Shown piece after piece: positions 1-64,000 of a DNA stretch of 64,000 bases (its first letter is position 1; every line of letters begins with the position of its first letter). The DNA is from Dysgonomonas sp. 25 (lineage in GTDB: Bacteria > Bacteroidota > Bacteroidia > Bacteroidales > Dysgonomonadaceae), in the NCBI RefSeq assembly GCF_010501075.1, contig NZ_QVMN01000008.1:91541-155540 (forward strand). Direction: 5' to 3'. A model generated the notes under the pieces. It had not been told where the DNA came from, ran no database searches, and was given only the letters and a program-made list of their open reading frames with translations. Position numbers and translations under genes: made by a program.

Positions 1-1159
1 CGCCATTATAAGCTCCTAATATAAATTTGATGCGCTCATCGCGGTCTTCTATTTTCTTGAAGATATCGTTTAGCCTGTCTAACAATACTACAGCCGCGCC
101 GATGCTTAAATCGGGCGATAAGCGATCGTCATCCGACAATCCGAGCGAACGTGCCGTGCGCGGCATCAGCCCCATAATGCCCGATGCTCCTGCCCACGAT
201 GTCCTGTTATTCATAAAACGGGATTCGTGATAAGATACCGCGGCTAATAGTTGCCAATTGTAATCGGTACTGTCGGCATGTTTCTTGAATAAATCGTCAT
301 ACGGGGAGATTGCACCCTTAGGCAACCCTTTTGGTATTTCGAAATAAGCAGAGAGTGGCTGTTTGCTCAACTCGAAGTATTTTTTTGTCACCGCTTTGAA
401 TGACGGGGTTTTATTATATTTTTCAGCCCACTCGTCGAGTGCTGCTGCCAATTGCGGCGTATTTTTCCGCACTACCCACAACGAACGTTGGTCGAAACTG
501 ATAGGTAACGAGACATCTATATTGTTGTAATAGGTTTTGTTCAGTTTAGCTAACAGGTTCGATGCCAGCGTATATTGTATTTCACCCGCCGAAACCATCG
601 CTATCAGGTCTTCTGTTGTCACCGTATCGCGCGCGATCAAGCGTATATCGATCCCTCCCCCTAATTCTTCGTTGAAATTGTTTATACGCTCATAGTACCT
701 CGAGTCGGGGACGGCATACACTGTCTTCCCCAATAACTGTGATTGGCTGATTAGCAGCGTATCTTCCTTATTGGCGCGCTGCACCAAAACCTGATAAGTG
801 ATTTGTTTTGGGCCGCAATAGAGAATCGAATCTTTCATCTCGTTTCGTACCAGAATAGGATAGGCGACCAAATCGCCTTTGCCTTCTTCCAGCATCTCGA
901 GCAATTTCGATTCGTTCTCGGCAACTACAATATTCAGCTTCACCCCCAACGTATCGCAGAAGTTGCGCACCATGTCGTATTGATATCCCATGGTATCTTC
1001 GCGATAGATAAAATAGGAAGCCGAAGTGTTGAGCGTCAGCACGGTCAGCTCCTTATTCCTCTTTATCTGCTCCAGATCATATATCCTTACATTTTCTTGC
1101 TTGCAAGAAAACATGCATAAGAGAATAGCGATAAAAGACAGGTAAAGGATGCGTTGCAT
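1..1159 (-). CDS. Lytic murein transglycosylase, MltF-like lipoprotein (partial, 3' end outside window)
   Basis: The protein joins a periplasmic family-3 solute-binding-like domain to a C-terminal soluble lytic transglycosylase (SLT) domain, the MltF architecture; MltF enzymes cleave peptidoglycan glycan strands without hydrolysis. The N-terminus ends in LLCMFSC, a lipobox, so the mature protein should be membrane anchored. The binding-like domain follows with a TLNTSASY region. The SLT part shows YHESRF, which holds the catalytic glutamate, then GIMGLMP and, at the window edge, ILGAYNG, all typical of the fold. About 386 codons are present; only the last part of the SLT domain is missing. 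It lies 22 bp after the flavin oxidoreductase and may be co-transcribed with it. The family call is firm; the exact bond cleaved is inferred. Confidence 0.88.
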   Translation of the reverse strand, partial: MQRILYLSFIAILLCMFSCKQENVRIYDLEQIKRNKELTVLTLNTSASYFIYREDTMGYQYDMVRNFCDTLGVKLNIVVAENESKLLEMLEEGKGDLVAYPILVRNEMKDSILYCGPKQITYQVLVQRANKEDTLLISQSQLLGKTVYAVPDSRYYERINNFNEELGGGIDIRLIARDTVTTEDLIAMVSAGEIQYTLASNLLAKLNKTYYNNIDVSLPISFDQRSLWVVRKNTPQLAAALDEWAEKYNKTPSFKAVTKKYFELSKQPLSAYFEIPKGLPKGAISPYDDLFKKHADSTDYNWQLLAAVSYHESRFMNNRTSWAGASGIMGLMPRTARSLGLSDDDRLSPDLSIGAAVVLLDRLNDIFKKIEDRDERIKFILGAYNG

Positions 1160-1181
1160 ATAAGCTGGTTTTTGTTCGACG

Positions 1182-2135
1182 TCAGAATTTCGGTCGCTCT
1201 GCCAGTATCTTTTCGATGCCGGCATTGTATTCGGCGATAATATCTTCCACAACCTTTTGTACCGAAGGTAGATCTTCTATCAGAGAGGCTATCTGTCCTA
1301 TTTCGAGTTCGCCGTTTTCCAGATCGCCTTCGAATATTCCTTTCTTAGCGCGTCCGCGTCCGAGGATTTCGCGAAGTTCCTCTGCCGAAGCACCTTTGTC
1401 TTCCGCATCTTGAACCGCATTATAAAAATGATTCTTGATGAGTCGGGTAGGGCTGACCTTCTTCAACGAAAGCATTGTATCGCCCTCTTTCAGTCCAATA
1501 CACAGTTTCTTGAACTCCTCCGAAGCCGAACTTTCTTCCGTCAGGGCGAAGCGCGAACCGATTTGTACCCCTTCGGCGCCCAACGCCATAGCGGCGAGCA
1601 TTCCTGCTCCCGTACCGATTCCTCCGGCGGCAATCAACGGCAAAGAGAGCGTTTTGCGCACCTGCGGGATGAGTACCATGGTGGTAGTTTCTTCACGTCC
1701 GTTATGCCCTCCGGCTTCAAATCCTTCGGCTACAACGGCGTCGACGCCAGCTTCTTCGCATTTCAGGGCGAATTTGGAACTGGAAACCACATGCGCCACT
1801 TTTATGCCGTTATCTTTCAGTGTTTTCGTCCATGTTTTGGGATTTCCGGCCGAAGTGAAAACAACTTTCACCCCTTCGGCGATAATGATATCCATAATCG
1901 TTTCTATCTCGGGATACATCAACGGCACGTTTACCCCGAAAGGTTTATCCGTGGCAGCCTTGCATTTGCGGATATGTTCGCGAAGTGTCTCGGGATGCAT
2001 CGAGCCTGCGCCTATCAGCCCGAGGCCGCCGGCATTGCTCACTGCTGCTGCCAATCTCCAGCCGCTGCACCAGACCATTCCGCCTGCGACAATAGGATAT
2101 TTAATTCCGAAGAGAGATGTTATTCTGTTGTTCAT
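1182..2135 (-). CDS. NAD(P)H-dependent flavin oxidoreductase (nitronate monooxygenase / FabK-like)
   Basis: This is a 317-residue FMN-dependent TIM-barrel protein of the nitronate monooxygenase/enoyl-ACP reductase II family. The N-terminus has the family phosphate/flavin region PIVAGGMVW. The motif EGFEAGGHNG carries the conserved histidine (about residue 144), and AAGGIGTGAGM followed by GVQIGSRF forms the FMN phosphate-binding part. Members either oxidise nitronates or reduce enoyl-ACP in fatty acid synthesis (FabK), and these cannot be separated reliably by eye. The length fits both. It lies between a secreted esterase and a lytic transglycosylase on the same strand, and neither neighbour favours one role. 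Confidence 0.85.
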   Translation of the reverse strand: MNNRITSLFGIKYPIVAGGMVWCSGWRLAAAVSNAGGLGLIGAGSMHPETLREHIRKCKAATDKPFGVNVPLMYPEIETIMDIIIAEGVKVVFTSAGNPKTWTKTLKDNGIKVAHVVSSSKFALKCEEAGVDAVVAEGFEAGGHNGREETTTMVLIPQVRKTLSLPLIAAGGIGTGAGMLAAMALGAEGVQIGSRFALTEESSASEEFKKLCIGLKEGDTMLSLKKVSPTRLIKNHFYNAVQDAEDKGASAEELREILGRGRAKKGIFEGDLENGELEIGQIASLIEDLPSVQKVVEDIIAEYNAGIEKILAERPKF

Positions 2136-2163
2136 AATTACTGTTTTTTATTTTGTACAAATA

Positions 2164-2171
2164 CAAATATA
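2164..2171 (-). promoter_or_regulatory. Bacteroidetes-type -7 promoter box before the flavin oxidoreductase gene
   Basis: Read on the minus strand this is TATATTTG, which fits TAnnTTTG, 28 bp before the ATG at 2135. No clear TTTG -33 element is visible at the usual 19-21 bp upstream, so the call rests on one box. Confidence 0.4.
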
Positions 2172-2188
2172 AGGGATTTTGGGAAATA

Positions 2189-2956
2189 TTATCTTGTGTG
2201 GCTGAACAGCCAGGCAGCGAGTTCTTTCTCGGCAAAGGCATTGTCCCAGCTGTTGTGGTTTACACCTTTATATTCGGAATACTTTACGTCGCAACCCATA
2301 TCTTTCAGCTTTTTGTATGCTTCGCGCGAAAACTCGACAGGGACAATCCCGTCTACTTCGCCGTGGAAAATCCATAAAGCGGTATTGTTAGCATAGATAG
2401 GGTATTTGCTGGTATCCGAACCTCCGCAGATAGGGAAAGCGGCCGCAAAAACTCCGGGCATGCGCCATAATATCTCGAATGTACCCATTCCGCCCATCGA
2501 CAAACCTCCGACATACATTTGTTTCAGGTCTATTCTACCCGAGACAATCCAGTCATTGACAAGTGCTACCACCAATTGCATAGCATCCGATGGCTCGTCG
2601 GTGATGCCGAATCTGAAAGAAGGTTGCTCGCCTTCTATCTGGTGGCGCGAAACATTCGACCAAAATTCACCTGTCGGACATTGCGGAACGACCACAATCG
2701 CCGGATAGTCAGCGCTGAAATGATCTATAAGGAATTGCTTTCCGTGCGTCAACTGGGCTTCGTTGTCGTTGCCCCGTTCGCCAGCTCCGTGCAAAAGGAG
2801 GACAAAGGGATAGCGTTTGTTTGCATCATAATTTTCAGGGAACATTACCTTATAGGGCAATGTTTTGCCGCCGATGGCGTAAGATGCGTTTTTGAACTGG
2901 GAAAAGCCGGATAACGAGACAATGAATAATAATGATAGGAATAATAGTCGTTTCAT
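2189..2956 (-). CDS. Secreted alpha/beta-hydrolase esterase
   Basis: The 255-residue protein begins with a signal peptide ending at about residue 19-20 (LSGFSQ). It then shows the alpha/beta-hydrolase signature: LLLHGAGERG (oxyanion-hole region), the nucleophile elbow GLSMGG with Ser153, Asp202 in HGEVDGIVP and His234 in GVNHNSW, giving a complete Ser-Asp-His triad. The closest families are polyhydroxybutyrate-depolymerase-like and prolyl-oligopeptidase-like esterases, which in Bacteroidetes often act on acylated glycans such as feruloyl or acetyl xylan. The substrate cannot be read from sequence. Export to the periplasm or surface is likely. Confidence 0.82.
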   Translation of the reverse strand: MKRLLFLSLLFIVSLSGFSQFKNASYAIGGKTLPYKVMFPENYDANKRYPFVLLLHGAGERGNDNEAQLTHGKQFLIDHFSADYPAIVVVPQCPTGEFWSNVSRHQIEGEQPSFRFGITDEPSDAMQLVVALVNDWIVSGRIDLKQMYVGGLSMGGMGTFEILWRMPGVFAAAFPICGGSDTSKYPIYANNTALWIFHGEVDGIVPVEFSREAYKKLKDMGCDVKYSEYKGVNHNSWDNAFAEKELAAWLFSHTR

Positions 2957-3079
2957 AACGTATGTTTTATTAATTGATTACGAGATAAAGATTGGTAAAT
3001 ATACAGATTTTTTCAGTTTCCGAATGATATTGCTCCCGTTTTGTTTCTTTGGGCGAGTAGTGAATTTAAGGGAATTATT

Positions 3080-3111
3080 TTTGAATGAGCCGATTATTGC
3101 GTATATCTTTG
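3080..3111 (+). promoter_or_regulatory. Promoter of coaBC (TTTG-N20-TATCTTTG)
   Basis: TTTG at 3080-3083 and TATCTTTG at 3104-3111 are separated by 20 bp, an exact match to the Bacteroidetes housekeeping promoter (TTTG, 19-21 bp, TAnnTTTG). The ATG of coaBC lies 23 bp after the -7 box, so the leader should be short. Confidence 0.7.
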
Positions 3112-3133
3112 TATAAAACTAAAGCATTCGGCT

Positions 3134-4324
3134 ATGACACTAAAAGGCAAACATATCGTTCTGGGTATTACAGGTAGTATCGCCGCTTACAAAGCTGCAT
3201 CACTGGCTCGTCTCTTTATCAAGGAAGGGGCTGAAGTACAGATAGTAATGACGCCCTCGGGCAAAGAATTCATTACACCCGTAACCCTTTCGGCGCTGAC
3301 AGGCAGACCTGTTGTCAGCGAATTCTTCACGGCCAACGACGGTACATGGCACAGCCATGTAGACCTCGGCATGTGGGCCGACCTGATGGTTATCGCTCCG
3401 GCTACGGCGGCTACTATCGGCAAGATGGCGAACGGCATAGCCGATAATATGCTTATCACGACTTACCTGTCGATGAAAGCCTCGGTGATGGTTGCCCCGG
3501 CGATGGACTTGGATATGTTTGCGCATCCTTCTACTACACGAAATATAGAGATACTACGCTCGTACGGTAATATCATTATAGAGCCGGCGGCAGGCGAGTT
3601 GGCCAGCCATCTGATAGGAAAAGGACGGATGGAAGAGCCGGAAAAGATTCTGGAAGCCGCCAAAAGCTTCTTCGAAAAAGGCGGGAGCCTGTCAAAAAAA
3701 AAAGTCCTGATAACGGCAGGGCCGACGTATGAGAAAATAGATCCCGTACGCTTTATCGGAAACTATTCGTCGGGTAAGATGGGCTTTGCCCTTGCCGAAG
3801 AGTGTGCTGCACGCGGGGCGGAGGTTTATCTTGTTGCCGGGCCTGTTTCGCTTAAAGTCAATCATCCGAACATTCACCGTATAGATGTGGAGTCGGCCGA
3901 ACAAATGTATCAGGCAGCGACGGACATCTTTCCGCAGATGGATGCGGCTATCCTTTGCGCAGCAGTTGCCGATTACCGTCCTAAGGAACAGGTAGAACAG
4001 AAAATCAAACGGAACGATGACGAAATGACGCTTTCGCTCGTGCCGAACAAAGATATTGCAGCAGTGCTGGGGCAGATGAAAACAGCACAAAGGCTCGTAG
4101 GCTTCGCACTCGAAACAAACGATGAGGTAGCAAACGCCCTGAAAAAGATGGAGCGGAAGAATCTCGATTTCATTGTCCTCAATTCGCTTAATGATGCGGG
4201 AGCAGGATTCCGCCACGATACCAACAAGATAGCTATCCTGAGCAAAGACGGAACCAAAGAAGATTACCCGTTGAAGTCGAAAGCGGATGTAGCCAAAGAT
4301 ATTATCGACCGGATTTTTGCATAA
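3134..4324 (+). CDS. coaBC: Bifunctional phosphopantothenoylcysteine decarboxylase / phosphopantothenate-cysteine ligase
   Basis: CoaBC performs two steps of coenzyme A synthesis: CoaB joins cysteine to phosphopantothenate and CoaC decarboxylates the product using FMN. The 396-residue protein has the CoaC flavoprotein domain at about 1-180 (GITGSIAAYK; SHVDLG with the active-site His75; PATAAT; APAMDLDM). The CoaB domain fills the rest (LITAGPTYEKID, NYSSGKMG, AAVADYRP, KIKR). The length is typical. The usual CoaC motif PAMN reads PAMD here, so the conserved Asn is Asp; I believe this also occurs in relatives, but it should be compared. It has its own promoter and precedes the AsmA-like gene by 84 bp. 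Confidence 0.95.
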   Translation: MTLKGKHIVLGITGSIAAYKAASLARLFIKEGAEVQIVMTPSGKEFITPVTLSALTGRPVVSEFFTANDGTWHSHVDLGMWADLMVIAPATAATIGKMANGIADNMLITTYLSMKASVMVAPAMDLDMFAHPSTTRNIEILRSYGNIIIEPAAGELASHLIGKGRMEEPEKILEAAKSFFEKGGSLSKKKVLITAGPTYEKIDPVRFIGNYSSGKMGFALAEECAARGAEVYLVAGPVSLKVNHPNIHRIDVESAEQMYQAATDIFPQMDAAILCAAVADYRPKEQVEQKIKRNDDEMTLSLVPNKDIAAVLGQMKTAQRLVGFALETNDEVANALKKMERKNLDFIVLNSLNDAGAGFRHDTNKIAILSKDGTKEDYPLKSKADVAKDIIDRIFA

Positions 4325-4408
4325 AATCCTCTCCTGTAAAGAGAATCCCTAAACAAAAGGTATTCGGAGTTGTTTAGTAATAATAGTATACTCAAACAAT
4401 CGGGACCG

Positions 4409-7400
4409 ATGGCAAAAAGAATCCGTAAAGCACTAAAAATAAGCATTATTGTAATTGCGGGTCTTGCTGTGATCGGTATTTTGCTGAATACCTTCTTGAT
4501 GCACGAACTGAAGCAGTATCTCCAAAAAGAACTGCCCAAAATTGTCTATAAAGAAACAGACGGATTTTATGACCTTTCGTTTACCGACCTGAATATCGAC
4601 TTCTTTTCGGGCGAACTGCTTATCGAAGGCATCCGTTTACATCCCAATCAGGAGACATTAGCCCGCTGGAAAGCTCAAGATAGTTTACCCGCCATCCGGG
4701 CAGATTTGTCGGTCGGTTCCATCTACTTCAAAGGGGTTAACCTTACGTGGCGAAGGAATTATAAGACGCTGAACTTCGACCTGTTTGAGATAAAAGATGT
4801 GGATACGCATCTCTACGAAACACAAGTGAGTGAAAAGAACGGCAACGAGCATCACATATCGGCGGCCGATGTAGAGAATCTGTATGCTGTCATTTCACCT
4901 TACATATCGGAACTGACCGTTGAAAAAATGAATCTGGAGAATGCGAGCATTGCCTATCATCTTGGCGAAGATTTGGATTCGACTACCTATGCACTCAAGG
5001 ATATAGATTTTCATATCTATGGTTTCAGGTTGGACGAACATTCCTCGGAATCGGGGAAATTGCTATATTCCGATAACTTCGAATTTAAAGCGGAGAAAGC
5101 GCAGGCATTGCTGCAAAGCGAGCGCTTCAACCTGACGACCGGGAATATCTTGCTCGATACGCGCGATTCGATCATCCTCTTCGAGGGGATACAATTCAAT
5201 ATGTACGATTCCATCCGCCCCGACTATGTCGCTGATAGCTATGTGAATGCAGCCGTAGGAAAGGTTGCGGTGAAAGGAATTTACTTTAAGCGGGAAAACA
5301 GCCTGAATTATCTGGATGCCCGTTCGTTCGACATCTCATCGGCGAATATCCGTTATTTCAATGCCGGAACGGCAAAAAGCGATACAACGGCTAATGCTCC
5401 GGTGCAGAATGTAGATTCGCTTCTGGATTCGTGGTCGTTGTACGAGCTGGTGTCTCCATTGCTTCATCGGGTGGTTATCGAACGGATAGGAATCGATAGC
5501 ACACAGCTGGAATATTGCCTAATGAATGCCGGAAAAGAAGATGTGTTCGAGATGGAGGACTTCACATTCACGGCCAACCATTTTCGGATAGATTCCCTTT
5601 CGCGTGATAACCCCCGGCAGCTTTATTCGAACGATTTCAGTTTCAGTTCCAAAGAGTTGCGGGGAAATATGGTGAGCCGTAACCACCAGATCCGAATTAA
5701 GAATATCGATGTTTCGTTCGACAGCTTGGGTACGGGCCAGCTCGGGGTGGACACGCTCCGGATAAAGCCTATCAACACAACTACTGATTATGATTGCTTA
5801 TCGGGAACAGTTAGAAGCCTTTCAGTCGAAGGGCTGAGGTATATGAATGCAGTCGAAATAGACTGGCTGACTATCGACAAGCCGGTAGTGTCTTTCGAGA
5901 AATCAGCCAAAAGAACTTCGTCTTGGTCTTCGGGTGCGAAATCGCAGGAGGTTATCAACAATATCTTTTCGCCCTTGTTCGGGCACTTGCTTATCAAGAA
6001 TATCAGGCTGACCGATACCGATTTCAAGTACCTCGATAAAAGAACAAAGGAGACATTCCGTATAAAGAACCTGTATCTCGATGCTCAGGGATTCTTAGCA
6101 AATAAGAGCACGGTGAAGCATCCGAATGCTTTTTTCGACTACCTCGATTTCCAATTCAGTTTCGATAAGTTCTTCGGCTATTTCCCACAAGAACAACATA
6201 CGCTCGATATTGGAAACGCCTCGTTCGATAGTCAATCCGGCAATCTGAAATTGAAGGAACTGCGCATCAATCCACGGATGGATGATGGTGCGGATATGCC
6301 GGATATGTGTTACACTATCTCTTCGCCCTCGCTTACTATCAGTAAGTTATTTTATGGTGAACGGAATAATGCGGTCGCTTCGTTCGCTGCCGATTCGCTT
6401 ATCGTGCAGGCGCCACAGATTAAAATGGTGAAAAGAAATGCTGCTAAGCAGCAAACAGCTTCTGAACAGCCGGCTAATTTCCCTTCGATAAATATTGCCC
6501 ATATCTCAATCGATAGTACCGAACTTGTCCTTATAGATAAACCGGGGAGAGATAGTTTACATCTTACCCTGTCGGCTTTTTCCTCTCAAGGCGTTACGAC
6601 AAAAGGCCGTACTCTCTTTGGCTTTTCGGAGTTATATCTCGCCCGTTTAGATGCTGATATCTGGCATTCGGGCAAAGAATCTAAACTATCTCTCGATAAA
6701 CTCGAGGCTAACGACTTCGCTTATAAGGCGACCCTTCCCGATTCCTATTTCAGGATTGGGCACTTGAATATCGATAACCCTTATCTGCTCTTTCAACATG
6801 CACCACCGAAGAGGAAAGGTATAGCCCCTCTTGAGCAGCAAAAGCAGGATCTGTATACGACTATCGGTCGTCTTGCACAAACGCTGGAAGTGGGAAATCT
6901 GAATATCCGCAACAGCAATATAACCTATCACGAGATGGAAAGCGATTCGCTGAAGAAGCAATTCGATTTGCACGATACCGACCTAATGCTTAAAGGGTTG
7001 GCTTTGGATAGTAAAGAGAAATCGTTCTTCCTCGAAGATATATCGTTCGATACGCATAAGTTAGCCATTCCTATCGATAACGGCTTCTATACATTGAAGA
7101 TAGATGACCTCAATATCAGCAAAACGAATGCGCAACTCAATCTGCGTAACATCCGCCTCGATCCTGCCTATCCGATGATGGAGTTTGCCTACAAGCACCC
7201 TAAGCATAAGGACTGGTTCGATGTCAAAGTGGGCGACATCCGTTTGAGCGGGATAGACATTGCCGGTTATTTCAGCGATAAGGTATTGCGTATCGCATCC
7301 GGCGAGGTCAACGATGTAGAGCTGCTCAACTTCAAGAACAAGCAGATAAAGACCGAATCGCGCCTTGTGCCGATGATATATGAGGGGTTACAGAATCTTC

Positions 7401-8146
7401 CTGTTAAGCTGGATGTAAACGACTTAAAGGTCAGTAACTTCGGTGTCGTATATGAGGAGTTGGTTCCTAAAGCCACCGAACCGGGTAAGATATTCTTCAC
7501 GGAGATGAACGGGCGCTTCTCGGGATTTACCAATGTAGCCACCGAACCGAACCAATACATCCGCCTCGACGCTGACGGTAAGCTGATGGGTACCGGCTAT
7601 TTCACTGCCACATGGCAACTGCCTGTGGATACGGCATTCGATAGCTTCCTGTTGGATGCTCATCTGACGGATTTCGACTTTGCCGAACTCAACCAGATTG
7701 TGCAGCCGATGTTCCCAACTGTCAGAATTGCAAGCGGATATGTACATGACCTTTGGTTCAATACGGCAGCGAGCAGCGAGCGGGCGACCGTTGGTATGAC
7801 ATTGCTCTACAACAACCTGAAAGTCGATATGTACAAACAGAAAGACGGCGAACTGGTCGAGAATAGGTTTGTTACGGGTCTGGCAAACAGGGTGTTGAAA
7901 GAGAATAACCCCGATAAGCGCAATAAAGCGCCTCGTCAGCCGGAAGCCGAAATCACGCGTAACCCTTACCGTTCGACATTCAACTATATCTGGCAGATAT
8001 TGCAGCCGCCTGTTGTGGAGTCGGTCGGTATCTCGAAAGAGAAGCAGGATTTCTTTAAGGGAATAGCGAATATCATCACCCGAATCAAGCATTTCTTCAA
8101 ACCTCCGAAGAAAGAGGCGGCACAAAAGAAGGAGGACGAGGGTTAA
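4409..8146 (+). CDS. Very large AsmA-like membrane-anchored protein of unknown function
   Basis: The protein has 1,245 residues. One hydrophobic N-terminal segment (ISIIVIAGLAVIGILLNTFL) acts as an anchor, and the remainder is predicted periplasmic. It is built of beta-rich segments that repeat phrases such as IGIDST, ISIDSTELVL and NIRNSNITYHE, reminiscent of AsmA/DUF748-type proteins. The C-terminus (about the last 30 residues) is lysine-rich. The start chosen is ATG at 4409; an in-frame TTG at 4370 would add 13 residues without obvious value. AsmA-like proteins are linked to outer-membrane assembly or lipid transport, but that role is inference. Its stop overlaps the stop of the facing permease gene by 4 bp. 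Confidence 0.75.
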   Translation: MAKRIRKALKISIIVIAGLAVIGILLNTFLMHELKQYLQKELPKIVYKETDGFYDLSFTDLNIDFFSGELLIEGIRLHPNQETLARWKAQDSLPAIRADLSVGSIYFKGVNLTWRRNYKTLNFDLFEIKDVDTHLYETQVSEKNGNEHHISAADVENLYAVISPYISELTVEKMNLENASIAYHLGEDLDSTTYALKDIDFHIYGFRLDEHSSESGKLLYSDNFEFKAEKAQALLQSERFNLTTGNILLDTRDSIILFEGIQFNMYDSIRPDYVADSYVNAAVGKVAVKGIYFKRENSLNYLDARSFDISSANIRYFNAGTAKSDTTANAPVQNVDSLLDSWSLYELVSPLLHRVVIERIGIDSTQLEYCLMNAGKEDVFEMEDFTFTANHFRIDSLSRDNPRQLYSNDFSFSSKELRGNMVSRNHQIRIKNIDVSFDSLGTGQLGVDTLRIKPINTTTDYDCLSGTVRSLSVEGLRYMNAVEIDWLTIDKPVVSFEKSAKRTSSWSSGAKSQEVINNIFSPLFGHLLIKNIRLTDTDFKYLDKRTKETFRIKNLYLDAQGFLANKSTVKHPNAFFDYLDFQFSFDKFFGYFPQEQHTLDIGNASFDSQSGNLKLKELRINPRMDDGADMPDMCYTISSPSLTISKLFYGERNNAVASFAADSLIVQAPQIKMVKRNAAKQQTASEQPANFPSINIAHISIDSTELVLIDKPGRDSLHLTLSAFSSQGVTTKGRTLFGFSELYLARLDADIWHSGKESKLSLDKLEANDFAYKATLPDSYFRIGHLNIDNPYLLFQHAPPKRKGIAPLEQQKQDLYTTIGRLAQTLEVGNLNIRNSNITYHEMESDSLKKQFDLHDTDLMLKGLALDSKEKSFFLEDISFDTHKLAIPIDNGFYTLKIDDLNISKTNAQLNLRNIRLDPAYPMMEFAYKHPKHKDWFDVKVGDIRLSGIDIAGYFSDKVLRIASGEVNDVELLNFKNKQIKTESRLVPMIYEGLQNLPVKLDVNDLKVSNFGVVYEELVPKATEPGKIFFTEMNGRFSGFTNVATEPNQYIRLDADGKLMGTGYFTATWQLPVDTAFDSFLLDAHLTDFDFAELNQIVQPMFPTVRIASGYVHDLWFNTAASSERATVGMTLLYNNLKVDMYKQKDGELVENRFVTGLANRVLKENNPDKRNKAPRQPEAEITRNPYRSTFNYIWQILQPPVVESVGISKEKQDFFKGIANIITRIKHFFKPPKKEAAQKKEDEG

Positions 8147-9360
8147 AGCTTCTTTCGCAGTGTGTTTACCGGATAGAAAACCGCTAATACACCTACCACA
8201 GAAACAGTTATAAAGGTAATAAACACATCCTGTAGGTCGATGGAGACAGGGTAGGCATCTATGATGAATGCGCCCGGCGTATTACCTAAGCTTATCAGCC
8301 CGAAGTGTTGCTGCAACAAGCACAATACCAATCCCAGTATCAGCCCGATAACCGTTCCGATAAAGGTAATGAGCCACCCTTCGTAGAGGAAAATCTTGCA
8401 TATCAGGTTCTTTTTCGCCCCTAATTTTTGCAGGACGGTAATATCGTCCATCTTTTCGAGGATAAGCATCGATAGCGATCCCACTACATTGAATACGGCT
8501 ATGATGATGATGATAGTCAGAATAAGGAAGGTCACCCATTTTTCGATATTCACCATGCGGTAAGTCGATTCCTGCTGCTGGAAGCGGTTCTTGACGAGGT
8601 ATTTATCGCCTAATATGGTTTGTATCTGCTTCTGAACCTCGTTTATATCCGCACCATGAGCCACCTTTATATCGATAGACGACACTTCGTTGGTATATTG
8701 CAGCAATTCGCGCACTAAGTCGATGGATACAATCAACATATGCTCGTCGTACTTCGCCTGATTGAGCATGAATATCCCCGAAATGTAAGCGTCCTTTTTG
8801 GCAAAAGCTTTGGTCGGATTGGCGGGATTGTAGCGCTCGTTCCGTTTGGGCATGTAAATCTCCAACGGGCGAATGCTGTTTGCCTGCATCCCTAATTTGG
8901 CTGCTATGCCGATGCCGACTACCCCGAAATCTATGTCGCCGTTGCGTAACCCGAATTCGCCGCTCATCACATACTTGTTCAGGTCGGCAATGTATTCGAA
9001 GTCCTGCGATAAGCCGCGCAAAACAATCGGCTCTTGCCGTTCGTCGTAGCGGAGCAGGGCATTTTCTTCGAGCTTCTGGGCGCTGAAAGCGACGCCGTCA
9101 AGCTTCAACACTTGCTGAATCGTCTCGTCGTCGGGATTGAAAACCTTTCCGCGCGCGACAGTTATTTCCAAATCGGGATCGAAGTCGCTGAATGTCAGTG
9201 TTATCGTATCTGTGAACCCGTTGAAAACGGACAACAGGCAAATCATGACTGCCGTAGCTACAGCAATACCACACACCGAAAGCGCAGAAATGACGTTCAC
9301 TGCATTGTGCGATTTCTTCGAGAACAGGTATCGGCGGGCTATGCGAAATGGTAGATTCAA
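8143..9360 (-). CDS. FtsX-like ABC transporter permease, LolC/LolE type (TTG start)
   Basis: The 405-residue protein has the LolC/E/MacB layout: an N-terminal membrane helix (about residues 20-50), a large periplasmic domain, and three C-terminal helices forming an FtsX domain (FLILTIIIIIAVFNVVGS; a segment near 330-350; VFITFITVSVVGVLAVFYP). LolCDE-type transporters move lipoproteins from the inner membrane to the LolA carrier. The N-terminus RIARRYLFSKKSHNAVNVIS matches the family and requires a TTG start at 9360, as no ATG lies nearby upstream in frame. The gene follows rbfA by 20 bp and is probably in one operon with it. No ATPase partner is adjacent. Confidence 0.85.
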   Translation of the reverse strand: MNLPFRIARRYLFSKKSHNAVNVISALSVCGIAVATAVMICLLSVFNGFTDTITLTFSDFDPDLEITVARGKVFNPDDETIQQVLKLDGVAFSAQKLEENALLRYDERQEPIVLRGLSQDFEYIADLNKYVMSGEFGLRNGDIDFGVVGIGIAAKLGMQANSIRPLEIYMPKRNERYNPANPTKAFAKKDAYISGIFMLNQAKYDEHMLIVSIDLVRELLQYTNEVSSIDIKVAHGADINEVQKQIQTILGDKYLVKNRFQQQESTYRMVNIEKWVTFLILTIIIIIAVFNVVGSLSMLILEKMDDITVLQKLGAKKNLICKIFLYEGWLITFIGTVIGLILGLVLCLLQQHFGLISLGNTPGAFIIDAYPVSIDLQDVFITFITVSVVGVLAVFYPVNTLRKKL

Positions 9361-9380
9361 CGGGCAGTTTTTTACAGTTA

Positions 9381-9716
9381 TTATTTCTTCAACAGGTTCT
9401 CGATATTCTCGATATAATCGAGCGAATCGTCGATGTAGAAAGCCAATTCAGGAATTACCCGAAGTTGTTTTCCTGTTTTCTGTCCCAAAGCAAAACGGAT
9501 GCCTTTGGTGTTCGTTTTAATGTTCTTGAGCAGTTCCTCCCCTTTATCCGAAGGGAAAATGCTCAGATATACCTTTGCCAGTCCGAGGTCGGGGCTGACA
9601 CGCACCGTACTCACGGTTATCAGCACACCCTGCATCTGGCGGGTATCGCGTTGAAATATCTCACTCAGTTCTTTCTGGATGAGGCGGTTTATTTTTTGTT
9701 GTCTGGTCGATTCCAT
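9381..9716 (-). CDS. rbfA: Ribosome-binding factor A
   Basis: This 111-residue protein is RbfA, a KH-fold factor that binds immature 30S subunits and helps 16S rRNA 5'-end maturation and cold adaptation. Family features are the N-terminal RLIQKELSEIFQR helix, the VRVSPDLGLAKVYLS strand region and the C-terminal LAFYIDDSLDYIENI. Length is typical. A -7-like box, TACCTTTG, lies 23 bp before the ATG, and the LolC/E-like permease follows 20 bp downstream. Confidence 0.93.
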   Translation of the reverse strand: MESTRQQKINRLIQKELSEIFQRDTRQMQGVLITVSTVRVSPDLGLAKVYLSIFPSDKGEELLKNIKTNTKGIRFALGQKTGKQLRVIPELAFYIDDSLDYIENIENLLKK

Positions 9717-9738
9717 GTTTTTATTCTAAATGATGATG

Positions 9739-9746
9739 CAAAGGTA
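9739..9746 (-). promoter_or_regulatory. Candidate -7 box of the rbfA-permease operon
   Basis: On the minus strand this reads TACCTTTG, matching TAnnTTTG, just before the rbfA ATG at 9716. No clear -33 TTTG is present at 19-21 bp. Confidence 0.4.
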
Positions 9747-9858
9747 AAGACTTTCTGCCATTTATCGTTATATTGTTGAACTGATAAAAAGAAAAATCGT
9801 TTTTTTGTTTATTTTTGTCATAATTAAAATACAACACACAACTCTAATAAACATCGCT

Positions 9859-10401
9859 ATGCTGGAATTAAATTACACGTTAGACAAAGACGATTACATA
9901 CAGTTTCAACTGTATATTTTTTCAATAAGCCCTATAATGAAGAAGCAAAGGCGCACCGGACGCTTCATCTTATTGGGGATACTGCTCATACTTGGAATCC
10001 TTTTTATCCCATTCAATCCATTCATTAGCTATTACTTCTGGGGTATGGCTGTTTTGGCTTTTCTTTTGTTCCCGCTATATTCCCGTTGGTTCTATAAACG
10101 TACACTTCGGAAAAACACCGAACGGAACTATGATTCTGAAAACTCAACAATTTCATTTAAAATAAGTGATGAGACAATAGAATCGTCTAACAAAATCGGG
10201 CATACGACTATGTATTTGAAGGAATTGTTGAGTATTATCGAACTTGCAGATTACTTTTACATCCAACAAAGTAAGCAAGTGTATTACATCATTCCTAAAA
10301 AGAAAATAGCGGATCCGGAAGGTTTCAAATCGCACTTGCTTAACTGTTCCAGAGCCTTGCAAATACCTTATCTTCTGGAATTGGATTGGAAGTGGAGATA
10401 A
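9859..10401 (+). CDS. Small membrane protein with YcxB-like C-terminal domain
   Basis: This 180-residue protein has an N-terminal strand region (MLELNYTLDKDDYIQFQLY), then two adjacent membrane helices at about 38-75 (FILLGILLILGILFIPF and a second helix ending YSRWF), then a soluble domain with ISFKISDETIESSN, HTTMYLKELLSI and YYIIPKKKIAD. That order is the layout of YcxB-like proteins, whose function is unknown. An in-frame TTG at 9805 would add 18 residues, but the ATG at 9859 starts at the conserved N-terminal motif. No partner gene is on this strand nearby. Confidence 0.7.
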   Translation: MLELNYTLDKDDYIQFQLYIFSISPIMKKQRRTGRFILLGILLILGILFIPFNPFISYYFWGMAVLAFLLFPLYSRWFYKRTLRKNTERNYDSENSTISFKISDETIESSNKIGHTTMYLKELLSIIELADYFYIQQSKQVYYIIPKKKIADPEGFKSHLLNCSRALQIPYLLELDWKWR

Positions 10402-10488
10402 TGCTATTCGGCATCATCTCTTCCTCCTTTTACCAGACAAAGTTTAGATTGTCTTATCTTTACTATCTGCTTCTCTAAGCAAAAACTA

Positions 10489-10528
10489 TACAAACTTGAC
10501 ATATTTGACGCGCTACAGTGTTTTTTAC
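10489..10528. repeat. 40 bp dispersed intergenic repeat, copy 1
   Basis: This segment begins TACAAACTTGAC and ends TACAGTGTTTTTTAC. It matches 46376-46415 at about 35 of 40 positions by eye. Both copies are intergenic and both are followed by further repeat-like sequence. Confidence 0.6.
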
Positions 10529-10637
10529 TTGTCATTTTTCTGTCATGCAGAGCTTTCGGCGAAGCATCCCGACCTGACTGTGAACAGCGCAAAGCGCAAC
10601 GAGATCCCTCACTGCGTTTCGTGATGACAAAAAACAC
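10518..10637. repeat. Imperfect inverted-repeat element
   Basis: The left end (GTGTTTTTTACTTGTCAT) and the right end (ATGACAAAAAACAC) are inverted copies apart from a 4-base insertion. The interior, with GAAGCATCCCGACC and GAGATCCCTCACTGCG, resembles short interspersed intergenic repeats seen in several Bacteroidetes. It could form a long hairpin. Confidence 0.5.
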
Positions 10638-10696
10638 AGGGAAACAGTCCTCGCAGAATATTCCCCTGTATAGATAATTTATCTGATAACTGCTAA

Positions 10697-12040
10697 TTAG
10701 TCTTTCTTGCAGCGGATGGAGATCAAAGCGTCGCGACCGGTTACATGTCGAACTATCTGTGCGCTGTTATACTCCGTAACCTGAAACCTTGCTTGGTTTC
10801 CAACATAACTACTGGCCGACCAAAAGTATCCATAGCCGCCATAGAGGTTGAACCCATTGTAGATGACACCAGCAAGATAAGCGTCAAATCCACCTTGCGC
10901 CGAGGATTTACTGATACCTGCGGTAGGTTGACTGTTGACTTCCGTGATGCTTTTCATCGCAGCACCGAGAGTAGAGTGAGAGCTATCATCATAGCCAAGC
11001 AAAGGGCTGCCGATATCAGCGGTAGTACTAAAGAGACTTGTTTTAAGGATAATGCCATTTTTCAGATCTGTCCATTCCTGATCGCTTGGCAAGTGCCAGT
11101 CTTGCGGACAAAGACCGCGGATACGAACGTCGTCATCGTAGCTTCCGCCTTGTAGCACATTCCCTGGGTCAGGTGTTTGTCCTGCTCCGTTACCCATATT
11201 GATAGCGGCTGCCCAGTTGTACAATAGTCCGTGCGCGCGCGTGACAGTAGCCTGATTGCCAGGGATAAAATAATAAGGGGAAGTATAGCTACTTGCTGAA
11301 GACTTGGTTATATTGCCCCCAGTGGGTAAGGTAGTTACTCGTAGGTGTTCAGTAGTCCAAACCCCGTCGACGAAAGTACGTTCTGTTTCTGTTTCAGTGC
11401 CTTCGTTTACCCAACTCGGACTGGCAGCAGGATCACATTTGTAACTGCGACTTATTTTATACGTTTTTACTTGGGTTCTATATCCCACATAGAAACGAGA
11501 AGTATTATAACTATTTCCTTGATGGTCGGTTATGGCTGGCGTTTTGCTGTTTCCCAGAGCATAATTCCCTGCAGCACGCTCTGTTTCTTTATCGTCAGGC
11601 CAACCTACAGGACTATCAGGGTCGAGGTATTCGAATCCGCGTACCATAAGTTGTAATGTTTTCTGTTTCAATGGCTCGGGATAAGTGCTCAAAGGTTGCC
11701 AAGTTTCTCCGTCCCAGATATGTACACCCGGGCATACGCGATTGGAAGCTGTTTCCACTTTATTGATGTTGTATACCAACAGCCCGATGTGCTCATCCTT
11801 ATCCCATGCAGGCCCTGTTGCCCCGTTTACAGAGACTTTGAGGTCGTTTCCCGCGATGGTAAGTGAATTTAACTTCACGCGTGGTAAGCCAAGCCCTTTG
11901 TTTGTAGAGGAGCCTTGTGTCAAATCCAATAACGCCCCTTTGTTAGGTGCTTGGTCACTTCCTATTGTCACCTGTCCGTGCAGGCTAATTGTTGTGAGTA
12001 AGGCTAACAGAACGATAGCCAGTGTCAAAGTTTTTTTCAT
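10697..12040 (-). CDS. Secreted FISUMP-domain protein (Fibrobacter succinogenes major paralogous domain)
   Basis: The 447-residue protein has a signal peptide (ends near LHGQ, residue 23), an N-terminal region with GSSTNKGLGLPRVKL and GLLVYN typical of Bacteroidetes surface proteins, and a C-terminal FISUMP domain: LLYNWAAAINM, RGLCPQDWHLPSDQEW, and a final YFWSASSY to SIRCKKD. FISUMP domains are abundant, fast-evolving extracellular domains of unknown function, related in pattern to C-type-lectin-like folds. Several cysteines (CPGVHIW, RGLCPQ, IRCKK) may form disulfides. About 1 kb of repeat-rich DNA lies upstream, so its promoter is uncertain. Confidence 0.82.
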   Translation of the reverse strand: MKKTLTLAIVLLALLTTISLHGQVTIGSDQAPNKGALLDLTQGSSTNKGLGLPRVKLNSLTIAGNDLKVSVNGATGPAWDKDEHIGLLVYNINKVETASNRVCPGVHIWDGETWQPLSTYPEPLKQKTLQLMVRGFEYLDPDSPVGWPDDKETERAAGNYALGNSKTPAITDHQGNSYNTSRFYVGYRTQVKTYKISRSYKCDPAASPSWVNEGTETETERTFVDGVWTTEHLRVTTLPTGGNITKSSASSYTSPYYFIPGNQATVTRAHGLLYNWAAAINMGNGAGQTPDPGNVLQGGSYDDDVRIRGLCPQDWHLPSDQEWTDLKNGIILKTSLFSTTADIGSPLLGYDDSSHSTLGAAMKSITEVNSQPTAGISKSSAQGGFDAYLAGVIYNGFNLYGGYGYFWSASSYVGNQARFQVTEYNSAQIVRHVTGRDALISIRCKKD

Positions 12041-12127
12041 AAGAAATAATAATTAGTAAATATGATAATGAGATAATGTGCTGATATATAGCTTTTAGCC
12101 ATTAGTTGATAGCTATTAGCTTTGCCA

Positions 12128-12215
12128 TCCCGAGTAGATACAAGGGAGCTCGTTCGGTTTTTGTGTAGGGGCAGACCTGTGTGTCTGCCCGATATTCTGG
12201 TTTGCGGGCGCACAC
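12128..12215. repeat. Direct repeat, copy A
   Basis: About 88 bp matching 12402-12488. Shared pieces in order are CGAG/CGGG-TAGATAC, AGGGA-CTCGTT, TGTAGGGG, a GGCAGAC/GTCTGCC-type hairpin and GGTTTGCGGGCGCACAC. The hairpin bases differ between copies while pairing is kept (GGCAGAC here, GGGGCAA in copy B). Confidence 0.6.
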
Positions 12216-12336
12216 ATACATGTATATTCTTTTTAATTGCCTCCAGTTTTAAGTGGAGGAACAAGAAGGACAGGAAACAAAGGGCTTTAGCCAAATATCT
12301 TTTGACTAAAGTCATCTTCTGAAAGATGCAATCATA

Positions 12337-12358
12337 CCCACGCCTTAAAAGGCGTGGC
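12337..12358. repeat. Perfect palindrome CCACGCCTT-AAGGCGTGG
   Basis: A 9+9 bp inverted repeat with a very short loop, part of a longer phrase about ACTAAAGTC and AAAAGGCGTGGC that recurs in Bacteroidetes intergenic DNA. It stands between direct repeat copies A and B. Confidence 0.55.
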
Positions 12359-12401
12359 AACATTAGACTAATAACTATTAACTGCCTGCTGATAACTTTG
12401 T

Positions 12402-12488
12402 CACCCCGGGTAGATACGAGGGATCTCGTTAAAGCTTTGTAGGGGGCAATCAACATTGCCCCGTATATATCGGTTTGCGGGCGCACAC
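12402..12488. repeat. Direct repeat, copy B
   Basis: Second copy of the segment at 12128-12215, followed by its own extra inverted repeat (GGGCGCAC...GTGCGCCC, about 12479-12501). The inner hairpin is GGGGCAA/TTGCCCC. Confidence 0.6.
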
Positions 12489-12540
12489 GCAGGTGCGCCC
12501 CTACATGGGTTCTATTGTTGATAGAAGAGGATGATATACT

Positions 12541-12630
12541 TCCACCTTCGGGGGATTGAGGGGGCCCGCTGTTAACTGAAAGACAGCCCCTCGCTCCCCC
12601 TCTTTTAGAGGGGGCTGGGGGGAGGTAGGT
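12541..12630. repeat. GC-rich hairpin-ended intergenic element
   Basis: The segment starts TCCACCTTCGGGGGATTGAG and ends in an inverted repeat, CCCCCTC-TTTTA-GAGGGGG, followed by CTGGGGGGAGG. The style matches the spacer elements within the nuo operon (33380-33486, 34022-34143, 36307-36423): C-rich at one side, G-rich at the other, with a small hairpin. Confidence 0.5.
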
Positions 12631-12684
12631 ACGGCTATCGCAGCCCGGAATACCCCTGACATTAACACAAGCATATTTTTTAGT

Positions 12685-12805
12685 AGACGAGTTACAAGTT
12701 ACGAGTGACGAGTAGGGGCAAAGCCGTACAGCAGTTCGCAAGTTATCTCTTGTAACTCGTAACTGTGCGAAGCACGAAGTAACTGCCCGTAGGGCGAAGT
12801 AACTT
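12685..12805. repeat. GTAACT-hairpin repeat, copy 1 (two hairpins)
   Basis: The core reads CTTGTAACTCGTAACT, hairpin GTGCGAAGCAC (12765-12775), GAAGTAACT, hairpin GCCCGTAGGGC (12785-12795), GAAGTAACTT. The upstream part carries the inverse words (GAGTTACAAGTTACGAG). Related copies lie at 15827-15870 and 46473-46516. Confidence 0.65.
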
Positions 12806-12862
12806 TTCTTTGAAAATTCTTCTCTAAAACCTTGGATTAATCCGAAATATTTATTATATTTC

Positions 12863-12888
12863 GTGTGTGTGTGTGTGTGTGTGTGTGT
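12863..12888. repeat. (GT)13 dinucleotide tract
   Basis: Thirteen uninterrupted GT units in non-coding DNA, about 820 bp upstream of the FISUMP gene start and 190 bp beyond the 3' end of the O-methyltransferase gene. Such tracts change length by slippage. Confidence 0.95.
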
Positions 12889-13078
12889 AAGATAAGGCGG
12901 TTAACTTATCTGATGTATAATAAGTTAAGGCTATTTCTGATATTGTTTTTCTTGTCCTTTTCACTGGAATGATACTGTTACTGATAAGCAAAGGAACGCA
13001 TTTTCTTTAAATAATACAAATTTTCAGCAGGAGTTTAGGCGTTTAAAAAATAAATTTCCAAGCAATCTTTCCAGATTT

Positions 13079-13723
13079 TCATTTCTTCCAAATCATTGTC
13101 AAGCCATCGCGTAAGGGGACAATAACCTTTTCTACCCGTTCGTCTTTGGCTATCATATCGTTGAATGCCTGTATGCCGATTGTCTGTTTATCCCCCTGCT
13201 TGGGCGTTTCGAGGACTTTTCCGTCCCAGAGCGTATTGTCCGCAAGGATTAGCCCGCCCGGGCGAACCTTATCGAATATCAGGTCATAATATTCGATATA
13301 TGTCCGTTTGTTGGCATCGATAAAGACCAGATCGAACATGCAATCAAGTGTCGGGATAATCTCCATCGCATCCCCCAGATGAAGGTGTATCTTATCGTTC
13401 AGCTTCGTCTGATGCAGGTATTTCATGATGAAATCTTCCAGTTCATCATTCACCTCGATGGTGTGTATCTCGGCATCATCTGCAGCCCCTTCCGCCAGAC
13501 AAAGCGTTGCATAAGCCGTATAGGTGCCGATTTCGAGGATATATTTCGGTTGCATCATCCGGCAGAACATTTTTAGTAACCGTCCCTGCAAATGCCCCGA
13601 TAGCATGCGCGGGCGCATCAGGTTGACATGGGCGTCGCGGTTGAGCGCTTTCAGGAGGTCGCCCTCTTCGTCGATATGGTCGAGGATATATTGCTCTATG
13701 GCTTCGTCGTGTTCCAAACTCAT
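13079..13723 (-). CDS. SAM-dependent O-methyltransferase (caffeoyl-CoA/catechol type)
   Basis: The 214-residue protein has the class I methyltransferase fold of the O-methyltransferase family 3. ILEIGTYTAYATLCLA is the SAM-binding motif I, HTIEVNDE motif II, and DLVFIDANKRTYIEYYD with the later ILADNTLWDGKV carry the metal- and substrate-binding acidic residues. Relatives methylate catechol-like hydroxyls or tRNA hydroxyuridine (TrmR); the substrate here is unknown. It is a single gene, divergent from galM. Confidence 0.85.
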   Translation of the reverse strand: MSLEHDEAIEQYILDHIDEEGDLLKALNRDAHVNLMRPRMLSGHLQGRLLKMFCRMMQPKYILEIGTYTAYATLCLAEGAADDAEIHTIEVNDELEDFIMKYLHQTKLNDKIHLHLGDAMEIIPTLDCMFDLVFIDANKRTYIEYYDLIFDKVRPGGLILADNTLWDGKVLETPKQGDKQTIGIQAFNDMIAKDERVEKVIVPLRDGLTMIWKK

Positions 13724-13817
13724 TGTTTACAATTCTTTTATTATTCGAAGATACAACCTTTTAACAAAATCCCTATATTTACATTTCAAAAAAAACTAAA
13801 CCAAAAATAGAAATACC

Positions 13818-14879
13818 ATGACAAAATCAGGACTCAATCCGGCAGACTTCACCGGAAAAGTAGACGGAAAGGATGTTCAGCTATACATCCTCACAAACAA
13901 CAAGGGCGCGGAAGTGACAGTACTCAACTATGGTGCTAAAATCGTTTCGTTAATGGTTCCCGACAAAAATGGGAAACTGACCGACGTTGTACAAGGACAT
14001 CAGAACCTCGATGCTTACCTCCATTCCGAAGAACCGAGCTTCGGTGCTGTTTGCGGGCGGGTGGCCAACCGCATCGCCAAAGGTAAATTCACCCTCGAAG
14101 GGAAAGAGTATCAATTAGCTATCAATAACGGGCCTAACAGCCTTCATGGTGGTGTCAAAGGCTTCCATTTCGTAGTGTGGGATGCTAAGCAGATCGACGG
14201 GCAAACAGTGGAATTGACTTATCTGGCTAAAGACGGAGAAGAGAATTATCCGGGCAACTTGACAACAAAAGTTACTTACCATCTGACCGAAGACAACGCA
14301 CTGGATGTGAAATATGAGGCTACTACCGATAAAACAACGATTCTAAATGTAACGAACCACTCGTATTTCAATCTGTCGGGCGATGCCGATCAGGATGCGA
14401 TGGATCATGTGGTGGTGATAGATGCCAAAGAATATTTGCCGACGGACGAAACGTCTATTCCGTTAGGGAAACCGGCAACAGTTGTCGGCACGCCGTTCGA
14501 TTTCCTTTCGCCTCATACATTGGCGGAGCGAATCAATGAAGACTTCGAACAATTACGCATTGGTAAAGGATACGACCATTGCTGGGTACTGAACAAAAAA
14601 GAAGGTGAGTATGCTTTCGCGGTAGAATGTACTTCGCCTAAAACAGGTATTTGCATGACGATTCATACTTCCGAACCGGGTGTGCAGGTTTATACGGCTA
14701 ACTGGTTAGCTGGTAAGCAGGTGAACAAAAACGGGCATAAATACCCTGAGCGCAGTTCGGTTTGCTTCGAGACGCAGCACTATCCCGATGCTATCAATCA
14801 CCCCGATTATCCAACTGTGATACTGAAGCCGGGTGACAAATTCGAAAGCCGCACGACATTTGCTTTCTCTGTGAAGTAA
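13818..14879 (+). CDS. galM: Aldose 1-epimerase
   Basis: GalM interconverts the alpha and beta anomers of galactose and glucose, feeding the Leloir pathway. The 353-residue protein shows GRVANRIAKG (sugar binding), NSLHGG, TNHSYFNLSG with the catalytic histidine, and CFETQHYPDA with the catalytic glutamate. There is no signal peptide, so it is cytosolic. Length is typical. It has no co-directional neighbour and is followed by a strong bidirectional terminator. Confidence 0.93.
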   Translation: MTKSGLNPADFTGKVDGKDVQLYILTNNKGAEVTVLNYGAKIVSLMVPDKNGKLTDVVQGHQNLDAYLHSEEPSFGAVCGRVANRIAKGKFTLEGKEYQLAINNGPNSLHGGVKGFHFVVWDAKQIDGQTVELTYLAKDGEENYPGNLTTKVTYHLTEDNALDVKYEATTDKTTILNVTNHSYFNLSGDADQDAMDHVVVIDAKEYLPTDETSIPLGKPATVVGTPFDFLSPHTLAERINEDFEQLRIGKGYDHCWVLNKKEGEYAFAVECTSPKTGICMTIHTSEPGVQVYTANWLAGKQVNKNGHKYPERSSVCFETQHYPDAINHPDYPTVILKPGDKFESRTTFAFSVK

Positions 14880-14890
14880 TTAAAATAGCA

Positions 14891-14926
14891 AAAGCCTCCG
14901 AAAAATGAAAATCGGAGGCTTTCTTA
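14891..14926. terminator. Bidirectional terminator between galM and nagB
   Basis: AAAGCCTCCGA at 14891-14901 pairs with TCGGAGGCTTT at 14912-14922 around an A-rich 10-base loop. The T-rich tail on the plus strand and the A-run on the other side allow termination in both directions, fitting the convergent genes. Confidence 0.85.
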
Positions 14927-14944
14927 TTGGATATCGAGGTGGGC

Positions 14945-15757
14945 TTACTTCAATAAACTTTTCGGATCGAGGTTGTTATGCTCGATATCCTTGAAGTATT
15001 TGTAAGTACCCACTTTCAGTTCGTATGTTGCCATTTCGTCGCACACGATGATTCCTTTCGGGTGCATTTGCAGGGCGGTTATCGTCCATGCCTGACTGAT
15101 AGGGCCTTCTACCACTTGAACCAATGCGCGGGCTTTGTTGTGGCCGTTTACCATGATCAATACTTCTTTGGCATCCAGTACAGTGCCTACGCCGACAGTC
15201 AAAGCCGTTTTGGGGACTTTGTTGATGTCGTTGTCGAAGAAGCGCGAATTGGCGATTATTGTATCCTGCGTAAGCGTTTTGATACGTGTACGCGAAGCCA
15301 ATGACGAACCCGGCTCGTTGAACGCGATATGTCCGTCGGGACCTATCCCACCGAGAAATAAATCGATTCCTCCGACTGCTTTTATCTTTTCTTCGTAAGC
15401 TTCGCATTCAGCAACCAAGTCGGTAGCATTTCCGTTGAGGATATTGACGTTCTCTTTCGGGATGTCTATATGGCTGAAAAAGTTGTTCCACATGAACGAG
15501 TGATAGCTTTCGGGATGATTTTCGGGCAATCCTACATATTCATCCATATTGAAAGTGATCACGTTTTTGAACGAAATACGTCCTTCTTTATAGTGGTTTA
15601 CCAAGCAGCTGTACATGCCCAGCGGCGAAGAGCCTGTAGGTAATCCCAGTACAAAAGGTTTGTTGCTTTTGGCTTGAGCCTCTTTTATTTTCGACACCAC
15701 ATAGTTGGCCGCCCATTGCGAGAGCAGATTGTAGTCGGATTGAATGATTAATCTCAT
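14945..15757 (-). CDS. nagB: Glucosamine-6-phosphate deaminase
   Basis: NagB converts glucosamine-6-phosphate to fructose-6-phosphate and ammonia, linking amino sugars to glycolysis. The 270-residue protein has [12 protein letters not shown] (phosphate binding), [11 protein letters not shown] with the catalytic Asp, and [16 protein letters not shown] with the Asp-His-Glu relay residues. All catalytic residues are present, in contrast to the related domain in the neighbouring fusion protein. It is the last gene of a three-gene amino-sugar cluster; a GTAACT-hairpin repeat occupies the spacer before it. Confidence 0.95.
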
Positions 15758-15826
15758 GGTTCGGTTTTGTTTTTATAAATATTATATTTGTCTCCTCCAA
15801 CTATCCCACAGGGAGAGGAGGTTTTT

Positions 15827-15870
15827 CTTGTAACTTGTAACTGTGCGGAAGCACGAAGTAACTTGTAACT
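15827..15870. repeat. GTAACT-hairpin repeat, copy 2
   Basis: CTTGTAACTTGTAACT, hairpin GTGCGGAAGCAC (15843-15854), then GAAGTAACTTGTAACT. It lies between nagB and the NagB-like/PIG-L gene and stops just at the end of the latter. Confidence 0.65.
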
Positions 15871-15871
15871 A

Positions 15872-17851
15872 CTATAATGGTTTATACTGTACAAACGCTT
15901 CTATCGCTTCGTAGCTGGCAAGTCCCAGCTGACGGTACAACTCGGCAGTGGCGCGGTTACGATCTTCCGAACGTTGCCAGAAAAGCCGTTCGTCGCTTCC
16001 GAGGAACGGGGCGCTCTCCATCTGCGATTGATGTTTCAGGATGGCATTCCGTTTAGCGCGCAACTCTTCGGGAGAGATAGGTACAGCCATTTCGATATGG
16101 TCGATTTCCCATTCTGCCCAAGCTCCGCGATACATCCAGATGCGGCATTCTTTCAGCCATTCTGCGCCTTTCAATTCGTCTATCGCTGCCAGTGCTGCAT
16201 CCAGACAAACCTTGTGCGTCCCATGTGGATCGGCTAAGTCTCCCGCAACGAATATCTGGTGCGGCTTGACTTCTTCCAGATGTGCTTTGACGATTTCGAC
16301 GTCCGCTTCCGATATGGGATTCTTCTTGATTCGTCCTGTTTCGTAGAACGGCAAGTCGAGGAATGTCACATTTTTGGCAGGAACGCCTACATACCTGTCG
16401 GCTGTTAATGCCTCCTGTCGGCGGATATGTCCTTTCATAAACAGTACATCCGGCGTATCTACATCATCCTGTTTTTTGTCGTGCATCAGGAATTGCAGCA
16501 TTTCCGCATACTTCTGCTCCATCACCTTGTTGTCCGGTTCGTAACGCTTACGAACATCTTCGAGCATCCAAAGATAGCGAATAACTTCTTCGTCGCCAAC
16601 AGCAATGTTGCCCGAAGTCTGATAAGTTACATATACATCGTGTTTCTGATCGACAAGGCGCTTGAATGTCCCGCCCATCGAAATGACGTCGTCGTCGGGG
16701 TGAGGGCTGAATATGAGAACCCTTTTCGGGTAAGGTATAGCACGTTCGGGACGGTTCGAATCGTCGGCGTTCGGTTTTCCTCCCGGCCATCCGGTGATGG
16801 TGTGCTGCAAGTCGTTGAATATTTTTATATTAACGTTGTAGGCAGAGCCGTATAGTGTAAGCAATTCTTCGAGGCTGTTGTCCTGATAATCCTTGTTCGT
16901 CAGTTTCAGGATAGGTTTATCCAGCTTCTGGCAAAGCCATACGATAGCGCGGCGGATGAGTTTATTGTTCCAGTTGCAACTGGTTACCAGCCAAGGGTGA
17001 TTGATACGTGTCAAATCGAAAGCGGCATTCAGGTCGGCATAGATGCATGCATGCTGATGGTTTTGCAGACACGATGCCGGAATGGTGTCGGACAAAGGTC
17101 CTTCTACTACATCGGCAATGCTTTTGGCTTTGTCTTCTCCCCATGCAATCAAGGCTATTTCGCGCGCTTTCATAATGGTGGAAATACCCATTGTAATGGC
17201 GCTCGGAGGAACTTTGTCTAACGAGCCGAAGGTATTTATCGCTTCCTTTTTGGATTGCACATCGAGTAGTACCAGACGGGTTTGAGAACCCATGCTGGAG
17301 CCGGCAATGTTGATACCGATATTTCCTGCGCGTCCGAGCCCGAGCAGGATATAGTCGAGGCCGCCGACAGTCCTTATTTTCTTTTCGTAGTCGCGGCAAT
17401 GGTCGAGGATTGCCTCCTTCGATTCCATGCCGTTCAGTGAATAAATGTTTTCGGGTTTGATATCTACATGGTCGAGAAACAAATCTTTCAACAGGTTTAA
17501 GTTGCTGCTCGACGAAGCTTGTAGCGGATAGAATTCGTAAATGCTGAATACAATTACGTTTGCAAAGCTTAATCCTTCTTCGTGGGCGCGGATTAATTCC
17601 TGATAAACGGTCTGTGGCGAATGACCGCCGGGCAGCCCGATTGCAAAATGTTGGTTTTTCTCTTGCTTAGCCTTGATTTTGGCAATAATATCTTTCGCTA
17701 CTTGTATCGAGCCTTCGGTGGAAGATTCGAATATCCGGGTAGGGACTTTTTCGTAGCGTGTCAGTGCCGATAATTCGAACTCGTTTTCGGGACGATAGTA
17801 TCGCTGGGGCACACGGTCTAAGACTATTTGTGAACTTAAATCCAGTCGCAT
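15872..17851 (-). CDS. NagB-like pseudoenzyme domain fused to PIG-L deacetylase
   Basis: The 659-residue protein has two halves. Residues 40-290 align with NagB (IGLPGGHSP; GLGRAGNIGINIAGSS), but each expected catalytic residue is replaced: NMDEY reads SIYEF (103-107), and GPDGH...NEPG reads GRAGN...NIAG (from about 173), so Asp, Asp, His and Glu are gone. Residues 375-659 are a PIG-L/LmbE zinc-dependent deacetylase domain with SPHPDDDV (382-389, zinc ligands His384 and Asp387) and DPHGTH near 541-546. PIG-L enzymes remove N-acetyl groups from GlcNAc-containing compounds. The deacetylase half looks active; the NagB half may be a sugar-phosphate sensor or scaffold. It sits between the ROK gene and true nagB. 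Confidence 0.88.
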   Translation of the reverse strand: MRLDLSSQIVLDRVPQRYYRPENEFELSALTRYEKVPTRIFESSTEGSIQVAKDIIAKIKAKQEKNQHFAIGLPGGHSPQTVYQELIRAHEEGLSFANVIVFSIYEFYPLQASSSSNLNLLKDLFLDHVDIKPENIYSLNGMESKEAILDHCRDYEKKIRTVGGLDYILLGLGRAGNIGINIAGSSMGSQTRLVLLDVQSKKEAINTFGSLDKVPPSAITMGISTIMKAREIALIAWGEDKAKSIADVVEGPLSDTIPASCLQNHQHACIYADLNAAFDLTRINHPWLVTSCNWNNKLIRRAIVWLCQKLDKPILKLTNKDYQDNSLEELLTLYGSAYNVNIKIFNDLQHTITGWPGGKPNADDSNRPERAIPYPKRVLIFSPHPDDDVISMGGTFKRLVDQKHDVYVTYQTSGNIAVGDEEVIRYLWMLEDVRKRYEPDNKVMEQKYAEMLQFLMHDKKQDDVDTPDVLFMKGHIRRQEALTADRYVGVPAKNVTFLDLPFYETGRIKKNPISEADVEIVKAHLEEVKPHQIFVAGDLADPHGTHKVCLDAALAAIDELKGAEWLKECRIWMYRGAWAEWEIDHIEMAVPISPEELRAKRNAILKHQSQMESAPFLGSDERLFWQRSEDRNRATAELYRQLGLASYEAIEAFVQYKPL

Positions 17852-17897
17852 AATAAGTGAATATTTTGGTTTTTAATAATTATTGAATGTATAAGAA

Positions 17898-18725
17898 TCA
17901 GAGGACGAGTGCCGCTGCACCTAATAAACTGCTATCCTCGTTTTGAGAGAATCGTATTTTTAAATTTCTTTTCGGTTCGCTGAACGGGAACTGCTCTACG
18001 ACGGCGTGCATGCTATCGGCAAAATAGTCATGTGCCAGCGATATGCGCCCTCCGATAATGATTGTTTCGGGATCGTAAACGAACAAAATCGTTTGGATGA
18101 GGTTGCCCAGATGGAATCCGAATTCTTTCCAGATAGCCAATGCTTTAGCATCTCCTTCGAGGGCTTTGGCATGAGCTTCGGCGCCTGTCATATCGTAGTG
18201 TCCGACAAAAAAGTGGCTGCTGCAATAATGCTCGAAGTCGAAGTCTCGATAAGGTAAACAACCGATTTCTCCTGCAGCGTTGTTTCGTCCGCAGTATAGT
18301 TTATTGTCTACAATGATGCCTGCTCCTAATCCCGCCCCGAGCGAGATGCATACCAGATTGCGCGAGGTAGTACCTTCGCCGTGGTAGCGTTCGCCGAAAG
18401 CAAAGCAGTTACAGTCGTTATTAATATAAACAGGTAAGTTAAATTCTTGTTCAAGGATATCTTTTAGCGGGACTTCTTTCCATGCCGGAATGTTTATCGA
18501 GTTGTAAACGATTCCTCTGTCCGAATCCACAAATGCGGGAACTCCAATCCCAACGCCTCGTATGTTGGAATTGACAAGCGTGCGCAGCATCGCTATCAGG
18601 TGATCTGTCGTCTCTTTTTCAGACTTGTCTGCCCGGCAGGGTTCCGATATTTTCTTCAGTATTACTCCGCCGTCTACAATCCCCATTCTGATAGTCGTGC
18701 CTCCTATGTCTACTCCTATTCTCAT
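17898..18725 (-). CDS. ROK-family sugar kinase
   Basis: The 275-residue protein has the ROK/actin-like ATPase features: VDIGGTTIRMG (phosphate 1), GIGVPAFVD, INNDCNCFAFGE with the likely catalytic Asp, and SLGAGLGAGIIVD (phosphate 2). ROK kinases usually phosphorylate glucose, N-acetylglucosamine or related sugars. The usual zinc-binding CxCGxxGCxE is not present; after AGEIGCLPY only scattered Cys/His (HYCSSHFF) remain, so the metal site may be absent or changed. Its place as first gene before the NagB-like/PIG-L fusion and nagB suggests an amino-sugar substrate. Confidence 0.85.
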   Translation of the reverse strand: MRIGVDIGGTTIRMGIVDGGVILKKISEPCRADKSEKETTDHLIAMLRTLVNSNIRGVGIGVPAFVDSDRGIVYNSINIPAWKEVPLKDILEQEFNLPVYINNDCNCFAFGERYHGEGTTSRNLVCISLGAGLGAGIIVDNKLYCGRNNAAGEIGCLPYRDFDFEHYCSSHFFVGHYDMTGAEAHAKALEGDAKALAIWKEFGFHLGNLIQTILFVYDPETIIIGGRISLAHDYFADSMHAVVEQFPFSEPKRNLKIRFSQNEDSSLLGAAALVL

Positions 18726-18771
18726 GGTATATAATTAAGTTTAACAAAGAAGAACAAATGGACTTCTGATA

Positions 18772-18779
18772 CAAATATA
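18772..18779 (-). promoter_or_regulatory. Candidate -7 box of the amino-sugar cluster
   Basis: Reads TATATTTG on the minus strand, 46 bp before the ROK gene ATG. No clear -33 TTTG at standard spacing. Confidence 0.4.
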
Positions 18780-18862
18780 ACCACAAAAAAATAGGGATTG
18801 CGTTTCGAAATGTTAATTAACATTTCGGGCGGATAAAATGATTTTCCTTTGTATGGATCGGG

Positions 18863-19582
18863 TTATTGCGTAATATATTTGTCTGCTGTCGTTTCTTTCA
18901 GTATTTCGGTGAAAGCCTTTTTGAGTTTGGTGGGTAATTCTTTTAGTTTCTCGTCCAGATTATCATATAGATGGTAGTCCTCGAATCCTTCGTGTCGGCT
19001 GCGGTAATTGATGTGGATAAGGTACTTCTTCCGGTCGTAGAAAAGAATGTAAGAGATTGTTATATCCATATCGGCATTGCCGCAATAAGAGAACGGAATG
19101 ATAGCAGCTGTTTTCCGGGCAACAGTTTTAAAGATGATTTCCTTTTCCCGCAGGTCGATAAGCGACATGGCTACGTGAGGGTTGTAGTAGAGGAGGCTAT
19201 CGGTGTATTTTTCGTTTTCGATATGTGCCGAAATGGCATTAAAAAGGCCGTTGACCCGATAATCTTCAAAGTCCATTTCGTCAGAGCAAATGCAAGGATT
19301 CAACACTTGAACGGTCAGTCGGTTTTCAGCCCCTTTATCGGTAAAGGTTTTTTTGATTGTCAATGTATCGACAGAGGAATGGCTAAACCAACTAAGTGCC
19401 GTCAAATCTTCGGGGGTAGCTTCTCCTCTATTAAGCCTCTCGTAGAAAGCGTGCAGGTTTTCGAAAATGATGTCGATGTTGTAAACACCCAAGCTATCTT
19501 CTTCTACCTTAATAGGTGATTGGGCATAGGTGGCCGAACAGCTGCAAATAAGTAAGAAGAGTGAAAGTATGCGGGTTTTCAT
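18863..19582 (-). CDS. Secreted hypothetical protein
   Basis: I do not recognise this family. The 239-residue protein starts with a signal peptide (LSLFLLICSCSATYAQ) whose AQ end is the usual Bacteroidetes signal peptidase I site; the internal CSC could also act as a lipobox. The mature part is mixed alpha/beta with a central Cys pair (NPCICSDE) and a charged C-terminus (LPTKLKKAFTEILKETTAD). It follows recG by 17 bp and is probably co-transcribed with it, although no functional link is apparent. Confidence 0.6.
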   Translation of the reverse strand: MKTRILSLFLLICSCSATYAQSPIKVEEDSLGVYNIDIIFENLHAFYERLNRGEATPEDLTALSWFSHSSVDTLTIKKTFTDKGAENRLTVQVLNPCICSDEMDFEDYRVNGLFNAISAHIENEKYTDSLLYYNPHVAMSLIDLREKEIIFKTVARKTAAIIPFSYCGNADMDITISYILFYDRKKYLIHINYRSRHEGFEDYHLYDNLDEKLKELPTKLKKAFTEILKETTADKYITQ

Positions 19583-19599
19583 ATATCGTGATTTGGATA

Positions 19600-21696
19600 T
19601 TAACTAATCAATTCCCAGCCATAGCGGTTGCCTTTCAGCCGGCGTAGCTGGCGCAATAGGATTCTGTTTTCGGGGCGCTCCATATTCGGATCTTCATCCA
19701 TGATAGATTGCGCTACCTCGCGGGCATATTGCAATATTTCGCCGTCGCGGACGATATTGGCTATCCGCAGGCTGAACGGGATGCCGCTCTGCTGTGTCCC
19801 TTCCAGATCGCCGGGGCCACGAAGTTTGAGGTCTGCTTCGGCTATCTCGAAACCGTCGTTGCTCTCTACCATGATGTTGATGCGTTTGCGGGTATCGGCT
19901 GATAATTCGTAAGGGGTGACGAGTATGCAGTACGATTGGTCGGCTCCCCGCCCTACGCGTCCGCGAAGCTGGTGCAGTTGCGACAGCCCGAAGCGTTGCG
20001 CTTCTTCGATGACCATGACGGAGGCATTGGGGACGTTTACGCCGACTTCGATAACGGTGGTCGCTACCATTATCTGCGTCTCGTTGCGGAGAAAACGTTG
20101 CATTTCGGCATCTTTCTCTTTAGGTTTCATCTTGCCATGCACCTTGCTGATTTTGTATTCGGGGAAAACTTCCATGATATGCTTGTAGCCTTCCTCGAGG
20201 TTTTTCAGGTCTATCTTTTCGCTTTCCTCTATCAGTGGGTAGACGATATATACCTGTCGCCCTTCTTGCAACTGCTTGCGGATGGATTGATACATCGCCC
20301 CGCGTTTTTTGTCGAACTGGTGGATGGTTTGTATCGGCTTCCGTCCCGGTGGAAGTTCGTCGATGACCGAAACATCCAGATCGCCGTAAACGGTCATTGC
20401 CAATGTGCGGGGGATAGGGGTGGCTGTCATCACCAGAATATGCGGCGGCTGATGGTTTTTTGTCCACAACTTGGCTCGCTGGGCTACGCCGAAACGGTGT
20501 TGTTCGTCTATAATAACTAATCCGAGATTGGAAAACTGCACGGTATCTTCTATCAGGGCGTGTGTGCCGATGAGGATTTGCAGGTCGCCTGTCAACAGAT
20601 TGTTGTGTATGCGTTCGCGGTCGGCTTTCTTCGTCGAGCCTGTCAGTAATTCGACGTTTACGTTCAGTCCTTCCAGCAGTTCGCTTATTGTCTGGTAATG
20701 TTGAGTAGCCAATATTTCGGTAGGAGCCATCAGGGCAGCCTGATAGCCATTGTCCAGCGCAATCAGCATCAACATGAGGGCTACTAATGTTTTTCCGCTG
20801 CCCACGTCGCCTTGCAGCAGGCGGTTCATTTGCTCGCCTGTGGCCATGTCGACACGTATTTCCTTGATAATACGTTTCTGTGCTCCCGTCAATTCGAAAG
20901 GTAGCTTGTCGGTATAGAAGCGGTTGAGGTATTCGCCGACATGCGTGAAGACGATTCCTTTCAACTTCGACTTTCGCTCCGAAGTGTACTTCAATATATT
21001 AAGTTGTATATAAAAGAGTTCTTCGAACTTGAGCCTGTATTGCGCATCGCGTAGGATTTGCGGATTCTCGGGGAAATGGACATTCCGCAAAGCATCTTTT
21101 AGCGGCATCAACTTAGCCTTTTGTATGACCGTATCGGGCAATGTCTCGCTGATAGAGCCGAGTATGGATTTGAAAGCTCCCGCCATAATTTTCTGTATAG
21201 CCTTCGAGTTGAGATAATGCTTCTTCATTTTCTCCGTCGTATTGTAATGAGGTTCCAGACCTACATTACGGCTATTCTCATCTATATAAGGATCTATCTC
21301 GGGGTGGGCGATATTGAATTTGTCGCCGAAGCGGGTAGGTTTGCCAAAGACGATATAAGGCGAATGAGTTTTGTATTTGTCCTGCATGAACTTTACGCCC
21401 TGAAACCATACCAGGTCGATGAAGCCTGTTCCGTCGGTGAAGTGTGCGACGAGCCGTTTGTTCCGCCCTTCGCCCACTGTTTCGAAAGCGGTAATCCATC
21501 CTTTCAGCTGTATATAGGGCATATTGCCGTCTATCTCGTGGATAAAGTAAATACGGCTGCGGTCGATGTATTTGTATGGGAAGTAATATAGCAGGTCTTC
21601 GACTGTGAATACATCGATTTCCTTATTGAATATTTCGGCTCTTTTAGGGCCTACTCCGGTCAGGTATTTTATATCGGTTCGTAAAAAATCGGACAT
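19600..21696 (-). CDS. recG: ATP-dependent DNA helicase RecG
   Basis: RecG remodels stalled replication forks and branch-migrates Holliday junctions. The 698-residue protein has an N-terminal wedge/OB domain (YLTGVGPKRAEIFNKEI; then RLVAHFTDGTG), then helicase motifs: GDVGSGKT (Walker A), IIDEQHRFGV (DEQH box), VMTATPIPRT (motif III), and LRGRVGRG (motif VI). The start chosen is ATG at 21696 (MSDFLRTDIKYL). An upstream ATG at 21732 lies inside the apparent -7 box, so it is unlikely to be in the transcript. Length matches Bacteroidales RecG. Confidence 0.95.
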   Translation of the reverse strand: MSDFLRTDIKYLTGVGPKRAEIFNKEIDVFTVEDLLYYFPYKYIDRSRIYFIHEIDGNMPYIQLKGWITAFETVGEGRNKRLVAHFTDGTGFIDLVWFQGVKFMQDKYKTHSPYIVFGKPTRFGDKFNIAHPEIDPYIDENSRNVGLEPHYNTTEKMKKHYLNSKAIQKIMAGAFKSILGSISETLPDTVIQKAKLMPLKDALRNVHFPENPQILRDAQYRLKFEELFYIQLNILKYTSERKSKLKGIVFTHVGEYLNRFYTDKLPFELTGAQKRIIKEIRVDMATGEQMNRLLQGDVGSGKTLVALMLMLIALDNGYQAALMAPTEILATQHYQTISELLEGLNVNVELLTGSTKKADRERIHNNLLTGDLQILIGTHALIEDTVQFSNLGLVIIDEQHRFGVAQRAKLWTKNHQPPHILVMTATPIPRTLAMTVYGDLDVSVIDELPPGRKPIQTIHQFDKKRGAMYQSIRKQLQEGRQVYIVYPLIEESEKIDLKNLEEGYKHIMEVFPEYKISKVHGKMKPKEKDAEMQRFLRNETQIMVATTVIEVGVNVPNASVMVIEEAQRFGLSQLHQLRGRVGRGADQSYCILVTPYELSADTRKRINIMVESNDGFEIAEADLKLRGPGDLEGTQQSGIPFSLRIANIVRDGEILQYAREVAQSIMDEDPNMERPENRILLRQLRRLKGNRYGWELIS

Positions 21697-21721
21697 TGTC
21701 GGCAAAACATTATCTATAAGG

Positions 21722-21729
21722 CAAAGGTA
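21722..21729 (-). promoter_or_regulatory. Candidate -7 box of recG
   Basis: TACCTTTG on the minus strand, 25 bp before the chosen recG ATG. Its position supports the shorter start. Confidence 0.45.
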
Positions 21730-21732
21730 CAT

Positions 21733-22034
21733 TTTTTTATGTTATTAACTGCCAGTAAATGTTTGTCGTGTGATATTTCGTATCGTTTCGGCGCATATGG
21801 GTGATAATTGTTATAATTTTAACTAAAATAAACAACCTAAAGTGTTGCCAGTCAATTTTTATTCTTACATTTGCCCATGCATAAGAGTTCTTAAATTCGG
21901 TTTTTATAATTTCTTCTTCTCAAGTTTATACCTAAACTATACTTCTTGTTAAGCGCATTTTATACGATTCCTTTTATTTTGGTAATTTCTTCTGCACGAA
22001 TTATTTATTTTATCAATTTATTTTTATTACGACA
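21733..22034. other. Intergenic region with long U-rich leader of the RRM gene
   Basis: This divergent spacer holds the recG promoter at one end and, from about 21880, a predicted leader of ~155 nt before the RRM gene. The leader is rich in T runs (TTTTTAT, TTTCTTCTTCT) and carries no open frame of note. Such leaders are common for cold-shock and RNA-binding protein genes and may be targets of autoregulation. Confidence 0.5.
21845..21873 (+). promoter_or_regulatory. Promoter of the RRM gene
   Basis: TTG at 21845-21847 and TACATTTG at 21866-21873 are 18 bp apart, close to the Bacteroidetes consensus. Transcription would start near 21880, leaving a ~155 nt leader. Confidence 0.55.
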
Positions 22035-22325
22035 ATGAACATTTTTATTGCAGGTTTAAGCTACAGAGTTAATGATGCTGATTTGAGAGAACTATTCGCT
22101 GAATATGGTGAAATCGCATCTTCTAAAGTTATCATGGACAGACAAACAGGTCGTTCGAAAGGTTACGGTTTCGTTGAATTGAGCGACGAAGAAGCCGGCA
22201 AAAAAGCTATCGAAGAACTGAATGGCGCTGAATATGATGGAAGAACAATATCTGTATCAGAAGCCCGCCCAAGAGAAGAAAGACCTCGTCGCGAAGGTAG
22301 TTTCAACAGAGAAAGAAGATATTAA
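22035..22325 (+). CDS. RRM-domain RNA-binding protein
   Basis: The 96-residue protein is one RNA-recognition motif: RNP2 is IFIAGLSY near the start, and RNP1 is KGYGFVEL at about residues 52-59. A basic, Arg-rich C-terminal tail follows (RPREERPRREGSFNRERRY). Bacteroidetes carry several such proteins, which bind single-stranded RNA and influence mRNA levels; they resemble the glycine-rich cold-inducible proteins of cyanobacteria. Single-gene unit with its own promoter, long leader and terminator. Confidence 0.92.
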   Translation: MNIFIAGLSYRVNDADLRELFAEYGEIASSKVIMDRQTGRSKGYGFVELSDEEAGKKAIEELNGAEYDGRTISVSEARPREERPRREGSFNRERRY

Positions 22326-22355
22326 TAAATTAATATACTTTCCAACCGTCTTAGT

Positions 22356-22392
22356 AAGTGAAGTCCTATAATTGGATTTCACTTCTTTTTTA
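22356..22392 (+). terminator. Terminator of the RRM gene
   Basis: AAGTGAAGTCC (22356-22366) pairs with GGATTTCACTT (22374-22384), one G-T pair, followed by CTTTTTT. Confidence 0.75.
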
Positions 22393-22475
22393 TCTATATT
22401 TATGATAATGGAAATGAAGAACAAGTATCGATTATTTTTAAAGAATTAGATTATCTATATCTCGAAAAAAAAATA

Positions 22476-22483
22476 TATCTTTG
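22476..22483 (+). promoter_or_regulatory. -7 box of the DUF177-rpmF-fabH operon
   Basis: TATCTTTG, 27 bp before the GTG chosen as start of the DUF177 gene. An in-frame TTG at 22481 lies within this box, so it is probably not translated. Confidence 0.55.
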
Positions 22484-22510
22484 CAGCCGTTCTTTGTAAG
22501 AGATAAAAAA

Positions 22511-23083
22511 GTGGGAAAATATAGTAAATACAATATCCCTTTAAGGTCGCTCGAAGATGGTAAGCATGAATTTACATATCAGCTTACCGATGAGTATTTT
22601 AAGCTGCTGGGCGAAGATACGGACATAAAAAAAGGTAGCTTGGACGTAGTCGTTTCGCTGAAAAAGACGGCAACCACGTTTGAGTTGAATTTTGTTATTG
22701 CAGGGAAAGTGAAAGTTCCTTGTGACCGTTGTCTCGACGAAATGATAATGGACGTGGATACCAAGAGCCGCTTGATAGTAAAATTCGGGAATGAATATTC
22801 CGAAGAAAGCGACGAAATTGTAATTATCCCTGAAGAGGACGGGCAAATCAATATTTCGTGGTTTTTGTACGAATTTATTGCTTTGAGCCTCCCGATGAAA
22901 AAAGTTCATCCGCAAGGCGAATGCAATAAAACCATGACTTCGAAGTTGAAAAGGCATAAAACATCTTCTTCTGATGAGGATGGCGATGACAACGACGACG
23001 AAATGGATTTGGATGATGATAGCGGCGAAGCCTCGTCAGATTCCAGATGGGATGCATTGAAAGATTTGCAATTTGAAGAATAA
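22511..23083 (+). CDS. DUF177 (YceD-family) protein, probable rRNA-linked factor
   Basis: The 190-residue protein belongs to DUF177, almost always encoded just upstream of rpmF. Family members are associated with 23S rRNA processing or accumulation in plants and bacteria. Features are MGKYSKYNIPLRSL at the start, VPCDRCLDEM with the conserved CxxC, EDGQINISWFLYEFIALSLP, and a highly acidic C-terminal stretch (DEDGDDNDDEMDLDDD). GTG at 22511 is chosen because the family begins M-G-K and because the upstream TTG overlaps the promoter box. rpmF follows 70 bp downstream. Confidence 0.88.
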   Translation: MGKYSKYNIPLRSLEDGKHEFTYQLTDEYFKLLGEDTDIKKGSLDVVVSLKKTATTFELNFVIAGKVKVPCDRCLDEMIMDVDTKSRLIVKFGNEYSEESDEIVIIPEEDGQINISWFLYEFIALSLPMKKVHPQGECNKTMTSKLKRHKTSSSDEDGDDNDDEMDLDDDSGEASSDSRWDALKDLQFEE

Positions 23084-23153
23084 ATATATATCCTGCAAAG
23101 GATTGAAAATATAATCGTTAATTAAAAAAAACTATAAATAAAAATAAAAGAAA

Positions 23154-23339
23154 ATGGCACATCCTAAACGAAGACAATCGAAAGCGAGACAAGGAAAGAG
23201 AAGAACTCACGACAAAGCAGTTGCTCCTACTTTGGCTGTTTGCTCTAACTGCGGTTCATGGCACGTGTTTCACACAGTATGCCCTGAATGTGGATACTAT
23301 CGTGGCAAATTAGCTATCGAAAAAGAAGTTTCTCTATAA
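23154..23339 (+). CDS. rpmF: 50S ribosomal protein L32
   Basis: The 61-residue protein starts MAHPKRRQSKARQGKRRTH, the L32 signature, and has a zinc ribbon with two CxxC pairs (CSNC and CPEC). It is thus the zinc-binding (C+) form. It sits in the conserved order DUF177-rpmF-fabH; plsX, which often lies between rpmF and fabH, is absent here. Confidence 0.97.
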   Translation: MAHPKRRQSKARQGKRRTHDKAVAPTLAVCSNCGSWHVFHTVCPECGYYRGKLAIEKEVSL

Positions 23340-23367
23340 ATATTGCGTAGGCGAAATTTATAAAAAA

Positions 23368-23400
23368 ACCTCTATGACCGAGTTCATATAGGTGTTTTAT
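23368..23400 (+). terminator. Hairpin between rpmF and fabH
   Basis: ACCTCTATGA (23368-23377) pairs with TCATATAGGT (23384-23393) with one mismatch, followed by GTTTTATT. It could be a partial terminator that lowers fabH expression relative to rpmF, or a processing site. Confidence 0.45.
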
Positions 23401-23421
23401 TAATCCAATTCCTAAAGAATT

Positions 23422-24405
23422 ATGGTATACGCAGCAATAACCGGTATAGGTGCTTCAATCCCCAAAGATGTATTGACAAACGAAGAACTTTCGAAGATTG
23501 TCGATACCAACGATGAGTGGATTATGACCCGTGTCGGTATCAAAGAGCGGCATATATTGAAAGGCGAAGGCAAAGGTGTTTCCGTGATGGGAACAGAAGC
23601 TGTCAACGAATTACTCGAAAAGACGAATGTCAAGCCGGAGGATATAGAAGTCGTAATTTTTGCAACAACAACGCCCGACTACGGTTTCCCGGCAGCGGCA
23701 GTGCTTGTTGCAGAGGCATGCGGAATAAAAAATGCTTTTGCATTTGATATACAAGCTGCATGTTCAGGTTTCATCTATGCATTGGAAGTCGCTTCTAATT
23801 TTATCCGATCGGGACGCTACAAAAAAGTAATTGTAGTTGCCGGCGATAAAATGTCGTCGATAACAAACTATAAAGATCGCACTACTTGCCCGTTATTCGG
23901 AGATGCAGTGGGAGCTGTATTGTTGGAGCCGACCGAAGAAAAGTTGGGAATAGTAGATACAATTCTACATACCGATGGTGTCGGAATCCCGCATCTGAAT
24001 ATGAAAGGTGGAGGTTCGGCATATCCTGCTTCGGCAGAGACTATTGCCAACGATATGCACTATGTCTATCAGGAAGGACAGCCCGTTTTCAAACATGCTG
24101 TGACCAAAATGGCTGATGTATCGGCCGAAATAGCAGAGCGCAATCAGTTGTCGAAAGATGACATCGATTGGTTTATTCCTCATCAGGCAAATATCCGTAT
24201 TATCGAGGCAGCGGCAAAACGTTTGAGTTTACCTGCCGAGAAGGTAATTATAAATATCGAAAATTACGGAAATACAAGTGCCGGAACTATCCCTGTTTGT
24301 CTTTATGAATACGAAAAGAAATTCAAAAAAGGCGATAATATTATCCTTGCTGCCTTTGGCGCAGGATTTACGTGGGGGTCGGTCTATTTGAAATGGGCAT
24401 ATTGA
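23422..24405 (+). CDS. fabH: Beta-ketoacyl-ACP synthase III
   Basis: FabH condenses acetyl-CoA or branched acyl-CoA with malonyl-ACP to start fatty acid synthesis. The 327-residue thiolase-fold protein shows [13 protein letters not shown] with the catalytic cysteine, [11 protein letters not shown] with the catalytic His, and [11 protein letters not shown] with the catalytic Asn, then AFGAGFTWG at the end. The length and the full Cys-His-Asn triad indicate an active enzyme. It closes the DUF177-rpmF-fabH unit and a terminator follows. Confidence 0.96.
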
Positions 24406-24430
24406 GCATAATATCCAAAACATATTATAG

Positions 24431-24464
24431 GAGAGCATTTTTCACAAGATGCTCTCTTTTATTT
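24431..24464 (+). terminator. Terminator after fabH
   Basis: GAGAGCAT (24431-24438) pairs with ATGCTCTC (24449-24456) around a 10-base loop, followed by TTTTATTTTA. Confidence 0.8.
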
Positions 24465-24487
24465 TAAGCGGATTTAACCTATCTTTA
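24457..24487 (+). promoter_or_regulatory. Candidate promoter of the lipoprotein gene
   Basis: TTTT at 24457-24460 and TATCTTTA at 24480-24487 are 19 bp apart, close to the Bacteroidetes promoter pattern. The box ends 24 bp before the ATG at 24512 and overlaps the tail of the fabH terminator. Confidence 0.5.
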
Positions 24488-24511
24488 CACCAACAACTAA
24501 ATGGAGACTGT

Positions 24512-25159
24512 ATGAAAAAAATGATATATATACTTCCGATAGCTATTACCGTAATCTTCTTTTGGGCCTGCTCGAGCGATAGCGATTCGCGGGTGAAGCG
24601 GATAAGCACAAGCGACTTCAGCGACCTGAAAGTATATGTGGGGAAACCCGGTGGAGGAGAAGAGTTGACAGATTTAGCCACGGCATACAGCTCATCCCGG
24701 CATGAAGTAAAAGATCTTGACAGCCTGAAACAGGCATTAGGCAGACGCTATTTTACTCCTACGTATAACCAGTACGGAACTTATCTCAACAATATAACCC
24801 TCGAGTTTCTAAGTGATGATTTGCTTAGCTATATCGATCGCAATGCAGGAGGAAAACAGGTAATCTCTTCCTATTTCTTTAGAAATGAAAATGGGAATGA
24901 TACGCTTTTCATCAATCTGAAGAATGGCAATCCTTTATTCGTTGCCGAAGGGATGTCGAAAGATAGCCTTTGGCGGACGTCCGGTTTTATCAAATACCCC
25001 AAAACTGGTGTGGCCGATTGGACTTTGCACCAAGATACGGCAGCTATTGTAGATATCGACAAAGCAGTGGGTTTGAGCTATTTCGGTAGCCTGCCGGCAA
25101 TGACCGATCCGTTGGATACCATTGCCATCTGCAACCTTAGATACAGATATAATAAATAA
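24512..25159 (+). CDS. Hypothetical lipoprotein
   Basis: I do not recognise a family. The 215-residue protein has a lipoprotein signal peptide (MKKMIYILPIAITVIFFWAC) with the acylated Cys at residue 20 and a Ser/Asp-rich stretch after it (SSDSDSR), which may act as a surface-export signal in Bacteroidetes. The mature part is soluble alpha/beta. The ATG at 24512 is chosen because the signal peptide starts there and the promoter lies just before it. It faces the DUF6051 gene with only 6 bp between stops. Confidence 0.7.
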   Translation: MKKMIYILPIAITVIFFWACSSDSDSRVKRISTSDFSDLKVYVGKPGGGEELTDLATAYSSSRHEVKDLDSLKQALGRRYFTPTYNQYGTYLNNITLEFLSDDLLSYIDRNAGGKQVISSYFFRNENGNDTLFINLKNGNPLFVAEGMSKDSLWRTSGFIKYPKTGVADWTLHQDTAAIVDIDKAVGLSYFGSLPAMTDPLDTIAICNLRYRYNK

Positions 25160-25165
25160 AGTTTC

Positions 25166-26380
25166 CTATTGCAGGAACTCGCTTATCTTGTCGAAAGTTA
25201 TCCTGAATTGTTTGTCCACTTCATCGGCAATCTTCGTCAAGGCGGGGAACGGATCTTCGTGTATATATTTGTACGGGAAGTCTAATACATCCACTTTTAT
25301 TGGGATATCGCGCTTGCTCCCTTGCAACGTATTCATTACCTCGTATGCCGGAACGACCTCGTCCTGAGCCAATACAATGCCATAGAAACGATCGCTCATC
25401 GAACGGAATATTTCTTCGCGATGTTTTGTCAACGTTTTATAATTCAGCATCGTCCTGAAATTGATCCCTTCTGCAAAAGGCTCATTCAGATAGTGGCGTA
25501 ACATCCTGTCGCGTCTCATATGGCTCTCGATATGCTCTACCACAAACGAGTAGAGGCTGACATTCGCTTCGCTGTCCAAAATGAATTTGGATACGGGGAA
25601 CATACGGTTGAATACCGCCCCACCGCAGAATGTCGCATATTTAGAATGGGAGAAATAGCCCTTATGATTGGTCATCATCACCACCTGCCCGAGGAATGTG
25701 CCTATGGAATAAGAACAGAAATCGACTGATGCATCGGACGATATGAAAGGATGCTTCCCGCTCTTAACCTGCTCTACGAAGTCTATAACATCATAATAGC
25801 TTTGCAATCCCGACCAGATAAAGCGCTGAGGTTTGTTATGCAACCGCGTACTGATGGCGACATTCGACAAGCTCGAATTGATGATGTCGGGGTGGCGCTG
25901 TTTGCGCTGTTCGCTTATCTTGTACATCTCGCGCGAATTGCTCCAGGCAGCCGGAGCACGGTTCATGTGGAAGGCGATGGGAAACATGACGATGGATTTA
26001 CCCGTCTTTTCGGCGATATATCTTGCCCAAGGCAGGTATTTATCCCAATGCTTTTCGTTGAAGCCGTGGAACATCATCACTATCTTATTCGTCCGTTCCG
26101 CATTGCGCGGTACAATCATATGGTACCTGAAGCGGATATTTTCTGTGATTTCGGCATCGGTTTTATTTAGCATCTGCTGTATAACGTCCGGTTCGAAATC
26201 CTCGGGAATAGTAGGTGTATACTCATAATCGTCCGGATTGTTTTCGCCTCCGGGCAAAATAGATTGATAATTCGATTTGAAATCATAATTACGGATGGCG
26301 AAATCATCATCGATTATAATCTCGTCATCCTCATAGTTCTCGATACTTTTCAGATGTTTGAATAAATCAATATATTTCAT
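25166..26380 (-). CDS. DUF6051-like alpha/beta-hydrolase-fold protein
   Basis: The 404-residue protein has an acidic N-terminus (NYEDDEIIIDDDFAIRNYDF) and a central alpha/beta-hydrolase-like core: MMFHGFNEKHWDKYLPWA, then FCSYSIGTFLGQ, which occupies the nucleophile-elbow place as S-x-S-x-G. I think it corresponds to DUF6051, a Bacteroidetes family of unknown role. ATG at 26380 is chosen; an upstream frame extension to 26392 adds four residues. There is no signal peptide. It follows the DUF2851 gene by 20 bp, so the two are likely one operon. Confidence 0.65.
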   Translation of the reverse strand: MKYIDLFKHLKSIENYEDDEIIIDDDFAIRNYDFKSNYQSILPGGENNPDDYEYTPTIPEDFEPDVIQQMLNKTDAEITENIRFRYHMIVPRNAERTNKIVMMFHGFNEKHWDKYLPWARYIAEKTGKSIVMFPIAFHMNRAPAAWSNSREMYKISEQRKQRHPDIINSSLSNVAISTRLHNKPQRFIWSGLQSYYDVIDFVEQVKSGKHPFISSDASVDFCSYSIGTFLGQVVMMTNHKGYFSHSKYATFCGGAVFNRMFPVSKFILDSEANVSLYSFVVEHIESHMRRDRMLRHYLNEPFAEGINFRTMLNYKTLTKHREEIFRSMSDRFYGIVLAQDEVVPAYEVMNTLQGSKRDIPIKVDVLDFPYKYIHEDPFPALTKIADEVDKQFRITFDKISEFLQ

Positions 26381-26400
26381 GTTACAAGTCATTTATATTA

Positions 26401-27666
26401 TTATCTCGTTGTCAGTAGTTTATGCCCTATCCGGCAATGCAGGCATTTTTTCAATTCGCAGTATTCCCTTTTCAACTGGATAATCGATTGCGAATCGGCG
26501 GCGTTTGTCAGCGGGAAATTCAGACTGCCGAAACGTTTGGTTATCACGTTCTGCTCAGGCTTTATTGTTTCCAGAAAACGGATGCTTCGTTCACAAAGAG
26601 CCTCGTTATTCATCGTTTTCCCATATGCAAAAAGCATGGGAGCAACCGTATTTATCAGCAATATATCCAAAGATGCATCGCCCAGATATTTGGATTTCTT
26701 TTCTGATGCTATCCCGAAAGTATAGTGTGTCTGCCAATATTCCGAGGCGTTTACATGAAACATCAACCGGATACGCCCTACATCCTCACAGGAAATTATC
26801 TTCGAAAAAAGTCCCTGCGATGTATACAACAAAGCTGCCAGTTGGGCTATCCTTATTTGCGGGAAAGCCGTAGGGCGGCTTCGTAGCTTCTTAAAGATAA
26901 ACGCGTCTAAAGGGGTTAACGTATATTTGGTGCGAAGAAAGTTGTATTCTTTCTGCAATTCGAGGAAATAGGCATCCGGATTAGCCGTTTCATTCAGCAT
27001 CCCTGCTTGTCCGAACAGGATAGCTTCTATCTGCTTGATATTATCCCCTTGCTTCTGTATGCACTTGAAAGGGAAGCTCAACGCTAATCGTTCGAAAGAG
27101 TCGGAGTTCAGCCCGAACCCGAAGTTACGGGTGAGCAATACGAAGAAAACATCTTCCCACGAGTTATTGAACCGCTCGAGCAGGCTGAATATATGCTTTG
27201 TCTTACGTTCCAGCCGTTCGAAAAGCAAATAGCTCATCCACGAAGTGATATGGATGGGCGACATGGACGATACGAAGTTGTGGCAAGGAATATCCGTATT
27301 GGCATGCTCAAGGAAGGCAAAATTGTCTTTGATATGTTGCGGATATTTCAGTTCGCATTGGGGTACGAGCCGTTTTTCTTCGTTATATATCTTGTCGTTT
27401 GCTTTTTCCACCACATGCAATACTACCGAGTTGTATGCTTTGTCCGTATGGTGTTTGTGCTTTACCCAATCGGAGGAGGCAGAATGTATTTCGATGTTTC
27501 CTGCCCATAGTTCGCCGTTTATCTTCACTTTGGCATTGAAAAAATCCGGACCAGCATCCGTGTTATGTATCCCCGGATCAATCACTTCGATCGGTAGTCC
27601 GTCGGTTGTTTGCATATCGTTGGTGTAGAGACGGAATTTCCAGACGTAGTGTAAGATATTTTCCAT
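26401..27666 (-). CDS. DUF2851 family protein
   Basis: The 421-residue protein belongs to DUF2851, a Bacteroidetes family of unknown function. Typical features are the N-terminal MENILHYVWKFRLY, then IDPGIHNTDAGPDFFNAKV and GNIEIHSASSDW, whose conserved Asp, Glu and His recall a nuclease-like core. The C-terminus has four Cys/His residues (CELKKCLHCRIGHK) that could bind metal. ATG at 27666 is preferred over 27693 because the latter directly abuts a TATATTTG -7 box. It is probably the first gene of a pair with DUF6051. Confidence 0.8.
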   Translation of the reverse strand: MENILHYVWKFRLYTNDMQTTDGLPIEVIDPGIHNTDAGPDFFNAKVKINGELWAGNIEIHSASSDWVKHKHHTDKAYNSVVLHVVEKANDKIYNEEKRLVPQCELKYPQHIKDNFAFLEHANTDIPCHNFVSSMSPIHITSWMSYLLFERLERKTKHIFSLLERFNNSWEDVFFVLLTRNFGFGLNSDSFERLALSFPFKCIQKQGDNIKQIEAILFGQAGMLNETANPDAYFLELQKEYNFLRTKYTLTPLDAFIFKKLRSRPTAFPQIRIAQLAALLYTSQGLFSKIISCEDVGRIRLMFHVNASEYWQTHYTFGIASEKKSKYLGDASLDILLINTVAPMLFAYGKTMNNEALCERSIRFLETIKPEQNVITKRFGSLNFPLTNAADSQSIIQLKREYCELKKCLHCRIGHKLLTTR

Positions 27667-27725
27667 ATTGAGCCGGTTTTGTTTTTCCGACATCAAATAT
27701 AGATAATTTAACTAAAAAGAAGAAA

Positions 27726-27762
27726 GCCTGTACCGTAAGATTTTTGCTCCTACCATACAGGC
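27726..27762 (-). terminator. Probable terminator of the nuo operon
   Basis: GCCTGTA (27726-27732) pairs with TACAGGC (27756-27762), with a second small helix inside. On the minus strand it is followed by TTTCTTCTTTTT, and it lies 24 bp after nuoN. Confidence 0.6.
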
Positions 27763-27785
27763 CTGTTATATTTTTCTGATTCCCT

Positions 27786-29165
27786 TTACAGCGGTGTTCC
27801 CATGATGATATCAGGGAACAATCCCAAAGCGATATTCATCAGGATGGCTAAAACAGCAACAATGCGGTATGCATAAGGGCTTTTCACCTTCTTCTCGTCG
27901 TTTGTTTTCACAATCATCACATTCACCACACCCAGGTAGTAATAGACAGCAATGATGGAATTGACAACCCCGAAAATAACAAGCACCAATTGGTTGATTT
28001 CCAGCATTTGCTCGAAAACGAATAGCTTGGCAAAGAATCCGGCAAAAATAGGTATCCCTGCCATAGACAGCATAGCAAATGTCAGTATAGTAGCCAGTAA
28101 CGGCTGACGGCGGGCTAAGCCGTAGAAATTGGATATGTCTTCGTTGCCCTTTCCTTCGCATACCGAGAGGATTATGGCAAAAGCAGCAATTCCTGCTAAT
28201 GAATAAGCCGCTGCGTAATACAATACGGCATTAGCGCTGCTTGTAACCGCCAATAATGTCATTATCATAAAGCCGGCGTGCGATATGCCCGAAAAGGCCA
28301 TCATCCGCTTGATGTTTGTCTGTCGCAGACCCGTAATATTGGCTACCGTCATGGTGAGGATAGACAATACAACGATTACTGTCTGATAGGCCGGCGTAAT
28401 CATGCCCGACATAGTCGATACCAATTTGAATAATGCCCCGATAGCTGCCACCTTAACCAAGGTGCTCATCATGGCTGTTGTCAGTGTAGGTGAGCCTTCG
28501 TAAACATCCGGTGCCCAGAAGTGGAACGGGAATATAGATGCTTTGAAGAGCATTCCGATACAAATCATGACAAACCCGATATTGAACCATACAGGCATCG
28601 AAACTGTCGAGGAAAGGATGTAAAGTGAATTGATGTCGAACGTCCCTGTAGCACCGTATATCATTGCGATACCGAACAATACAAAACTCGAAGCAAATGC
28701 TCCCATGATGAAGTATTTCAATCCGGCTTCGTTGCTGCGGAGGTCTTTTACATTACTTGCTGCAAGAACATAAACGGCGATAGACAATACTTCCAGTCCG
28801 AGGAAGAACATCGCCATATTGCCGAACGAAACCATAGCCACTGCTCCCGCGAGCAGGAATAGCTTCAGGGAGACATAGTCGGCGATTTTTGTTTTCTGCT
28901 CCTGATAGAAGCGGGGGCTCATCGCTATGAGGAAGATAGCCAGAATGATGAATAGCATTGAGAATCCCAACGAATAGGTAGTCGTTTCCACCATACCGGA
29001 ATCCAGATCCAGAAAAGACTGGGCGAAATAATATTCGATAGCGGTCAGCCCTAATATAGCCAACAAAGCCGCAATTATGATCGGTACCAAAACCTTCCGG
29101 AGATTCAGAACCTCCAACACAAGGCAGATAATACCCAATCCCGAAATAGCTATCAATGTATTCAT
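27786..29165 (-). CDS. nuoN: NADH-quinone oxidoreductase subunit N
   Basis: NuoN is one of three antiporter-like proton-pumping subunits of complex I. The 459-residue protein has about 14 membrane helices. It contains FLGLEVLSIAVYVLAA with the conserved glutamate and FHFWAPDVYEGSPT, the conserved loop of the family with helix-interrupting prolines. It is the last gene of nuoA-N and starts 20 bp after nuoM. Confidence 0.95.
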   Translation of the reverse strand: MNTLIAISGLGIICLVLEVLNLRKVLVPIIIAALLAILGLTAIEYYFAQSFLDLDSGMVETTTYSLGFSMLFIILAIFLIAMSPRFYQEQKTKIADYVSLKLFLLAGAVAMVSFGNMAMFFLGLEVLSIAVYVLAASNVKDLRSNEAGLKYFIMGAFASSFVLFGIAMIYGATGTFDINSLYILSSTVSMPVWFNIGFVMICIGMLFKASIFPFHFWAPDVYEGSPTLTTAMMSTLVKVAAIGALFKLVSTMSGMITPAYQTVIVVLSILTMTVANITGLRQTNIKRMMAFSGISHAGFMIMTLLAVTSSANAVLYYAAAYSLAGIAAFAIILSVCEGKGNEDISNFYGLARRQPLLATILTFAMLSMAGIPIFAGFFAKLFVFEQMLEINQLVLVIFGVVNSIIAVYYYLGVVNVMIVKTNDEKKVKSPYAYRIVAVLAILMNIALGLFPDIIMGTPL

Positions 29166-29185
29166 TATCTTGTTTCTATATTTTA

Positions 29186-30622
29186 CTAATTAATATAAAC
29201 TAAAATCTGATGTAGGTAAGGGCTTAATATATTGCTTATCGGCGTGGAATAAATCCCGAAAAAGAAAACAACCAAGGTAATAAGCCCGAAAACGAATCCT
29301 TCGCCCATGGTCAGGTCTCCGAACGGTTTGCTTTTATCCGGCTCTCCGAGCATCACCTGCTGATACATCCGCAGCATGAAGAATGCTCCGAGAAACATGC
29401 TTGTGCCGATGAGGATGGCGTACCATATATTGATGCGGAATAATCCGAGCATGATCGTAAATTCTCCGAGGAAGTTGAGCGTCAACGGCAAGGCTATCGA
29501 AGCCAGCAGCATCAGCATGAAAGCCGTTGCAAACTTAGGCGCTTGCGCTTTGATGCCTCCCAGTGCTTTTATCTCCATCGTACCACGGCGGCGGTTGATA
29601 ACTTCGACGGCAAAGAACAATCCGACGATGCCGAAGCTGTGCGCCAGCATCAGGAATATAGCTCCTTCGAGCCCATCATACGTTCCCGAATAGATACCTG
29701 CGGCTACCATCCCCACATGCGAGAGTGAAGCGTAGGCCATAAAGCGTTTCAGGTTTTCCTGCCGCAAGGCGATAATTGCCCCGTAGATAACACCGATAAT
29801 ACACAATACCAATACAACCGGGCGGAGTTGGAGTGCAGCATCGGGCGCGGTAGGCAATTGCCAGCGTAAGATGCTGAATAGCCCCATTTTCGACATCAGT
29901 CCGGCTAATATCATAGTGCCCGAATAAGGCGATTTCTCGTAAACATCGGCCTGCCATGTATGGAACGGGAAAATAGGAATCTTGATAGCATAAGCCAAGA
30001 AGAAAGCCAGATATATCCATATTTGTTCGGTAGACGAAAGGTTGGCTCCGTAGAAAGCATCGAGTTCGAAGCTGCCGACTTTGGTGTACATATAGATGAT
30101 GGCGGCAAGCATAAACATCGAACCGGCAAAGGTATAAATGAAGAATGTCAGCGTTGCTTTCTTACGTTTCTCTATATCGCCATTTCCCCAGAATAGGGTA
30201 ATGAAATAAATCGGTATAAGCGATAATTCCCAAAAGATATAGTATATCAACGCGTTGCTGCTCATAAATACACCTGCGATGGCAAACACGTTGAACAAGA
30301 TGAGCGCATAAAACGTTTTCTCGCTTTTCATCTTATCCGCAGAGGAAGACATCAATATCACCGGCACTAAGAAGGTTGTCATCAGCAACATCAGCAATGA
30401 TAAACTATCGGCACGGAGCGAGAAATTTATGTAAGGCTTGCTTATCCACTGCATAACGAAGTTTCCCTCTCCCGATTGGAAGTATTGCAGCAACAAGGCA
30501 ACGGCAAATACCGCCGATGCGACGCTGAATAATAGTGCCACTTTCTGAGCAAAGCGGTTGCCCGACAAATAGGTTACCACGGCTCCGGCAAGTAAGATAA
30601 TCAGTATTATAGCAATATTCAT
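29186..30622 (-). CDS. nuoM: NADH-quinone oxidoreductase subunit M
   Basis: NuoM is the second antiporter-like proton-pumping membrane subunit. The 478-residue protein shows FWELSLIPIYFITLFWG (conserved Glu on TM5), FPFHTWQADVYEKSPY (discontinuous helix) and YASLSHVGMVAAG. It starts 15 bp after nuoL. The length is typical. Confidence 0.95.
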   Translation of the reverse strand: MNIAIILIILLAGAVVTYLSGNRFAQKVALLFSVASAVFAVALLLQYFQSGEGNFVMQWISKPYINFSLRADSLSLLMLLMTTFLVPVILMSSSADKMKSEKTFYALILFNVFAIAGVFMSSNALIYYIFWELSLIPIYFITLFWGNGDIEKRKKATLTFFIYTFAGSMFMLAAIIYMYTKVGSFELDAFYGANLSSTEQIWIYLAFFLAYAIKIPIFPFHTWQADVYEKSPYSGTMILAGLMSKMGLFSILRWQLPTAPDAALQLRPVVLVLCIIGVIYGAIIALRQENLKRFMAYASLSHVGMVAAGIYSGTYDGLEGAIFLMLAHSFGIVGLFFAVEVINRRRGTMEIKALGGIKAQAPKFATAFMLMLLASIALPLTLNFLGEFTIMLGLFRINIWYAILIGTSMFLGAFFMLRMYQQVMLGEPDKSKPFGDLTMGEGFVFGLITLVVFFFGIYSTPISNILSPYLHQILVYIN

Positions 30623-30637
30623 ATTCCGATAGAATTT

Positions 30638-32524
30638 TTATACAAGAAACATATAACAAGCAACACAGCAGAACCCGACAACAAAGCAGAGCAGATAGAA
30701 GCCTAAGCGGCCGTTTTGCAGCCCTCGCAGCGGGTAGGAGACTGTATCGGTTATTTTGGCAAATGCCGCAACACATCCCGAAAGAACTTTCTCTATGATG
30801 TTATTGAAGAACTTACCCAATGCATAGATGGGTTTGACAATGACTTTGTCGTATAGTTCGTCGATGTAATACTTATTGTAAAGCAATTTGACGAAGCCTG
30901 TTTTCTTGCTATCCTCTGCAGGGACAGCATTTTTCTTATTGTAGATGACAAAGGCAATAGCCCATCCTACGATGGCGATAAGCGAAGACACAATCATTAA
31001 TATCAGGTGTGTCGACATATTCAGATGGCTTTCGGCATAAGCCAGCTTTGGAAGTACAGGCTCTAAATAATTATTCAACCAACTTAGTCCGAATGGGAGG
31101 CTGATTAATCCTCCAAAAGCAGCGAAAACAGCCAATATAATCAACGGGATGGTCATGCTGGCAGGCGATTCGTGCACGTGTGCTTCCTGCTCTTTTGTCC
31201 CTCTGAAGTTCTTGTAGAAAGTGAGGTATACGGCACGGAAGATATAGATAGCTGTCAACAAGGATGCTACTACTCCGACAATCCACAGGATAGTGTTCTT
31301 TTCGAAGGCGGCTATCATGATTTCGTCTTTCGAGAAGAAACCCGAAAGCGGCGGAATACCGGCAATGGCTACGGCCGAAACGGCAAAGGTGGCGAATGTT
31401 ACAAGCATCTTTCCTCTCAATCCTCCCATACGGCGCATATCCTGCTCTCCGCCCATTCCGTGGATAACCGAACCGGCTCCGAGGAACAAACAGGCTTTGA
31501 AGAAGGCATGCGTAATAACATGGAAAACAGCTATATGATAAGCTCCACAGCCGATGGCAAGGAACATCAATCCCAATTGCGAAACGGTAGAGTAGGCCAG
31601 CACTTTCTTAATATCCGTCTGAACGAGCCCTATCGTTGCGGCAAACAAAGCAGTAGCTGCGCCCACAATGGCTATCACCCAAAGGATATCCGGCGTGAGG
31701 TCGAACAGGAAGTTGAGGCGGGTAATCATAAAGATTCCGGCAGTTACCATCGTTGCCGCGTGTATCAGTGCCGATACAGGTGTTGGGCCTGCCATGGCAT
31801 CAGGCAACCACGTGTAAAGCGGAATTTGCGCACTTTTACCCGTAGCCCCGATGAAGAGACATAGTGTTGCTACTGTCAGCAAACCTGTTGCTTCGAGGTT
31901 GGCAGTTGAACTTACGGCTAATTTCAGCCCTTCGTAATCGACTGTACCGAATAAATATATCAATGTGAAGATTCCGACCAAGAAAGCCAAATCTCCTACG
32001 CGGTTCATAATAAACGCCTTTTTGGCGGCATCGTTATATGATTGATTCTTGTACCAGAATCCGATAAGCAGGTACGAACACAATCCTACCCCTTCCCAAC
32101 CGATGAAGAGTACCAACAGGTTGCTGCTGATAACCAGCACCGTCATAAAGAAGATAAAGAGATTCAGATAAGCAAAGAATTTGCCTATATTCTCATCTCC
32201 TTTCATGTATCCTATCGAATAGAGGTGTATCAGCGAGCCTACTCCCGTCACCACGAGCATCCACAAAAGCGAAAGCTGGTCGAGGGTGAAGTCGAAGTTT
32301 ATCGTGAAGTTACTTACCGAGAACCACTCGAATAGGTGTACGTGTACAGGTTCGCCACTCGAATAGGTAGAACCGAAAAAGTAAGCCGATATAACAAAGC
32401 TGACGAGAACAGCCAATGTAGCCACAATACCCGATTTGCCTCCTATCTTGTTGCCAAGGCACATGTTGAAGAAGAAACCGGCTAACGGACTTAATAATAA
32501 TATGATTATCAATATCTTTTCCAT
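30638..32524 (-). CDS. nuoL: NADH-quinone oxidoreductase subunit L
   Basis: NuoL is the most distal antiporter-like subunit. The 628-residue protein has the family motifs FIGWEGVGLCSYLLIGFW, IPLYTWLPDAMAGPTPVSAL and YSTVSQLGLMFLA. The C-terminal extension (LYNKYYIDELYDKVIVKPI onward) corresponds to the long amphipathic helix that runs along the membrane arm, and a final membrane helix follows. It starts 6 bp after nuoK. Confidence 0.96.
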   Translation of the reverse strand: MEKILIIILLLSPLAGFFFNMCLGNKIGGKSGIVATLAVLVSFVISAYFFGSTYSSGEPVHVHLFEWFSVSNFTINFDFTLDQLSLLWMLVVTGVGSLIHLYSIGYMKGDENIGKFFAYLNLFIFFMTVLVISSNLLVLFIGWEGVGLCSYLLIGFWYKNQSYNDAAKKAFIMNRVGDLAFLVGIFTLIYLFGTVDYEGLKLAVSSTANLEATGLLTVATLCLFIGATGKSAQIPLYTWLPDAMAGPTPVSALIHAATMVTAGIFMITRLNFLFDLTPDILWVIAIVGAATALFAATIGLVQTDIKKVLAYSTVSQLGLMFLAIGCGAYHIAVFHVITHAFFKACLFLGAGSVIHGMGGEQDMRRMGGLRGKMLVTFATFAVSAVAIAGIPPLSGFFSKDEIMIAAFEKNTILWIVGVVASLLTAIYIFRAVYLTFYKNFRGTKEQEAHVHESPASMTIPLIILAVFAAFGGLISLPFGLSWLNNYLEPVLPKLAYAESHLNMSTHLILMIVSSLIAIVGWAIAFVIYNKKNAVPAEDSKKTGFVKLLYNKYYIDELYDKVIVKPIYALGKFFNNIIEKVLSGCVAAFAKITDTVSYPLRGLQNGRLGFYLLCFVVGFCCVACYMFLV

Positions 32525-32530
32525 CCGAAA

Positions 32531-32848
32531 TTATCCTCTTAAATTTTTCAGTTTATCGATGTCGATAAACCCTATATTTCTGAATATGGAGACTAATATG
32601 GCTAATCCTACGGCCACTTCGGCGGCGGCTACGGCCATCGAAAATATGACAAATACCTGTCCGCTTGTATCCTGATGGTAGACCGAAAAGGCGGCCAACA
32701 ACAGATTGGCGGCTGCCAGCATTAACTCTACCGACATCAGCATCACGATAGCACTCCGGCGGAAAAGGATTCCGGCTATACCTACGCAAAATAGCAAAAT
32801 GCTGAGGTAGATATAGTTTTCGACTCCTATTTGACTTAATATTTCCAT
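32531..32848 (-). CDS. nuoK: NADH-quinone oxidoreductase subunit K
   Basis: NuoK is a small three-helix subunit of the complex I membrane arm. In 105 residues it shows LFCVGIAGILFRRSAIVML, MSVELMLAAANLLLAAF with the conserved proton-channel glutamate, and a second conserved Glu in AEVAVGLAILVSIF. It starts 3 bp after nuoJ. Confidence 0.96.
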   Translation of the reverse strand: MEILSQIGVENYIYLSILLFCVGIAGILFRRSAIVMLMSVELMLAAANLLLAAFSVYHQDTSGQVFVIFSMAVAAAEVAVGLAILVSIFRNIGFIDIDKLKNLRG

Positions 32849-32851
32849 AGC

Positions 32852-33364
32852 TTATTCTTGAGCGTTTTTCTTACTTTGTTTCGATATCATCACTGCACCT
32901 ATCATAGCTGTAATCAGCAGGATAGAGGCAAACTCGAACGGAACGAGGTATTCGTCGAGCAATACCTGACCGATTACTTTCACCGATTGAAAATCGGTTC
33001 CCGCAGCGCTATACCCTTCGATAACGGGGCTGGCTTTTACTACGCTTGCCAACAGGACGAATCCCGTGAGGCAGGCTGCAAGGACGGCAGCTATACGGCC
33101 GGCAATCTTTTTCTTCTCTTCGTGTTGTTCATTCAGATTCATCAACATCAGCGTGAACAGCAACAATACCATAATGGCGCCGGCATATACTATCACATGC
33201 ACCACTGCCAGAAATTGGGCGTTGATAAGCAGGAAATGCCCTGCTATGGAAAAGAAGCAGATGACCATATACACGGCACTATGGATAGGATTCCGCGAGA
33301 TAACAGTCAGTATCCCTGTCCCTAATGTAATGGCTGCCAGAATGTAGAATACTATTGTAATCAT
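32852..33364 (-). CDS. nuoJ: NADH-quinone oxidoreductase subunit J
   Basis: NuoJ is a five-helix subunit of the membrane arm, near the quinone site and the pi-bulge helix that couples redox to pumping. The 170-residue protein has RNPIHSAVYMVICFFSIAG and VHVIVYAGAIMVLLLFTLML, both family motifs. A hairpin-ended repeat element fills the spacer between nuoI and nuoJ. Confidence 0.95.
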   Translation of the reverse strand: MITIVFYILAAITLGTGILTVISRNPIHSAVYMVICFFSIAGHFLLINAQFLAVVHVIVYAGAIMVLLLFTLMLMNLNEQHEEKKKIAGRIAAVLAACLTGFVLLASVVKASPVIEGYSAAGTDFQSVKVIGQVLLDEYLVPFEFASILLITAMIGAVMISKQSKKNAQE

Positions 33365-33379
33365 GTATCTTAATTATTT

Positions 33380-33486
33380 GGCCCCTCCCTGCCTCCCCGT
33401 GGGGAGGAGAAGAAAGGATAGTATCTATTTTTTATCTATTTTCATTTTTTTATTTCTAATTCCCCCTTGGGGGGAATATGGGGGGC
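33380..33486. repeat. Hairpin-ended element in the nuoI-nuoJ spacer
   Basis: A C-rich end with an inner hairpin (CTCCCC-GT-GGGGAG) and a G-rich end with another (TTCCCCC-TT-GGGGGGAA) flank an AT-rich middle. It ends exactly at the nuoI stop codon. It has the same plan as the two elements at 34022 and 36307 but a different sequence. Confidence 0.5.
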
Positions 33487-34020
33487 TTAATTATATTTCC
33501 CCGATTTACCATCTTCTACCGAAATCACTAATTTGTCTTTCCCGTAAATCATCGATTCGCGGTCTAACTTCGGTTTTACGAGCTGTTTCGATTTTGTCAG
33601 GAATATCGCCTCTTTCGGGCAGGCTTCCTCACATAACCCGCAGAAGATACAGCGCAACATATTGATTTCGTATATCTTCGCATATTTCTCCTCGCGGTAG
33701 AGATTTTCTTCTCCCTCCTGACGCTCTGCAGCTGTCATCGTGATGGCTTCGGCAGGACAGGCAAGGGCACACATTCCGCAGGCGGTACAATGCTCGCGTC
33801 CCTCTTCGTCGCGCATCAAAACGTGACGCCCACGATAAACAGGGCTGAATTCGCGTTGCTGCTCGGGATATTGTACTGTTACTTTCCGCTTGAAAAAGTG
33901 TTTCAGCGTAATCCACATACCTTTCATGATAGCTACCAGATAGATACGTTCGATAGGTGACATATCTTTATTATTGGCAACTACCTTGCGGCCTGATAGT
34001 GATATATTATTCATCGACAT
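33487..34020 (-). CDS. nuoI: NADH-quinone oxidoreductase subunit I
   Basis: NuoI carries clusters N6a and N6b in the peripheral arm of complex I. The 177-residue protein has two ferredoxin motifs, CTACGMCALACPAEAI and CIFCGLCEEACPKEAI, preceded by a GMWITLKHFFKRKVTVQYPE membrane-contact region. ATG at 34020 is used; a second ATG two codons later is equally possible. Both flanking spacers are filled by repeat elements. Confidence 0.95.
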   Translation of the reverse strand: MSMNNISLSGRKVVANNKDMSPIERIYLVAIMKGMWITLKHFFKRKVTVQYPEQQREFSPVYRGRHVLMRDEEGREHCTACGMCALACPAEAITMTAAERQEGEENLYREEKYAKIYEINMLRCIFCGLCEEACPKEAIFLTKSKQLVKPKLDRESMIYGKDKLVISVEDGKSGKYN

Positions 34021-34021
34021 C

Positions 34022-34143
34022 TCACCTCCCCAACCCCTCCTACAGAGGGGCTTCCGTTAATATCGTTTATATAATCTCTATTTTTCATTTGTTTTATTTT
34101 TTTACTTTATTCCCTCCCTATTGGGGAGGGTTAGGGTGGGGTG
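34022..34143. repeat. Spacer element, copy 1 (nuoH-nuoI)
   Basis: The left end (32 bp from TCACCTCCCCAACCCC to GAGGGGCTT) and right end (34 bp from TTCCCTCCCTATTGGGG to GGGTGGGGTG) are identical to those of the element at 36307-36423. The AT-rich middle differs. The ends resemble inverted repeats of each other, and each holds a small hairpin. The element fills the whole spacer. Confidence 0.75.
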
Positions 34144-34144
34144 A

Positions 34145-35203
34145 CTACTTAAAAATCAATGTTCCTATACCCACGATGAAAATATTCAGCAATGCCAGCG
34201 GGAACAACATCTTCCAGCCGAGACGCATCAATTGGTCGTAGCGGAAACGCGGGATTGTCCAGCGTACCCACATATAGAAGAATATAAAGAACAAAGTCTT
34301 ACCAAACAGTGCAAGGAATGCGATAGCATTTGCCACATTCACTCCCCAATCGCCTTTGGCATATAATGTTTCATTCACCCAGTCGATTCCCGGATAGTTA
34401 TACCCTCCGAAGAAAAGGACGGAGATAAATACCGACGAGAAAAACATGCTGGCATATTCCGAGAACATATAGAATCCCATCTTCATCGAACCGAATTCGG
34501 TATGGTGGCCGTTGACCAATTCCGATTCGCACTCGGCGAGGTCGAACGGTGTACGGTTACACTCGGCAAATGAACAGATAATGAAAATCAGACACGAGAT
34601 AGGTTGCACAATAGCGTTCCAGCGCATACCATGCCATGCACTCTGATGGTCGGTTATATCGTTCAGGCTCATCGAGCCGGTAGCTATGATAACAGCAATA
34701 AGGGCAAGCCCCATCGCTATTTCGTACGAAATCATCTGTGCTCCTGCGCGGATAGCCCCTTGAAGGGCAAATTTGTTGCCCGACGCCCACGCTCCGAGAA
34801 CAATGCCGTAGACGCTGGTCGATAACACGGCTACGATAAACAGCACGGCTACATTGACATCCGCCACTTGGGGAACATATCTTTCGCCCATGATGATGAA
34901 CTCTTTTGCCCACGGAATGACGGCTGTCCCCAGTAACGAGACGGCCATAGCTATGCCCGGGCCTGCGATAAACAGCCACTTGTTGCGCGTGTTGACAACA
35001 AGGTCTTCTTTCGCAAACAATTTTGTTCCGTCGCATACCGGTTGCAACAGCCCGAAAGGCCCTGCGCGGTTTGGTCCGTAGCGGTCTTGGATGAATCCTG
35101 CAACCTTACGCTCGGCATAAGTAGAGTACATCGCCACCACCAAGGTGATGGTGAATACCAGCAGGATAAATATCAGTTTTTCAACAATAAATGCAATCTC
35201 CAT
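34145..35203 (-). CDS. nuoH: NADH-quinone oxidoreductase subunit H
   Basis: NuoH forms the membrane part of the quinone chamber. The 352-residue, eight-helix protein has YAERKVAGFIQDRYGPNRAG (conserved cytosolic loop), GAQMISYEIAMGLALI with the charged E-channel residues, and NRTPFDLAECESELVNGHH. It starts 58 bp after nuoG, in a spacer of TTATCAG/GTAACT repeat words. Confidence 0.96.
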   Translation of the reverse strand: MEIAFIVEKLIFILLVFTITLVVAMYSTYAERKVAGFIQDRYGPNRAGPFGLLQPVCDGTKLFAKEDLVVNTRNKWLFIAGPGIAMAVSLLGTAVIPWAKEFIIMGERYVPQVADVNVAVLFIVAVLSTSVYGIVLGAWASGNKFALQGAIRAGAQMISYEIAMGLALIAVIIATGSMSLNDITDHQSAWHGMRWNAIVQPISCLIFIICSFAECNRTPFDLAECESELVNGHHTEFGSMKMGFYMFSEYASMFFSSVFISVLFFGGYNYPGIDWVNETLYAKGDWGVNVANAIAFLALFGKTLFFIFFYMWVRWTIPRFRYDQLMRLGWKMLFPLALLNIFIVGIGTLIFK

Positions 35204-35261
35204 AATCAGTTAGCAGTTATCAGTCAACAGTTATCAGGTACTTCTTGTAACCTGTAACTAT
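35204..35261. repeat. Short degenerate repeats in the nuoG-nuoH spacer
   Basis: The spacer is made of repeated words: CAGTTAGCAGTTATCAG, TCAACAGTTATCAG, then CTTGTAACCTGTAACT. The last part matches the core word of the GTAACT-hairpin family, without the hairpin. Confidence 0.5.
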
Positions 35262-36305
35262 CTATTTTTTTGTTTCTTCTATCGCTTTCAATTCCTGTTC
35301 GTCGTACGGAACTTGTTCCATACTTATTTTCTCACGGTCTTGCGGACGTCCTTCCTCTACCAGCTCGCCCATATTGAGTTGTACTTTCTCGGTAGGCTTG
35401 GTATAGTTGTTGACGTTCAACACGGATTGCTTGCCGAATTCGCGAGGCTTTTCGATTGTCCAGTCAGACAATTCTTTTTTCTCGAAACGGCATTCGTTGC
35501 AGATGAATTCGTCCACTTCTCCCCATTCGTTTTTACGTGCCGAAACCCGTTGAATATGGTCGCCGAACATCCACAGTACCACTTTGCCCGAACAATGCGG
35601 ACAGTCGCGGTGGGCGTCGAATTTCTTGGTGAACCATACACGCGATTTGAAGCGGAAGGTCTTATCTGTCAATGCTCCCACAGGGCAAACATCAATCATG
35701 TTCCCCGAAAAAGCATTGTCTATCGAGTTTTTGATATAAGTCGATATTTCTGCACGGTCGCCACGGTTCAAGACACCATGTACCCGTTCCGGTGTGAGTT
35801 GGTCGGCAACATGTACGCAACGGTAACAAATGATACAGCGGTTCTTGTTGAGGGCTATATAATTACCGATATCTTCGGTAACGAATGTTTCTTTCTTCTC
35901 GATGAAGCGCGAATGAAAGGATTTATTTTCCATCGCCAAATCCTGCAGGCTACACTCTCCGGCCTGATCGCATACGGGGCAATCGAGCGGGTGATTTATC
36001 AGCAGCATTTCGGTAATCGCTTTGCGGGCAGTCAATGCACGGGGCGAAGTAGCGCTTTTCACTTCCATACCGTCTTGCACAGCCGTCACACACGAAGGTT
36101 GCAATTTGGGCATCGGGCGAGGATCTTTCTCGCTGCCTTTCGATACTTCGACCAAGCAGCAACGGCATTTCCCTCCGCTACCCTTCAGTTTAGCGTAATA
36201 GCACATAGTCGGCGGCACACAGTTGCCTCCGATCATGCGGGCAGCTTGCAGGATGGTTGTCCCTTCGGCTACTTCTATTGTTTGTCCGTCTATTGTAACT
36301 TTCAT
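35262..36305 (-). CDS. nuoG: NADH-quinone oxidoreductase subunit G, short form
   Basis: The 347-residue protein keeps the redox chain part of NuoG: a [2Fe-2S] domain (Cys35, Cys47, Cys50, Cys72), the His/Cys3 site HPLDCPVCDQAGEC, and a 4Fe-4S domain (CIICYRC; DVCPVGAL). It continues into the start of the molybdopterin-oxidoreductase fold (CPHCSGKVV to FICNECRF, two CxxC pairs) and then stops, lacking the large C-terminal domain of longer NuoG proteins (about 700-900 residues). Short forms are known in Bacteroidetes. It lies in the usual place between nuoF and nuoH, so it is not a random truncation. Confidence 0.92.
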   Translation of the reverse strand: MKVTIDGQTIEVAEGTTILQAARMIGGNCVPPTMCYYAKLKGSGGKCRCCLVEVSKGSEKDPRPMPKLQPSCVTAVQDGMEVKSATSPRALTARKAITEMLLINHPLDCPVCDQAGECSLQDLAMENKSFHSRFIEKKETFVTEDIGNYIALNKNRCIICYRCVHVADQLTPERVHGVLNRGDRAEISTYIKNSIDNAFSGNMIDVCPVGALTDKTFRFKSRVWFTKKFDAHRDCPHCSGKVVLWMFGDHIQRVSARKNEWGEVDEFICNECRFEKKELSDWTIEKPREFGKQSVLNVNNYTKPTEKVQLNMGELVEEGRPQDREKISMEQVPYDEQELKAIEETKK

Positions 36306-36306
36306 T

Positions 36307-36423
36307 TCACCTCCCCAACCCCTCCTACAGAGGGGCTTTTGTTTCGGTTATCATTTATTTCCTATCACTATTTTTTCACCTTCATCTTGTTCCCTCCCTA
36401 TTGGGGAGGGTTAGGGTGGGGTG
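36307..36423. repeat. Spacer element, copy 2 (nuoF-nuoG)
   Basis: Ends identical to those of the element at 34022-34143; the middle ~50 bp is unrelated or strongly diverged. It occupies the full spacer between the nuoF stop and the nuoG start. Confidence 0.75.
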
Positions 36424-36424
36424 T

Positions 36425-37783
36425 TTAACTTTTCAATAATTTCCTTACCTGTTCCATCGGTTCGTTAACGAAGTGGTCTCTGTTCTTCACCTTTTCGGGG
36501 AAGCGGACGTGGTATTCGAACTCTTCGCGGAAATGGTGTATTGCAGCAGCCACCGGCCACGAAGCGGCATCACCCAACGGGCAGATGGTATTCCCTTCTA
36601 TCTGGCTCTGAATACTAAATAATAAATCTATATCTTCTTCGCGTCCTTTACCTTCTTCGATGCGGTGCAGGATTTTTTCCATCCAACCCGTTCCTTCGCG
36701 GCAAGGCGAACATTGTCCGCAGCTTTCGTGATGGAAGAAGCGCGATATATTCCAGGTGTTACGTACGATACAAGTGGTGTCGTTATACACGATAAATCCA
36801 CCCGAACCGAGTGACGAGCCTGTCTGTTTACCGCCATCCGACCACGATTCGTAGCTCATCAGGCGATCTACGCCTTCGGCAGTTTTGAATATATATTGCG
36901 GAGGAAGTATCTGTACAGATGCCCCGCCCGGGATAAGCGCTTTAAGCGGACGGTCGTCCATCATGCCACCACAATATTCGTCGGAGTAGAAGAATTCTTC
37001 TACAGATAGTCCCATTTCTATTTCGTATACACCCGGATTTTTGATATGTCCCGATGCACTGATCAGTTTTGTTCCGGTCGATTTCTCTGTACCAATAGCA
37101 GCATAAGCCGCTCCGCCGTTATTCACGATCCACGATACGGTAGATATTGATTCTACGTTGTTCACCACCGTAGGTTCTGCCCACACCCCGCTGACAGCAG
37201 GGAAAGGTGGTTTCATACGCGGATTACCGCGTTTCCCTTCGAGCGATTCCAGCAAAGCTGTCTCCTCGCCGCAGACATATGCTCCGGCTCCACAGTGCAC
37301 GTATAGATCGAGGTTGTAGCCCGTACCCAGTATATTTTTGCCTAACCAACCGTTGGCGTATGCTTCTTTGATGGCTTTTTCGAGGATTTTGAAAATCCAC
37401 ATATATTCCCCGCGAATGTAGATGTAAGACAGGTTTGCTTCCAGCGCATAGCTGGCAAGGATAGCCCCTTCAATCAACAGGTGCGGAATCTTATGCATCA
37501 GATAACGGTCTTTGAACGTTCCCGGCTCCGATTCGTCGGCATTCACTACCAGATGGCGGGGTTTGCCCGAGCGTTTGTCTATAAAACTCCATTTCAATCC
37601 CATCGGGAATCCTGCCCCTCCACGTCCGCGGATGCCCGAAGCTTTTACTTCTTCGGTAACGGCGTCGGGAGTCATCGTTTTCAGGGCTTTCTCTACGGCA
37701 GAGTAGCCACCGTTTTTGCGGTAGACTTCATATTCCTGAATGCCTTCGATATGTAACTTCTCAAATAATATCTTTTTACCCAT
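36425..37783 (-). CDS. nuoF: NADH-quinone oxidoreductase subunit F
   Basis: NuoF binds NADH and FMN and carries cluster N3. The 452-residue protein has GIRGRGGAGFPMGLKW (NADH site), GAGAYVCGEETALLESLEG (FMN site) and the 4Fe-4S ligands in ESCGQCSPCREGTGW plus TICPLGDAASWP. ATG at 37783 is chosen over an in-frame TTG at 37789. Its presence means this complex I can use NADH directly, unlike the nuoEFG-less complexes of Bacteroides. Confidence 0.96.
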   Translation of the reverse strand: MGKKILFEKLHIEGIQEYEVYRKNGGYSAVEKALKTMTPDAVTEEVKASGIRGRGGAGFPMGLKWSFIDKRSGKPRHLVVNADESEPGTFKDRYLMHKIPHLLIEGAILASYALEANLSYIYIRGEYMWIFKILEKAIKEAYANGWLGKNILGTGYNLDLYVHCGAGAYVCGEETALLESLEGKRGNPRMKPPFPAVSGVWAEPTVVNNVESISTVSWIVNNGGAAYAAIGTEKSTGTKLISASGHIKNPGVYEIEMGLSVEEFFYSDEYCGGMMDDRPLKALIPGGASVQILPPQYIFKTAEGVDRLMSYESWSDGGKQTGSSLGSGGFIVYNDTTCIVRNTWNISRFFHHESCGQCSPCREGTGWMEKILHRIEEGKGREEDIDLLFSIQSQIEGNTICPLGDAASWPVAAAIHHFREEFEYHVRFPEKVKNRDHFVNEPMEQVRKLLKS

Positions 37784-37793
37784 TGCCAACGAT

Positions 37794-38303
37794 TCAATGA
37801 AGTTTTACTTTTCCTTGTCTGCAATCCTCAATCAAGGCGTCGATTTTTTCTTCGGTCAGAAATTCATGGTAGTAATCGCCTAATTGCAGCATCGGCCCGA
37901 AACCGCATGCTCCGAGGCATTCTACGCCTACCACGCTGAATAATCCGTCAGGAGTTACTTCTCCTTCTTTGACGCCCAGTTTTTTGCATGTATATTCCAT
38001 CAACTCTTCCCCCTTGCGGATAGCGCAGCAGCTTGTCCGGCAGAATTCGAGCATATATTTTCCCTTTGGTTTCTGGTTGAACATGGTATAGAATGTCACA
38101 ACCTCGTAGACCTCAATCGGTTTCACTTCCAGTATTTCGGCAACCTTATCCATCAGTTCCACGCTCAACCAGTCGTTGTGTGCATCCTGCACAGCATGCA
38201 GCACGGGGAGCATCGCCGACTTCTTTTTATCGGCGGGATAGTGGCTTAGCAGTTCGTCGATACGCGCCTGCAATTCGGGAGTGATATTTATTTCTTGTTT
38301 CAT
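37794..38303 (-). CDS. nuoE: NADH-quinone oxidoreductase subunit E
   Basis: NuoE carries the [2Fe-2S] cluster N1a in a thioredoxin-like fold. The 169-residue protein shows VVTFYTMFNQKPKGKYMLEF, the ligand set CRTSCC and CLGACGFGP. It starts after a 60 bp spacer from nuoD that is built of GCTGTTAG/CCTTTAG words, and nuoF follows after 10 bp. Confidence 0.95.
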   Translation of the reverse strand: MKQEINITPELQARIDELLSHYPADKKKSAMLPVLHAVQDAHNDWLSVELMDKVAEILEVKPIEVYEVVTFYTMFNQKPKGKYMLEFCRTSCCAIRKGEELMEYTCKKLGVKEGEVTPDGLFSVVGVECLGACGFGPMLQLGDYYHEFLTEEKIDALIEDCRQGKVKLH

Positions 38304-38363
38304 AATAATAGCTGTTAGCCCTTAGCCTTTAGCTGTTAGTATTTTTTAATTAGCATATTTTTA
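38304..38363. repeat. TTAGC-type short repeats in the nuoD-nuoE spacer
   Basis: AGCTGTTAGCCCTTAGCC and TTTAGCTGTTAG form tandem degenerate repeats, similar to AGCTTTTAGCCATTAG near 12089. The 3' part is AT-rich. Confidence 0.45.
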
Positions 38364-39614
38364 CTATGCGTCCAACTCTCCTGCAATAACATTCAGACTC
38401 GAAAGCGTGATGACAGCATCGGAAATGGAGCTGCCTTTCACCAATTCGGGGAATGCCTGATAAAAAATAAAGCAAGGACGACGGAAGTGCAAGCGGTAAG
38501 GCGCACGCGAACCGTCGGTAATCAGATACATCCCGAGTTCGCCGTTTGCGGCTTCTACGGAGTGGTATACCTCGCTGACAGGAACAGGGTATTCGCCCAT
38601 CACTATCTTGAAGTGGTTTATCAATGCTTCCATCTGCGTATACACCTCTTCCTTCGGAGGGAGGTAATATTCCGGCACATCGGCATGGTAAGGGTCTTTC
38701 TTCATCCCTTTCAGCTTGTCGAAAGCCTGACGAATGATGCGAACCCCTTCTTTTACTTCGCCTGCGCGAACGCACCAGCGGTCGTAAGTATCGCCGGATT
38801 GCCCGACAGGGATGTCGAAATCGAAATCTTCGTAAGAGCTGTAAGGGCTGGCAACGCGCACATCGTAGTCGATACCTGTTGCACGGAGGTTAGGTCCTGT
38901 GAAACCGTAGTTCATTGCCTTTTCGGCGTCGATTACGCCTACACCGATCGTGCGATCCATAAAGATGCGGTTTCGTACGCATAGGTTTTCTAATTCGCCC
39001 CAAGCCTTAGGAAATCCTTCGAGGAATTTCTCTATCTTTTGGTAGCAAGCTTCGCTGAAATCGCGTTCGAATCCGCCAATACGTCCGATGTTGGTCGTAA
39101 GGCGTGCCCCGCAGACTTCTTCGTATATTTCGTATATCAGTTCGCGGAATTCCATCACATAAAGGAAGCCTGTATATGCTCCCATATCGACACCCAATAT
39201 ACCGTTGCAAATGATGTGGTCGGCAATGCGGGCAAGTTCCATAATAATAACACGCATATATTGCGCCTTCTTAGGAACTTCGACGTTCAATGCTTTTTCT
39301 ACGGTCATCCACCAGCACATATTGTTGAGTGGCGACGAACAGTAGTTCAGCCGGTCGGTCAGTGTATTGATTTGGTAGAACGTGCGGTGCTCGGCTATCT
39401 TTTCGAAAGCGCGATGGATATATCCTACCGTTGTGTCGGCATCAAGGATGATGTCGCCGTCGAGTAGCAGGATATTCTGAAATACACCGTGAGTGGAGGG
39501 GTGAGTAGGACCGAAATTGATTACGGATAACTCGCGTCCGTCTGCGAAGTTCTGATTCTTAATCATCTCTTCAAATTGACGTACTTTTGGAGATATAACT
39601 GGTTCGCCTAACAT
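38364..39614 (-). CDS. nuoD: NADH-quinone oxidoreductase subunit D
   Basis: NuoD (49 kDa homologue) forms the quinone head-group site with NuoB. The 416-residue protein has NFGPTHPSTHGVFQN, VGYIHRAFEKIAEHRT, NNMCWW and the C-terminal DAVITLSSLNVIAGELD, which matches the family end. It overlaps nuoC by one base (stop and start share an A). nuoC and nuoD are separate genes here. Confidence 0.96.
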   Translation of the reverse strand: MLGEPVISPKVRQFEEMIKNQNFADGRELSVINFGPTHPSTHGVFQNILLLDGDIILDADTTVGYIHRAFEKIAEHRTFYQINTLTDRLNYCSSPLNNMCWWMTVEKALNVEVPKKAQYMRVIIMELARIADHIICNGILGVDMGAYTGFLYVMEFRELIYEIYEEVCGARLTTNIGRIGGFERDFSEACYQKIEKFLEGFPKAWGELENLCVRNRIFMDRTIGVGVIDAEKAMNYGFTGPNLRATGIDYDVRVASPYSSYEDFDFDIPVGQSGDTYDRWCVRAGEVKEGVRIIRQAFDKLKGMKKDPYHADVPEYYLPPKEEVYTQMEALINHFKIVMGEYPVPVSEVYHSVEAANGELGMYLITDGSRAPYRLHFRRPCFIFYQAFPELVKGSSISDAVITLSSLNVIAGELDA

Positions 39615-40159
39615 TATGCTTCTCCTCCTTTCGTTTCTACTTCGTAGTTATTGGGTGTACGTCCGAAGAAACGGTCGTCCTTATCGGAACGTCCTCCGTC
39701 TTCGAGCGGGAATTCTTTTCTCATAGGATGGGATGATACGCTGTCGGCATTCAATATACGGCGTAAATCGGGGTGTCCGATAAATTTGATACCGAAGAAG
39801 TCGAATGTTTCGCGCTCCATCCATCCGGCAGCCTTGAATATGTCGGTTACGGTTGCCACTTCCGGCTGTCCGTTCAGATATACTTTTACGCGTACCCGTA
39901 CATTATTTATCCAGTTGTGCAGCAGGTACACCACTGCAAACTGCGAATCTTTATCATTGTCAGGATAATGCACACCACAAAGGTCAGTGAGGAAGTTGAA
40001 TAGAAGTGTTTCGTCCTCGTGCATATATTGTATTACATCGTGTATCGCTTCGGGTGAAGCTTCGAATGTAAGGATATCCTTTTCCATGCGGAAGTTGGAT
40101 ACACCTTTTGGGAATTGCTCCGTAATCCGGCTTTGAATAGTGGATGTTTCGAGTGTCAT
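39614..40159 (-). CDS. nuoC: NADH-quinone oxidoreductase subunit C
   Basis: NuoC (30 kDa homologue) is a structural subunit of the peripheral arm. The 181-residue protein ends with the signature RETFDFFGIKFIGHPDLRRI and PLEDGGRSDKDDRFFGR. It overlaps nuoB by 4 bp (ATGA), indicating tight translational coupling. Confidence 0.95.
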   Translation of the reverse strand: MTLETSTIQSRITEQFPKGVSNFRMEKDILTFEASPEAIHDVIQYMHEDETLLFNFLTDLCGVHYPDNDKDSQFAVVYLLHNWINNVRVRVKVYLNGQPEVATVTDIFKAAGWMERETFDFFGIKFIGHPDLRRILNADSVSSHPMRKEFPLEDGGRSDKDDRFFGRTPNNYEVETKGGEA

Positions 40160-40734
40160 TTCGCTTCCTCCTCTTCTTCAAACTGGTACGACTTCAACAA
40201 TTCCTTATATCTTTCCGAACCACGGCGGTGGATGGACTCGTTTTTAACGATTTCCTGTAATTGCATCACACCGTCGATAATCTGCTCCGGGCGCGGTGGG
40301 CATCCGGGTACATATACGTCCACAGGGATAACCTTGTCGATTCCCTGCAATACGGAGTATGTATCGAATATTCCGCCCGACGAAGCACAAGCTCCCACAG
40401 CTATCACCCATTTGGGCTCGGCCATTTGTTCGTATACATGGCGGAGTACGGGAACGAGCTTTTTCGAGATAGTCCCCATCACCATCAGCATATCTGCCTG
40501 ACGTGGCGAGAAGCTGTTTCGTTCAGCTCCGAAACGTCCCATGTCGTAATTGGATGCCATGGTCGCCATGAACTCGATGCCGCAGCACGAGGTGGCGAAA
40601 GGCAACGGCCAAAGAGAATTGGCACGGGCTAATCCGATGACATTATCGAATTTGGTAGCAAAAAAGCCTTCCCCCATATATCCTTCGGGGCAAGGGACAA
40701 TATCAACGGTTGATAGTTTAGTTTTTTTGCTCAT
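40156..40734 (-). CDS. nuoB: NADH-quinone oxidoreductase subunit B
   Basis: NuoB carries cluster N2, the final electron donor to quinone. The 192-residue protein shows TSCCGIEFMATMASNYDMGR with the tandem cysteines, then VIAVGACASSGGIFD and PVDVYVPGCPPRPEQI with the remaining two ligands. All four Cys are present. It starts 21 bp after nuoA. Confidence 0.97.
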   Translation of the reverse strand: MSKKTKLSTVDIVPCPEGYMGEGFFATKFDNVIGLARANSLWPLPFATSCCGIEFMATMASNYDMGRFGAERNSFSPRQADMLMVMGTISKKLVPVLRHVYEQMAEPKWVIAVGACASSGGIFDTYSVLQGIDKVIPVDVYVPGCPPRPEQIIDGVMQLQEIVKNESIHRRGSERYKELLKSYQFEEEEEAK

Positions 40735-40755
40735 ATATAGTGATATATAGATTGC

Positions 40756-41127
40756 TTATTTTTCCCAGTCGAGCGCTTTGCGCTTCTTTATATAAAGGTA
40801 TCCGATAAACAGCAGTCCGAGGAATCCTCCCATCTTGAGCAGGCCTTCCCAGCCTAACTCGCTGAAATTTACTGCCCAAGGGTACATAAAGATGATTTCT
40901 ATATCGAAAAGCACAAATAGTATGGCTACGAGGAAATAGCGGATAGAAAAGGGATAGCGGGCATTGCCGATGGATGGTAACCCGCACTCGAAGTTGTCGA
41001 GCTTATTTTTCATACGTACTTTCGGTCCCAGTAGTTGCGATACAAAAATGATAGCAACCACAAATATTACACAGAATGCTATTTGCATAAGAATGGGTAG
41101 AAAACCGTATAAAGTCGAAGATTCCAT
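40756..41127 (-). CDS. nuoA: NADH-quinone oxidoreductase subunit A
   Basis: NuoA is a three-helix membrane subunit near the quinone chamber. The 123-residue protein has the conserved loop KLDNFECGLPSIGNARYPFS and FLVAILFVLFDIEIIFMYPW with the conserved acidic residues. It is the first gene of the operon. A -7 box of the TAnnTTTG type lies 50 bp upstream. Confidence 0.96.
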   Translation of the reverse strand: MESSTLYGFLPILMQIAFCVIFVVAIIFVSQLLGPKVRMKNKLDNFECGLPSIGNARYPFSIRYFLVAILFVLFDIEIIFMYPWAVNFSELGWEGLLKMGGFLGLLFIGYLYIKKRKALDWEK

Positions 41128-41176
41128 CGTTATTTTTCTATTGATTGATTCTTGGTATATTTTATGTTCTAAAGCA

Positions 41177-41184
41177 CAAAGATA
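41177..41184 (-). promoter_or_regulatory. -7 box of the nuo operon
   Basis: Reads TATCTTTG on the minus strand, upstream of nuoA. A T-rich stretch lies above it, but no exact TTTG at 19-21 bp. It is the only good promoter candidate for the 14-gene operon. Confidence 0.5.
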
Positions 41185-41268
41185 CTCCCTTTTTCGCTAA
41201 AAAAATGTAGTAATTATGACAATTTTGGCAGGATTTTGATGAAAAAACAATTAAAAATGAACAAAATA

Positions 41269-41301
41269 AGCCGTTTTGCAAAGAGTACTTAGCAAACGGC
41301 T
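41269..41301 (-). terminator. Terminator after the secreted hypothetical gene
   Basis: AGCCGTTTTGC (41269-41279) pairs with GCAAACGGCT (41292-41301), with one bulge. On the minus strand it is followed by TATTTTGTT. The surrounding 41128-41419 spacer is AT-rich and holds nothing else clear apart from the nuoA promoter. Confidence 0.6.
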
Positions 41302-41419
41302 ATTTTAACAATTTTATATCGAAGTTTCGTTTTTTACTTTACTCATTCTATAATCTTCAACATCGAAAATTACAAAGATAGAATAGGGGATGTGTGTTTT
41401 CTTTTTCAATAGATAAAAG

Positions 41420-42367
41420 TTAATTCAGGTGTTCTTTTTTCTTATTAAGAGAAAAAACATGAATATTGTTATCTTTAATCCATAATATTCCGCCGTTATC
41501 GAGTTCTTTGCTGAAGTAACATGTTTGCTCACCTGATTCTGTGATTATAATTTCGTCAGTCATCATATTAAAGTTAGCAATTTTTTCTATCAAAACTAAT
41601 TCATTCTTAGTAACTTTATATAGATTGGTCGCTTCGGTATAATTCGGCGACAGATAATCTACTTTTGATCCAATATGGTATAATTCCTCATTATAGACAA
41701 ATGAGGTCATTGTCATAAATCCTACTGAGTCTATTACTGTCCTATTGGGTGAATCGGGGCTGATAGGTAGTCTGTCGGGATGTTCTGATATATTTCTTCT
41801 TTTTTGGTAGAGAGGTAGAGAAGATGGATCGTTGATCTCAAGAATAGCCGTGAATGCTGTTAGATGGAGTAGAGAAGTTGTCAGATAATATGTATTGTTT
41901 ATTTTATTGATAATAAAAGGACAAGTTGCCTCACAGGCATATTTTTTCTTTGTTCTTTTGTCTGTGAACCATGCTTCTCCTCCCCACTCTCCGTTGCAGA
42001 GTGTTTCTACCAGATACTGCTTGTCTTCGAAGAAGGGCTTTTGCTTGATTTTTTTATTATATCTCTCAAATTTTGTTCCGGTATAATAATATGGCTTGTT
42101 TTTATAATTGTAGGCAATCAATGTATTGTTATAGTTGATCAGGTAGTCGAGTTCGATATTGCAGTTTAAGGTGTCTATTGCTTTTGTTGTAAGGTCGATC
42201 TTGTAAGCATTGTCTCCTCGGCTATCCAGAAAATAAATACTGTTTTCTACTTTGCATAAGGATCTTGTATAGTCGTTAACTTCAATTGAGTCTTTTATTA
42301 TATTAAATGTCTGGGCATCTAAATTGAAAGAAATAACTAATGCTGACAAAAGAAGTATATTTTTCAT
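41420..42367 (-). CDS. Secreted hypothetical protein, possible beta-propeller
   Basis: I do not recognise the family. The 315-residue protein has a signal peptide (MKNILLLSALVISFNLDAQ) and a mature part rich in Tyr, Asn and short strands. Phrases such as NSIYFLDSRGDNAYKIDL and KNELVLIEKIANFNM resemble propeller blades, which is only a guess. Base use is more AT-rich than the neighbouring nuo and pnp genes, as judged from many AAA, AAT and ATA codons, suggesting a lineage-specific or acquired gene. It stands alone between two terminators. Confidence 0.6.
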   Translation of the reverse strand: MKNILLLSALVISFNLDAQTFNIIKDSIEVNDYTRSLCKVENSIYFLDSRGDNAYKIDLTTKAIDTLNCNIELDYLINYNNTLIAYNYKNKPYYYTGTKFERYNKKIKQKPFFEDKQYLVETLCNGEWGGEAWFTDKRTKKKYACEATCPFIINKINNTYYLTTSLLHLTAFTAILEINDPSSLPLYQKRRNISEHPDRLPISPDSPNRTVIDSVGFMTMTSFVYNEELYHIGSKVDYLSPNYTEATNLYKVTKNELVLIEKIANFNMMTDEIIITESGEQTCYFSKELDNGGILWIKDNNIHVFSLNKKKEHLN

Positions 42368-42402
42368 TTATTGTGTTTTTTTGCTAAAGATAAGAATTTA
42401 AG

Positions 42403-42437
42403 CATAAAAAAGCCGGGCTCCTTGTCGGAATCCGGCT
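42403..42437 (-). terminator. Terminator of pnp
   Basis: On the minus strand AGCCGGATTCC pairs imperfectly with GGAGCCCGGCT around GACAA, followed by a run of six T. It lies 25 bp beyond the pnp stop. Confidence 0.75.
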
Positions 42438-42461
42438 CTTAAATTATAATTGTAAGTTTAT

Positions 42462-44615
42462 TTACTCACCATCTTTCTTTATAGGCTTGTCCGGTCTTGG
42501 AGGACGCGGAAGAAGCACTTTGCGCGAAAGTTTCAATTTGCCCGATTTAGGGTCGATATCTATCAATTTCACTTCGATGATATCGCCTTCTTTCAATCCG
42601 GCTTTCTCCATATCGTCGATACGTTCCCACGATATTTCGGAGATATGCAACAATCCGTCTTTGCCCGGAAGTATTTCTACGAATGCTCCGTACGGCATGA
42701 TAGAACGTACTTTACCTTCGTATACTTCACCTACTTCAGGAACGGCTACGATACCTTTGACCTTAGCCATGGCAGCCTCGATAGACTGGCGGTTTGTAGC
42801 TGATATTTCAACACGTCCGTAACCGTCGATTTCTTCGATAGTAATAGTCGCACCTGTTTCTTCCTGAATACCTTGGATGATTTTTCCACCCGGCCCGATA
42901 ACAGCGCCGATGAAGTCTTTCGCAATGATAAGCACTTCGATACGAGGAGCATTGTCTTTCAGGTCAGGACGAGGAGCAGGCAATGTTTCGAGGATTTTAC
43001 CTAAGATGTGTAAACGTCCTTCTTTCGCCTGAGCCAATGCTTTTTCAAGGATTTCGTATGATAGTCCGTCTACCTTGATGTCCATCTGTGTAGCTGTGAT
43101 ACCGTCTTTTGTACCACACACCTTAAAGTCCATATCTCCCAAATGGTCTTCGTCTCCCAAGATGTCAGAAAGAACAGCATAGTTTGTTCCTTTCTTCTCA
43201 GAGATTAATCCCATAGCGATACCCGATACCGGTTTTTTGATTTGTACACCGGCATCCATCAAAGCCAATGTTCCGGCACAAACAGTTGCCATTGAAGACG
43301 AACCGTTCGATTCCAGAATATCCGATACTACACGTATTACGTATGCGTAGTCGGTAGGTATCATTGGTTTCAAAGCGCGGTGTGCCAGATTTCCGTGACC
43401 GATTTCGCGACGGCTCAATCCGCGTGATGGGCGAGCATCTCCTGTCGAAAATGGAGGGAAGTTATAGTGTAGTAAGAAACGCTCTTTTCCGTTGTTCAAT
43501 ACATCGTCGATAATCTTCTCATCGAGTTTTGTACCCAAAGTTACGGTTGTCAAAGACTGAGTTTCTCCACGAGTAAAGATAGCAGAACCGTGTGATCCCG
43601 GAAGGTAATCTACTTCGCTCCAGATAGGGCGTATTTCGGTAGTCTTGCGACCATCGAGACGTTTGCCTTCGTCGAGAATAGAACGGCGCATCGCTTCTTT
43701 CTCTACGTCGTGATAATAGCGGCTGATAAGAGTAGCTTTTTCCGCCAATTCTTCTTCAGTTAAAGTTGCTTTATATTCATCAACGATAGCGGCAAAATTG
43801 TCGCTGCGCTCATGTTTATTCGTGTTGCAAGATGTTGCGACAGCATAAGCCTTGTCGTAGCATTTAGCCCAAACATCTTTGCGTAAGTCTTCGTCGTTTT
43901 CTTCGTGGCAGTATTCACGTTTAACGGTTTTGCCACATTCTTCCATTAACTCAATCTGAGCCTGGCATTGTACTTTGATAGCTTCGTGAGCGAATTTGAT
44001 AGCTTCGAGCATTTCTGCTTCCGATACTTCTTTAAATTCACCTTCTACCATCATGATATTGTCCATCGTAGCACCTACCATAATGTCCATATCAGCTTGT
44101 TCGAGCTGCTGGAATGTAGGGTTGATAACGAATTGTCCGTCGATGCGGGCAACACGCACTTCCGAAATTGGCCCGTTGAAAGGAATGTCGGAAACAGCAA
44201 GAGCTGCCGAGGCTGCCAATCCTGCCAATGCATCTGGAATATCTACTCCATCTGCTGAAAAAAGTGTAATAGTTACAAATACATCAGCATGATAATCATC
44301 AGGGAATAAAGGGCGTAATGCGCGGTCGACCAAACGACAAGTTAATATTTCGTAGTCAGAAGGGCGCGCTTCGCGTTTCTGAAATCCTCCCGGAAAACGT
44401 CCGAAAGCGGAGAATTTTTCTTTGTACTCTACCTGTAAAGGCATAAAATCTACATCCGGTTTTGCATCTTTAGCTGCAGTTACTGCTGCCAGCATCATGG
44501 TGTTGCCCATGCGCAGCATTACCGAACCATCGGCTTGCTTAGCTAATTTACCGGTTTCGAGAGTGATAGTCCTTCCATCACCCAAATCGATACTTTTTGT
44601 AATCGGTTTAATCAT
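42462..44615 (-). CDS. pnp: Polyribonucleotide nucleotidyltransferase
   Basis: PNPase degrades RNA 3' to 5' by phosphorolysis and takes part in mRNA turnover. The 717-residue protein has two RNase PH domains ([19 protein letters not shown] in the first; [20 protein letters not shown] in the second, with the active-site region near DIKVDG), then a KH domain ([17 protein letters not shown]) and an S1 domain ([20 protein letters not shown]). Length and domain order are standard. Single-gene unit with its own promoter box and terminator. Confidence 0.97.
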
Positions 44616-44642
44616 ATTTTTTTAACTTCTTTAATTCGGATG

Positions 44643-44650
44643 CAAAGGTA
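44643..44650 (-). promoter_or_regulatory. -7 box of pnp
   Basis: TACCTTTG on the minus strand, 27 bp before the pnp ATG; a -33 TTTG at standard spacing is not visible. Confidence 0.45.
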
Positions 44651-44723
44651 TGCAAAAGTTTTGATATATAGGTGTGTTAGCTTTTCAAATACCGAATATA
44701 AATGAATCGATAAAAATATTTTG

Positions 44724-44731
44724 TATCTTTC
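44724..44731 (+). promoter_or_regulatory. Candidate -7 box of the secreted protein gene at 44761
   Basis: TATCTTTC, one base off TAnnTTTG, 29 bp before the ATG at 44761. It supports that start against an upstream in-frame start at 44674. Confidence 0.35.
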
Positions 44732-44760
44732 TTCCCGATTATTTCAAACACCAATATAAA

Positions 44761-45531
44761 ATGATGCGTACCTTTCTATTGATAATCTTCTTTGCTTTTT
44801 GTGCAACTTCTATTTCTTCCCAGAACGTAAGGCTCGAATTACCCAGTGTAGAAGAGCTCAGGAATAAAGCGCAGGGTGTGGCTGATTTATCCGATTCGGA
44901 CCGTACTATCGGAATTGGCCGCTTATATTGCCCTGTTCGTTCACCTCTTCCGCTATATGCAAGCGAGTTCGATACTGTTCCGTTCGATACCATACAGTTT
45001 AAGGAAATCGAAGAATACCTTTCTTATAAAATGAGCCGCCAATCCGGCCTTCCTTTGAAGCCTTTTAGTGCGATATTGAGTGTTCATGAAGGTTCGTGGA
45101 TTATACCGTATAGTCCGCCTGAGTTGATTCTGAAAGTGATGTTTCGCGGAGAAGATTTCTACATTGTTGAAGTCGATAGTGAGACAAGAGAGCTTGCTGT
45201 TGTAAAGCGAGTGGATTTGTTTTACCAGGACGATGTAGATTGGAGTGAAAGTGAAGACGAGATGTATATGTTAGGCTACCATCGATATTCGAACTGGGGC
45301 ACATATTTAAGACAGGTTGCGCGTGTCAGGAGCGAAGAGCTTCCGATATATGACCGGCCGGATGGGAAACAACTCGATTTAAAGAATCTTACTGGAAGAA
45401 TCATTGGTATAGAAGGGGATTGGGCACTGTTTCTCTATTCGGATAGAGAGGGAATGTATCATCATGTTTGGTTCAAATGGACGGATGGACATATACTCTT
45501 GCCAGAGATAACAGAATTTCTATATTATTAA
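44761..45531 (+). CDS. Secreted hypothetical protein
   Basis: Family not recognised. The 256-residue protein starts MMRTFLLIIFFAFCATSISS with a signal peptide cut after SSQ. The mature part is strand-rich and acidic, with WIIPYSPPELILKVMFRGED and LKNLTGRIIGIEGDWALFLY; the latter has an SH3-like flavour (it asks what the protein does with YDRPDGK, a frequent phrase at the start of bacterial SH3 domains). The start at 44761 places the signal peptide at the N-terminus. Its stop overlaps the stop of the facing methyltransferase gene by 4 bp. Confidence 0.6.
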   Translation: MMRTFLLIIFFAFCATSISSQNVRLELPSVEELRNKAQGVADLSDSDRTIGIGRLYCPVRSPLPLYASEFDTVPFDTIQFKEIEEYLSYKMSRQSGLPLKPFSAILSVHEGSWIIPYSPPELILKVMFRGEDFYIVEVDSETRELAVVKRVDLFYQDDVDWSESEDEMYMLGYHRYSNWGTYLRQVARVRSEELPIYDRPDGKQLDLKNLTGRIIGIEGDWALFLYSDREGMYHHVWFKWTDGHILLPEITEFLYY

Positions 45532-46319
45532 AATCCTCTTTGCCTCATCGCCTCGAAAGTCAGTACGGCAGTAGAAACCGAAACATTGAGCGAATCTATC
45601 TTCCCGCGCATCGGTATTTTGATGCGGGCATCGGCTTTGTCGAGCCAGAAATCGGTTAGTCCGTCCGCTTCCGTACCCATGACGATAGCCGAAGGGCGGG
45701 TGAAGTCGGTATCCTGATACCATTGCGAAGCTTGCAATTCGGCAGCAAAGGTCTGGACGCCTTTTGCTTGCAGGTATGCGAGTGCTTCCTGTGATGTACA
45801 AACGGCAGTGGGAACGGTGAAGATGCATCCCACACTCGAGCGGATAGCATTGGGATTATAGAGGTCGGTTGCCGGATCGCAAATGATAACGGCATCGGCT
45901 TGTGCCGCATCGGCAGTGCGGAGGATAGCCCCCAGATTGCCGGGTTTCTCGACAGCCTCGAGCACGATGATAAACGGATTCTCCGACAATTTCAGGTCTT
46001 GCAGGGTATGCAGCTTGGGTTCGGCTAAAACGACTAATCCGTCAGAACCTTCGCGATAGGCAACTTTTTCGAAAACGGCTTGCGATACTTCGGCTATTAA
46101 CTCTTGCGGAATGCTATGCAATACATCGGGATAGTCGGTTTTGGAAAACAGTTCGGGACAAAGGAAAACCGATTTGACAGTATATCCTGCCGATAAAGCC
46201 AAGCTAAGTTCGCGTGCCCCTTCTATAACGAACAGGTTCTGCTCACGCCGCTCCTTCGCTTTTGTCAGCTTGGCGATGTTCTTTATCTTAGGATTCTGTA
46301 AACTGGTTATCTTTTCCAT
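45528..46319 (-). CDS. TrmH/SpoU-family RNA 2'-O-methyltransferase
   Basis: SpoU enzymes methylate the 2'-OH of rRNA or tRNA nucleotides. The 263-residue protein has an N-terminal substrate-binding part (SLQNPKIKNIAKLTKAKERR) and a C-terminal knotted SPOUT domain with VEKPGNLGAILRTADAA (motif 1), NAIRSSVGCIFTVP (motif 2), MGTEADGL and PMRGKIDSLNVSVSTAV (motif 3). Which RNA it modifies cannot be told; 23S rRNA is likely given the RlmB-like layout. Confidence 0.88.
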   Translation of the reverse strand: MEKITSLQNPKIKNIAKLTKAKERREQNLFVIEGARELSLALSAGYTVKSVFLCPELFSKTDYPDVLHSIPQELIAEVSQAVFEKVAYREGSDGLVVLAEPKLHTLQDLKLSENPFIIVLEAVEKPGNLGAILRTADAAQADAVIICDPATDLYNPNAIRSSVGCIFTVPTAVCTSQEALAYLQAKGVQTFAAELQASQWYQDTDFTRPSAIVMGTEADGLTDFWLDKADARIKIPMRGKIDSLNVSVSTAVLTFEAMRQRGF

Positions 46320-46375
46320 GAACTATGATGGATAAAATGATATTCCGTTGATTGTCAACTGATTTTTTTTGACTT

Positions 46376-46415
46376 TACAAACTTGACAAATATGACGCAA
46401 TACAGTGCTTTTTAC
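46376..46415. repeat. 40 bp dispersed intergenic repeat, copy 2
   Basis: Matches 10489-10528 at about 35 of 40 positions. It is followed 57 bp later by GTAACT-hairpin repeat copy 3, so two repeat families share this 204 bp spacer. Confidence 0.6.
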
Positions 46416-46472
46416 AACTTGTTCAATTCTCACCACGGCTGACCGTTTTGAATATAGATAAAGTTCTGAAAA

Positions 46473-46516
46473 CCTTGTAACTCGTAACTGTCCACAGGAC
46501 GAAGTAACTTGTAACT
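46473..46516. repeat. GTAACT-hairpin repeat, copy 3
   Basis: CTTGTAACTCGTAACT, hairpin GTCCACAGGAC (46490-46500), then GAAGTAACTTGTAACT. The hairpin arms (GTCC/GGAC) differ from those of copies 1 and 2 (GTGC/GCAC) yet still pair. Confidence 0.65.
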
Positions 46517-46523
46517 CTTTTTT

Positions 46524-47129
46524 CTACTTGCTCATCTCGCGCGACTTGTCACCCAAATAACCGCCATGATGGCGTTTGGCATAGTCAGCAGGCGAAAAGT
46601 TGATTTTCTTCATCGTACCCACAACAAGGATGTCGCCTATGACAGTCATAACGGTGGTGGATGTGGTCGGCGTAAGGCATAAAGCGCATACTTCGGTCGG
46701 ATTTCCTGTAGGCAGGCAGATGGTTGCCTTTTGAGCTAAGAGGCTATCGGGATCGCTGGTGATAACGATAAATTTTATCCCCGGCACAAGCACCTGAGCC
46801 AGCGAAACCAGTTCTATAATTTCGCGTGTTTTACCCGAATTGGAAATAAGCAACATAATATCGTTCTCCTGCAAAATGCCGAGGTCGCCATGTTGCGCTT
46901 CGCTCGGATGGAGGAAAACGGCAGGCGTGCCGGTAGAGCTGAAAGTGGTAGCAATGTTTTGTGCTATCTGTCCGGCTTTACCCATCCCGCTGGTTACTAA
47001 TTTTCCCTTTTTTTTGTTGGTTTGCTCCACGATTAAATCGGTAGCCTGTTCGTATGCGTCCGAAACAGGTATGTTCAGTACAGCATTCGCTTCGTGTTCC
47101 AGTAAGGAACGTATTTCGTTTATTCCCAT
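46524..47129 (-). CDS. SIS-domain sugar-phosphate isomerase, arabinose-5-phosphate isomerase-like
   Basis: The 201-residue protein is one SIS domain of the KdsD/KpsF type, which converts ribulose-5-phosphate to arabinose-5-phosphate for Kdo and lipid A core synthesis. It has VTSGMGKAGQIAQNIATTFS, PAVFLHPSEAQHGDLGILQ and LLISNSGKTREI. The tandem CBS domains of typical KdsD (about 320 residues) are missing; SIS-only forms are known, including in Bacteroides. It is the last gene of rpoN-PAP2-gcvH-purE-SIS, 4 bp after purE. Confidence 0.85.
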   Translation of the reverse strand: MGINEIRSLLEHEANAVLNIPVSDAYEQATDLIVEQTNKKKGKLVTSGMGKAGQIAQNIATTFSSTGTPAVFLHPSEAQHGDLGILQENDIMLLISNSGKTREIIELVSLAQVLVPGIKFIVITSDPDSLLAQKATICLPTGNPTEVCALCLTPTTSTTVMTVIGDILVVGTMKKINFSPADYAKRHHGGYLGDKSREMSK

Positions 47130-47133
47130 CGTT

Positions 47134-47640
47134 TTAGTTTGTCTTATACTTGTATTGTATTTTGGACAACTCCTCGTTAGCCTTTTCTATCTTACCTTTT
47201 AGTGTTTCTTTATAGGCTATCAGCTTTTGTTGTACCTGTTCGTCTCCTGTTGCTATCATCTGCAAAGCAAGGATTGCCGCATTGAGCGCCCCGTTTATTC
47301 CCACTGTTGCGACAGGAATCCCCGGAGGCATCTGTACGATTGCCAGCAGCGCATCCATTCCGTCGAGCGACGAATCGATAGGCACACCTATCACGGGCAG
47401 CGGAGTCATCGACGCAATCACACCCGGCAGGTGCGCAGCCATTCCGGCAGCGGCAATGATTACTTTTATGCCACGTGCTTTGGCGTTCTTGGCAAATTCT
47501 TCTACACGCTCGGGAGTACGGTGAGCCGACAATGCATTCATCTCGAACGGAATTTCCATTTCGTCCAACAGCTTGGCGGCTTTTTCCATTACGGGCAGAT
47601 CCGAAGTACTGCCCATAATGATGCTTACAACAGGTGTCAT
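47134..47640 (-). CDS. purE: N5-carboxyaminoimidazole ribonucleotide mutase
   Basis: PurE rearranges N5-CAIR to CAIR in purine synthesis. The 168-residue protein shows IIMGSTSDLPVMEKA at the start, the SAHRTPERV motif with the catalytic histidine, and AAGMAAHLPGVIAS. Length is typical of class I PurE. It is 4 bp after gcvH and 4 bp before the SIS gene. Confidence 0.96.
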   Translation of the reverse strand: MTPVVSIIMGSTSDLPVMEKAAKLLDEMEIPFEMNALSAHRTPERVEEFAKNAKARGIKVIIAAAGMAAHLPGVIASMTPLPVIGVPIDSSLDGMDALLAIVQMPPGIPVATVGINGALNAAILALQMIATGDEQVQQKLIAYKETLKGKIEKANEELSKIQYKYKTN

Positions 47641-47644
47641 ATCC

Positions 47645-48025
47645 TTATTTTCCTATTAAATTTTTGTAATCGGCAGCCGACAACAATTCGGCCAATCCGC
47701 TTTCATCTTCTATTTCTACTTTGATAATCCAGCCTTCGCCATAAGGGTCTTCGTTGATTAGCTCGGGTTTGTCTTCTAATTGGGTATTCACTTCCAGCAC
47801 TTTTGCCGAAACGGGCATAAACAATTCCGAAACAGTTTTTACAGCTTCAACCGAACCAAATACGTCGCCTTGTTTTACCGATTCACCTTCGGTGGTGATG
47901 TCGACATAGACGATTTCGCCTAATTCGCTTTGCGCAAAGTCGGTAATACCTATCAAGGCCGTTTTGCCGTCTACTCTTATCCACTCGTGGTCGTTCGAAT
48001 ACTTCAAATTTTCAGGGAAATTCAT
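47645..48025 (-). CDS. gcvH: Glycine cleavage system H protein
   Basis: GcvH shuttles the aminomethyl group of glycine on a lipoyl arm. The 126-residue protein begins [20 protein letters not shown] and has [19 protein letters not shown], where the lysine of AVKT is the lipoylation site. The frame stays open far upstream, to 48541, but that extension overlaps the PAP2 gene and is not GcvH-like, so the ATG at 48025 is used. Other gcv genes are not in the window. Confidence 0.95.
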
Positions 48026-48060
48026 AGTTGTTATATTTTTATGGTTAATATAAATTGATT

Positions 48061-48696
48061 CTAAAATCCAAAGATAGTAAAATATGCGCCCCAATAGATA
48101 CAAATATAAGAAACAATAAATCCTAACGCAAAGCCTGCATATACCTGCGCCGGAGTATGGCGTTTGAGCAGCAGGCGTGATGTGCCGAGACATCCGGCAA
48201 GGATAAACAATACGATAAACAACCCGAAGGGCGAGATACCTTTCACGTTGTACGAGATGGATAGCACGCATCCTATCAGTCCGCCGATACCCATCATGTG
48301 GGCGCTTATTTTCCAGAAGAAAGTAATGATTCCTGCCAGCAGCAGCAATATCAACGGCGTAGCCAGCATCGCAAGGAACCAGATGGGTATGTAGGGCTGC
48401 ATAAAATAATAGAGCAGCAATACGTAACACAGGAAGGTGAAAAGGAAAGGCAACAGCCGGTCGCGTTTGTCGCTCATTGCATAATCCTTTATCAGCCGGA
48501 AGCGCTTGAACAGGAAAATGCCGTTGGCGGGGAGGATGCACGAAAGAATGATTATCGGCAGCATAAACCGGATAAACGTTTCGAAGTTAGTATATACCCC
48601 CTCGTAGGCAAAGAGGAGCAATACCCCGTACACCGCCATAAAGATGGGGTGTAGGATGAACGAAAGTGCCTGGGCGATAAAGTGTTGTCTATTCAT
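48061..48696 (-). CDS. PAP2-like membrane protein with altered catalytic site
   Basis: The 211-residue protein has about six membrane helices and the remnants of the PAP2 phosphatase signature: KRDRLLPF (first motif region), SAHMMG (second) and [20 protein letters not shown] (third). The usual third motif is SR-x5-H-x3-D; here the Asp is Gln, which might weaken phosphatase activity. PAP2 enzymes act on lipid phosphates such as undecaprenyl pyrophosphate or phosphatidic acid. Its start overlaps the rpoN stop by 4 bp, so the two are translationally coupled. Confidence 0.78.
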
Positions 48697-50147
48697 ATTT
48701 CCTTTCTCAGACGGGCTATAGGTATATTCATCTGTTCGCGGTATTTGGCCACTGTGCGGCGGGCTATGATATAGCCTTTTTCGCGTAAAATGTCGGATAA
48801 CCTGTCGTCGGTCAACGGTTTCCGTTTATCTTCGTTTTCTATCGATTCTCTTAGTATCGCTTTTACTTCGCGCGACGAAATTTCTTCTCCCGTATCGGTC
48901 TGCATCGATTCGGAAAAGAAGTATTTGAGCGGATATACACCGAAATTGGTTTGGACATATTTGCTGTTGCTTACACGCGAGATAGTCGAAATGTCATACC
49001 CGGTGCGTTCGGCCACGTCTTTCAGTATCATCGGGCGCAACTGCGTCTCGTCTCCCGTAAGGAAGAAATCGTATTGCAGGTCGATAATTGCCTGCATTGT
49101 CCGTTGGAGTGTCTCCTGCCGTTGACGCACGGCCTCGATAAACCAGCGTGCCGAATCCAGCTTTTGTTTGACGAACAGGACGGCATTTTTGGCATCTGTG
49201 CTCATCGACTCTTTATTTTCGCTATATCCCCTCAGCATATCCGAGTATTCGCGATTTACTTTCAGTGGAGGCAGATTCCGGCTGTTGAGGTTGAAAAACA
49301 ACTCGCCATTGTAGGACTCGACAATGAAGTCGGGCACTACCGTGTTCATCGTCTGCGCCAGCGAATCGCCCCAATTGCTCCCCGGCTTAGGATTGAGCGT
49401 CGTTATCTCGCGAATGACTTCCTTCAATGTGTCTTCGTCGAGATTCAACTGCTTCATTATCTTATCGTAATGCCTTTTCGAAAATTCGTTAAAGTAGTTA
49501 CGGATAACAAGTGTCGCAGCTTCCACAACGGGCGACGATTCTTTTCGCTCGAGTTGTAGGAGTAAACATTCTTGCAAATCCCTCGCGCCGATGCCTGCGG
49601 GATCGAAGGTCTGGACGATATGCAGTATCTTTTCTAACTTTTCGGGTGAAACGTCTATGTTTTGCTGAAAAATCAAATCGTCCGATATGGCAGGGAGTGT
49701 ACGGTCTAAGTAACCACTCTCATTGATATTTCCGATAATATATTCGGCGCATTTTTGCTCTTCTTCGTCGAAGTCGCATTCTCCCAGCTGGTCGAGCAAA
49801 TACTCGCTCAACGATTCGCCTACGGCAAAAGGAATTTCTTTGTTGTCGGAAGTTTGTTTGTTATTGTCTTTCAGGCGGTAATCGGGAATCTCTTCTTCGT
49901 TGAGGTAGTCGCCTAAAGTCAGGTCTTCCTGCGTGATGTTGTCGTCACCATCCAAGGTGTTACCATCCTGTAGGTCGTCCGATTCATCAGCTTCATATCC
50001 CTCTTCCAGAGCCGGATTATCTTCCAATTCCTGTTTTATGCGCTCCTCTAACTCCAAGGCAGGCATCTCCGTAAGCTTTATCACCTGCATTTGCAGAGGC
50101 GAAAGCTTTTGCTGTTGCTTTAATTGAAGTTGCTGTTTCAGTGCCAT
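48693..50147 (-). CDS. rpoN: RNA polymerase sigma-54 factor
   Basis: Sigma-54 directs RNA polymerase to -24/-12 promoters and needs an AAA+ activator. The 484-residue protein has region I at the start (LKQQQKLSPLQMQVIKLTEM, Gln/Leu-rich), an acidic region II, a core-binding domain (LQECLLLQLERKE; LNPKPGSNWGDS) and a C-terminal DNA-binding part with the RpoN box ARRTVAKYREQ, where the family consensus is ARRTVAKYRE. It is first in rpoN-PAP2-gcvH-purE-SIS. No sigma-54 activator gene is in the window. Confidence 0.97.
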   Translation of the reverse strand: MALKQQLQLKQQQKLSPLQMQVIKLTEMPALELEERIKQELEDNPALEEGYEADESDDLQDGNTLDGDDNITQEDLTLGDYLNEEEIPDYRLKDNNKQTSDNKEIPFAVGESLSEYLLDQLGECDFDEEEQKCAEYIIGNINESGYLDRTLPAISDDLIFQQNIDVSPEKLEKILHIVQTFDPAGIGARDLQECLLLQLERKESSPVVEAATLVIRNYFNEFSKRHYDKIMKQLNLDEDTLKEVIREITTLNPKPGSNWGDSLAQTMNTVVPDFIVESYNGELFFNLNSRNLPPLKVNREYSDMLRGYSENKESMSTDAKNAVLFVKQKLDSARWFIEAVRQRQETLQRTMQAIIDLQYDFFLTGDETQLRPMILKDVAERTGYDISTISRVSNSKYVQTNFGVYPLKYFFSESMQTDTGEEISSREVKAILRESIENEDKRKPLTDDRLSDILREKGYIIARRTVAKYREQMNIPIARLRKEI

Positions 50148-50173
50148 AGAGAAGTCTGATTTTCCTTACTTTA

Positions 50174-50181
50174 CAAAGATA
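50174..50181 (-). promoter_or_regulatory. -7 box of rpoN
   Basis: TATCTTTG on the minus strand, 26 bp before the rpoN ATG; a T-rich block lies at about the -33 position. Confidence 0.5.
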
Positions 50182-50199
50182 GTGCAAGCCGAGAGAAGA

Positions 50200-50247
50200 A
50201 TAAAAAGGTTTCCCTTTTTTATTCCGGAGGCGCAGCCTATCTCCGCT
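50200..50247 (-). terminator. Hairpin region ending the MFS-POT-glycosylase operon
   Basis: On the minus strand CGGAG...GGC-TGC-GCC-TCCG forms one hairpin, followed by a second, AAAAAAGG/CCTTTTT with T-rich tail. It lies just downstream of the DNA glycosylase stop at 50252. Confidence 0.45.
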
Positions 50248-50251
50248 TTTA

Positions 50252-50749
50252 TTAAAGCAAAGATAATACACTTTCTAATATCTCGTGCCATTTTTCGACC
50301 TTTTCCGACAAGCTCATGCGGGCATTGGCCGGACTGGGCGATGGTAATACGAGAAAGGTGTGCGCTGTATCGAAGCCAACGTATTTGCGATAAAATTCTT
50401 CGGCTTTCTTGCTCGTAAAGCAAACAGTCTCGAGCGAAGGATAGTTTTTGTAGAAACCGGAAAAGTCGTTGGGTATTTCGTTTTTTATGCACGAATCGAG
50501 GCTTCCCTGACCTTCGCGTGATTGCAGTACATCCCAGAGGGCTAATCTTTTAGATAGCACAAAAGCTACCCGTTCGTTGTAATCGGACGGTAGTGGATCT
50601 TGATATAAGGTATATAGTATTTTCCAGAATTGATTGCTCGGATGCCCATAGTATTGCTGCCTTCTCAACGATTCTTCCCCCGGCATAGTGCCCAAAAACA
50701 GCACTTTCGAGTTTTTGTTTATAACCGGAGAAAAGGCAATCTTCCTCAT
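50252..50749 (-). CDS. DNA-deoxyinosine glycosylase (UDG family 6-like)
   Basis: The 165-residue protein belongs to the uracil-DNA glycosylase superfamily, hypoxanthine-DNA glycosylase type, which excises deaminated adenine from DNA. It has LFLGTMPGEESLRRQQYYGH (motif 1) and HPSNQFWKIL, then LVLPSPSPANA (motif 2). The position of the catalytic residue differs between family members, so activity is inferred. ATG at 50749 is chosen over a TTG at 50755. It follows the POT gene by 10 bp. Confidence 0.85.
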   Translation of the reverse strand: MRKIAFSPVINKNSKVLFLGTMPGEESLRRQQYYGHPSNQFWKILYTLYQDPLPSDYNERVAFVLSKRLALWDVLQSREGQGSLDSCIKNEIPNDFSGFYKNYPSLETVCFTSKKAEEFYRKYVGFDTAHTFLVLPSPSPANARMSLSEKVEKWHEILESVLSLL

Positions 50750-50759
50750 AGGCAAAACG

Positions 50760-52154
50760 TTATCGGATGCCGTGCGACATTTTCAGAATGACTTTGTTGA
50801 GGCAAATCATCAGCAATCCGCAACCTATTACGAATATGGAAATGTATAGGAATATTCTTCCAGCGCCTAATGCTTGTACGGTGGAAGCTAATACCCCTCC
50901 TAATATATTGGCAAAGAAGGAAGCTAACATCCAAACAGCCATTAGAACCGATGCCAATTTAGGTGGCGAAAGTTTGGTTACGACGGATAGCCCCACAGGA
51001 GATAGACACAACTCGCCGATGGTATGTACCAGATATGTCATAACCAACCACCATAGGCTGGCTTTTACGGTAACATCAGCGATGTCTCCTCCGCGCTCCG
51101 AAACGGCTCCCAGCATAAAGAAGAAGCCAAGCCCTAAAATAATCATACCCGATCCCATCTTGATAGGAGTGGATAGCCTGCGTCCGAATTTAGTTCCCCA
51201 GAAGATGGCAAAAAGAGGTGCCAGCGTCACAATAAAGAACGGATTAACAGACTGGAATATCGGTGTGGGTATTTCCCATGCGCCAATGAATGGCAGCGTG
51301 ATAACTCTGTCTATATAGTTTTCGGTATATAATGTCAGTGAAGAACCGGCTTGTTCGAATCCGGCAAAAAAGAAGATGGCAAAGAAGAAATAAATAAAAA
51401 TTACGGCAATTCGTTGCTTGTCGGCTGAAGTCAGTTTTCCCGATTCTACTTGCTGAATCTCTTGTTTTATTTCTTTTGTTTTCTTTTCCTTTGTTGGTTT
51501 CAATCCGACATCTCCCAGATATTTTTTCGATAAGGCAGAGAAAATAAAGAATCCGAGTATCATGCCGATAGAGGCAGCTAAGAATCCATATTTATATCCC
51601 CATGCAATTATTTTTCCACTGGCATCGTGAGTAGCAAAAACACCGTCGGTCAATATACCGATAACGATAGGGGCAATAAGCGCACCCAGATTTACTCCCA
51701 TATAAAAAATGGAGAATGCCGAATCTTTTCGAGGGTCGTCTTTGGAATATAATTTTCCTACTAATGTGGATATATTCGGCTTAAAGAACCCATTACCTAT
51801 GATAAGCAATATAAGTCCCAGCATCAATCCGAAGTGGGTGTTGATGGCAAATAAACAGAACTGCCCCAATGCCATTACCAAACAACCGATATAGATAGCC
51901 CGGCGTTGTCCTAAAAATTGATCGGCCAGCCATCCTCCGATGAGCGGAGTGAAGTATACAAATCCTGTGAAAAAGCCATAGATTAAACTTGCCTCTTTAG
52001 GGTCGATAGACAAACCGCCTTCCAAGAATGTTTTGGTAAGGTATAACATTAATATACCCCGCATCCCGAAATAGGAAAAGCGTTCCCACATCTCGACGAA
52101 AAAGAGCATGTATAACCCCTTCGGATGTCCTTTTTTCTTTATCTCTGAATTCAT
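50760..52154 (-). CDS. POT/PTR2-family proton-dependent peptide transporter
   Basis: POT transporters import di- and tripeptides with protons. The 464-residue, roughly 14-helix protein has the diagnostic EMWERFSYFGMRG motif in TM1 and the PTR2 signature FYMGVNLGALIAPIV, with ILIGNGFFKPNIST-like residues near. A cytoplasmic lysine-rich loop (KPTKEKKTKEIKQEIQQ) lies near the middle. It follows the MFSD1-like carrier by 9 bp, suggesting shared use. Confidence 0.93.
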   Translation of the reverse strand: MNSEIKKKGHPKGLYMLFFVEMWERFSYFGMRGILMLYLTKTFLEGGLSIDPKEASLIYGFFTGFVYFTPLIGGWLADQFLGQRRAIYIGCLVMALGQFCLFAINTHFGLMLGLILLIIGNGFFKPNISTLVGKLYSKDDPRKDSAFSIFYMGVNLGALIAPIVIGILTDGVFATHDASGKIIAWGYKYGFLAASIGMILGFFIFSALSKKYLGDVGLKPTKEKKTKEIKQEIQQVESGKLTSADKQRIAVIFIYFFFAIFFFAGFEQAGSSLTLYTENYIDRVITLPFIGAWEIPTPIFQSVNPFFIVTLAPLFAIFWGTKFGRRLSTPIKMGSGMIILGLGFFFMLGAVSERGGDIADVTVKASLWWLVMTYLVHTIGELCLSPVGLSVVTKLSPPKLASVLMAVWMLASFFANILGGVLASTVQALGAGRIFLYISIFVIGCGLLMICLNKVILKMSHGIR

Positions 52155-52163
52155 ATGTTGATC

Positions 52164-53558
52164 TTATTCTTTAACAACGTTTGGTTTCTCCAGACCATAG
52201 CCTTTGAGCCTGTCCTCTCTTTTCAGCAGGAAGGCTATAATAAGTGAGGCTACTCCGAATCCTGCGAAAATAATCATCGGGATAGTATAGTCGTAGAGAG
52301 TAACTTCTTTTGTTTTTTCTAATCCGTCTACTATTTCCGTTACTGTATTTGTTCCGGTGATACAATATTTATACAGCACCCATCCAATCAGATAAGGGAC
52401 ACCGCTCAATCCGATATTTTGTACCCAGAAAATAAGTCCGTATGCTGTTCCCAGTTTATTCTCCGGTATAATTTTCGGCACAGAAGGCCACATGGCGGAA
52501 GGAACAAGCGAGAAAGCAATTCCCAAAACAACCATTAAAGTGCCGGCAATCAGCCAATGGTCGAGCATAGGAAGCGAGAAAAGGAAATGGACGCAAATCA
52601 ATAAAACTGCCCCTACGATCATAATAGTTGCTCCTTTTCCCTTTTTGTCGTAGATACCTCCAAAGAAAGGAGTAAGGAAAATAGCTCCTACCGGTAGCAT
52701 AAACGGAATAATTCCTGCGAAATCGTCGTCGATGTGGTATTTATTCTTCATAAATGAAACGGCATATTTCATGAAAGGGAAAACTGCCGAATAGAAAAGC
52801 AGGCAAAGGAAGGTAATCAGCCAGAACCCTTTATTCTTTATGATGAAAAGGATGTCTGAAAATTTGAACTTATCTTCTTCCGAAACTTCTACTGCTCCTA
52901 CTGATTTGTCTAACTTCTTATCCATCACGCAAAATGCAAGATAGGCTATCAGACCGATACAAAGAGCCAATAATCCAACCAAGATAGGAGTAGAAAGGCC
53001 CAGCCTGTTTGCCAATGGAAGCGTTAAGGCATAAGCCAATCCCATTCCCAGACGGGCGATGGCAACCTGCAAGCCCATAGCCAGTGCTATTTCGTACCCT
53101 TTGAACCATCGTACGATAGTTTTGGTTACGGTGATACCAGCCATTTCCAACCCGAACGCAAAAATGGCAAAACCGACACAGGCTACAAATAGCTGCATTT
53201 TTATGCCGAAGACTGCTCCTTCGAACGTAACAAAGTTTCCTACCGAATAGTATTGGATAGCTGCACCGATAACCATACAGATACAAGAGCCGATTCCCGT
53301 CATTCGCACGCCGATTTTGTCGAGAATCATACCCCCGAAGATGAGCATAAACAGGAATACGTTAATCCATCCGTAAGAAAAATTGAATGTTCCGAAATCT
53401 TGTGCCGTCCATCCGAACTCTTCTCCTAATTTCTCCATCAGCGGAGCCATTACATCATTCAGAAAATAGGCGCAAAACATAGTAAAAGCTACGGTTATCA
53501 GTACTGTCCAACGAGCAGCTTTGGACTCGTTCAGTTTTTTACGGATAAATTCGGTCAT
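52164..53558 (-). CDS. MFS transporter resembling the MFSD1 family
   Basis: The 464-residue protein has 12 membrane helices and a long central loop (DKKLDKSVGAVEVSEEDK). The stretch SAMWPSVPKIIPENKLGTAY followed by GLIFWVQNIGLS resembles the C-terminal half signature of MFSD1, a dipeptide carrier of animal lysosomes with bacterial relatives. The co-directional POT gene only 9 bp downstream fits a peptide substrate. This assignment is by memory of motif only; an organic anion or sugar carrier is possible. Confidence 0.75.
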   Translation of the reverse strand: MTEFIRKKLNESKAARWTVLITVAFTMFCAYFLNDVMAPLMEKLGEEFGWTAQDFGTFNFSYGWINVFLFMLIFGGMILDKIGVRMTGIGSCICMVIGAAIQYYSVGNFVTFEGAVFGIKMQLFVACVGFAIFAFGLEMAGITVTKTIVRWFKGYEIALAMGLQVAIARLGMGLAYALTLPLANRLGLSTPILVGLLALCIGLIAYLAFCVMDKKLDKSVGAVEVSEEDKFKFSDILFIIKNKGFWLITFLCLLFYSAVFPFMKYAVSFMKNKYHIDDDFAGIIPFMLPVGAIFLTPFFGGIYDKKGKGATIMIVGAVLLICVHFLFSLPMLDHWLIAGTLMVVLGIAFSLVPSAMWPSVPKIIPENKLGTAYGLIFWVQNIGLSGVPYLIGWVLYKYCITGTNTVTEIVDGLEKTKEVTLYDYTIPMIIFAGFGVASLIIAFLLKREDRLKGYGLEKPNVVKE

Positions 53559-53680
53559 ATTATTTCCTGTTTTAATGCTTACCCGGGAAAAGAGTAAGCA
53601 AGATTGTTGTTTTATTTTATTGCGTTACAAAAGTATAGAAAAAGTCTCAAAATCCTATCAACTACTTCATATTTATGCCA

Positions 53681-53709
53681 AAAGAGGTTGCCCGAAGCAA
53701 CCTCTTTCT
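53681..53709 (-). terminator. Terminator after the GH127 gene
   Basis: AAAGAGGTTGC (53681-53691) pairs perfectly with GCAACCTCTTT (53697-53707) around five bases, TTCGG on the minus strand, a stable UUCG-like loop. Confidence 0.8.
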
Positions 53710-53724
53710 ATGTGATATTGTATA

Positions 53725-55752
53725 CTACCAAACTAATGGGAACTGCGATACGCGCAATGTTGTACATCCGTAAGGAATCAGGGTGATTTCTTCGACAGGC
53801 TCCGGCGTATGCCCTACCGATAGCGGTAGTGGGCCGGTCATCTCGTTATATAACCCCCAGTGAGTTAGTTCTTTTGCTTTGACCTTTATTTCGATCGGAG
53901 CATTCTCAATATTCCATGGGAAAGTGGATTTGACTTTTTCTTTGTCGACTGAAACGATGTATTTCTCATTCGCTTTGTTTTTGTCGTCATTCACCAATCC
54001 GTAGTTCCATTTTGTAGTAGAGGTAGCTTCCAGATAATCCTCGCCGAATTGTTTTATTTCGTGTCCGGTGAATGGTTTCTTCGTCCAGTTTTCGTTCATT
54101 TTCAAGGCATATACTAATGGGCCTCTTTCGATCGATACAGAGTTTTCGTACCATCCGTCCTGTATTTTTATTTCCATAGGTAGGCGAAGTTCAAGGACAT
54201 CCCCGCTTTTCCAGATACGTTTGATAACCTCTACACGTCCGCCTTCTACGCTTTTCAATGGTGAGCCGTTTAATACGATTTCGGCTTTTTTGCACCAGCT
54301 CGGGATTCTTACATGGAATGGGAATTCTACTTGCTTCGTCTTCTTATTTACCATGTTAACAGTGTATTTGATAACATCATCCATCGGATAATACGTATCT
54401 TCCGTGATGCGTACCTGTACGCCGTTTCCTACTTTGGCTGTTACTTCCGACGGAGAGAATGCCAGACTGGTGATACCGTTATCAGGAGTGGCATACCAAA
54501 GATTTTGCGTAAACTTAGGCCATCCTTGGTGCATATTCGAGTAGCAGCACGGGTAACCTGTTTTTGTTCCATAGGTAACGTCGGTGCATACATGGCTGTG
54601 ATCTTCGTAGAAGTTACGTTTATGCCTTGTCGCCATCACCTGATTGGCTTGTTGCAGGTATTGTTTACGCATAAAATCGTCTGTGATTTGGGTTGGAAGG
54701 GCGTTGAATGCGACTTTCTCCAAATGATCTACGAAAGATAAATCACCTGTGATTTCGGCCATACTTTCCAATGAATACATCATTTCTACGATAGAACAAA
54801 GTTCTACTCCTTGTGTCGGGTTGTTTCCGTGCAACGGTTCGTCGCCTCCGTACATACCTTGTGCTTGGCCGTTATATTTCCGTATGTCGGCAAGTCCTTT
54901 CTTCACAGCGTCGATGTATTTACGGTCGCCCGCCTGCTGATAATATATGACCGGCTCTTTCAATCCTTGCGCCAGATTCACACAGTGGATAGATGCCTGA
55001 CGGGTTAGAGCGTCGCTATTCGTAAACATTTCGGTGAAGTTGATGCTTTGTTTATGCAGCAGGTCTCCCAATTCCAATAAGAAGGTATCGCCTGTTATGT
55101 TGTATAACCAATGAACGACTTGCAGGTTGTCGCATACGCGGTATTCAGCCCAGAAAGTCCAGTGTCCTAACGGTTTCTCAGGAAGTGTTTTCAATTGGTA
55201 TTGGAAATAGTTTGTCATAAACGGAATGACACGCTGGTCTTGCGTAGCATTGTAATATTGTTGCATAATTTTCAGTACCACCATGCGAGGCCACCAGTCC
55301 GCTGAGTTGTCGCGTTGAATACCATCTTCGTGCGGATAATCGCGTGCAGGACCGAAGAATCCGTCCTCGCGCTGGCTTTTCAGTGCCCATTCTATCCAAG
55401 GCTGAACTTTCGCTTTCAGGGCTTTGTCATCCAATATGTAGGCTAACGGCAATAATCCGTCTATCCAATACGGCCCGCGCTCCCATTGGTCGCCGTCGCC
55501 GCCGAGCCAACCGTTGCGTTCGCCCATTACTTCAGGATATAGCTCGTCCATATGTCCGGTTGCCCCTACACGTTGGCGTTCGAGCATTTCGAGTAACCAT
55601 CCTTTGGCTTTGATATTGCCTAACGGAAGGGCTACGTATGGTTTTTGTACTAAAGGGTAACGGTTGTTCTGGTAATTCTGAACTTCCGGAGCTTGTGCTC
55701 CCATACACAGTGACACCCACAAGGGTATCATCAATAAAAATAGTTTTTTCAT
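53725..55752 (-). CDS. Secreted beta-L-arabinofuranosidase-like glycosidase, GH127 (DUF1680)
   Basis: The 675-residue protein has a signal peptide (ends CMGAQ, residue 20) and an (alpha/alpha)6-barrel with a C-terminal beta domain. The zinc-thiolate site of GH127 is visible as VELCS (Glu317, Cys319) and PCCYSN (Cys402, Cys403), where one Cys is the nucleophile in the characterised enzyme HypBA1. Such enzymes release beta-L-arabinofuranose from plant glycans or hydroxyproline-linked sugars. GH2 lies upstream; strong terminator hairpins flank both. Confidence 0.87.
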   Translation of the reverse strand: MKKLFLLMIPLWVSLCMGAQAPEVQNYQNNRYPLVQKPYVALPLGNIKAKGWLLEMLERQRVGATGHMDELYPEVMGERNGWLGGDGDQWERGPYWIDGLLPLAYILDDKALKAKVQPWIEWALKSQREDGFFGPARDYPHEDGIQRDNSADWWPRMVVLKIMQQYYNATQDQRVIPFMTNYFQYQLKTLPEKPLGHWTFWAEYRVCDNLQVVHWLYNITGDTFLLELGDLLHKQSINFTEMFTNSDALTRQASIHCVNLAQGLKEPVIYYQQAGDRKYIDAVKKGLADIRKYNGQAQGMYGGDEPLHGNNPTQGVELCSIVEMMYSLESMAEITGDLSFVDHLEKVAFNALPTQITDDFMRKQYLQQANQVMATRHKRNFYEDHSHVCTDVTYGTKTGYPCCYSNMHQGWPKFTQNLWYATPDNGITSLAFSPSEVTAKVGNGVQVRITEDTYYPMDDVIKYTVNMVNKKTKQVEFPFHVRIPSWCKKAEIVLNGSPLKSVEGGRVEVIKRIWKSGDVLELRLPMEIKIQDGWYENSVSIERGPLVYALKMNENWTKKPFTGHEIKQFGEDYLEATSTTKWNYGLVNDDKNKANEKYIVSVDKEKVKSTFPWNIENAPIEIKVKAKELTHWGLYNEMTGPLPLSVGHTPEPVEEITLIPYGCTTLRVSQFPLVW

Positions 55753-55793
55753 GAATTAAACGGGGTTATTGATTTATTGGGTATATAAAACAG

Positions 55794-55834
55794 AACCAAC
55801 CAACAGCACAGGCTAGCCGTGCCATTGGTCGGTT
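55794..55834 (-). terminator. Large hairpin between the GH2 and GH127 genes
   Basis: The outer stem is AACCAACCAA (55794-55803) with TTGGTCGGTT (55825-55834); inside lie GCAC/GTGC and GGCTAGCC. On the minus strand CTGTTTTATAT follows. Likely the GH2 terminator. Confidence 0.65.
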
Positions 55835-55890
55835 AATTAATTGGTTAGTTCTCTGTAAAGATAGAAAAAAAATCTAACCATGCATCTTTT

Positions 55891-57696
55891 TTATTTCAAG
55901 ACGTCGCAGACCTCTTTGTTAATTTTGGCTATGCGGCCTTCTTCTACTTTGATTTCCTTACGGTCGTAAGTTATCAGGCCGTTTACTTCGCCTTCTACGT
56001 CGGTTGTCTGAGTGTAAACACCAGCCGAGTAGCCTACTTTCGCGAGTTTCTTCAACTCTTCGGCAAACTTAACATATTCGTCTGTTACTTCTTTTTTGTT
56101 CTTGAATTGTACATATCCCCAGTTGCGGTCTGTCTGCCACAAGTGTCCTTGCATTGGGAATCCGATACCACCATACTCACCCAACACAGTTACGCGCTCG
56201 GCATCGTAGAATGGAAGTTCCGGTTTCGGATAACGGTGGATATCCAGAATGTCGCCTGTTTTGTAGTGGTTACCTCCACTGGCAGAGTTCACTAAGCGTG
56301 ACGGATCGTATGCCTGTGTCCATTCGGTGATTTCTTCGGTTTTGAATTGTCCCCATGCTTCATTGAACGGTACCCATACCACGATAGAAGGATGCGACAT
56401 GAGGTAGTCCATAATACCTTTCCATTCGGCACGGTAATCAGCTTCCGATGCAGGTGAGCGTTTGATTTCCGTCCCGTCGAAGTATTTGTATTGCTGCCAT
56501 TGTGGCGATTTGTCACCGTTAGGCATATCTTGCCATACGAGGATTCCCACGCGGTCGCAATGTGTGTACCAGCGGGCAGGTTCAACTTTCACGTGCTTGC
56601 GAATCATGTTGAAGCCCATGTCTTTAGTTTTCTGAATGTCATAAAGCAATGCTTCGTCAGTAGGAGCTGTGTATAATCCGTCGGGCCACCAACCTTGGTC
56701 GAGTGGGCCTAATTGGAAATAGTCCTTGTTATTCAGTTGCATACGCATAATGCCGTTTGCATCGCGTTTTGCCGAAATTTTACGCATAGCGGTATAGCTT
56801 TTTACTTTGTCCTGCAATTTGCCGCCTGAATAGAGATTCACTTCCATATCGTAAAGGAATGGTGATTCGGGCGACCAAAGTTTAGGATTGGCAATGTTAA
56901 GAGCCAATTGCTGGCAAGCAGCGCCTTTGGCTTTCGCTACTACCGACGAACCGTCTTTCACGATTACTTCTACAATATCGCCGGCTGCGGTGTTTTCTGT
57001 GCAAACATCTACTGTCAGGCGGTTGCTATCGATACAAGGAATCGCTTTGATGTGAGCAATATGTTTTTTAGTTACCGGCTCCAGCCATACTGTTTGCCAG
57101 ATACCCGATACGGGTGTATACCAGATGCCTTCGGGGCGTTTGTTTTGTTTTCCTACCGGTTGGTAACCGTCGGTTGTAGGGTCCCAAACTTTCACAACCA
57201 ATTTTTGATTGCCCGAAGTCAGGTATGGAGTGATATTGAAGCTGAAAGGGGTATATCCGCCTTCGTGTGTTCCGATTTTTATATCGTTCACATAAATCTC
57301 GGTTCTCCAATCTACTCCGCCGAAGTGTAATAATACATCTTTGCCTTTCCAGTTGGCGGGAACGGTAAATGTTTGCTTGTACCATAATTCGTTTTCTTTT
57401 CCAAGTGTTTTTTGAACACCCGAAAGGCTCGATTCTACGGCAAAAGGGACTAAGATTTTACCGTCGAAGGCTGTAGGCTCTGCTGCTCCTGCCGGAAGGA
57501 TGGCATAATCCCACAATCCGTTCAGGTTTTTCCATGCTGTGCGTTCCATCATTGGGCGAGGATATTCGGGTAATACGTTGTTTACGTCGATTTCATCCGC
57601 CCACTTTGTTTTTATTTTGTCGCCTGCCGGCTTCCACTGTGCCGAGAGGCTCGTAGCAACGGCAATAAACAAAATCAGAAAGAGGTTCTTTTTCAT
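55891..57696 (-). CDS. Secreted GH2 glycoside hydrolase (beta-galactosidase/beta-glucuronidase type)
   Basis: The 601-residue protein has a signal peptide (MKKNLFLILFIAVATSLSAQ), a jelly-roll sugar-binding domain (about 40-215, YKQTFTVPANWKGK; HEGGYTPFSF), an Ig-like domain (about 215-320) and a TIM barrel. PFNEAWGQ holds the acid/base Glu446 and LGEYGGIG the nucleophile Glu507. It is shorter than classical LacZ. ATG at 57696 is chosen because the signal peptide begins there; the frame is open up to 57759. The substrate is unknown; an arabino- or galacto-glycan is plausible given the GH127 neighbour. Confidence 0.87.
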   Translation of the reverse strand: MKKNLFLILFIAVATSLSAQWKPAGDKIKTKWADEIDVNNVLPEYPRPMMERTAWKNLNGLWDYAILPAGAAEPTAFDGKILVPFAVESSLSGVQKTLGKENELWYKQTFTVPANWKGKDVLLHFGGVDWRTEIYVNDIKIGTHEGGYTPFSFNITPYLTSGNQKLVVKVWDPTTDGYQPVGKQNKRPEGIWYTPVSGIWQTVWLEPVTKKHIAHIKAIPCIDSNRLTVDVCTENTAAGDIVEVIVKDGSSVVAKAKGAACQQLALNIANPKLWSPESPFLYDMEVNLYSGGKLQDKVKSYTAMRKISAKRDANGIMRMQLNNKDYFQLGPLDQGWWPDGLYTAPTDEALLYDIQKTKDMGFNMIRKHVKVEPARWYTHCDRVGILVWQDMPNGDKSPQWQQYKYFDGTEIKRSPASEADYRAEWKGIMDYLMSHPSIVVWVPFNEAWGQFKTEEITEWTQAYDPSRLVNSASGGNHYKTGDILDIHRYPKPELPFYDAERVTVLGEYGGIGFPMQGHLWQTDRNWGYVQFKNKKEVTDEYVKFAEELKKLAKVGYSAGVYTQTTDVEGEVNGLITYDRKEIKVEEGRIAKINKEVCDVLK

Positions 57697-57959
57697 TCTT
57701 ACTTTTTTGGTTTTAGTTATTAAATAAATCGGTATTGTCTGGTGAATTGAAAATGGCATAGGCCAAATAAACCTATGTCAGTGCAGCAGTAGTAATACTG
57801 CAACCTGATCAATAAACTTTTGCGCTAATTATTTGGTTAGTACTGATGATTGGAAAAAATCAGTCCCCGAAAATAGTGCTTTTTCGATAATAAATTGCTG
57901 TGTTTTGTATTTTGCCGGTGTTTTTTATTGTTAAAATTGTCTAAAGGCTATTCAATATG
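57697..57959. other. Intergenic region upstream of the GH2 gene
   Basis: 263 bp with two small inverted repeats (CATAGG...CCTATG near 57767-57787 and TGCAG...CTGCA near 57792-57812). No promoter box of the standard type is clear. They might be operator-like sites, but there is no direct support. Confidence 0.3.
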
Positions 57960-59123
57960 TTATATTTTGATGTAGATCTTCTTCCTGTAGAGAATGTTTC
58001 CTATCAGCCAGTTGATGAGTACAAAGAGTATAGCAAAAATCAATGAGCCGAAAAGACCTCCGAAATATGGTTCTAAAAGATGGGTGTAAAAAAAGCCTTT
58101 CAGACTTGTGCTATTTCCGTCGTATATTATCGGTATTTTCCCTATTAGTATTGACAAAACACCTGCCAATACATATATAAATAACGGATTGACACCGAAT
58201 GATTCAAAAAATACACTCCACTTTTTGTAGCCTTTTACGTCAATTATCCAGATAAGGAGCGACAATAGGGTAGAAGCCAGTCCGCATGTTGCGAGAACGA
58301 ATGTCGGCGACCATATTTTTTTATTCATCGGGCATCCATAGCTTAATAGAAATCCGCTGAATGTGAGCATGGCTCCTATGATGAAGAGCCGCAGCATACG
58401 ATCGCGGTTATCCTTGGTTTCTATTAAAATTTTGCCGCAGCAAAACCCTATTAATACGTGCATGGTTGCCGGTATTGTACTGAGGATGCCTTCGGGATCG
58501 AGCCCGGAATCCACATACATATGCTTCAAGCCCAGAATATGCTGGTCTACAATTGCAAGTATATTATTGTCTCCTTGTTCGAAGCCGTTGCCAAACAGCA
58601 GCAGCAAGAAGTATCCGAGCAGTCCCGCAACAATAATATACGGTATATACTTATGTTTCACGAATAATGCAATTAGCCCCGTTAACCCATAGGTGAGCGC
58701 TAATCGTTGCATGACGCCTAAAATGCGGACATGCTCAAAGTTGGTTACAGCTTTTCCTATACGCTCTAACAATCCTATCTCTGTACCATCTAAACGAAGA
58801 AGCGTTCCGAGAGAAACGGAGAGCCACGACAATCCTACGCCAATAGCGAAGATGACTACCGTTCGCTTTACTATCTTCCTGAATGTGGGAAAGGTGAACT
58901 CGAAATTATATTTTCGCAGCGAAATGAAAGTCGATATTCCCATAATAAACATGAAAAACGGGAATACCAGATCGGTAGGCGTGATTCCATGCCATTGTTC
59001 GTGCCGGAGCGGAGCATAAACATACTTCCACGACCCCGGATTGTTGACTAATATCATTCCTGCAATGGTAATTCCTCGCAATATGTCGAGGGATAATAAA
59101 CGGTTATTGGTTGGCGAGCTCAT
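57960..59123 (-). CDS. Membrane acyltransferase, HGSNAT/DUF5009-like
   Basis: The 387-residue protein has about ten membrane helices and starts RLLSLDILRGITIAGMILVN, with WHGITPTDLVFPFFMFIMG next, the hallmark of the heparan-alpha-glucosaminide N-acetyltransferase-like family (DUF5009/DUF1624). The histidine in the HGITPTD loop is likely catalytic. Relatives transfer acetyl groups across a membrane to glucosamine ends. Here it may acetylate a periplasmic sugar, fitting the glycan genes nearby, but this is inference. Confidence 0.82.
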   Translation of the reverse strand: MSSPTNNRLLSLDILRGITIAGMILVNNPGSWKYVYAPLRHEQWHGITPTDLVFPFFMFIMGISTFISLRKYNFEFTFPTFRKIVKRTVVIFAIGVGLSWLSVSLGTLLRLDGTEIGLLERIGKAVTNFEHVRILGVMQRLALTYGLTGLIALFVKHKYIPYIIVAGLLGYFLLLLFGNGFEQGDNNILAIVDQHILGLKHMYVDSGLDPEGILSTIPATMHVLIGFCCGKILIETKDNRDRMLRLFIIGAMLTFSGFLLSYGCPMNKKIWSPTFVLATCGLASTLLSLLIWIIDVKGYKKWSVFFESFGVNPLFIYVLAGVLSILIGKIPIIYDGNSTSLKGFFYTHLLEPYFGGLFGSLIFAILFVLINWLIGNILYRKKIYIKI

Positions 59124-59380
59124 TTATGCGTATAAAAATATTTTGGATAAAAATAGTAAATCGTATCGGATTTTAACGCTTTCTTTTGTCATTTTGTTGC
59201 ATTTTTACAGAGGGTTTGAAAAGAATAGTAAAAGGGTGATGTATAATACGGCTAAAAAACATGTTGGATAACATAAAAATGTCAGTACGTAGTATTCGCG
59301 AGTAAAATGTATTAATAGTAGAGCAAGCTCATTGTAATATGTGAGGAAAATATTGTGAAAAACCAAATAAAGCTTCTTAG

Positions 59381-59926
59381 ATGTGGCCACTTAAAGAGAA
59401 GAAAACAACAATAGAAAACGAATTCGAGGTGTTTTTCCTGGAGAATTATCCGAGGGTGAAATCCTTTGCGTTGCATATCCTTATGTCGGAGGAGGACGCA
59501 GAAGATATTTCGCAGGATATTTTCCTGAAACTATTGAATTATCCGAAAGTTTGGCGCGACAAGGATAAGGACAGGAGAAACCGTTATATGTTCAAGATGA
59601 CAAAGAATCATATATTCAATTTCATCAAGCATAAGAATATCGAGCGCAAATATCAACAAGAATTGATAAAGAAAAACCTGATTATCGACGAACTCGATTT
59701 AGAAGACACTTTGCATGCCAAAGAAATCGAGCTGCTGATAACCTATACGATAGAGCAAATGCCGCAACGTCGTAAGGAGGTATTCATGATGAGCCGTTTT
59801 GACGGAAAGAGCAATGCCCAGATTGCCGACGCATTGGATATGTCGGTGCGCACAGTGGAAAGGCATTTGTATCTGGCGCTGCTCGAACTGAAGAAATCGT
59901 TAATTTTTTATCGCCCCGTTGAGTAG
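59381..59926 (+). CDS. ECF-type RNA polymerase sigma factor (FecI-like)
   Basis: The 181-residue protein has sigma region 2 (ENEFEVFFLENYPRVKSFAL; DAEDISQDIFLKLL) and region 4 (MPQRRKEVFMMSRFDGKSNA; IADALDMSVRTVERHLYLAL) but no regions 1 or 3, as in ECF factors. In Bacteroidetes such factors control the receptor gene beside them when the cognate anti-sigma factor releases them. It lies 43 bp before the FecR-like gene on the same strand. Confidence 0.93.
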   Translation: MWPLKEKKTTIENEFEVFFLENYPRVKSFALHILMSEEDAEDISQDIFLKLLNYPKVWRDKDKDRRNRYMFKMTKNHIFNFIKHKNIERKYQQELIKKNLIIDELDLEDTLHAKEIELLITYTIEQMPQRRKEVFMMSRFDGKSNAQIADALDMSVRTVERHLYLALLELKKSLIFYRPVE

Positions 59927-59969
59927 TCGCGTGGGGTTAACTGTCTTTATCATATAACTACTATCAGAA

Positions 59970-60950
59970 ATGAACGAATACGTAAAGAAAATAATTGATT
60001 TATATACCAAAGCCTGTCTGGGAGATTCTGCAAAGATAAAATTCCAGAACTGGCTTACCGAAGATACATTAGCCGACGAAAAGGAAGAAGCCCTGTTCGA
60101 ATGGTGGAATCAGTCGAACCCTACGGTTACCAAAGACACCCTCGAAGCATTGGCTTCGGTTAAATCGAAAGCGCAACAAATAAGAGAAGGTTCTAAGAAG
60201 AGGTTGATTATCTGGAGGTATGCTGCTGCTATTGTGCTCATTTTGTGCTCTACCACGGTATACCTCTTTTCCCGAACTGCCGAACCTGATGCCGAAGTTA
60301 TAGAATATTTTACCCAAGCGGGGGAAATGGATACCATCCATTTGCCGGACGGAAGTATTATCCAGACCAATTCGCGTACGATCCTTCTGTACAACGAATC
60401 ATTCGGGAAAGATAACCGCACGATATACCTCTCGGGCGAAGCAAACTTCAAAGTACAGAAAAACGAAGAGCTGCCTTTTATCGTGAAGTCCAAAGAATTT
60501 TCCGTAACAGCTTTGGGAACGGAGTTCGATGTCTATTCTTATCTCGAAGATCCTTATTTCAGAACAGTATTGATTTCAGGCAGTGTAAAAATACAGCAAA
60601 AAGGAAATGTAGACGACTATACTTTGTATCCGAAGGATCAATTCCTATATAACAGGCAAAATGAAGAGTATAGTATTTCCAAGGTCGATATACAGGAAGT
60701 TACGGCATGGCAACGAGGCGAATTTATATTCCGCAGCGCTACCATCCCCGACATTTTGTGTGCTATGGAGCGTAAATACGGAGTGTCGTTCCAGTATAAA
60801 TCTAATATTTTCAATGAAGATAAATATACATTCCGGTTCAAAAGAGAATCTTCGCTGGACGATATGCTGGAGATAATAAAAAGCGTCTCGGCAAATTTCG
60901 ATTATAAACAAACCGGCGAATCATACCATATAACGGCAGTATCGAGATAA
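59970..60950 (+). CDS. FecR-family anti-sigma factor
   Basis: FecR-type proteins cross the inner membrane, hold the ECF sigma factor and receive a signal from the outer-membrane receptor. The 326-residue protein has a cytosolic N-terminal part, a membrane helix at about 79-100 (LIIWRYAAAIVLILCSTTVY), the FecR domain (QAGEMDTIHLPDGSIIQTNS; TVLISGSVKIQ) and a C-terminal DUF4974-like domain (YKFRFKR-like: YTFRFKRESSLDDMLEIIKS). It lies between the sigma factor and the SusC-like gene. Confidence 0.93.
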   Translation: MNEYVKKIIDLYTKACLGDSAKIKFQNWLTEDTLADEKEEALFEWWNQSNPTVTKDTLEALASVKSKAQQIREGSKKRLIIWRYAAAIVLILCSTTVYLFSRTAEPDAEVIEYFTQAGEMDTIHLPDGSIIQTNSRTILLYNESFGKDNRTIYLSGEANFKVQKNEELPFIVKSKEFSVTALGTEFDVYSYLEDPYFRTVLISGSVKIQQKGNVDDYTLYPKDQFLYNRQNEEYSISKVDIQEVTAWQRGEFIFRSATIPDILCAMERKYGVSFQYKSNIFNEDKYTFRFKRESSLDDMLEIIKSVSANFDYKQTGESYHITAVSR

Positions 60951-61127
60951 ACCGGCACTGCGGATGTGTTTGTATAGAATTAAGTTTTTTTGATTAACTA
61001 ATAAATCTAAATCATGAAGAGAACATGAGTCTAATTGCCGCCTTGCGGGGGGTAATACAAGACACCCTTAAGTCTAAAATTTGTTCAAATAGTAATTTTA
61101 TCCCTAACCCTTAATTTGTACTGATCT

Positions 61128-64000
61128 ATGAATCAATTTTACAAGAAAGTAAACTTTAAGTTAATCTTATTGCTTTGCTTGTTTTTCGTGCAAATGAACC
61201 TATTTGCTCAGAGTGATGTGAAAATTTCTATTAGTAGAGACAACATCACTATAAAAGAAGCATTGCAGGAAGTGGAAAAACAATCGAAGATGTCCGTTGC
61301 TTACAATGAATCGAAGCTGAACGGAAACCAAAAGATTCGTTTGAATATAGCGAATCAAACTCTCGAGCAAGCGCTTGCTGAAATTTTGTCGGGAACAAAT
61401 TTCTCTTACCAACTGAAAGATGATTATATCATGATCGTCCCTGTCAAGAAGGAAGGAAAGCCGCTTAAAACAGTTACAGGTACTTTGTTGGATGATGCGG
61501 GCGAACCGCTTATCGGTGCTCCGGTAACGGTGCAAGGTTCGAAAACAGCCGGTGCGATGACCGATATCGACGGATCGTTCAGTATCGAAGTTGCTCCGGG
61601 CGACGTACTTGTTATATCTTATTTGGGTTACGAAACTCAACAAATTAAAGTGACAGATAAGAATGTTTATAATATAACATTAGCATCTGTTTCGCAGGAT
61701 CTCGAAGCTGTTGTTGTAACGGCTCTCGGTATTAAGCGTTCTCAAAAGGCATTGAGCTATAACGCACAAGAGGTCAATGCAGAAGACCTCACCCGCGTGA
61801 GAGATGCCAACTTCATAAACGCATTATCCGGAAAAGTTGCAGGGGTAACAATCAATGCGAGTTCTTCGGGTGTCGGAGGTGCAAGTAAGGTTGTGATGCG
61901 TGGTGTGAAAAGTATCGATCAGTCGAATAACGCAATGTATGTAGTCGACGGAATCCCGATGTTTAATACAGGCGGCGAAGGAAGTACCGAGTTCGGCTCG
62001 GGTGGTACTACCGAATCGATTGCCGATATAAACCCCGAAGATATTGAATCATTGACCGTATTGAACGGTGCTGCCGCTTCGGCCTTGTATGGTAGCAATG
62101 CTGCGAATGGGGTAATCTTGATAACAACCAAAAGAGGTAAAGCCGGTAAGACGACGCTTACTTTCACGCAGAATACAGAATTCCTGAGCGCTTTTGTAAT
62201 GCCTAAATTCCAGAATTCATACGGAACAGGTTTGGAAGGAGTAAATCTTACGACATTGGCGACAGACCGTAGCTGGGGTGCTAAACTGAATTCGGCTAAC
62301 CGCATGGGATACAACCCGAAAGACGACTACCTCAGAACAGGTGTTGTCACTACCGAAGCGGTAACCCTATCTACCGGTAATGAGCTTAATCAGACGTATG
62401 CTTCAGCTGCGACAGTCAATTCGGAAGGAATTATCCGCAACAATACTTATGACCGTATGAACTTTACGATTCGCAATTCGACAGTAATGTTGGATGGCAA
62501 ATTGAAAATGGATCTCGGAGCGAGCTACATCAAACAGAAAGATATGAATATGACCAACCAGGGGGTTTATCAGAATCCGTTGGTGTCTGCTTATCTGTTC
62601 CCGCGTGGCGAAGATTGGAACAATGTAAAGATGTACGAAGAATGGAATAATGCCCGTCAGATATATACTCAACGCTGGGATTATGGACTCCAGGGATTCT
62701 CGGGACAAAACCCTTACTGGATCAACTACCGCAACCTTCGCGAAAATACGAAAGACCGTTATATGTTGAACGGAAGCCTGAGTTACGAAATATTCGACTG
62801 GTTGAATGTATCGGGCCGTGTACGTACTGACTTCTCTGAAAACCAATATACGGAGAAATTGTATGCTTCCACTAACTCGACGTTAGCCGGATCGGAGAAT
62901 GGATTCTTCGGTATGCAGAAAACCCGCGACCGCCAGACCTATGCCGATGTGTTGGTCAATATCAATAAGACGTTCAACGAAGATATTACTTTGACAGCCA
63001 ATGCCGGAGCTTCTATCTCGGATATGTTTCAGGATTACTTCCGCAACTCGGGACCTTTAGGCGACGATGCTATTCCGAATGTCTTTACTGTGTATCAGAT
63101 AGATCGTAACAAACTGAAACCATATCAGGACAAGTATCAGGAGCAGACACAATCTGTATTTGCCAGTGCCGAAATAGGCTACAAAGGAACTTACTACCTG
63201 ACATTGACAGGCCGTTTCGACTGGCCGTCGCAATTGGCAGGAGATCAGTCTTCGAAAAGCGGATTCTTCTATCCATCAATAGGTACATCAGTTGTTCTGT
63301 CTGAGGTTTTACCAATGCCTAAACAAATCGAATACTTGAAAGTAAGAGGATCTTTTGCTTCTGTTGGTCTTCCATTCCAGCGCCACCTTGCTCAAAGGTA
63401 TCACTCGTGGGACGAAGAGAAGAACAATTATAATCCTAACTACGACCATTATCCGATTAACTTCTTGGATCCACAGAAAACAGATTCATGGGAATTTGGT
63501 ATAACAACCCGCTTCCTGAAGAATTTCAAGCTCGATGTTGGACTTTACCATGCCAAAACATACAACCAGGTATTTAATGCACAACTTTCGGCCTCATCGG
63601 GATACGAAGACTATTATGTGCAATCGGGTAGTGTTGTCAACAAAGGTATAGAATTGTCTTTGGGCTATGAAAATACATTTGCCGGCGTTAGATGGTCATC
63701 AAATTATACATTTACGACTAATAGGAATAAGATCAAACAATTGGCCAACAATTGGGTGAATCCGGTTACAGGAGAGTTGTATCCGATGGAAACGTTGACG
63801 CTTAAAGCGCTGGGAGATACAAAATTCATCCTGAAAAAAGGAGGAACATTAGGTGACCTGTATTCATTGACTGATTTGCAAAGAGACTCCAACGGAAAAA
63901 TCTATGTAGATCCGGACGGAAAAGTAGTTAAAATCAATGTAGCCAGCGATCCTGTGAAAATGGGTAGCGTATTGCCTAAGGCGAATATGTCGTGGAGGAA
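61128..64000 (+). CDS. SusC/RagA-type TonB-dependent receptor with STN domain (partial, 3' end outside window)
   Basis: This outer-membrane transporter imports a glycan or other nutrient together with a SusD lipoprotein, which is expected just beyond the window. After a signal peptide (ends NLFAQ, residue 28) come an STN domain (about 30-105, DNITIKEALQEVEKQSKMSV), a carboxypeptidase-regulatory-like domain (115-185, GTLLDDAGEPLIGAPVTVQG), the TonB box VVVTALG (195-201), the plug (DINPEDIESLTVLNGAAASA with GSNAANGVILITTK) and most of the 22-strand barrel. The STN domain is the part that signals to FecR. About 957 codons are present; typical total is near 1,100. Confidence 0.95.
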   Translation, partial: MNQFYKKVNFKLILLLCLFFVQMNLFAQSDVKISISRDNITIKEALQEVEKQSKMSVAYNESKLNGNQKIRLNIANQTLEQALAEILSGTNFSYQLKDDYIMIVPVKKEGKPLKTVTGTLLDDAGEPLIGAPVTVQGSKTAGAMTDIDGSFSIEVAPGDVLVISYLGYETQQIKVTDKNVYNITLASVSQDLEAVVVTALGIKRSQKALSYNAQEVNAEDLTRVRDANFINALSGKVAGVTINASSSGVGGASKVVMRGVKSIDQSNNAMYVVDGIPMFNTGGEGSTEFGSGGTTESIADINPEDIESLTVLNGAAASALYGSNAANGVILITTKRGKAGKTTLTFTQNTEFLSAFVMPKFQNSYGTGLEGVNLTTLATDRSWGAKLNSANRMGYNPKDDYLRTGVVTTEAVTLSTGNELNQTYASAATVNSEGIIRNNTYDRMNFTIRNSTVMLDGKLKMDLGASYIKQKDMNMTNQGVYQNPLVSAYLFPRGEDWNNVKMYEEWNNARQIYTQRWDYGLQGFSGQNPYWINYRNLRENTKDRYMLNGSLSYEIFDWLNVSGRVRTDFSENQYTEKLYASTNSTLAGSENGFFGMQKTRDRQTYADVLVNINKTFNEDITLTANAGASISDMFQDYFRNSGPLGDDAIPNVFTVYQIDRNKLKPYQDKYQEQTQSVFASAEIGYKGTYYLTLTGRFDWPSQLAGDQSSKSGFFYPSIGTSVVLSEVLPMPKQIEYLKVRGSFASVGLPFQRHLAQRYHSWDEEKNNYNPNYDHYPINFLDPQKTDSWEFGITTRFLKNFKLDVGLYHAKTYNQVFNAQLSASSGYEDYYVQSGSVVNKGIELSLGYENTFAGVRWSSNYTFTTNRNKIKQLANNWVNPVTGELYPMETLTLKALGDTKFILKKGGTLGDLYSLTDLQRDSNGKIYVDPDGKVVKINVASDPVKMGSVLPKANMSWR

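Follow-up and report, generated by a model that had tools for sequence, protein, structure and literature searches.

Three spacers in the window, a stretch of 64,000 nucleotides that forms part of contig C57 in the 3.74-Mb assembly of Dysgonomonas sp. 25, carry GTAACT words on either side of a small hairpin whose letters differ from copy to copy. This raises the question of what is conserved in such a unit, and of whether it acts as an RNA, as a binding site or as a DNA element that spreads. We examined its copies in the window, in the rest of the genome and in related genomes.

Copies in the window and their range

The three copies were all present with the letters given in an earlier note on this DNA, and lay far above chance. 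With at most one mismatch, GTAACTNGTAACT was found 8 times in the window against 0.15 expected, and GAAGTAACT 5 times against 0.31 expected, one of these (37953) outside any copy. The features of the window are as follows.

10697..12040, minus strand: FISUMP-domain gene, with copy 1 in its upstream region
12653..12672, minus strand: anchor on the right of the FISUMP leader slot, GCTTGTGTTAATGTCAGGGG as read on the gene strand
12690..12709, minus strand: GTAACTTGTAACT and GTCACTCGTAACT, inverted heptamers that belong to the larger block of copy 1
12752..12804, plus strand: core of copy 1, two units with period 20, in the order GTAACTCGTAACT, hairpin GTGCGAAGCAC (12765-12775), GAAGTAACT, hairpin GCCCGTAGGGC (12785-12795), GAAGTAACT
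12863..12888, no strand: (GT)13 tract, common to FISUMP leaders
15827..15870, plus strand: copy 2, CTT GTAACTTGTAACT, hairpin GTGCGGAAGCAC (15843-15854), GAAGTAACT TGTAACT
35247..35259, plus strand: decayed heptamer pair GTAACCTGTAACT without a hairpin, adjoining the stop of ORF 35262-36305 (minus)
46474..46516, plus strand: copy 3, CTT GTAACTCGTAACT, hairpin GTCCACAGGAC (46490-46500), GAAGTAACT TGTAACT

The block of copy 1 is larger than those of copies 2 and 3 and includes an inverted pair of heptamers (12690, minus; 12752, plus) in which those at 12690..12709 can pair with those at 12752. Copy 2 lies directly 3' of the stop of the minus-strand gene 15872-17851, and copy 3 lies 7 bp past the stop of a SIS-domain gene (46524-47129, minus). 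The hairpin unit can be duplicated in series, as had been proposed from copy 1 with its period of 20; serial units also occur among the genome copies read.

Genome-wide, the exact 13-mer GTAACTNGTAACT occurred 175 times (82 + 93; reversed control, 0), and the composite GTAACTNGTAACT-N9..22-GAAGTAACT gave 65 matches in which places with three heptamers are counted twice (41 + 24; control, 0). From these, 57 distinct hairpin copies were read in this genome. The spacing between words was fixed at 7, 20 and 27 bp. Of 61 genomes, nine had the composite, every one of them from the window's own genus; the 36 genomes outside that genus had none. A scan of 84,980 species, which may omit records of the window's own genome, returned 55 stretches from 11 assemblies named Dysgonomonas, Prevotella, Paludibacter or Tannerella sp.; across these 84,980 species the repeat has so far been found only in Dysgonomonas-type bacteria. 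A plasmid collection gave no match at E 1e-5. Pure GTAACTY triplets were present in 4 of 295 other genomes of the phylum, not above the reversed control (6 of 296). The reversed heptamer control pattern itself occurred 81 times in one other Bacteroidota genome, as an unrelated heptamer array family. The family still has no name that we could find: Rfam gave no match in the window at the gathering score, and no description of the composite was found in the open-access literature, the scope of the search, with subscription papers outside it.

Covariation, loops and fold of the hairpin

The 11-nt hairpin modules comprised 73 from this genome, 49 from relatives and four hairpins from genome G003, 126 copies in all. 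De-duplication on a shorter context, with copies near locus ends dropped, left 59-61 from this genome and 46-47 from relatives; tests on distinct hairpins are independent of this copy count. Hairpins of 10 and 12 nt were excluded from the covariation, mispair and 11-mer loop tests.

Among 30 distinct 11-nt hairpins, 95.8% of the 120 stem cells held a standard pair (shuffled mean, 85.0), both sides had changed in 15 cells (shuffled, 5.3), and the covariation score was 0.487 (shuffled, 0.270), each value being reached by none of 500 shuffles. Double changes were seen at all four stem pairs, as in 17 of the 500 shuffles. Controls with a slid register scored 0.207 or lower, and when whole arms were shuffled, none of 10,000 rearrangements reached the observed 105 Watson-Crick pairs in 120 cells (mean, 85.6). 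These controls leave kinship among the copies in place. The earlier note had proposed that the structure of the hairpin is conserved rather than its sequence, and had named a lack of significant covariation over many aligned copies as grounds for giving this up. Covariation was significant against the shuffles, and over the 30 distinct 11-mers it also exceeded the slide controls, so the proposal holds. Paired changes can also arise without selection, by template-switch correction of quasi-palindromes, and such correction could give the observed pattern.

Counted by copy, 19 of 504 cells were mispaired, 14 as G.T and 5 as A.C, with no other type. On the element strand, G.T stood against A.C at 14 to 5 by copy (p 0.06) and 10 to 5 by distinct hairpin (p 0.30); the mispair types do not clearly favour RNA over DNA.

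The loop is restricted. Its third base is A in 29 of the 30 distinct 11-mers, and it reads R-N-A in 27 of them. Six distinct 12-mers have a GNNA loop in five cases and ANNA in one, and two distinct 10-mer hairpins are also present. GNA and GNNA loops are described as giving extraordinarily stable DNA mini-hairpins (PMC4686876, in excerpt), and the loop rule of the element fits DNA mini-hairpins.

The core has the consensus CTY-GTAACTYGTAACT-(4-bp stem, R-N-A loop)-GAAGTAACTYGTAACT-A. Over 71 copies the profile, in which the GTAACT and GAA columns are set by the search pattern, was conserved from the CTY before the first GTAACT up to the A that follows the last, and fell close to background beyond these limits. 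Computational folding of the full 40-nt cores (25 from this genome, 44 from relatives) predicted nested hairpins with GTAAC:GTAAC pairing across an A.A mismatch. Since GTAAC pairs with GTAAC save for this central A.A, the direct heptamers are also quasi-inverted, and the 40-bp core is in this model one nested imperfect palindrome. The shuffle comparison covered the 26-nt unit alone, whose fold energy was not unusual (z -1.2 to -1.6).

Placement at gene borders and in FISUMP leaders

The 57 copies were classed by a simple rule on the letters that follow them, giving 13 of class A, 18 of class B and 26 of class C. Mapping against genes, which the earlier note had put forward as a check, placed nearly all copies between genes, their 3' end in most cases directed at a gene border. 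Outside ORFs of at least 100 aa lay 107 of the 109 copies examined, including all 54 copies from relatives, all 26 C copies and all 13 A copies; the remainder were 2 of 16 B copies, within predicted ORFs whose frames we suspect to be spurious. The 3' end was nearer the gene than the 5' end in 40 of 53 relatives' copies, 25 of 26 C copies and 13 of 13 A copies, whereas B copies had no preference (8 of 16). Among the copies of this genome, the facing codon is a stop for 20 of 26 in class C, and a stop codon lies no more than 60 bp from 11 of 13 in class A; the 53 copies from relatives divide into 17 that face a stop and 36 that face a start. All ten genes tested next to A copies encode FISUMP proteins (PF09603), the copy mostly lying 2-17 bp from the stop. 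The ten genes tested at B or C copies come from varied families.

Copies were compared with orthologous sites at four loci. The element was present in 0 of 21 orthologs at the copy 3 locus (SIS gene, window 46524; one spurious hit of 26% identity removed), 0 of 19 at the copy 2 locus (gene at window 15872), 0 of 22 at the LpxK locus and 0 of 21 at the TrkH locus (one truncated ortholog left out). The orthologs are far apart (54-88% protein identity), so the element may also have been lost in the relatives. A functional RNA was one role that had been suggested for the hairpin; conservation of an RNA at a locus left no sign at these four loci, the copy being missing from every ortholog read. No target duplication or exact empty site was found, the relatives being too distant for most gaps to be aligned. 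The gap after gene 15872-17851, which contains the element in this genome, holds a AAACCTTTC/GAAAGGTTT-type hairpin in 13 of 19 relatives, a palindrome of GTCTACT-word heptamers in one other (G012) and a TAACTGA array in another (G018). Arrays of the TAACTGA type are separate from the GTAACT repeat, for example at locus L205. At the LpxK locus (L121), the gene that directly follows in most relatives is absent beside the element here, which suggests a rearrangement. A further copy was found in IMG/VR, on a 6.3-kb contig where it separates a major head protein gene (phrog_29) from the ORF that follows, and the stretch of this phage-like contig with the copy also occurs in a contig of Paludibacter sp. 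221. The structure of the element is conserved, and its copies are lineage-specific and placed at gene borders.

The B copies, copy 1 included, lie upstream of FISUMP genes, copy 1 within a shared FISUMP leader. FISUMP leaders have in common an (AC)n tract, a palindrome that is short and AT-rich, a slot, and the anchor GCTTGTGTTAATGTCAGGGG, which has 43 exact sites in this genome and none in 24 other genomes of the genus. A survey of the slot (35 hits less 5 duplicates) covered 30 loci, of which 14 held a GTAACT block, 9 a CACCTCCCCCC...GGGAGGGGGTG block, 5 a GTNNAC-word block and 2 other contents. The classed inserts all fold as stem-loops, some weakly (z -1.6 to -7.0). The element is one of several exchangeable, unrelated hairpin blocks in one FISUMP leader slot. 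Among 56 distinct FISUMP 3' ends, 13 had a block within 70 bp after the stop, 15 had one upstream, 25 had either and 3 had both.

The (GT)n tract of these leaders has 6-14 repeats in the 28 leaders measured and lies 400-900 bp upstream of most genes; changes in its copy number could switch FISUMP expression. The FISUMP leader repeats break the assembly: three contigs (C4, C5 and C9; loci L019, L022 and L029) end within a B-type copy or beside one.

Known systems and possible explanations

Direct repeats of the heptamer TAACTGA are intergenic, differ in placement between strains and spread by an unknown mechanism (MacGregor 2015, PMC4679880); in a Bacteroidetes species they stand forward just before starts or reversed just after a stop (same source; both in excerpt). 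The GTAACT repeat resembles them in its intergenic, TAACT-based heptamers and in this start and stop placement. It differs in that its word is TAACTYG, paired, with a covarying hairpin between the arrays, a module that does not appear in the excerpted description of TAACTGA arrays (PMC4679880). A relationship between the two is our best reading.

Like REP and BIME sequences, the element is a short, high-copy, extragenic imperfect palindrome, single or serial and of suspected mobility (PMC3733652, in excerpt). Its 40-bp core and 57 copies lie within the REP definition of a 20-40 bp imperfect palindrome, extragenic and in high copy. The GTAG or CGTC end tag of REPs is absent, the core ending in CTYGTAACT and GTAACTA. 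The Y1 (RAYT) transposase family PF01797 had no match in this genome, nor in G005, G013 or G019; it occurs in 10 of 25 genomes of the genus, 5 of the 9 with strict copies and 5 of the 16 without. A RAYT-associated REP was therefore rejected, PF01797 being absent here and unrelated to copy number in the genus. Porphyromonas MITEs and BrickBuilt elements (PMC5771137, in excerpt) are likewise non-coding, dispersed in Bacteroidales and apt to break assemblies, but the element measures about 44 bp and no terminal inverted repeats of MITE length were identified in it. The 71-copy profile shows no conserved flank or duplication.

The genome also has a diversity-generating retroelement (DGR; C5:4938-7744, loci L245 and L135), complete with a VR-bearing FISUMP gene, bAvd, TR and RT.

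C5:4938-5125: VR in the FISUMP gene
C5:6227-6414: TR of the DGR
bAvd gene of the DGR: PF22296

Of 188 positions, 24 differ between VR and TR, and at 23 of these TR has A. The RT carries a motif that we take to be typical of DGR RTs. The FISUMP paralogs (56 distinct 3' ends, loci L219-L272) carry (S)VRCKKD at the end in most cases, and their variation is greatest at codons that read AAY in TR (positions 1/2, 0.68/0.61 vs 0.41/0.34 elsewhere), the third position varying as well (0.67 in AAY codons, 0.61 in others). Possibly they are targets of the DGR, either old ones or ones reached in trans. As recent TR copies they were rejected, since alignments of full length had 54-70% identity and in the main no concentration of mismatches at A; TR-paralog alignments of 1-39 nt, artefacts of free end gaps, were excluded. 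A stem of at least 6 bp with a loop of 3-5 lay within 60 nt of the stop in 16 of 56 FISUMP genes and in 25 of 190 control ORFs (p 0.013). Separately, a reverse transcriptase of the retron St85 family (NF038233, above cut-off) stands beside a large ORF (C32:135613-139161, L134).

We consider it about an even chance (0.5) that these copies represent a palindromic, REP-like DNA repeat, dispersed in Dysgonomonas, that spreads non-autonomously and without the usual Y1 transposase. This reading draws on the copy number with its zero control, the covariation, sharp edges, nested fold and intergenic placement, together with the absence from orthologs at four loci, the copy in a phage-like contig and the loops of stable mini-hairpin type. 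Against it stand the lack of a mobilising enzyme, of a target duplication and of an empty site, the ordinary energy of the 26-nt unit and the exceptions among B copies. A more specific version, that this is a new mobile repeat moved or copied as a single-stranded GNA/GNNA-loop mini-hairpin by a non-Y1 enzyme, within a set of interchangeable blocks at border slots, is offered only tentatively.

An untranslated-region RNA element at mRNA 3' ends, acting as terminator, stabiliser or attenuator and selected for pairing, would account for the A and C copies beside stop codons, for the other hairpin, palindrome or array that relatives carry after gene 15872-17851, and for three unrelated stem-loop blocks in the FISUMP leader slot. 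We regard it as rather unlikely, because the relatives' copies stand at starts more than at stops, the conserved loop in this genome is on the strand opposite to that of the facing gene, and a T-run after the core is no commoner than in nearby controls (this genome, 1 and 1 of 25 against 0 and 1 in controls; relatives, 5 and 2 of 44 against 2 and 7), on which an intrinsic terminator was also rejected. In a purely mutational account, 7-nt slippage would grow the heptamers and template-switch correction would match the arms, with neither selection nor a mobile enzyme. All 19 mispairs in the 126 copies are of the kinds expected from fresh single transitions, and heptamer arrays of several sequences occupy comparable gaps; yet slippage does not explain some 57 near-identical, sharp-edged composites at unrelated sites, and the loop rule is left unexplained, which makes this account unlikely in our view.

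The fixed word spacing would suit an array of sites for a DNA-binding or nucleoid protein that recognises GTAACTY, but a hairpin that changes freely and still pairs is needless for a protein that binds duplex DNA, and we think such an array improbable. DGR targets depend on a hairpin immediately downstream of VR (Guo et al. 2011, PMC3240598), with a GC-rich stem of 7-10 bp and a GRNA loop on the sense strand, 4-34 bp after VR (same source; both in excerpt). The presence of a DGR and the 13 FISUMP genes with a block shortly after the stop invite the comparison, as do the position after a C-terminal variable region, the importance of stem structure and the restricted loop. In the GTAACT element, by contrast, the stem has 4 bp, the loop 3 nt and GNA stands on the opposite strand, while most copies, C copies and those of relatives included, adjoin unrelated genes. 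The cognate VR gene itself has no GTAACT block and at most a 4-bp stem in the 60 nt scanned, on which a DGR target hairpin was rejected; we hold this role to be very improbable.

Under the REP-like reading, the repeat would spread non-autonomously within each lineage, probably in single-stranded hairpin form, which a DNA-processing activity acting in trans would recognise. Copies would persist at sites that tolerate insertion, next to start and stop codons. Shared flanks show that the repeat here is also a fixed module of FISUMP leaders and trailers and has multiplied with that large gene family; the order of these events is inferred.

Reports of heptamer arrays from several groups of bacteria have come without a mechanism. 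The covarying hairpin and its loop rule offer a handle on how such repeats spread, because an enzyme that recognises the hairpin can be sought, and the unrelated hairpin blocks swapped at one paralog slot are a natural record of the rebuilding of intergenic DNA.
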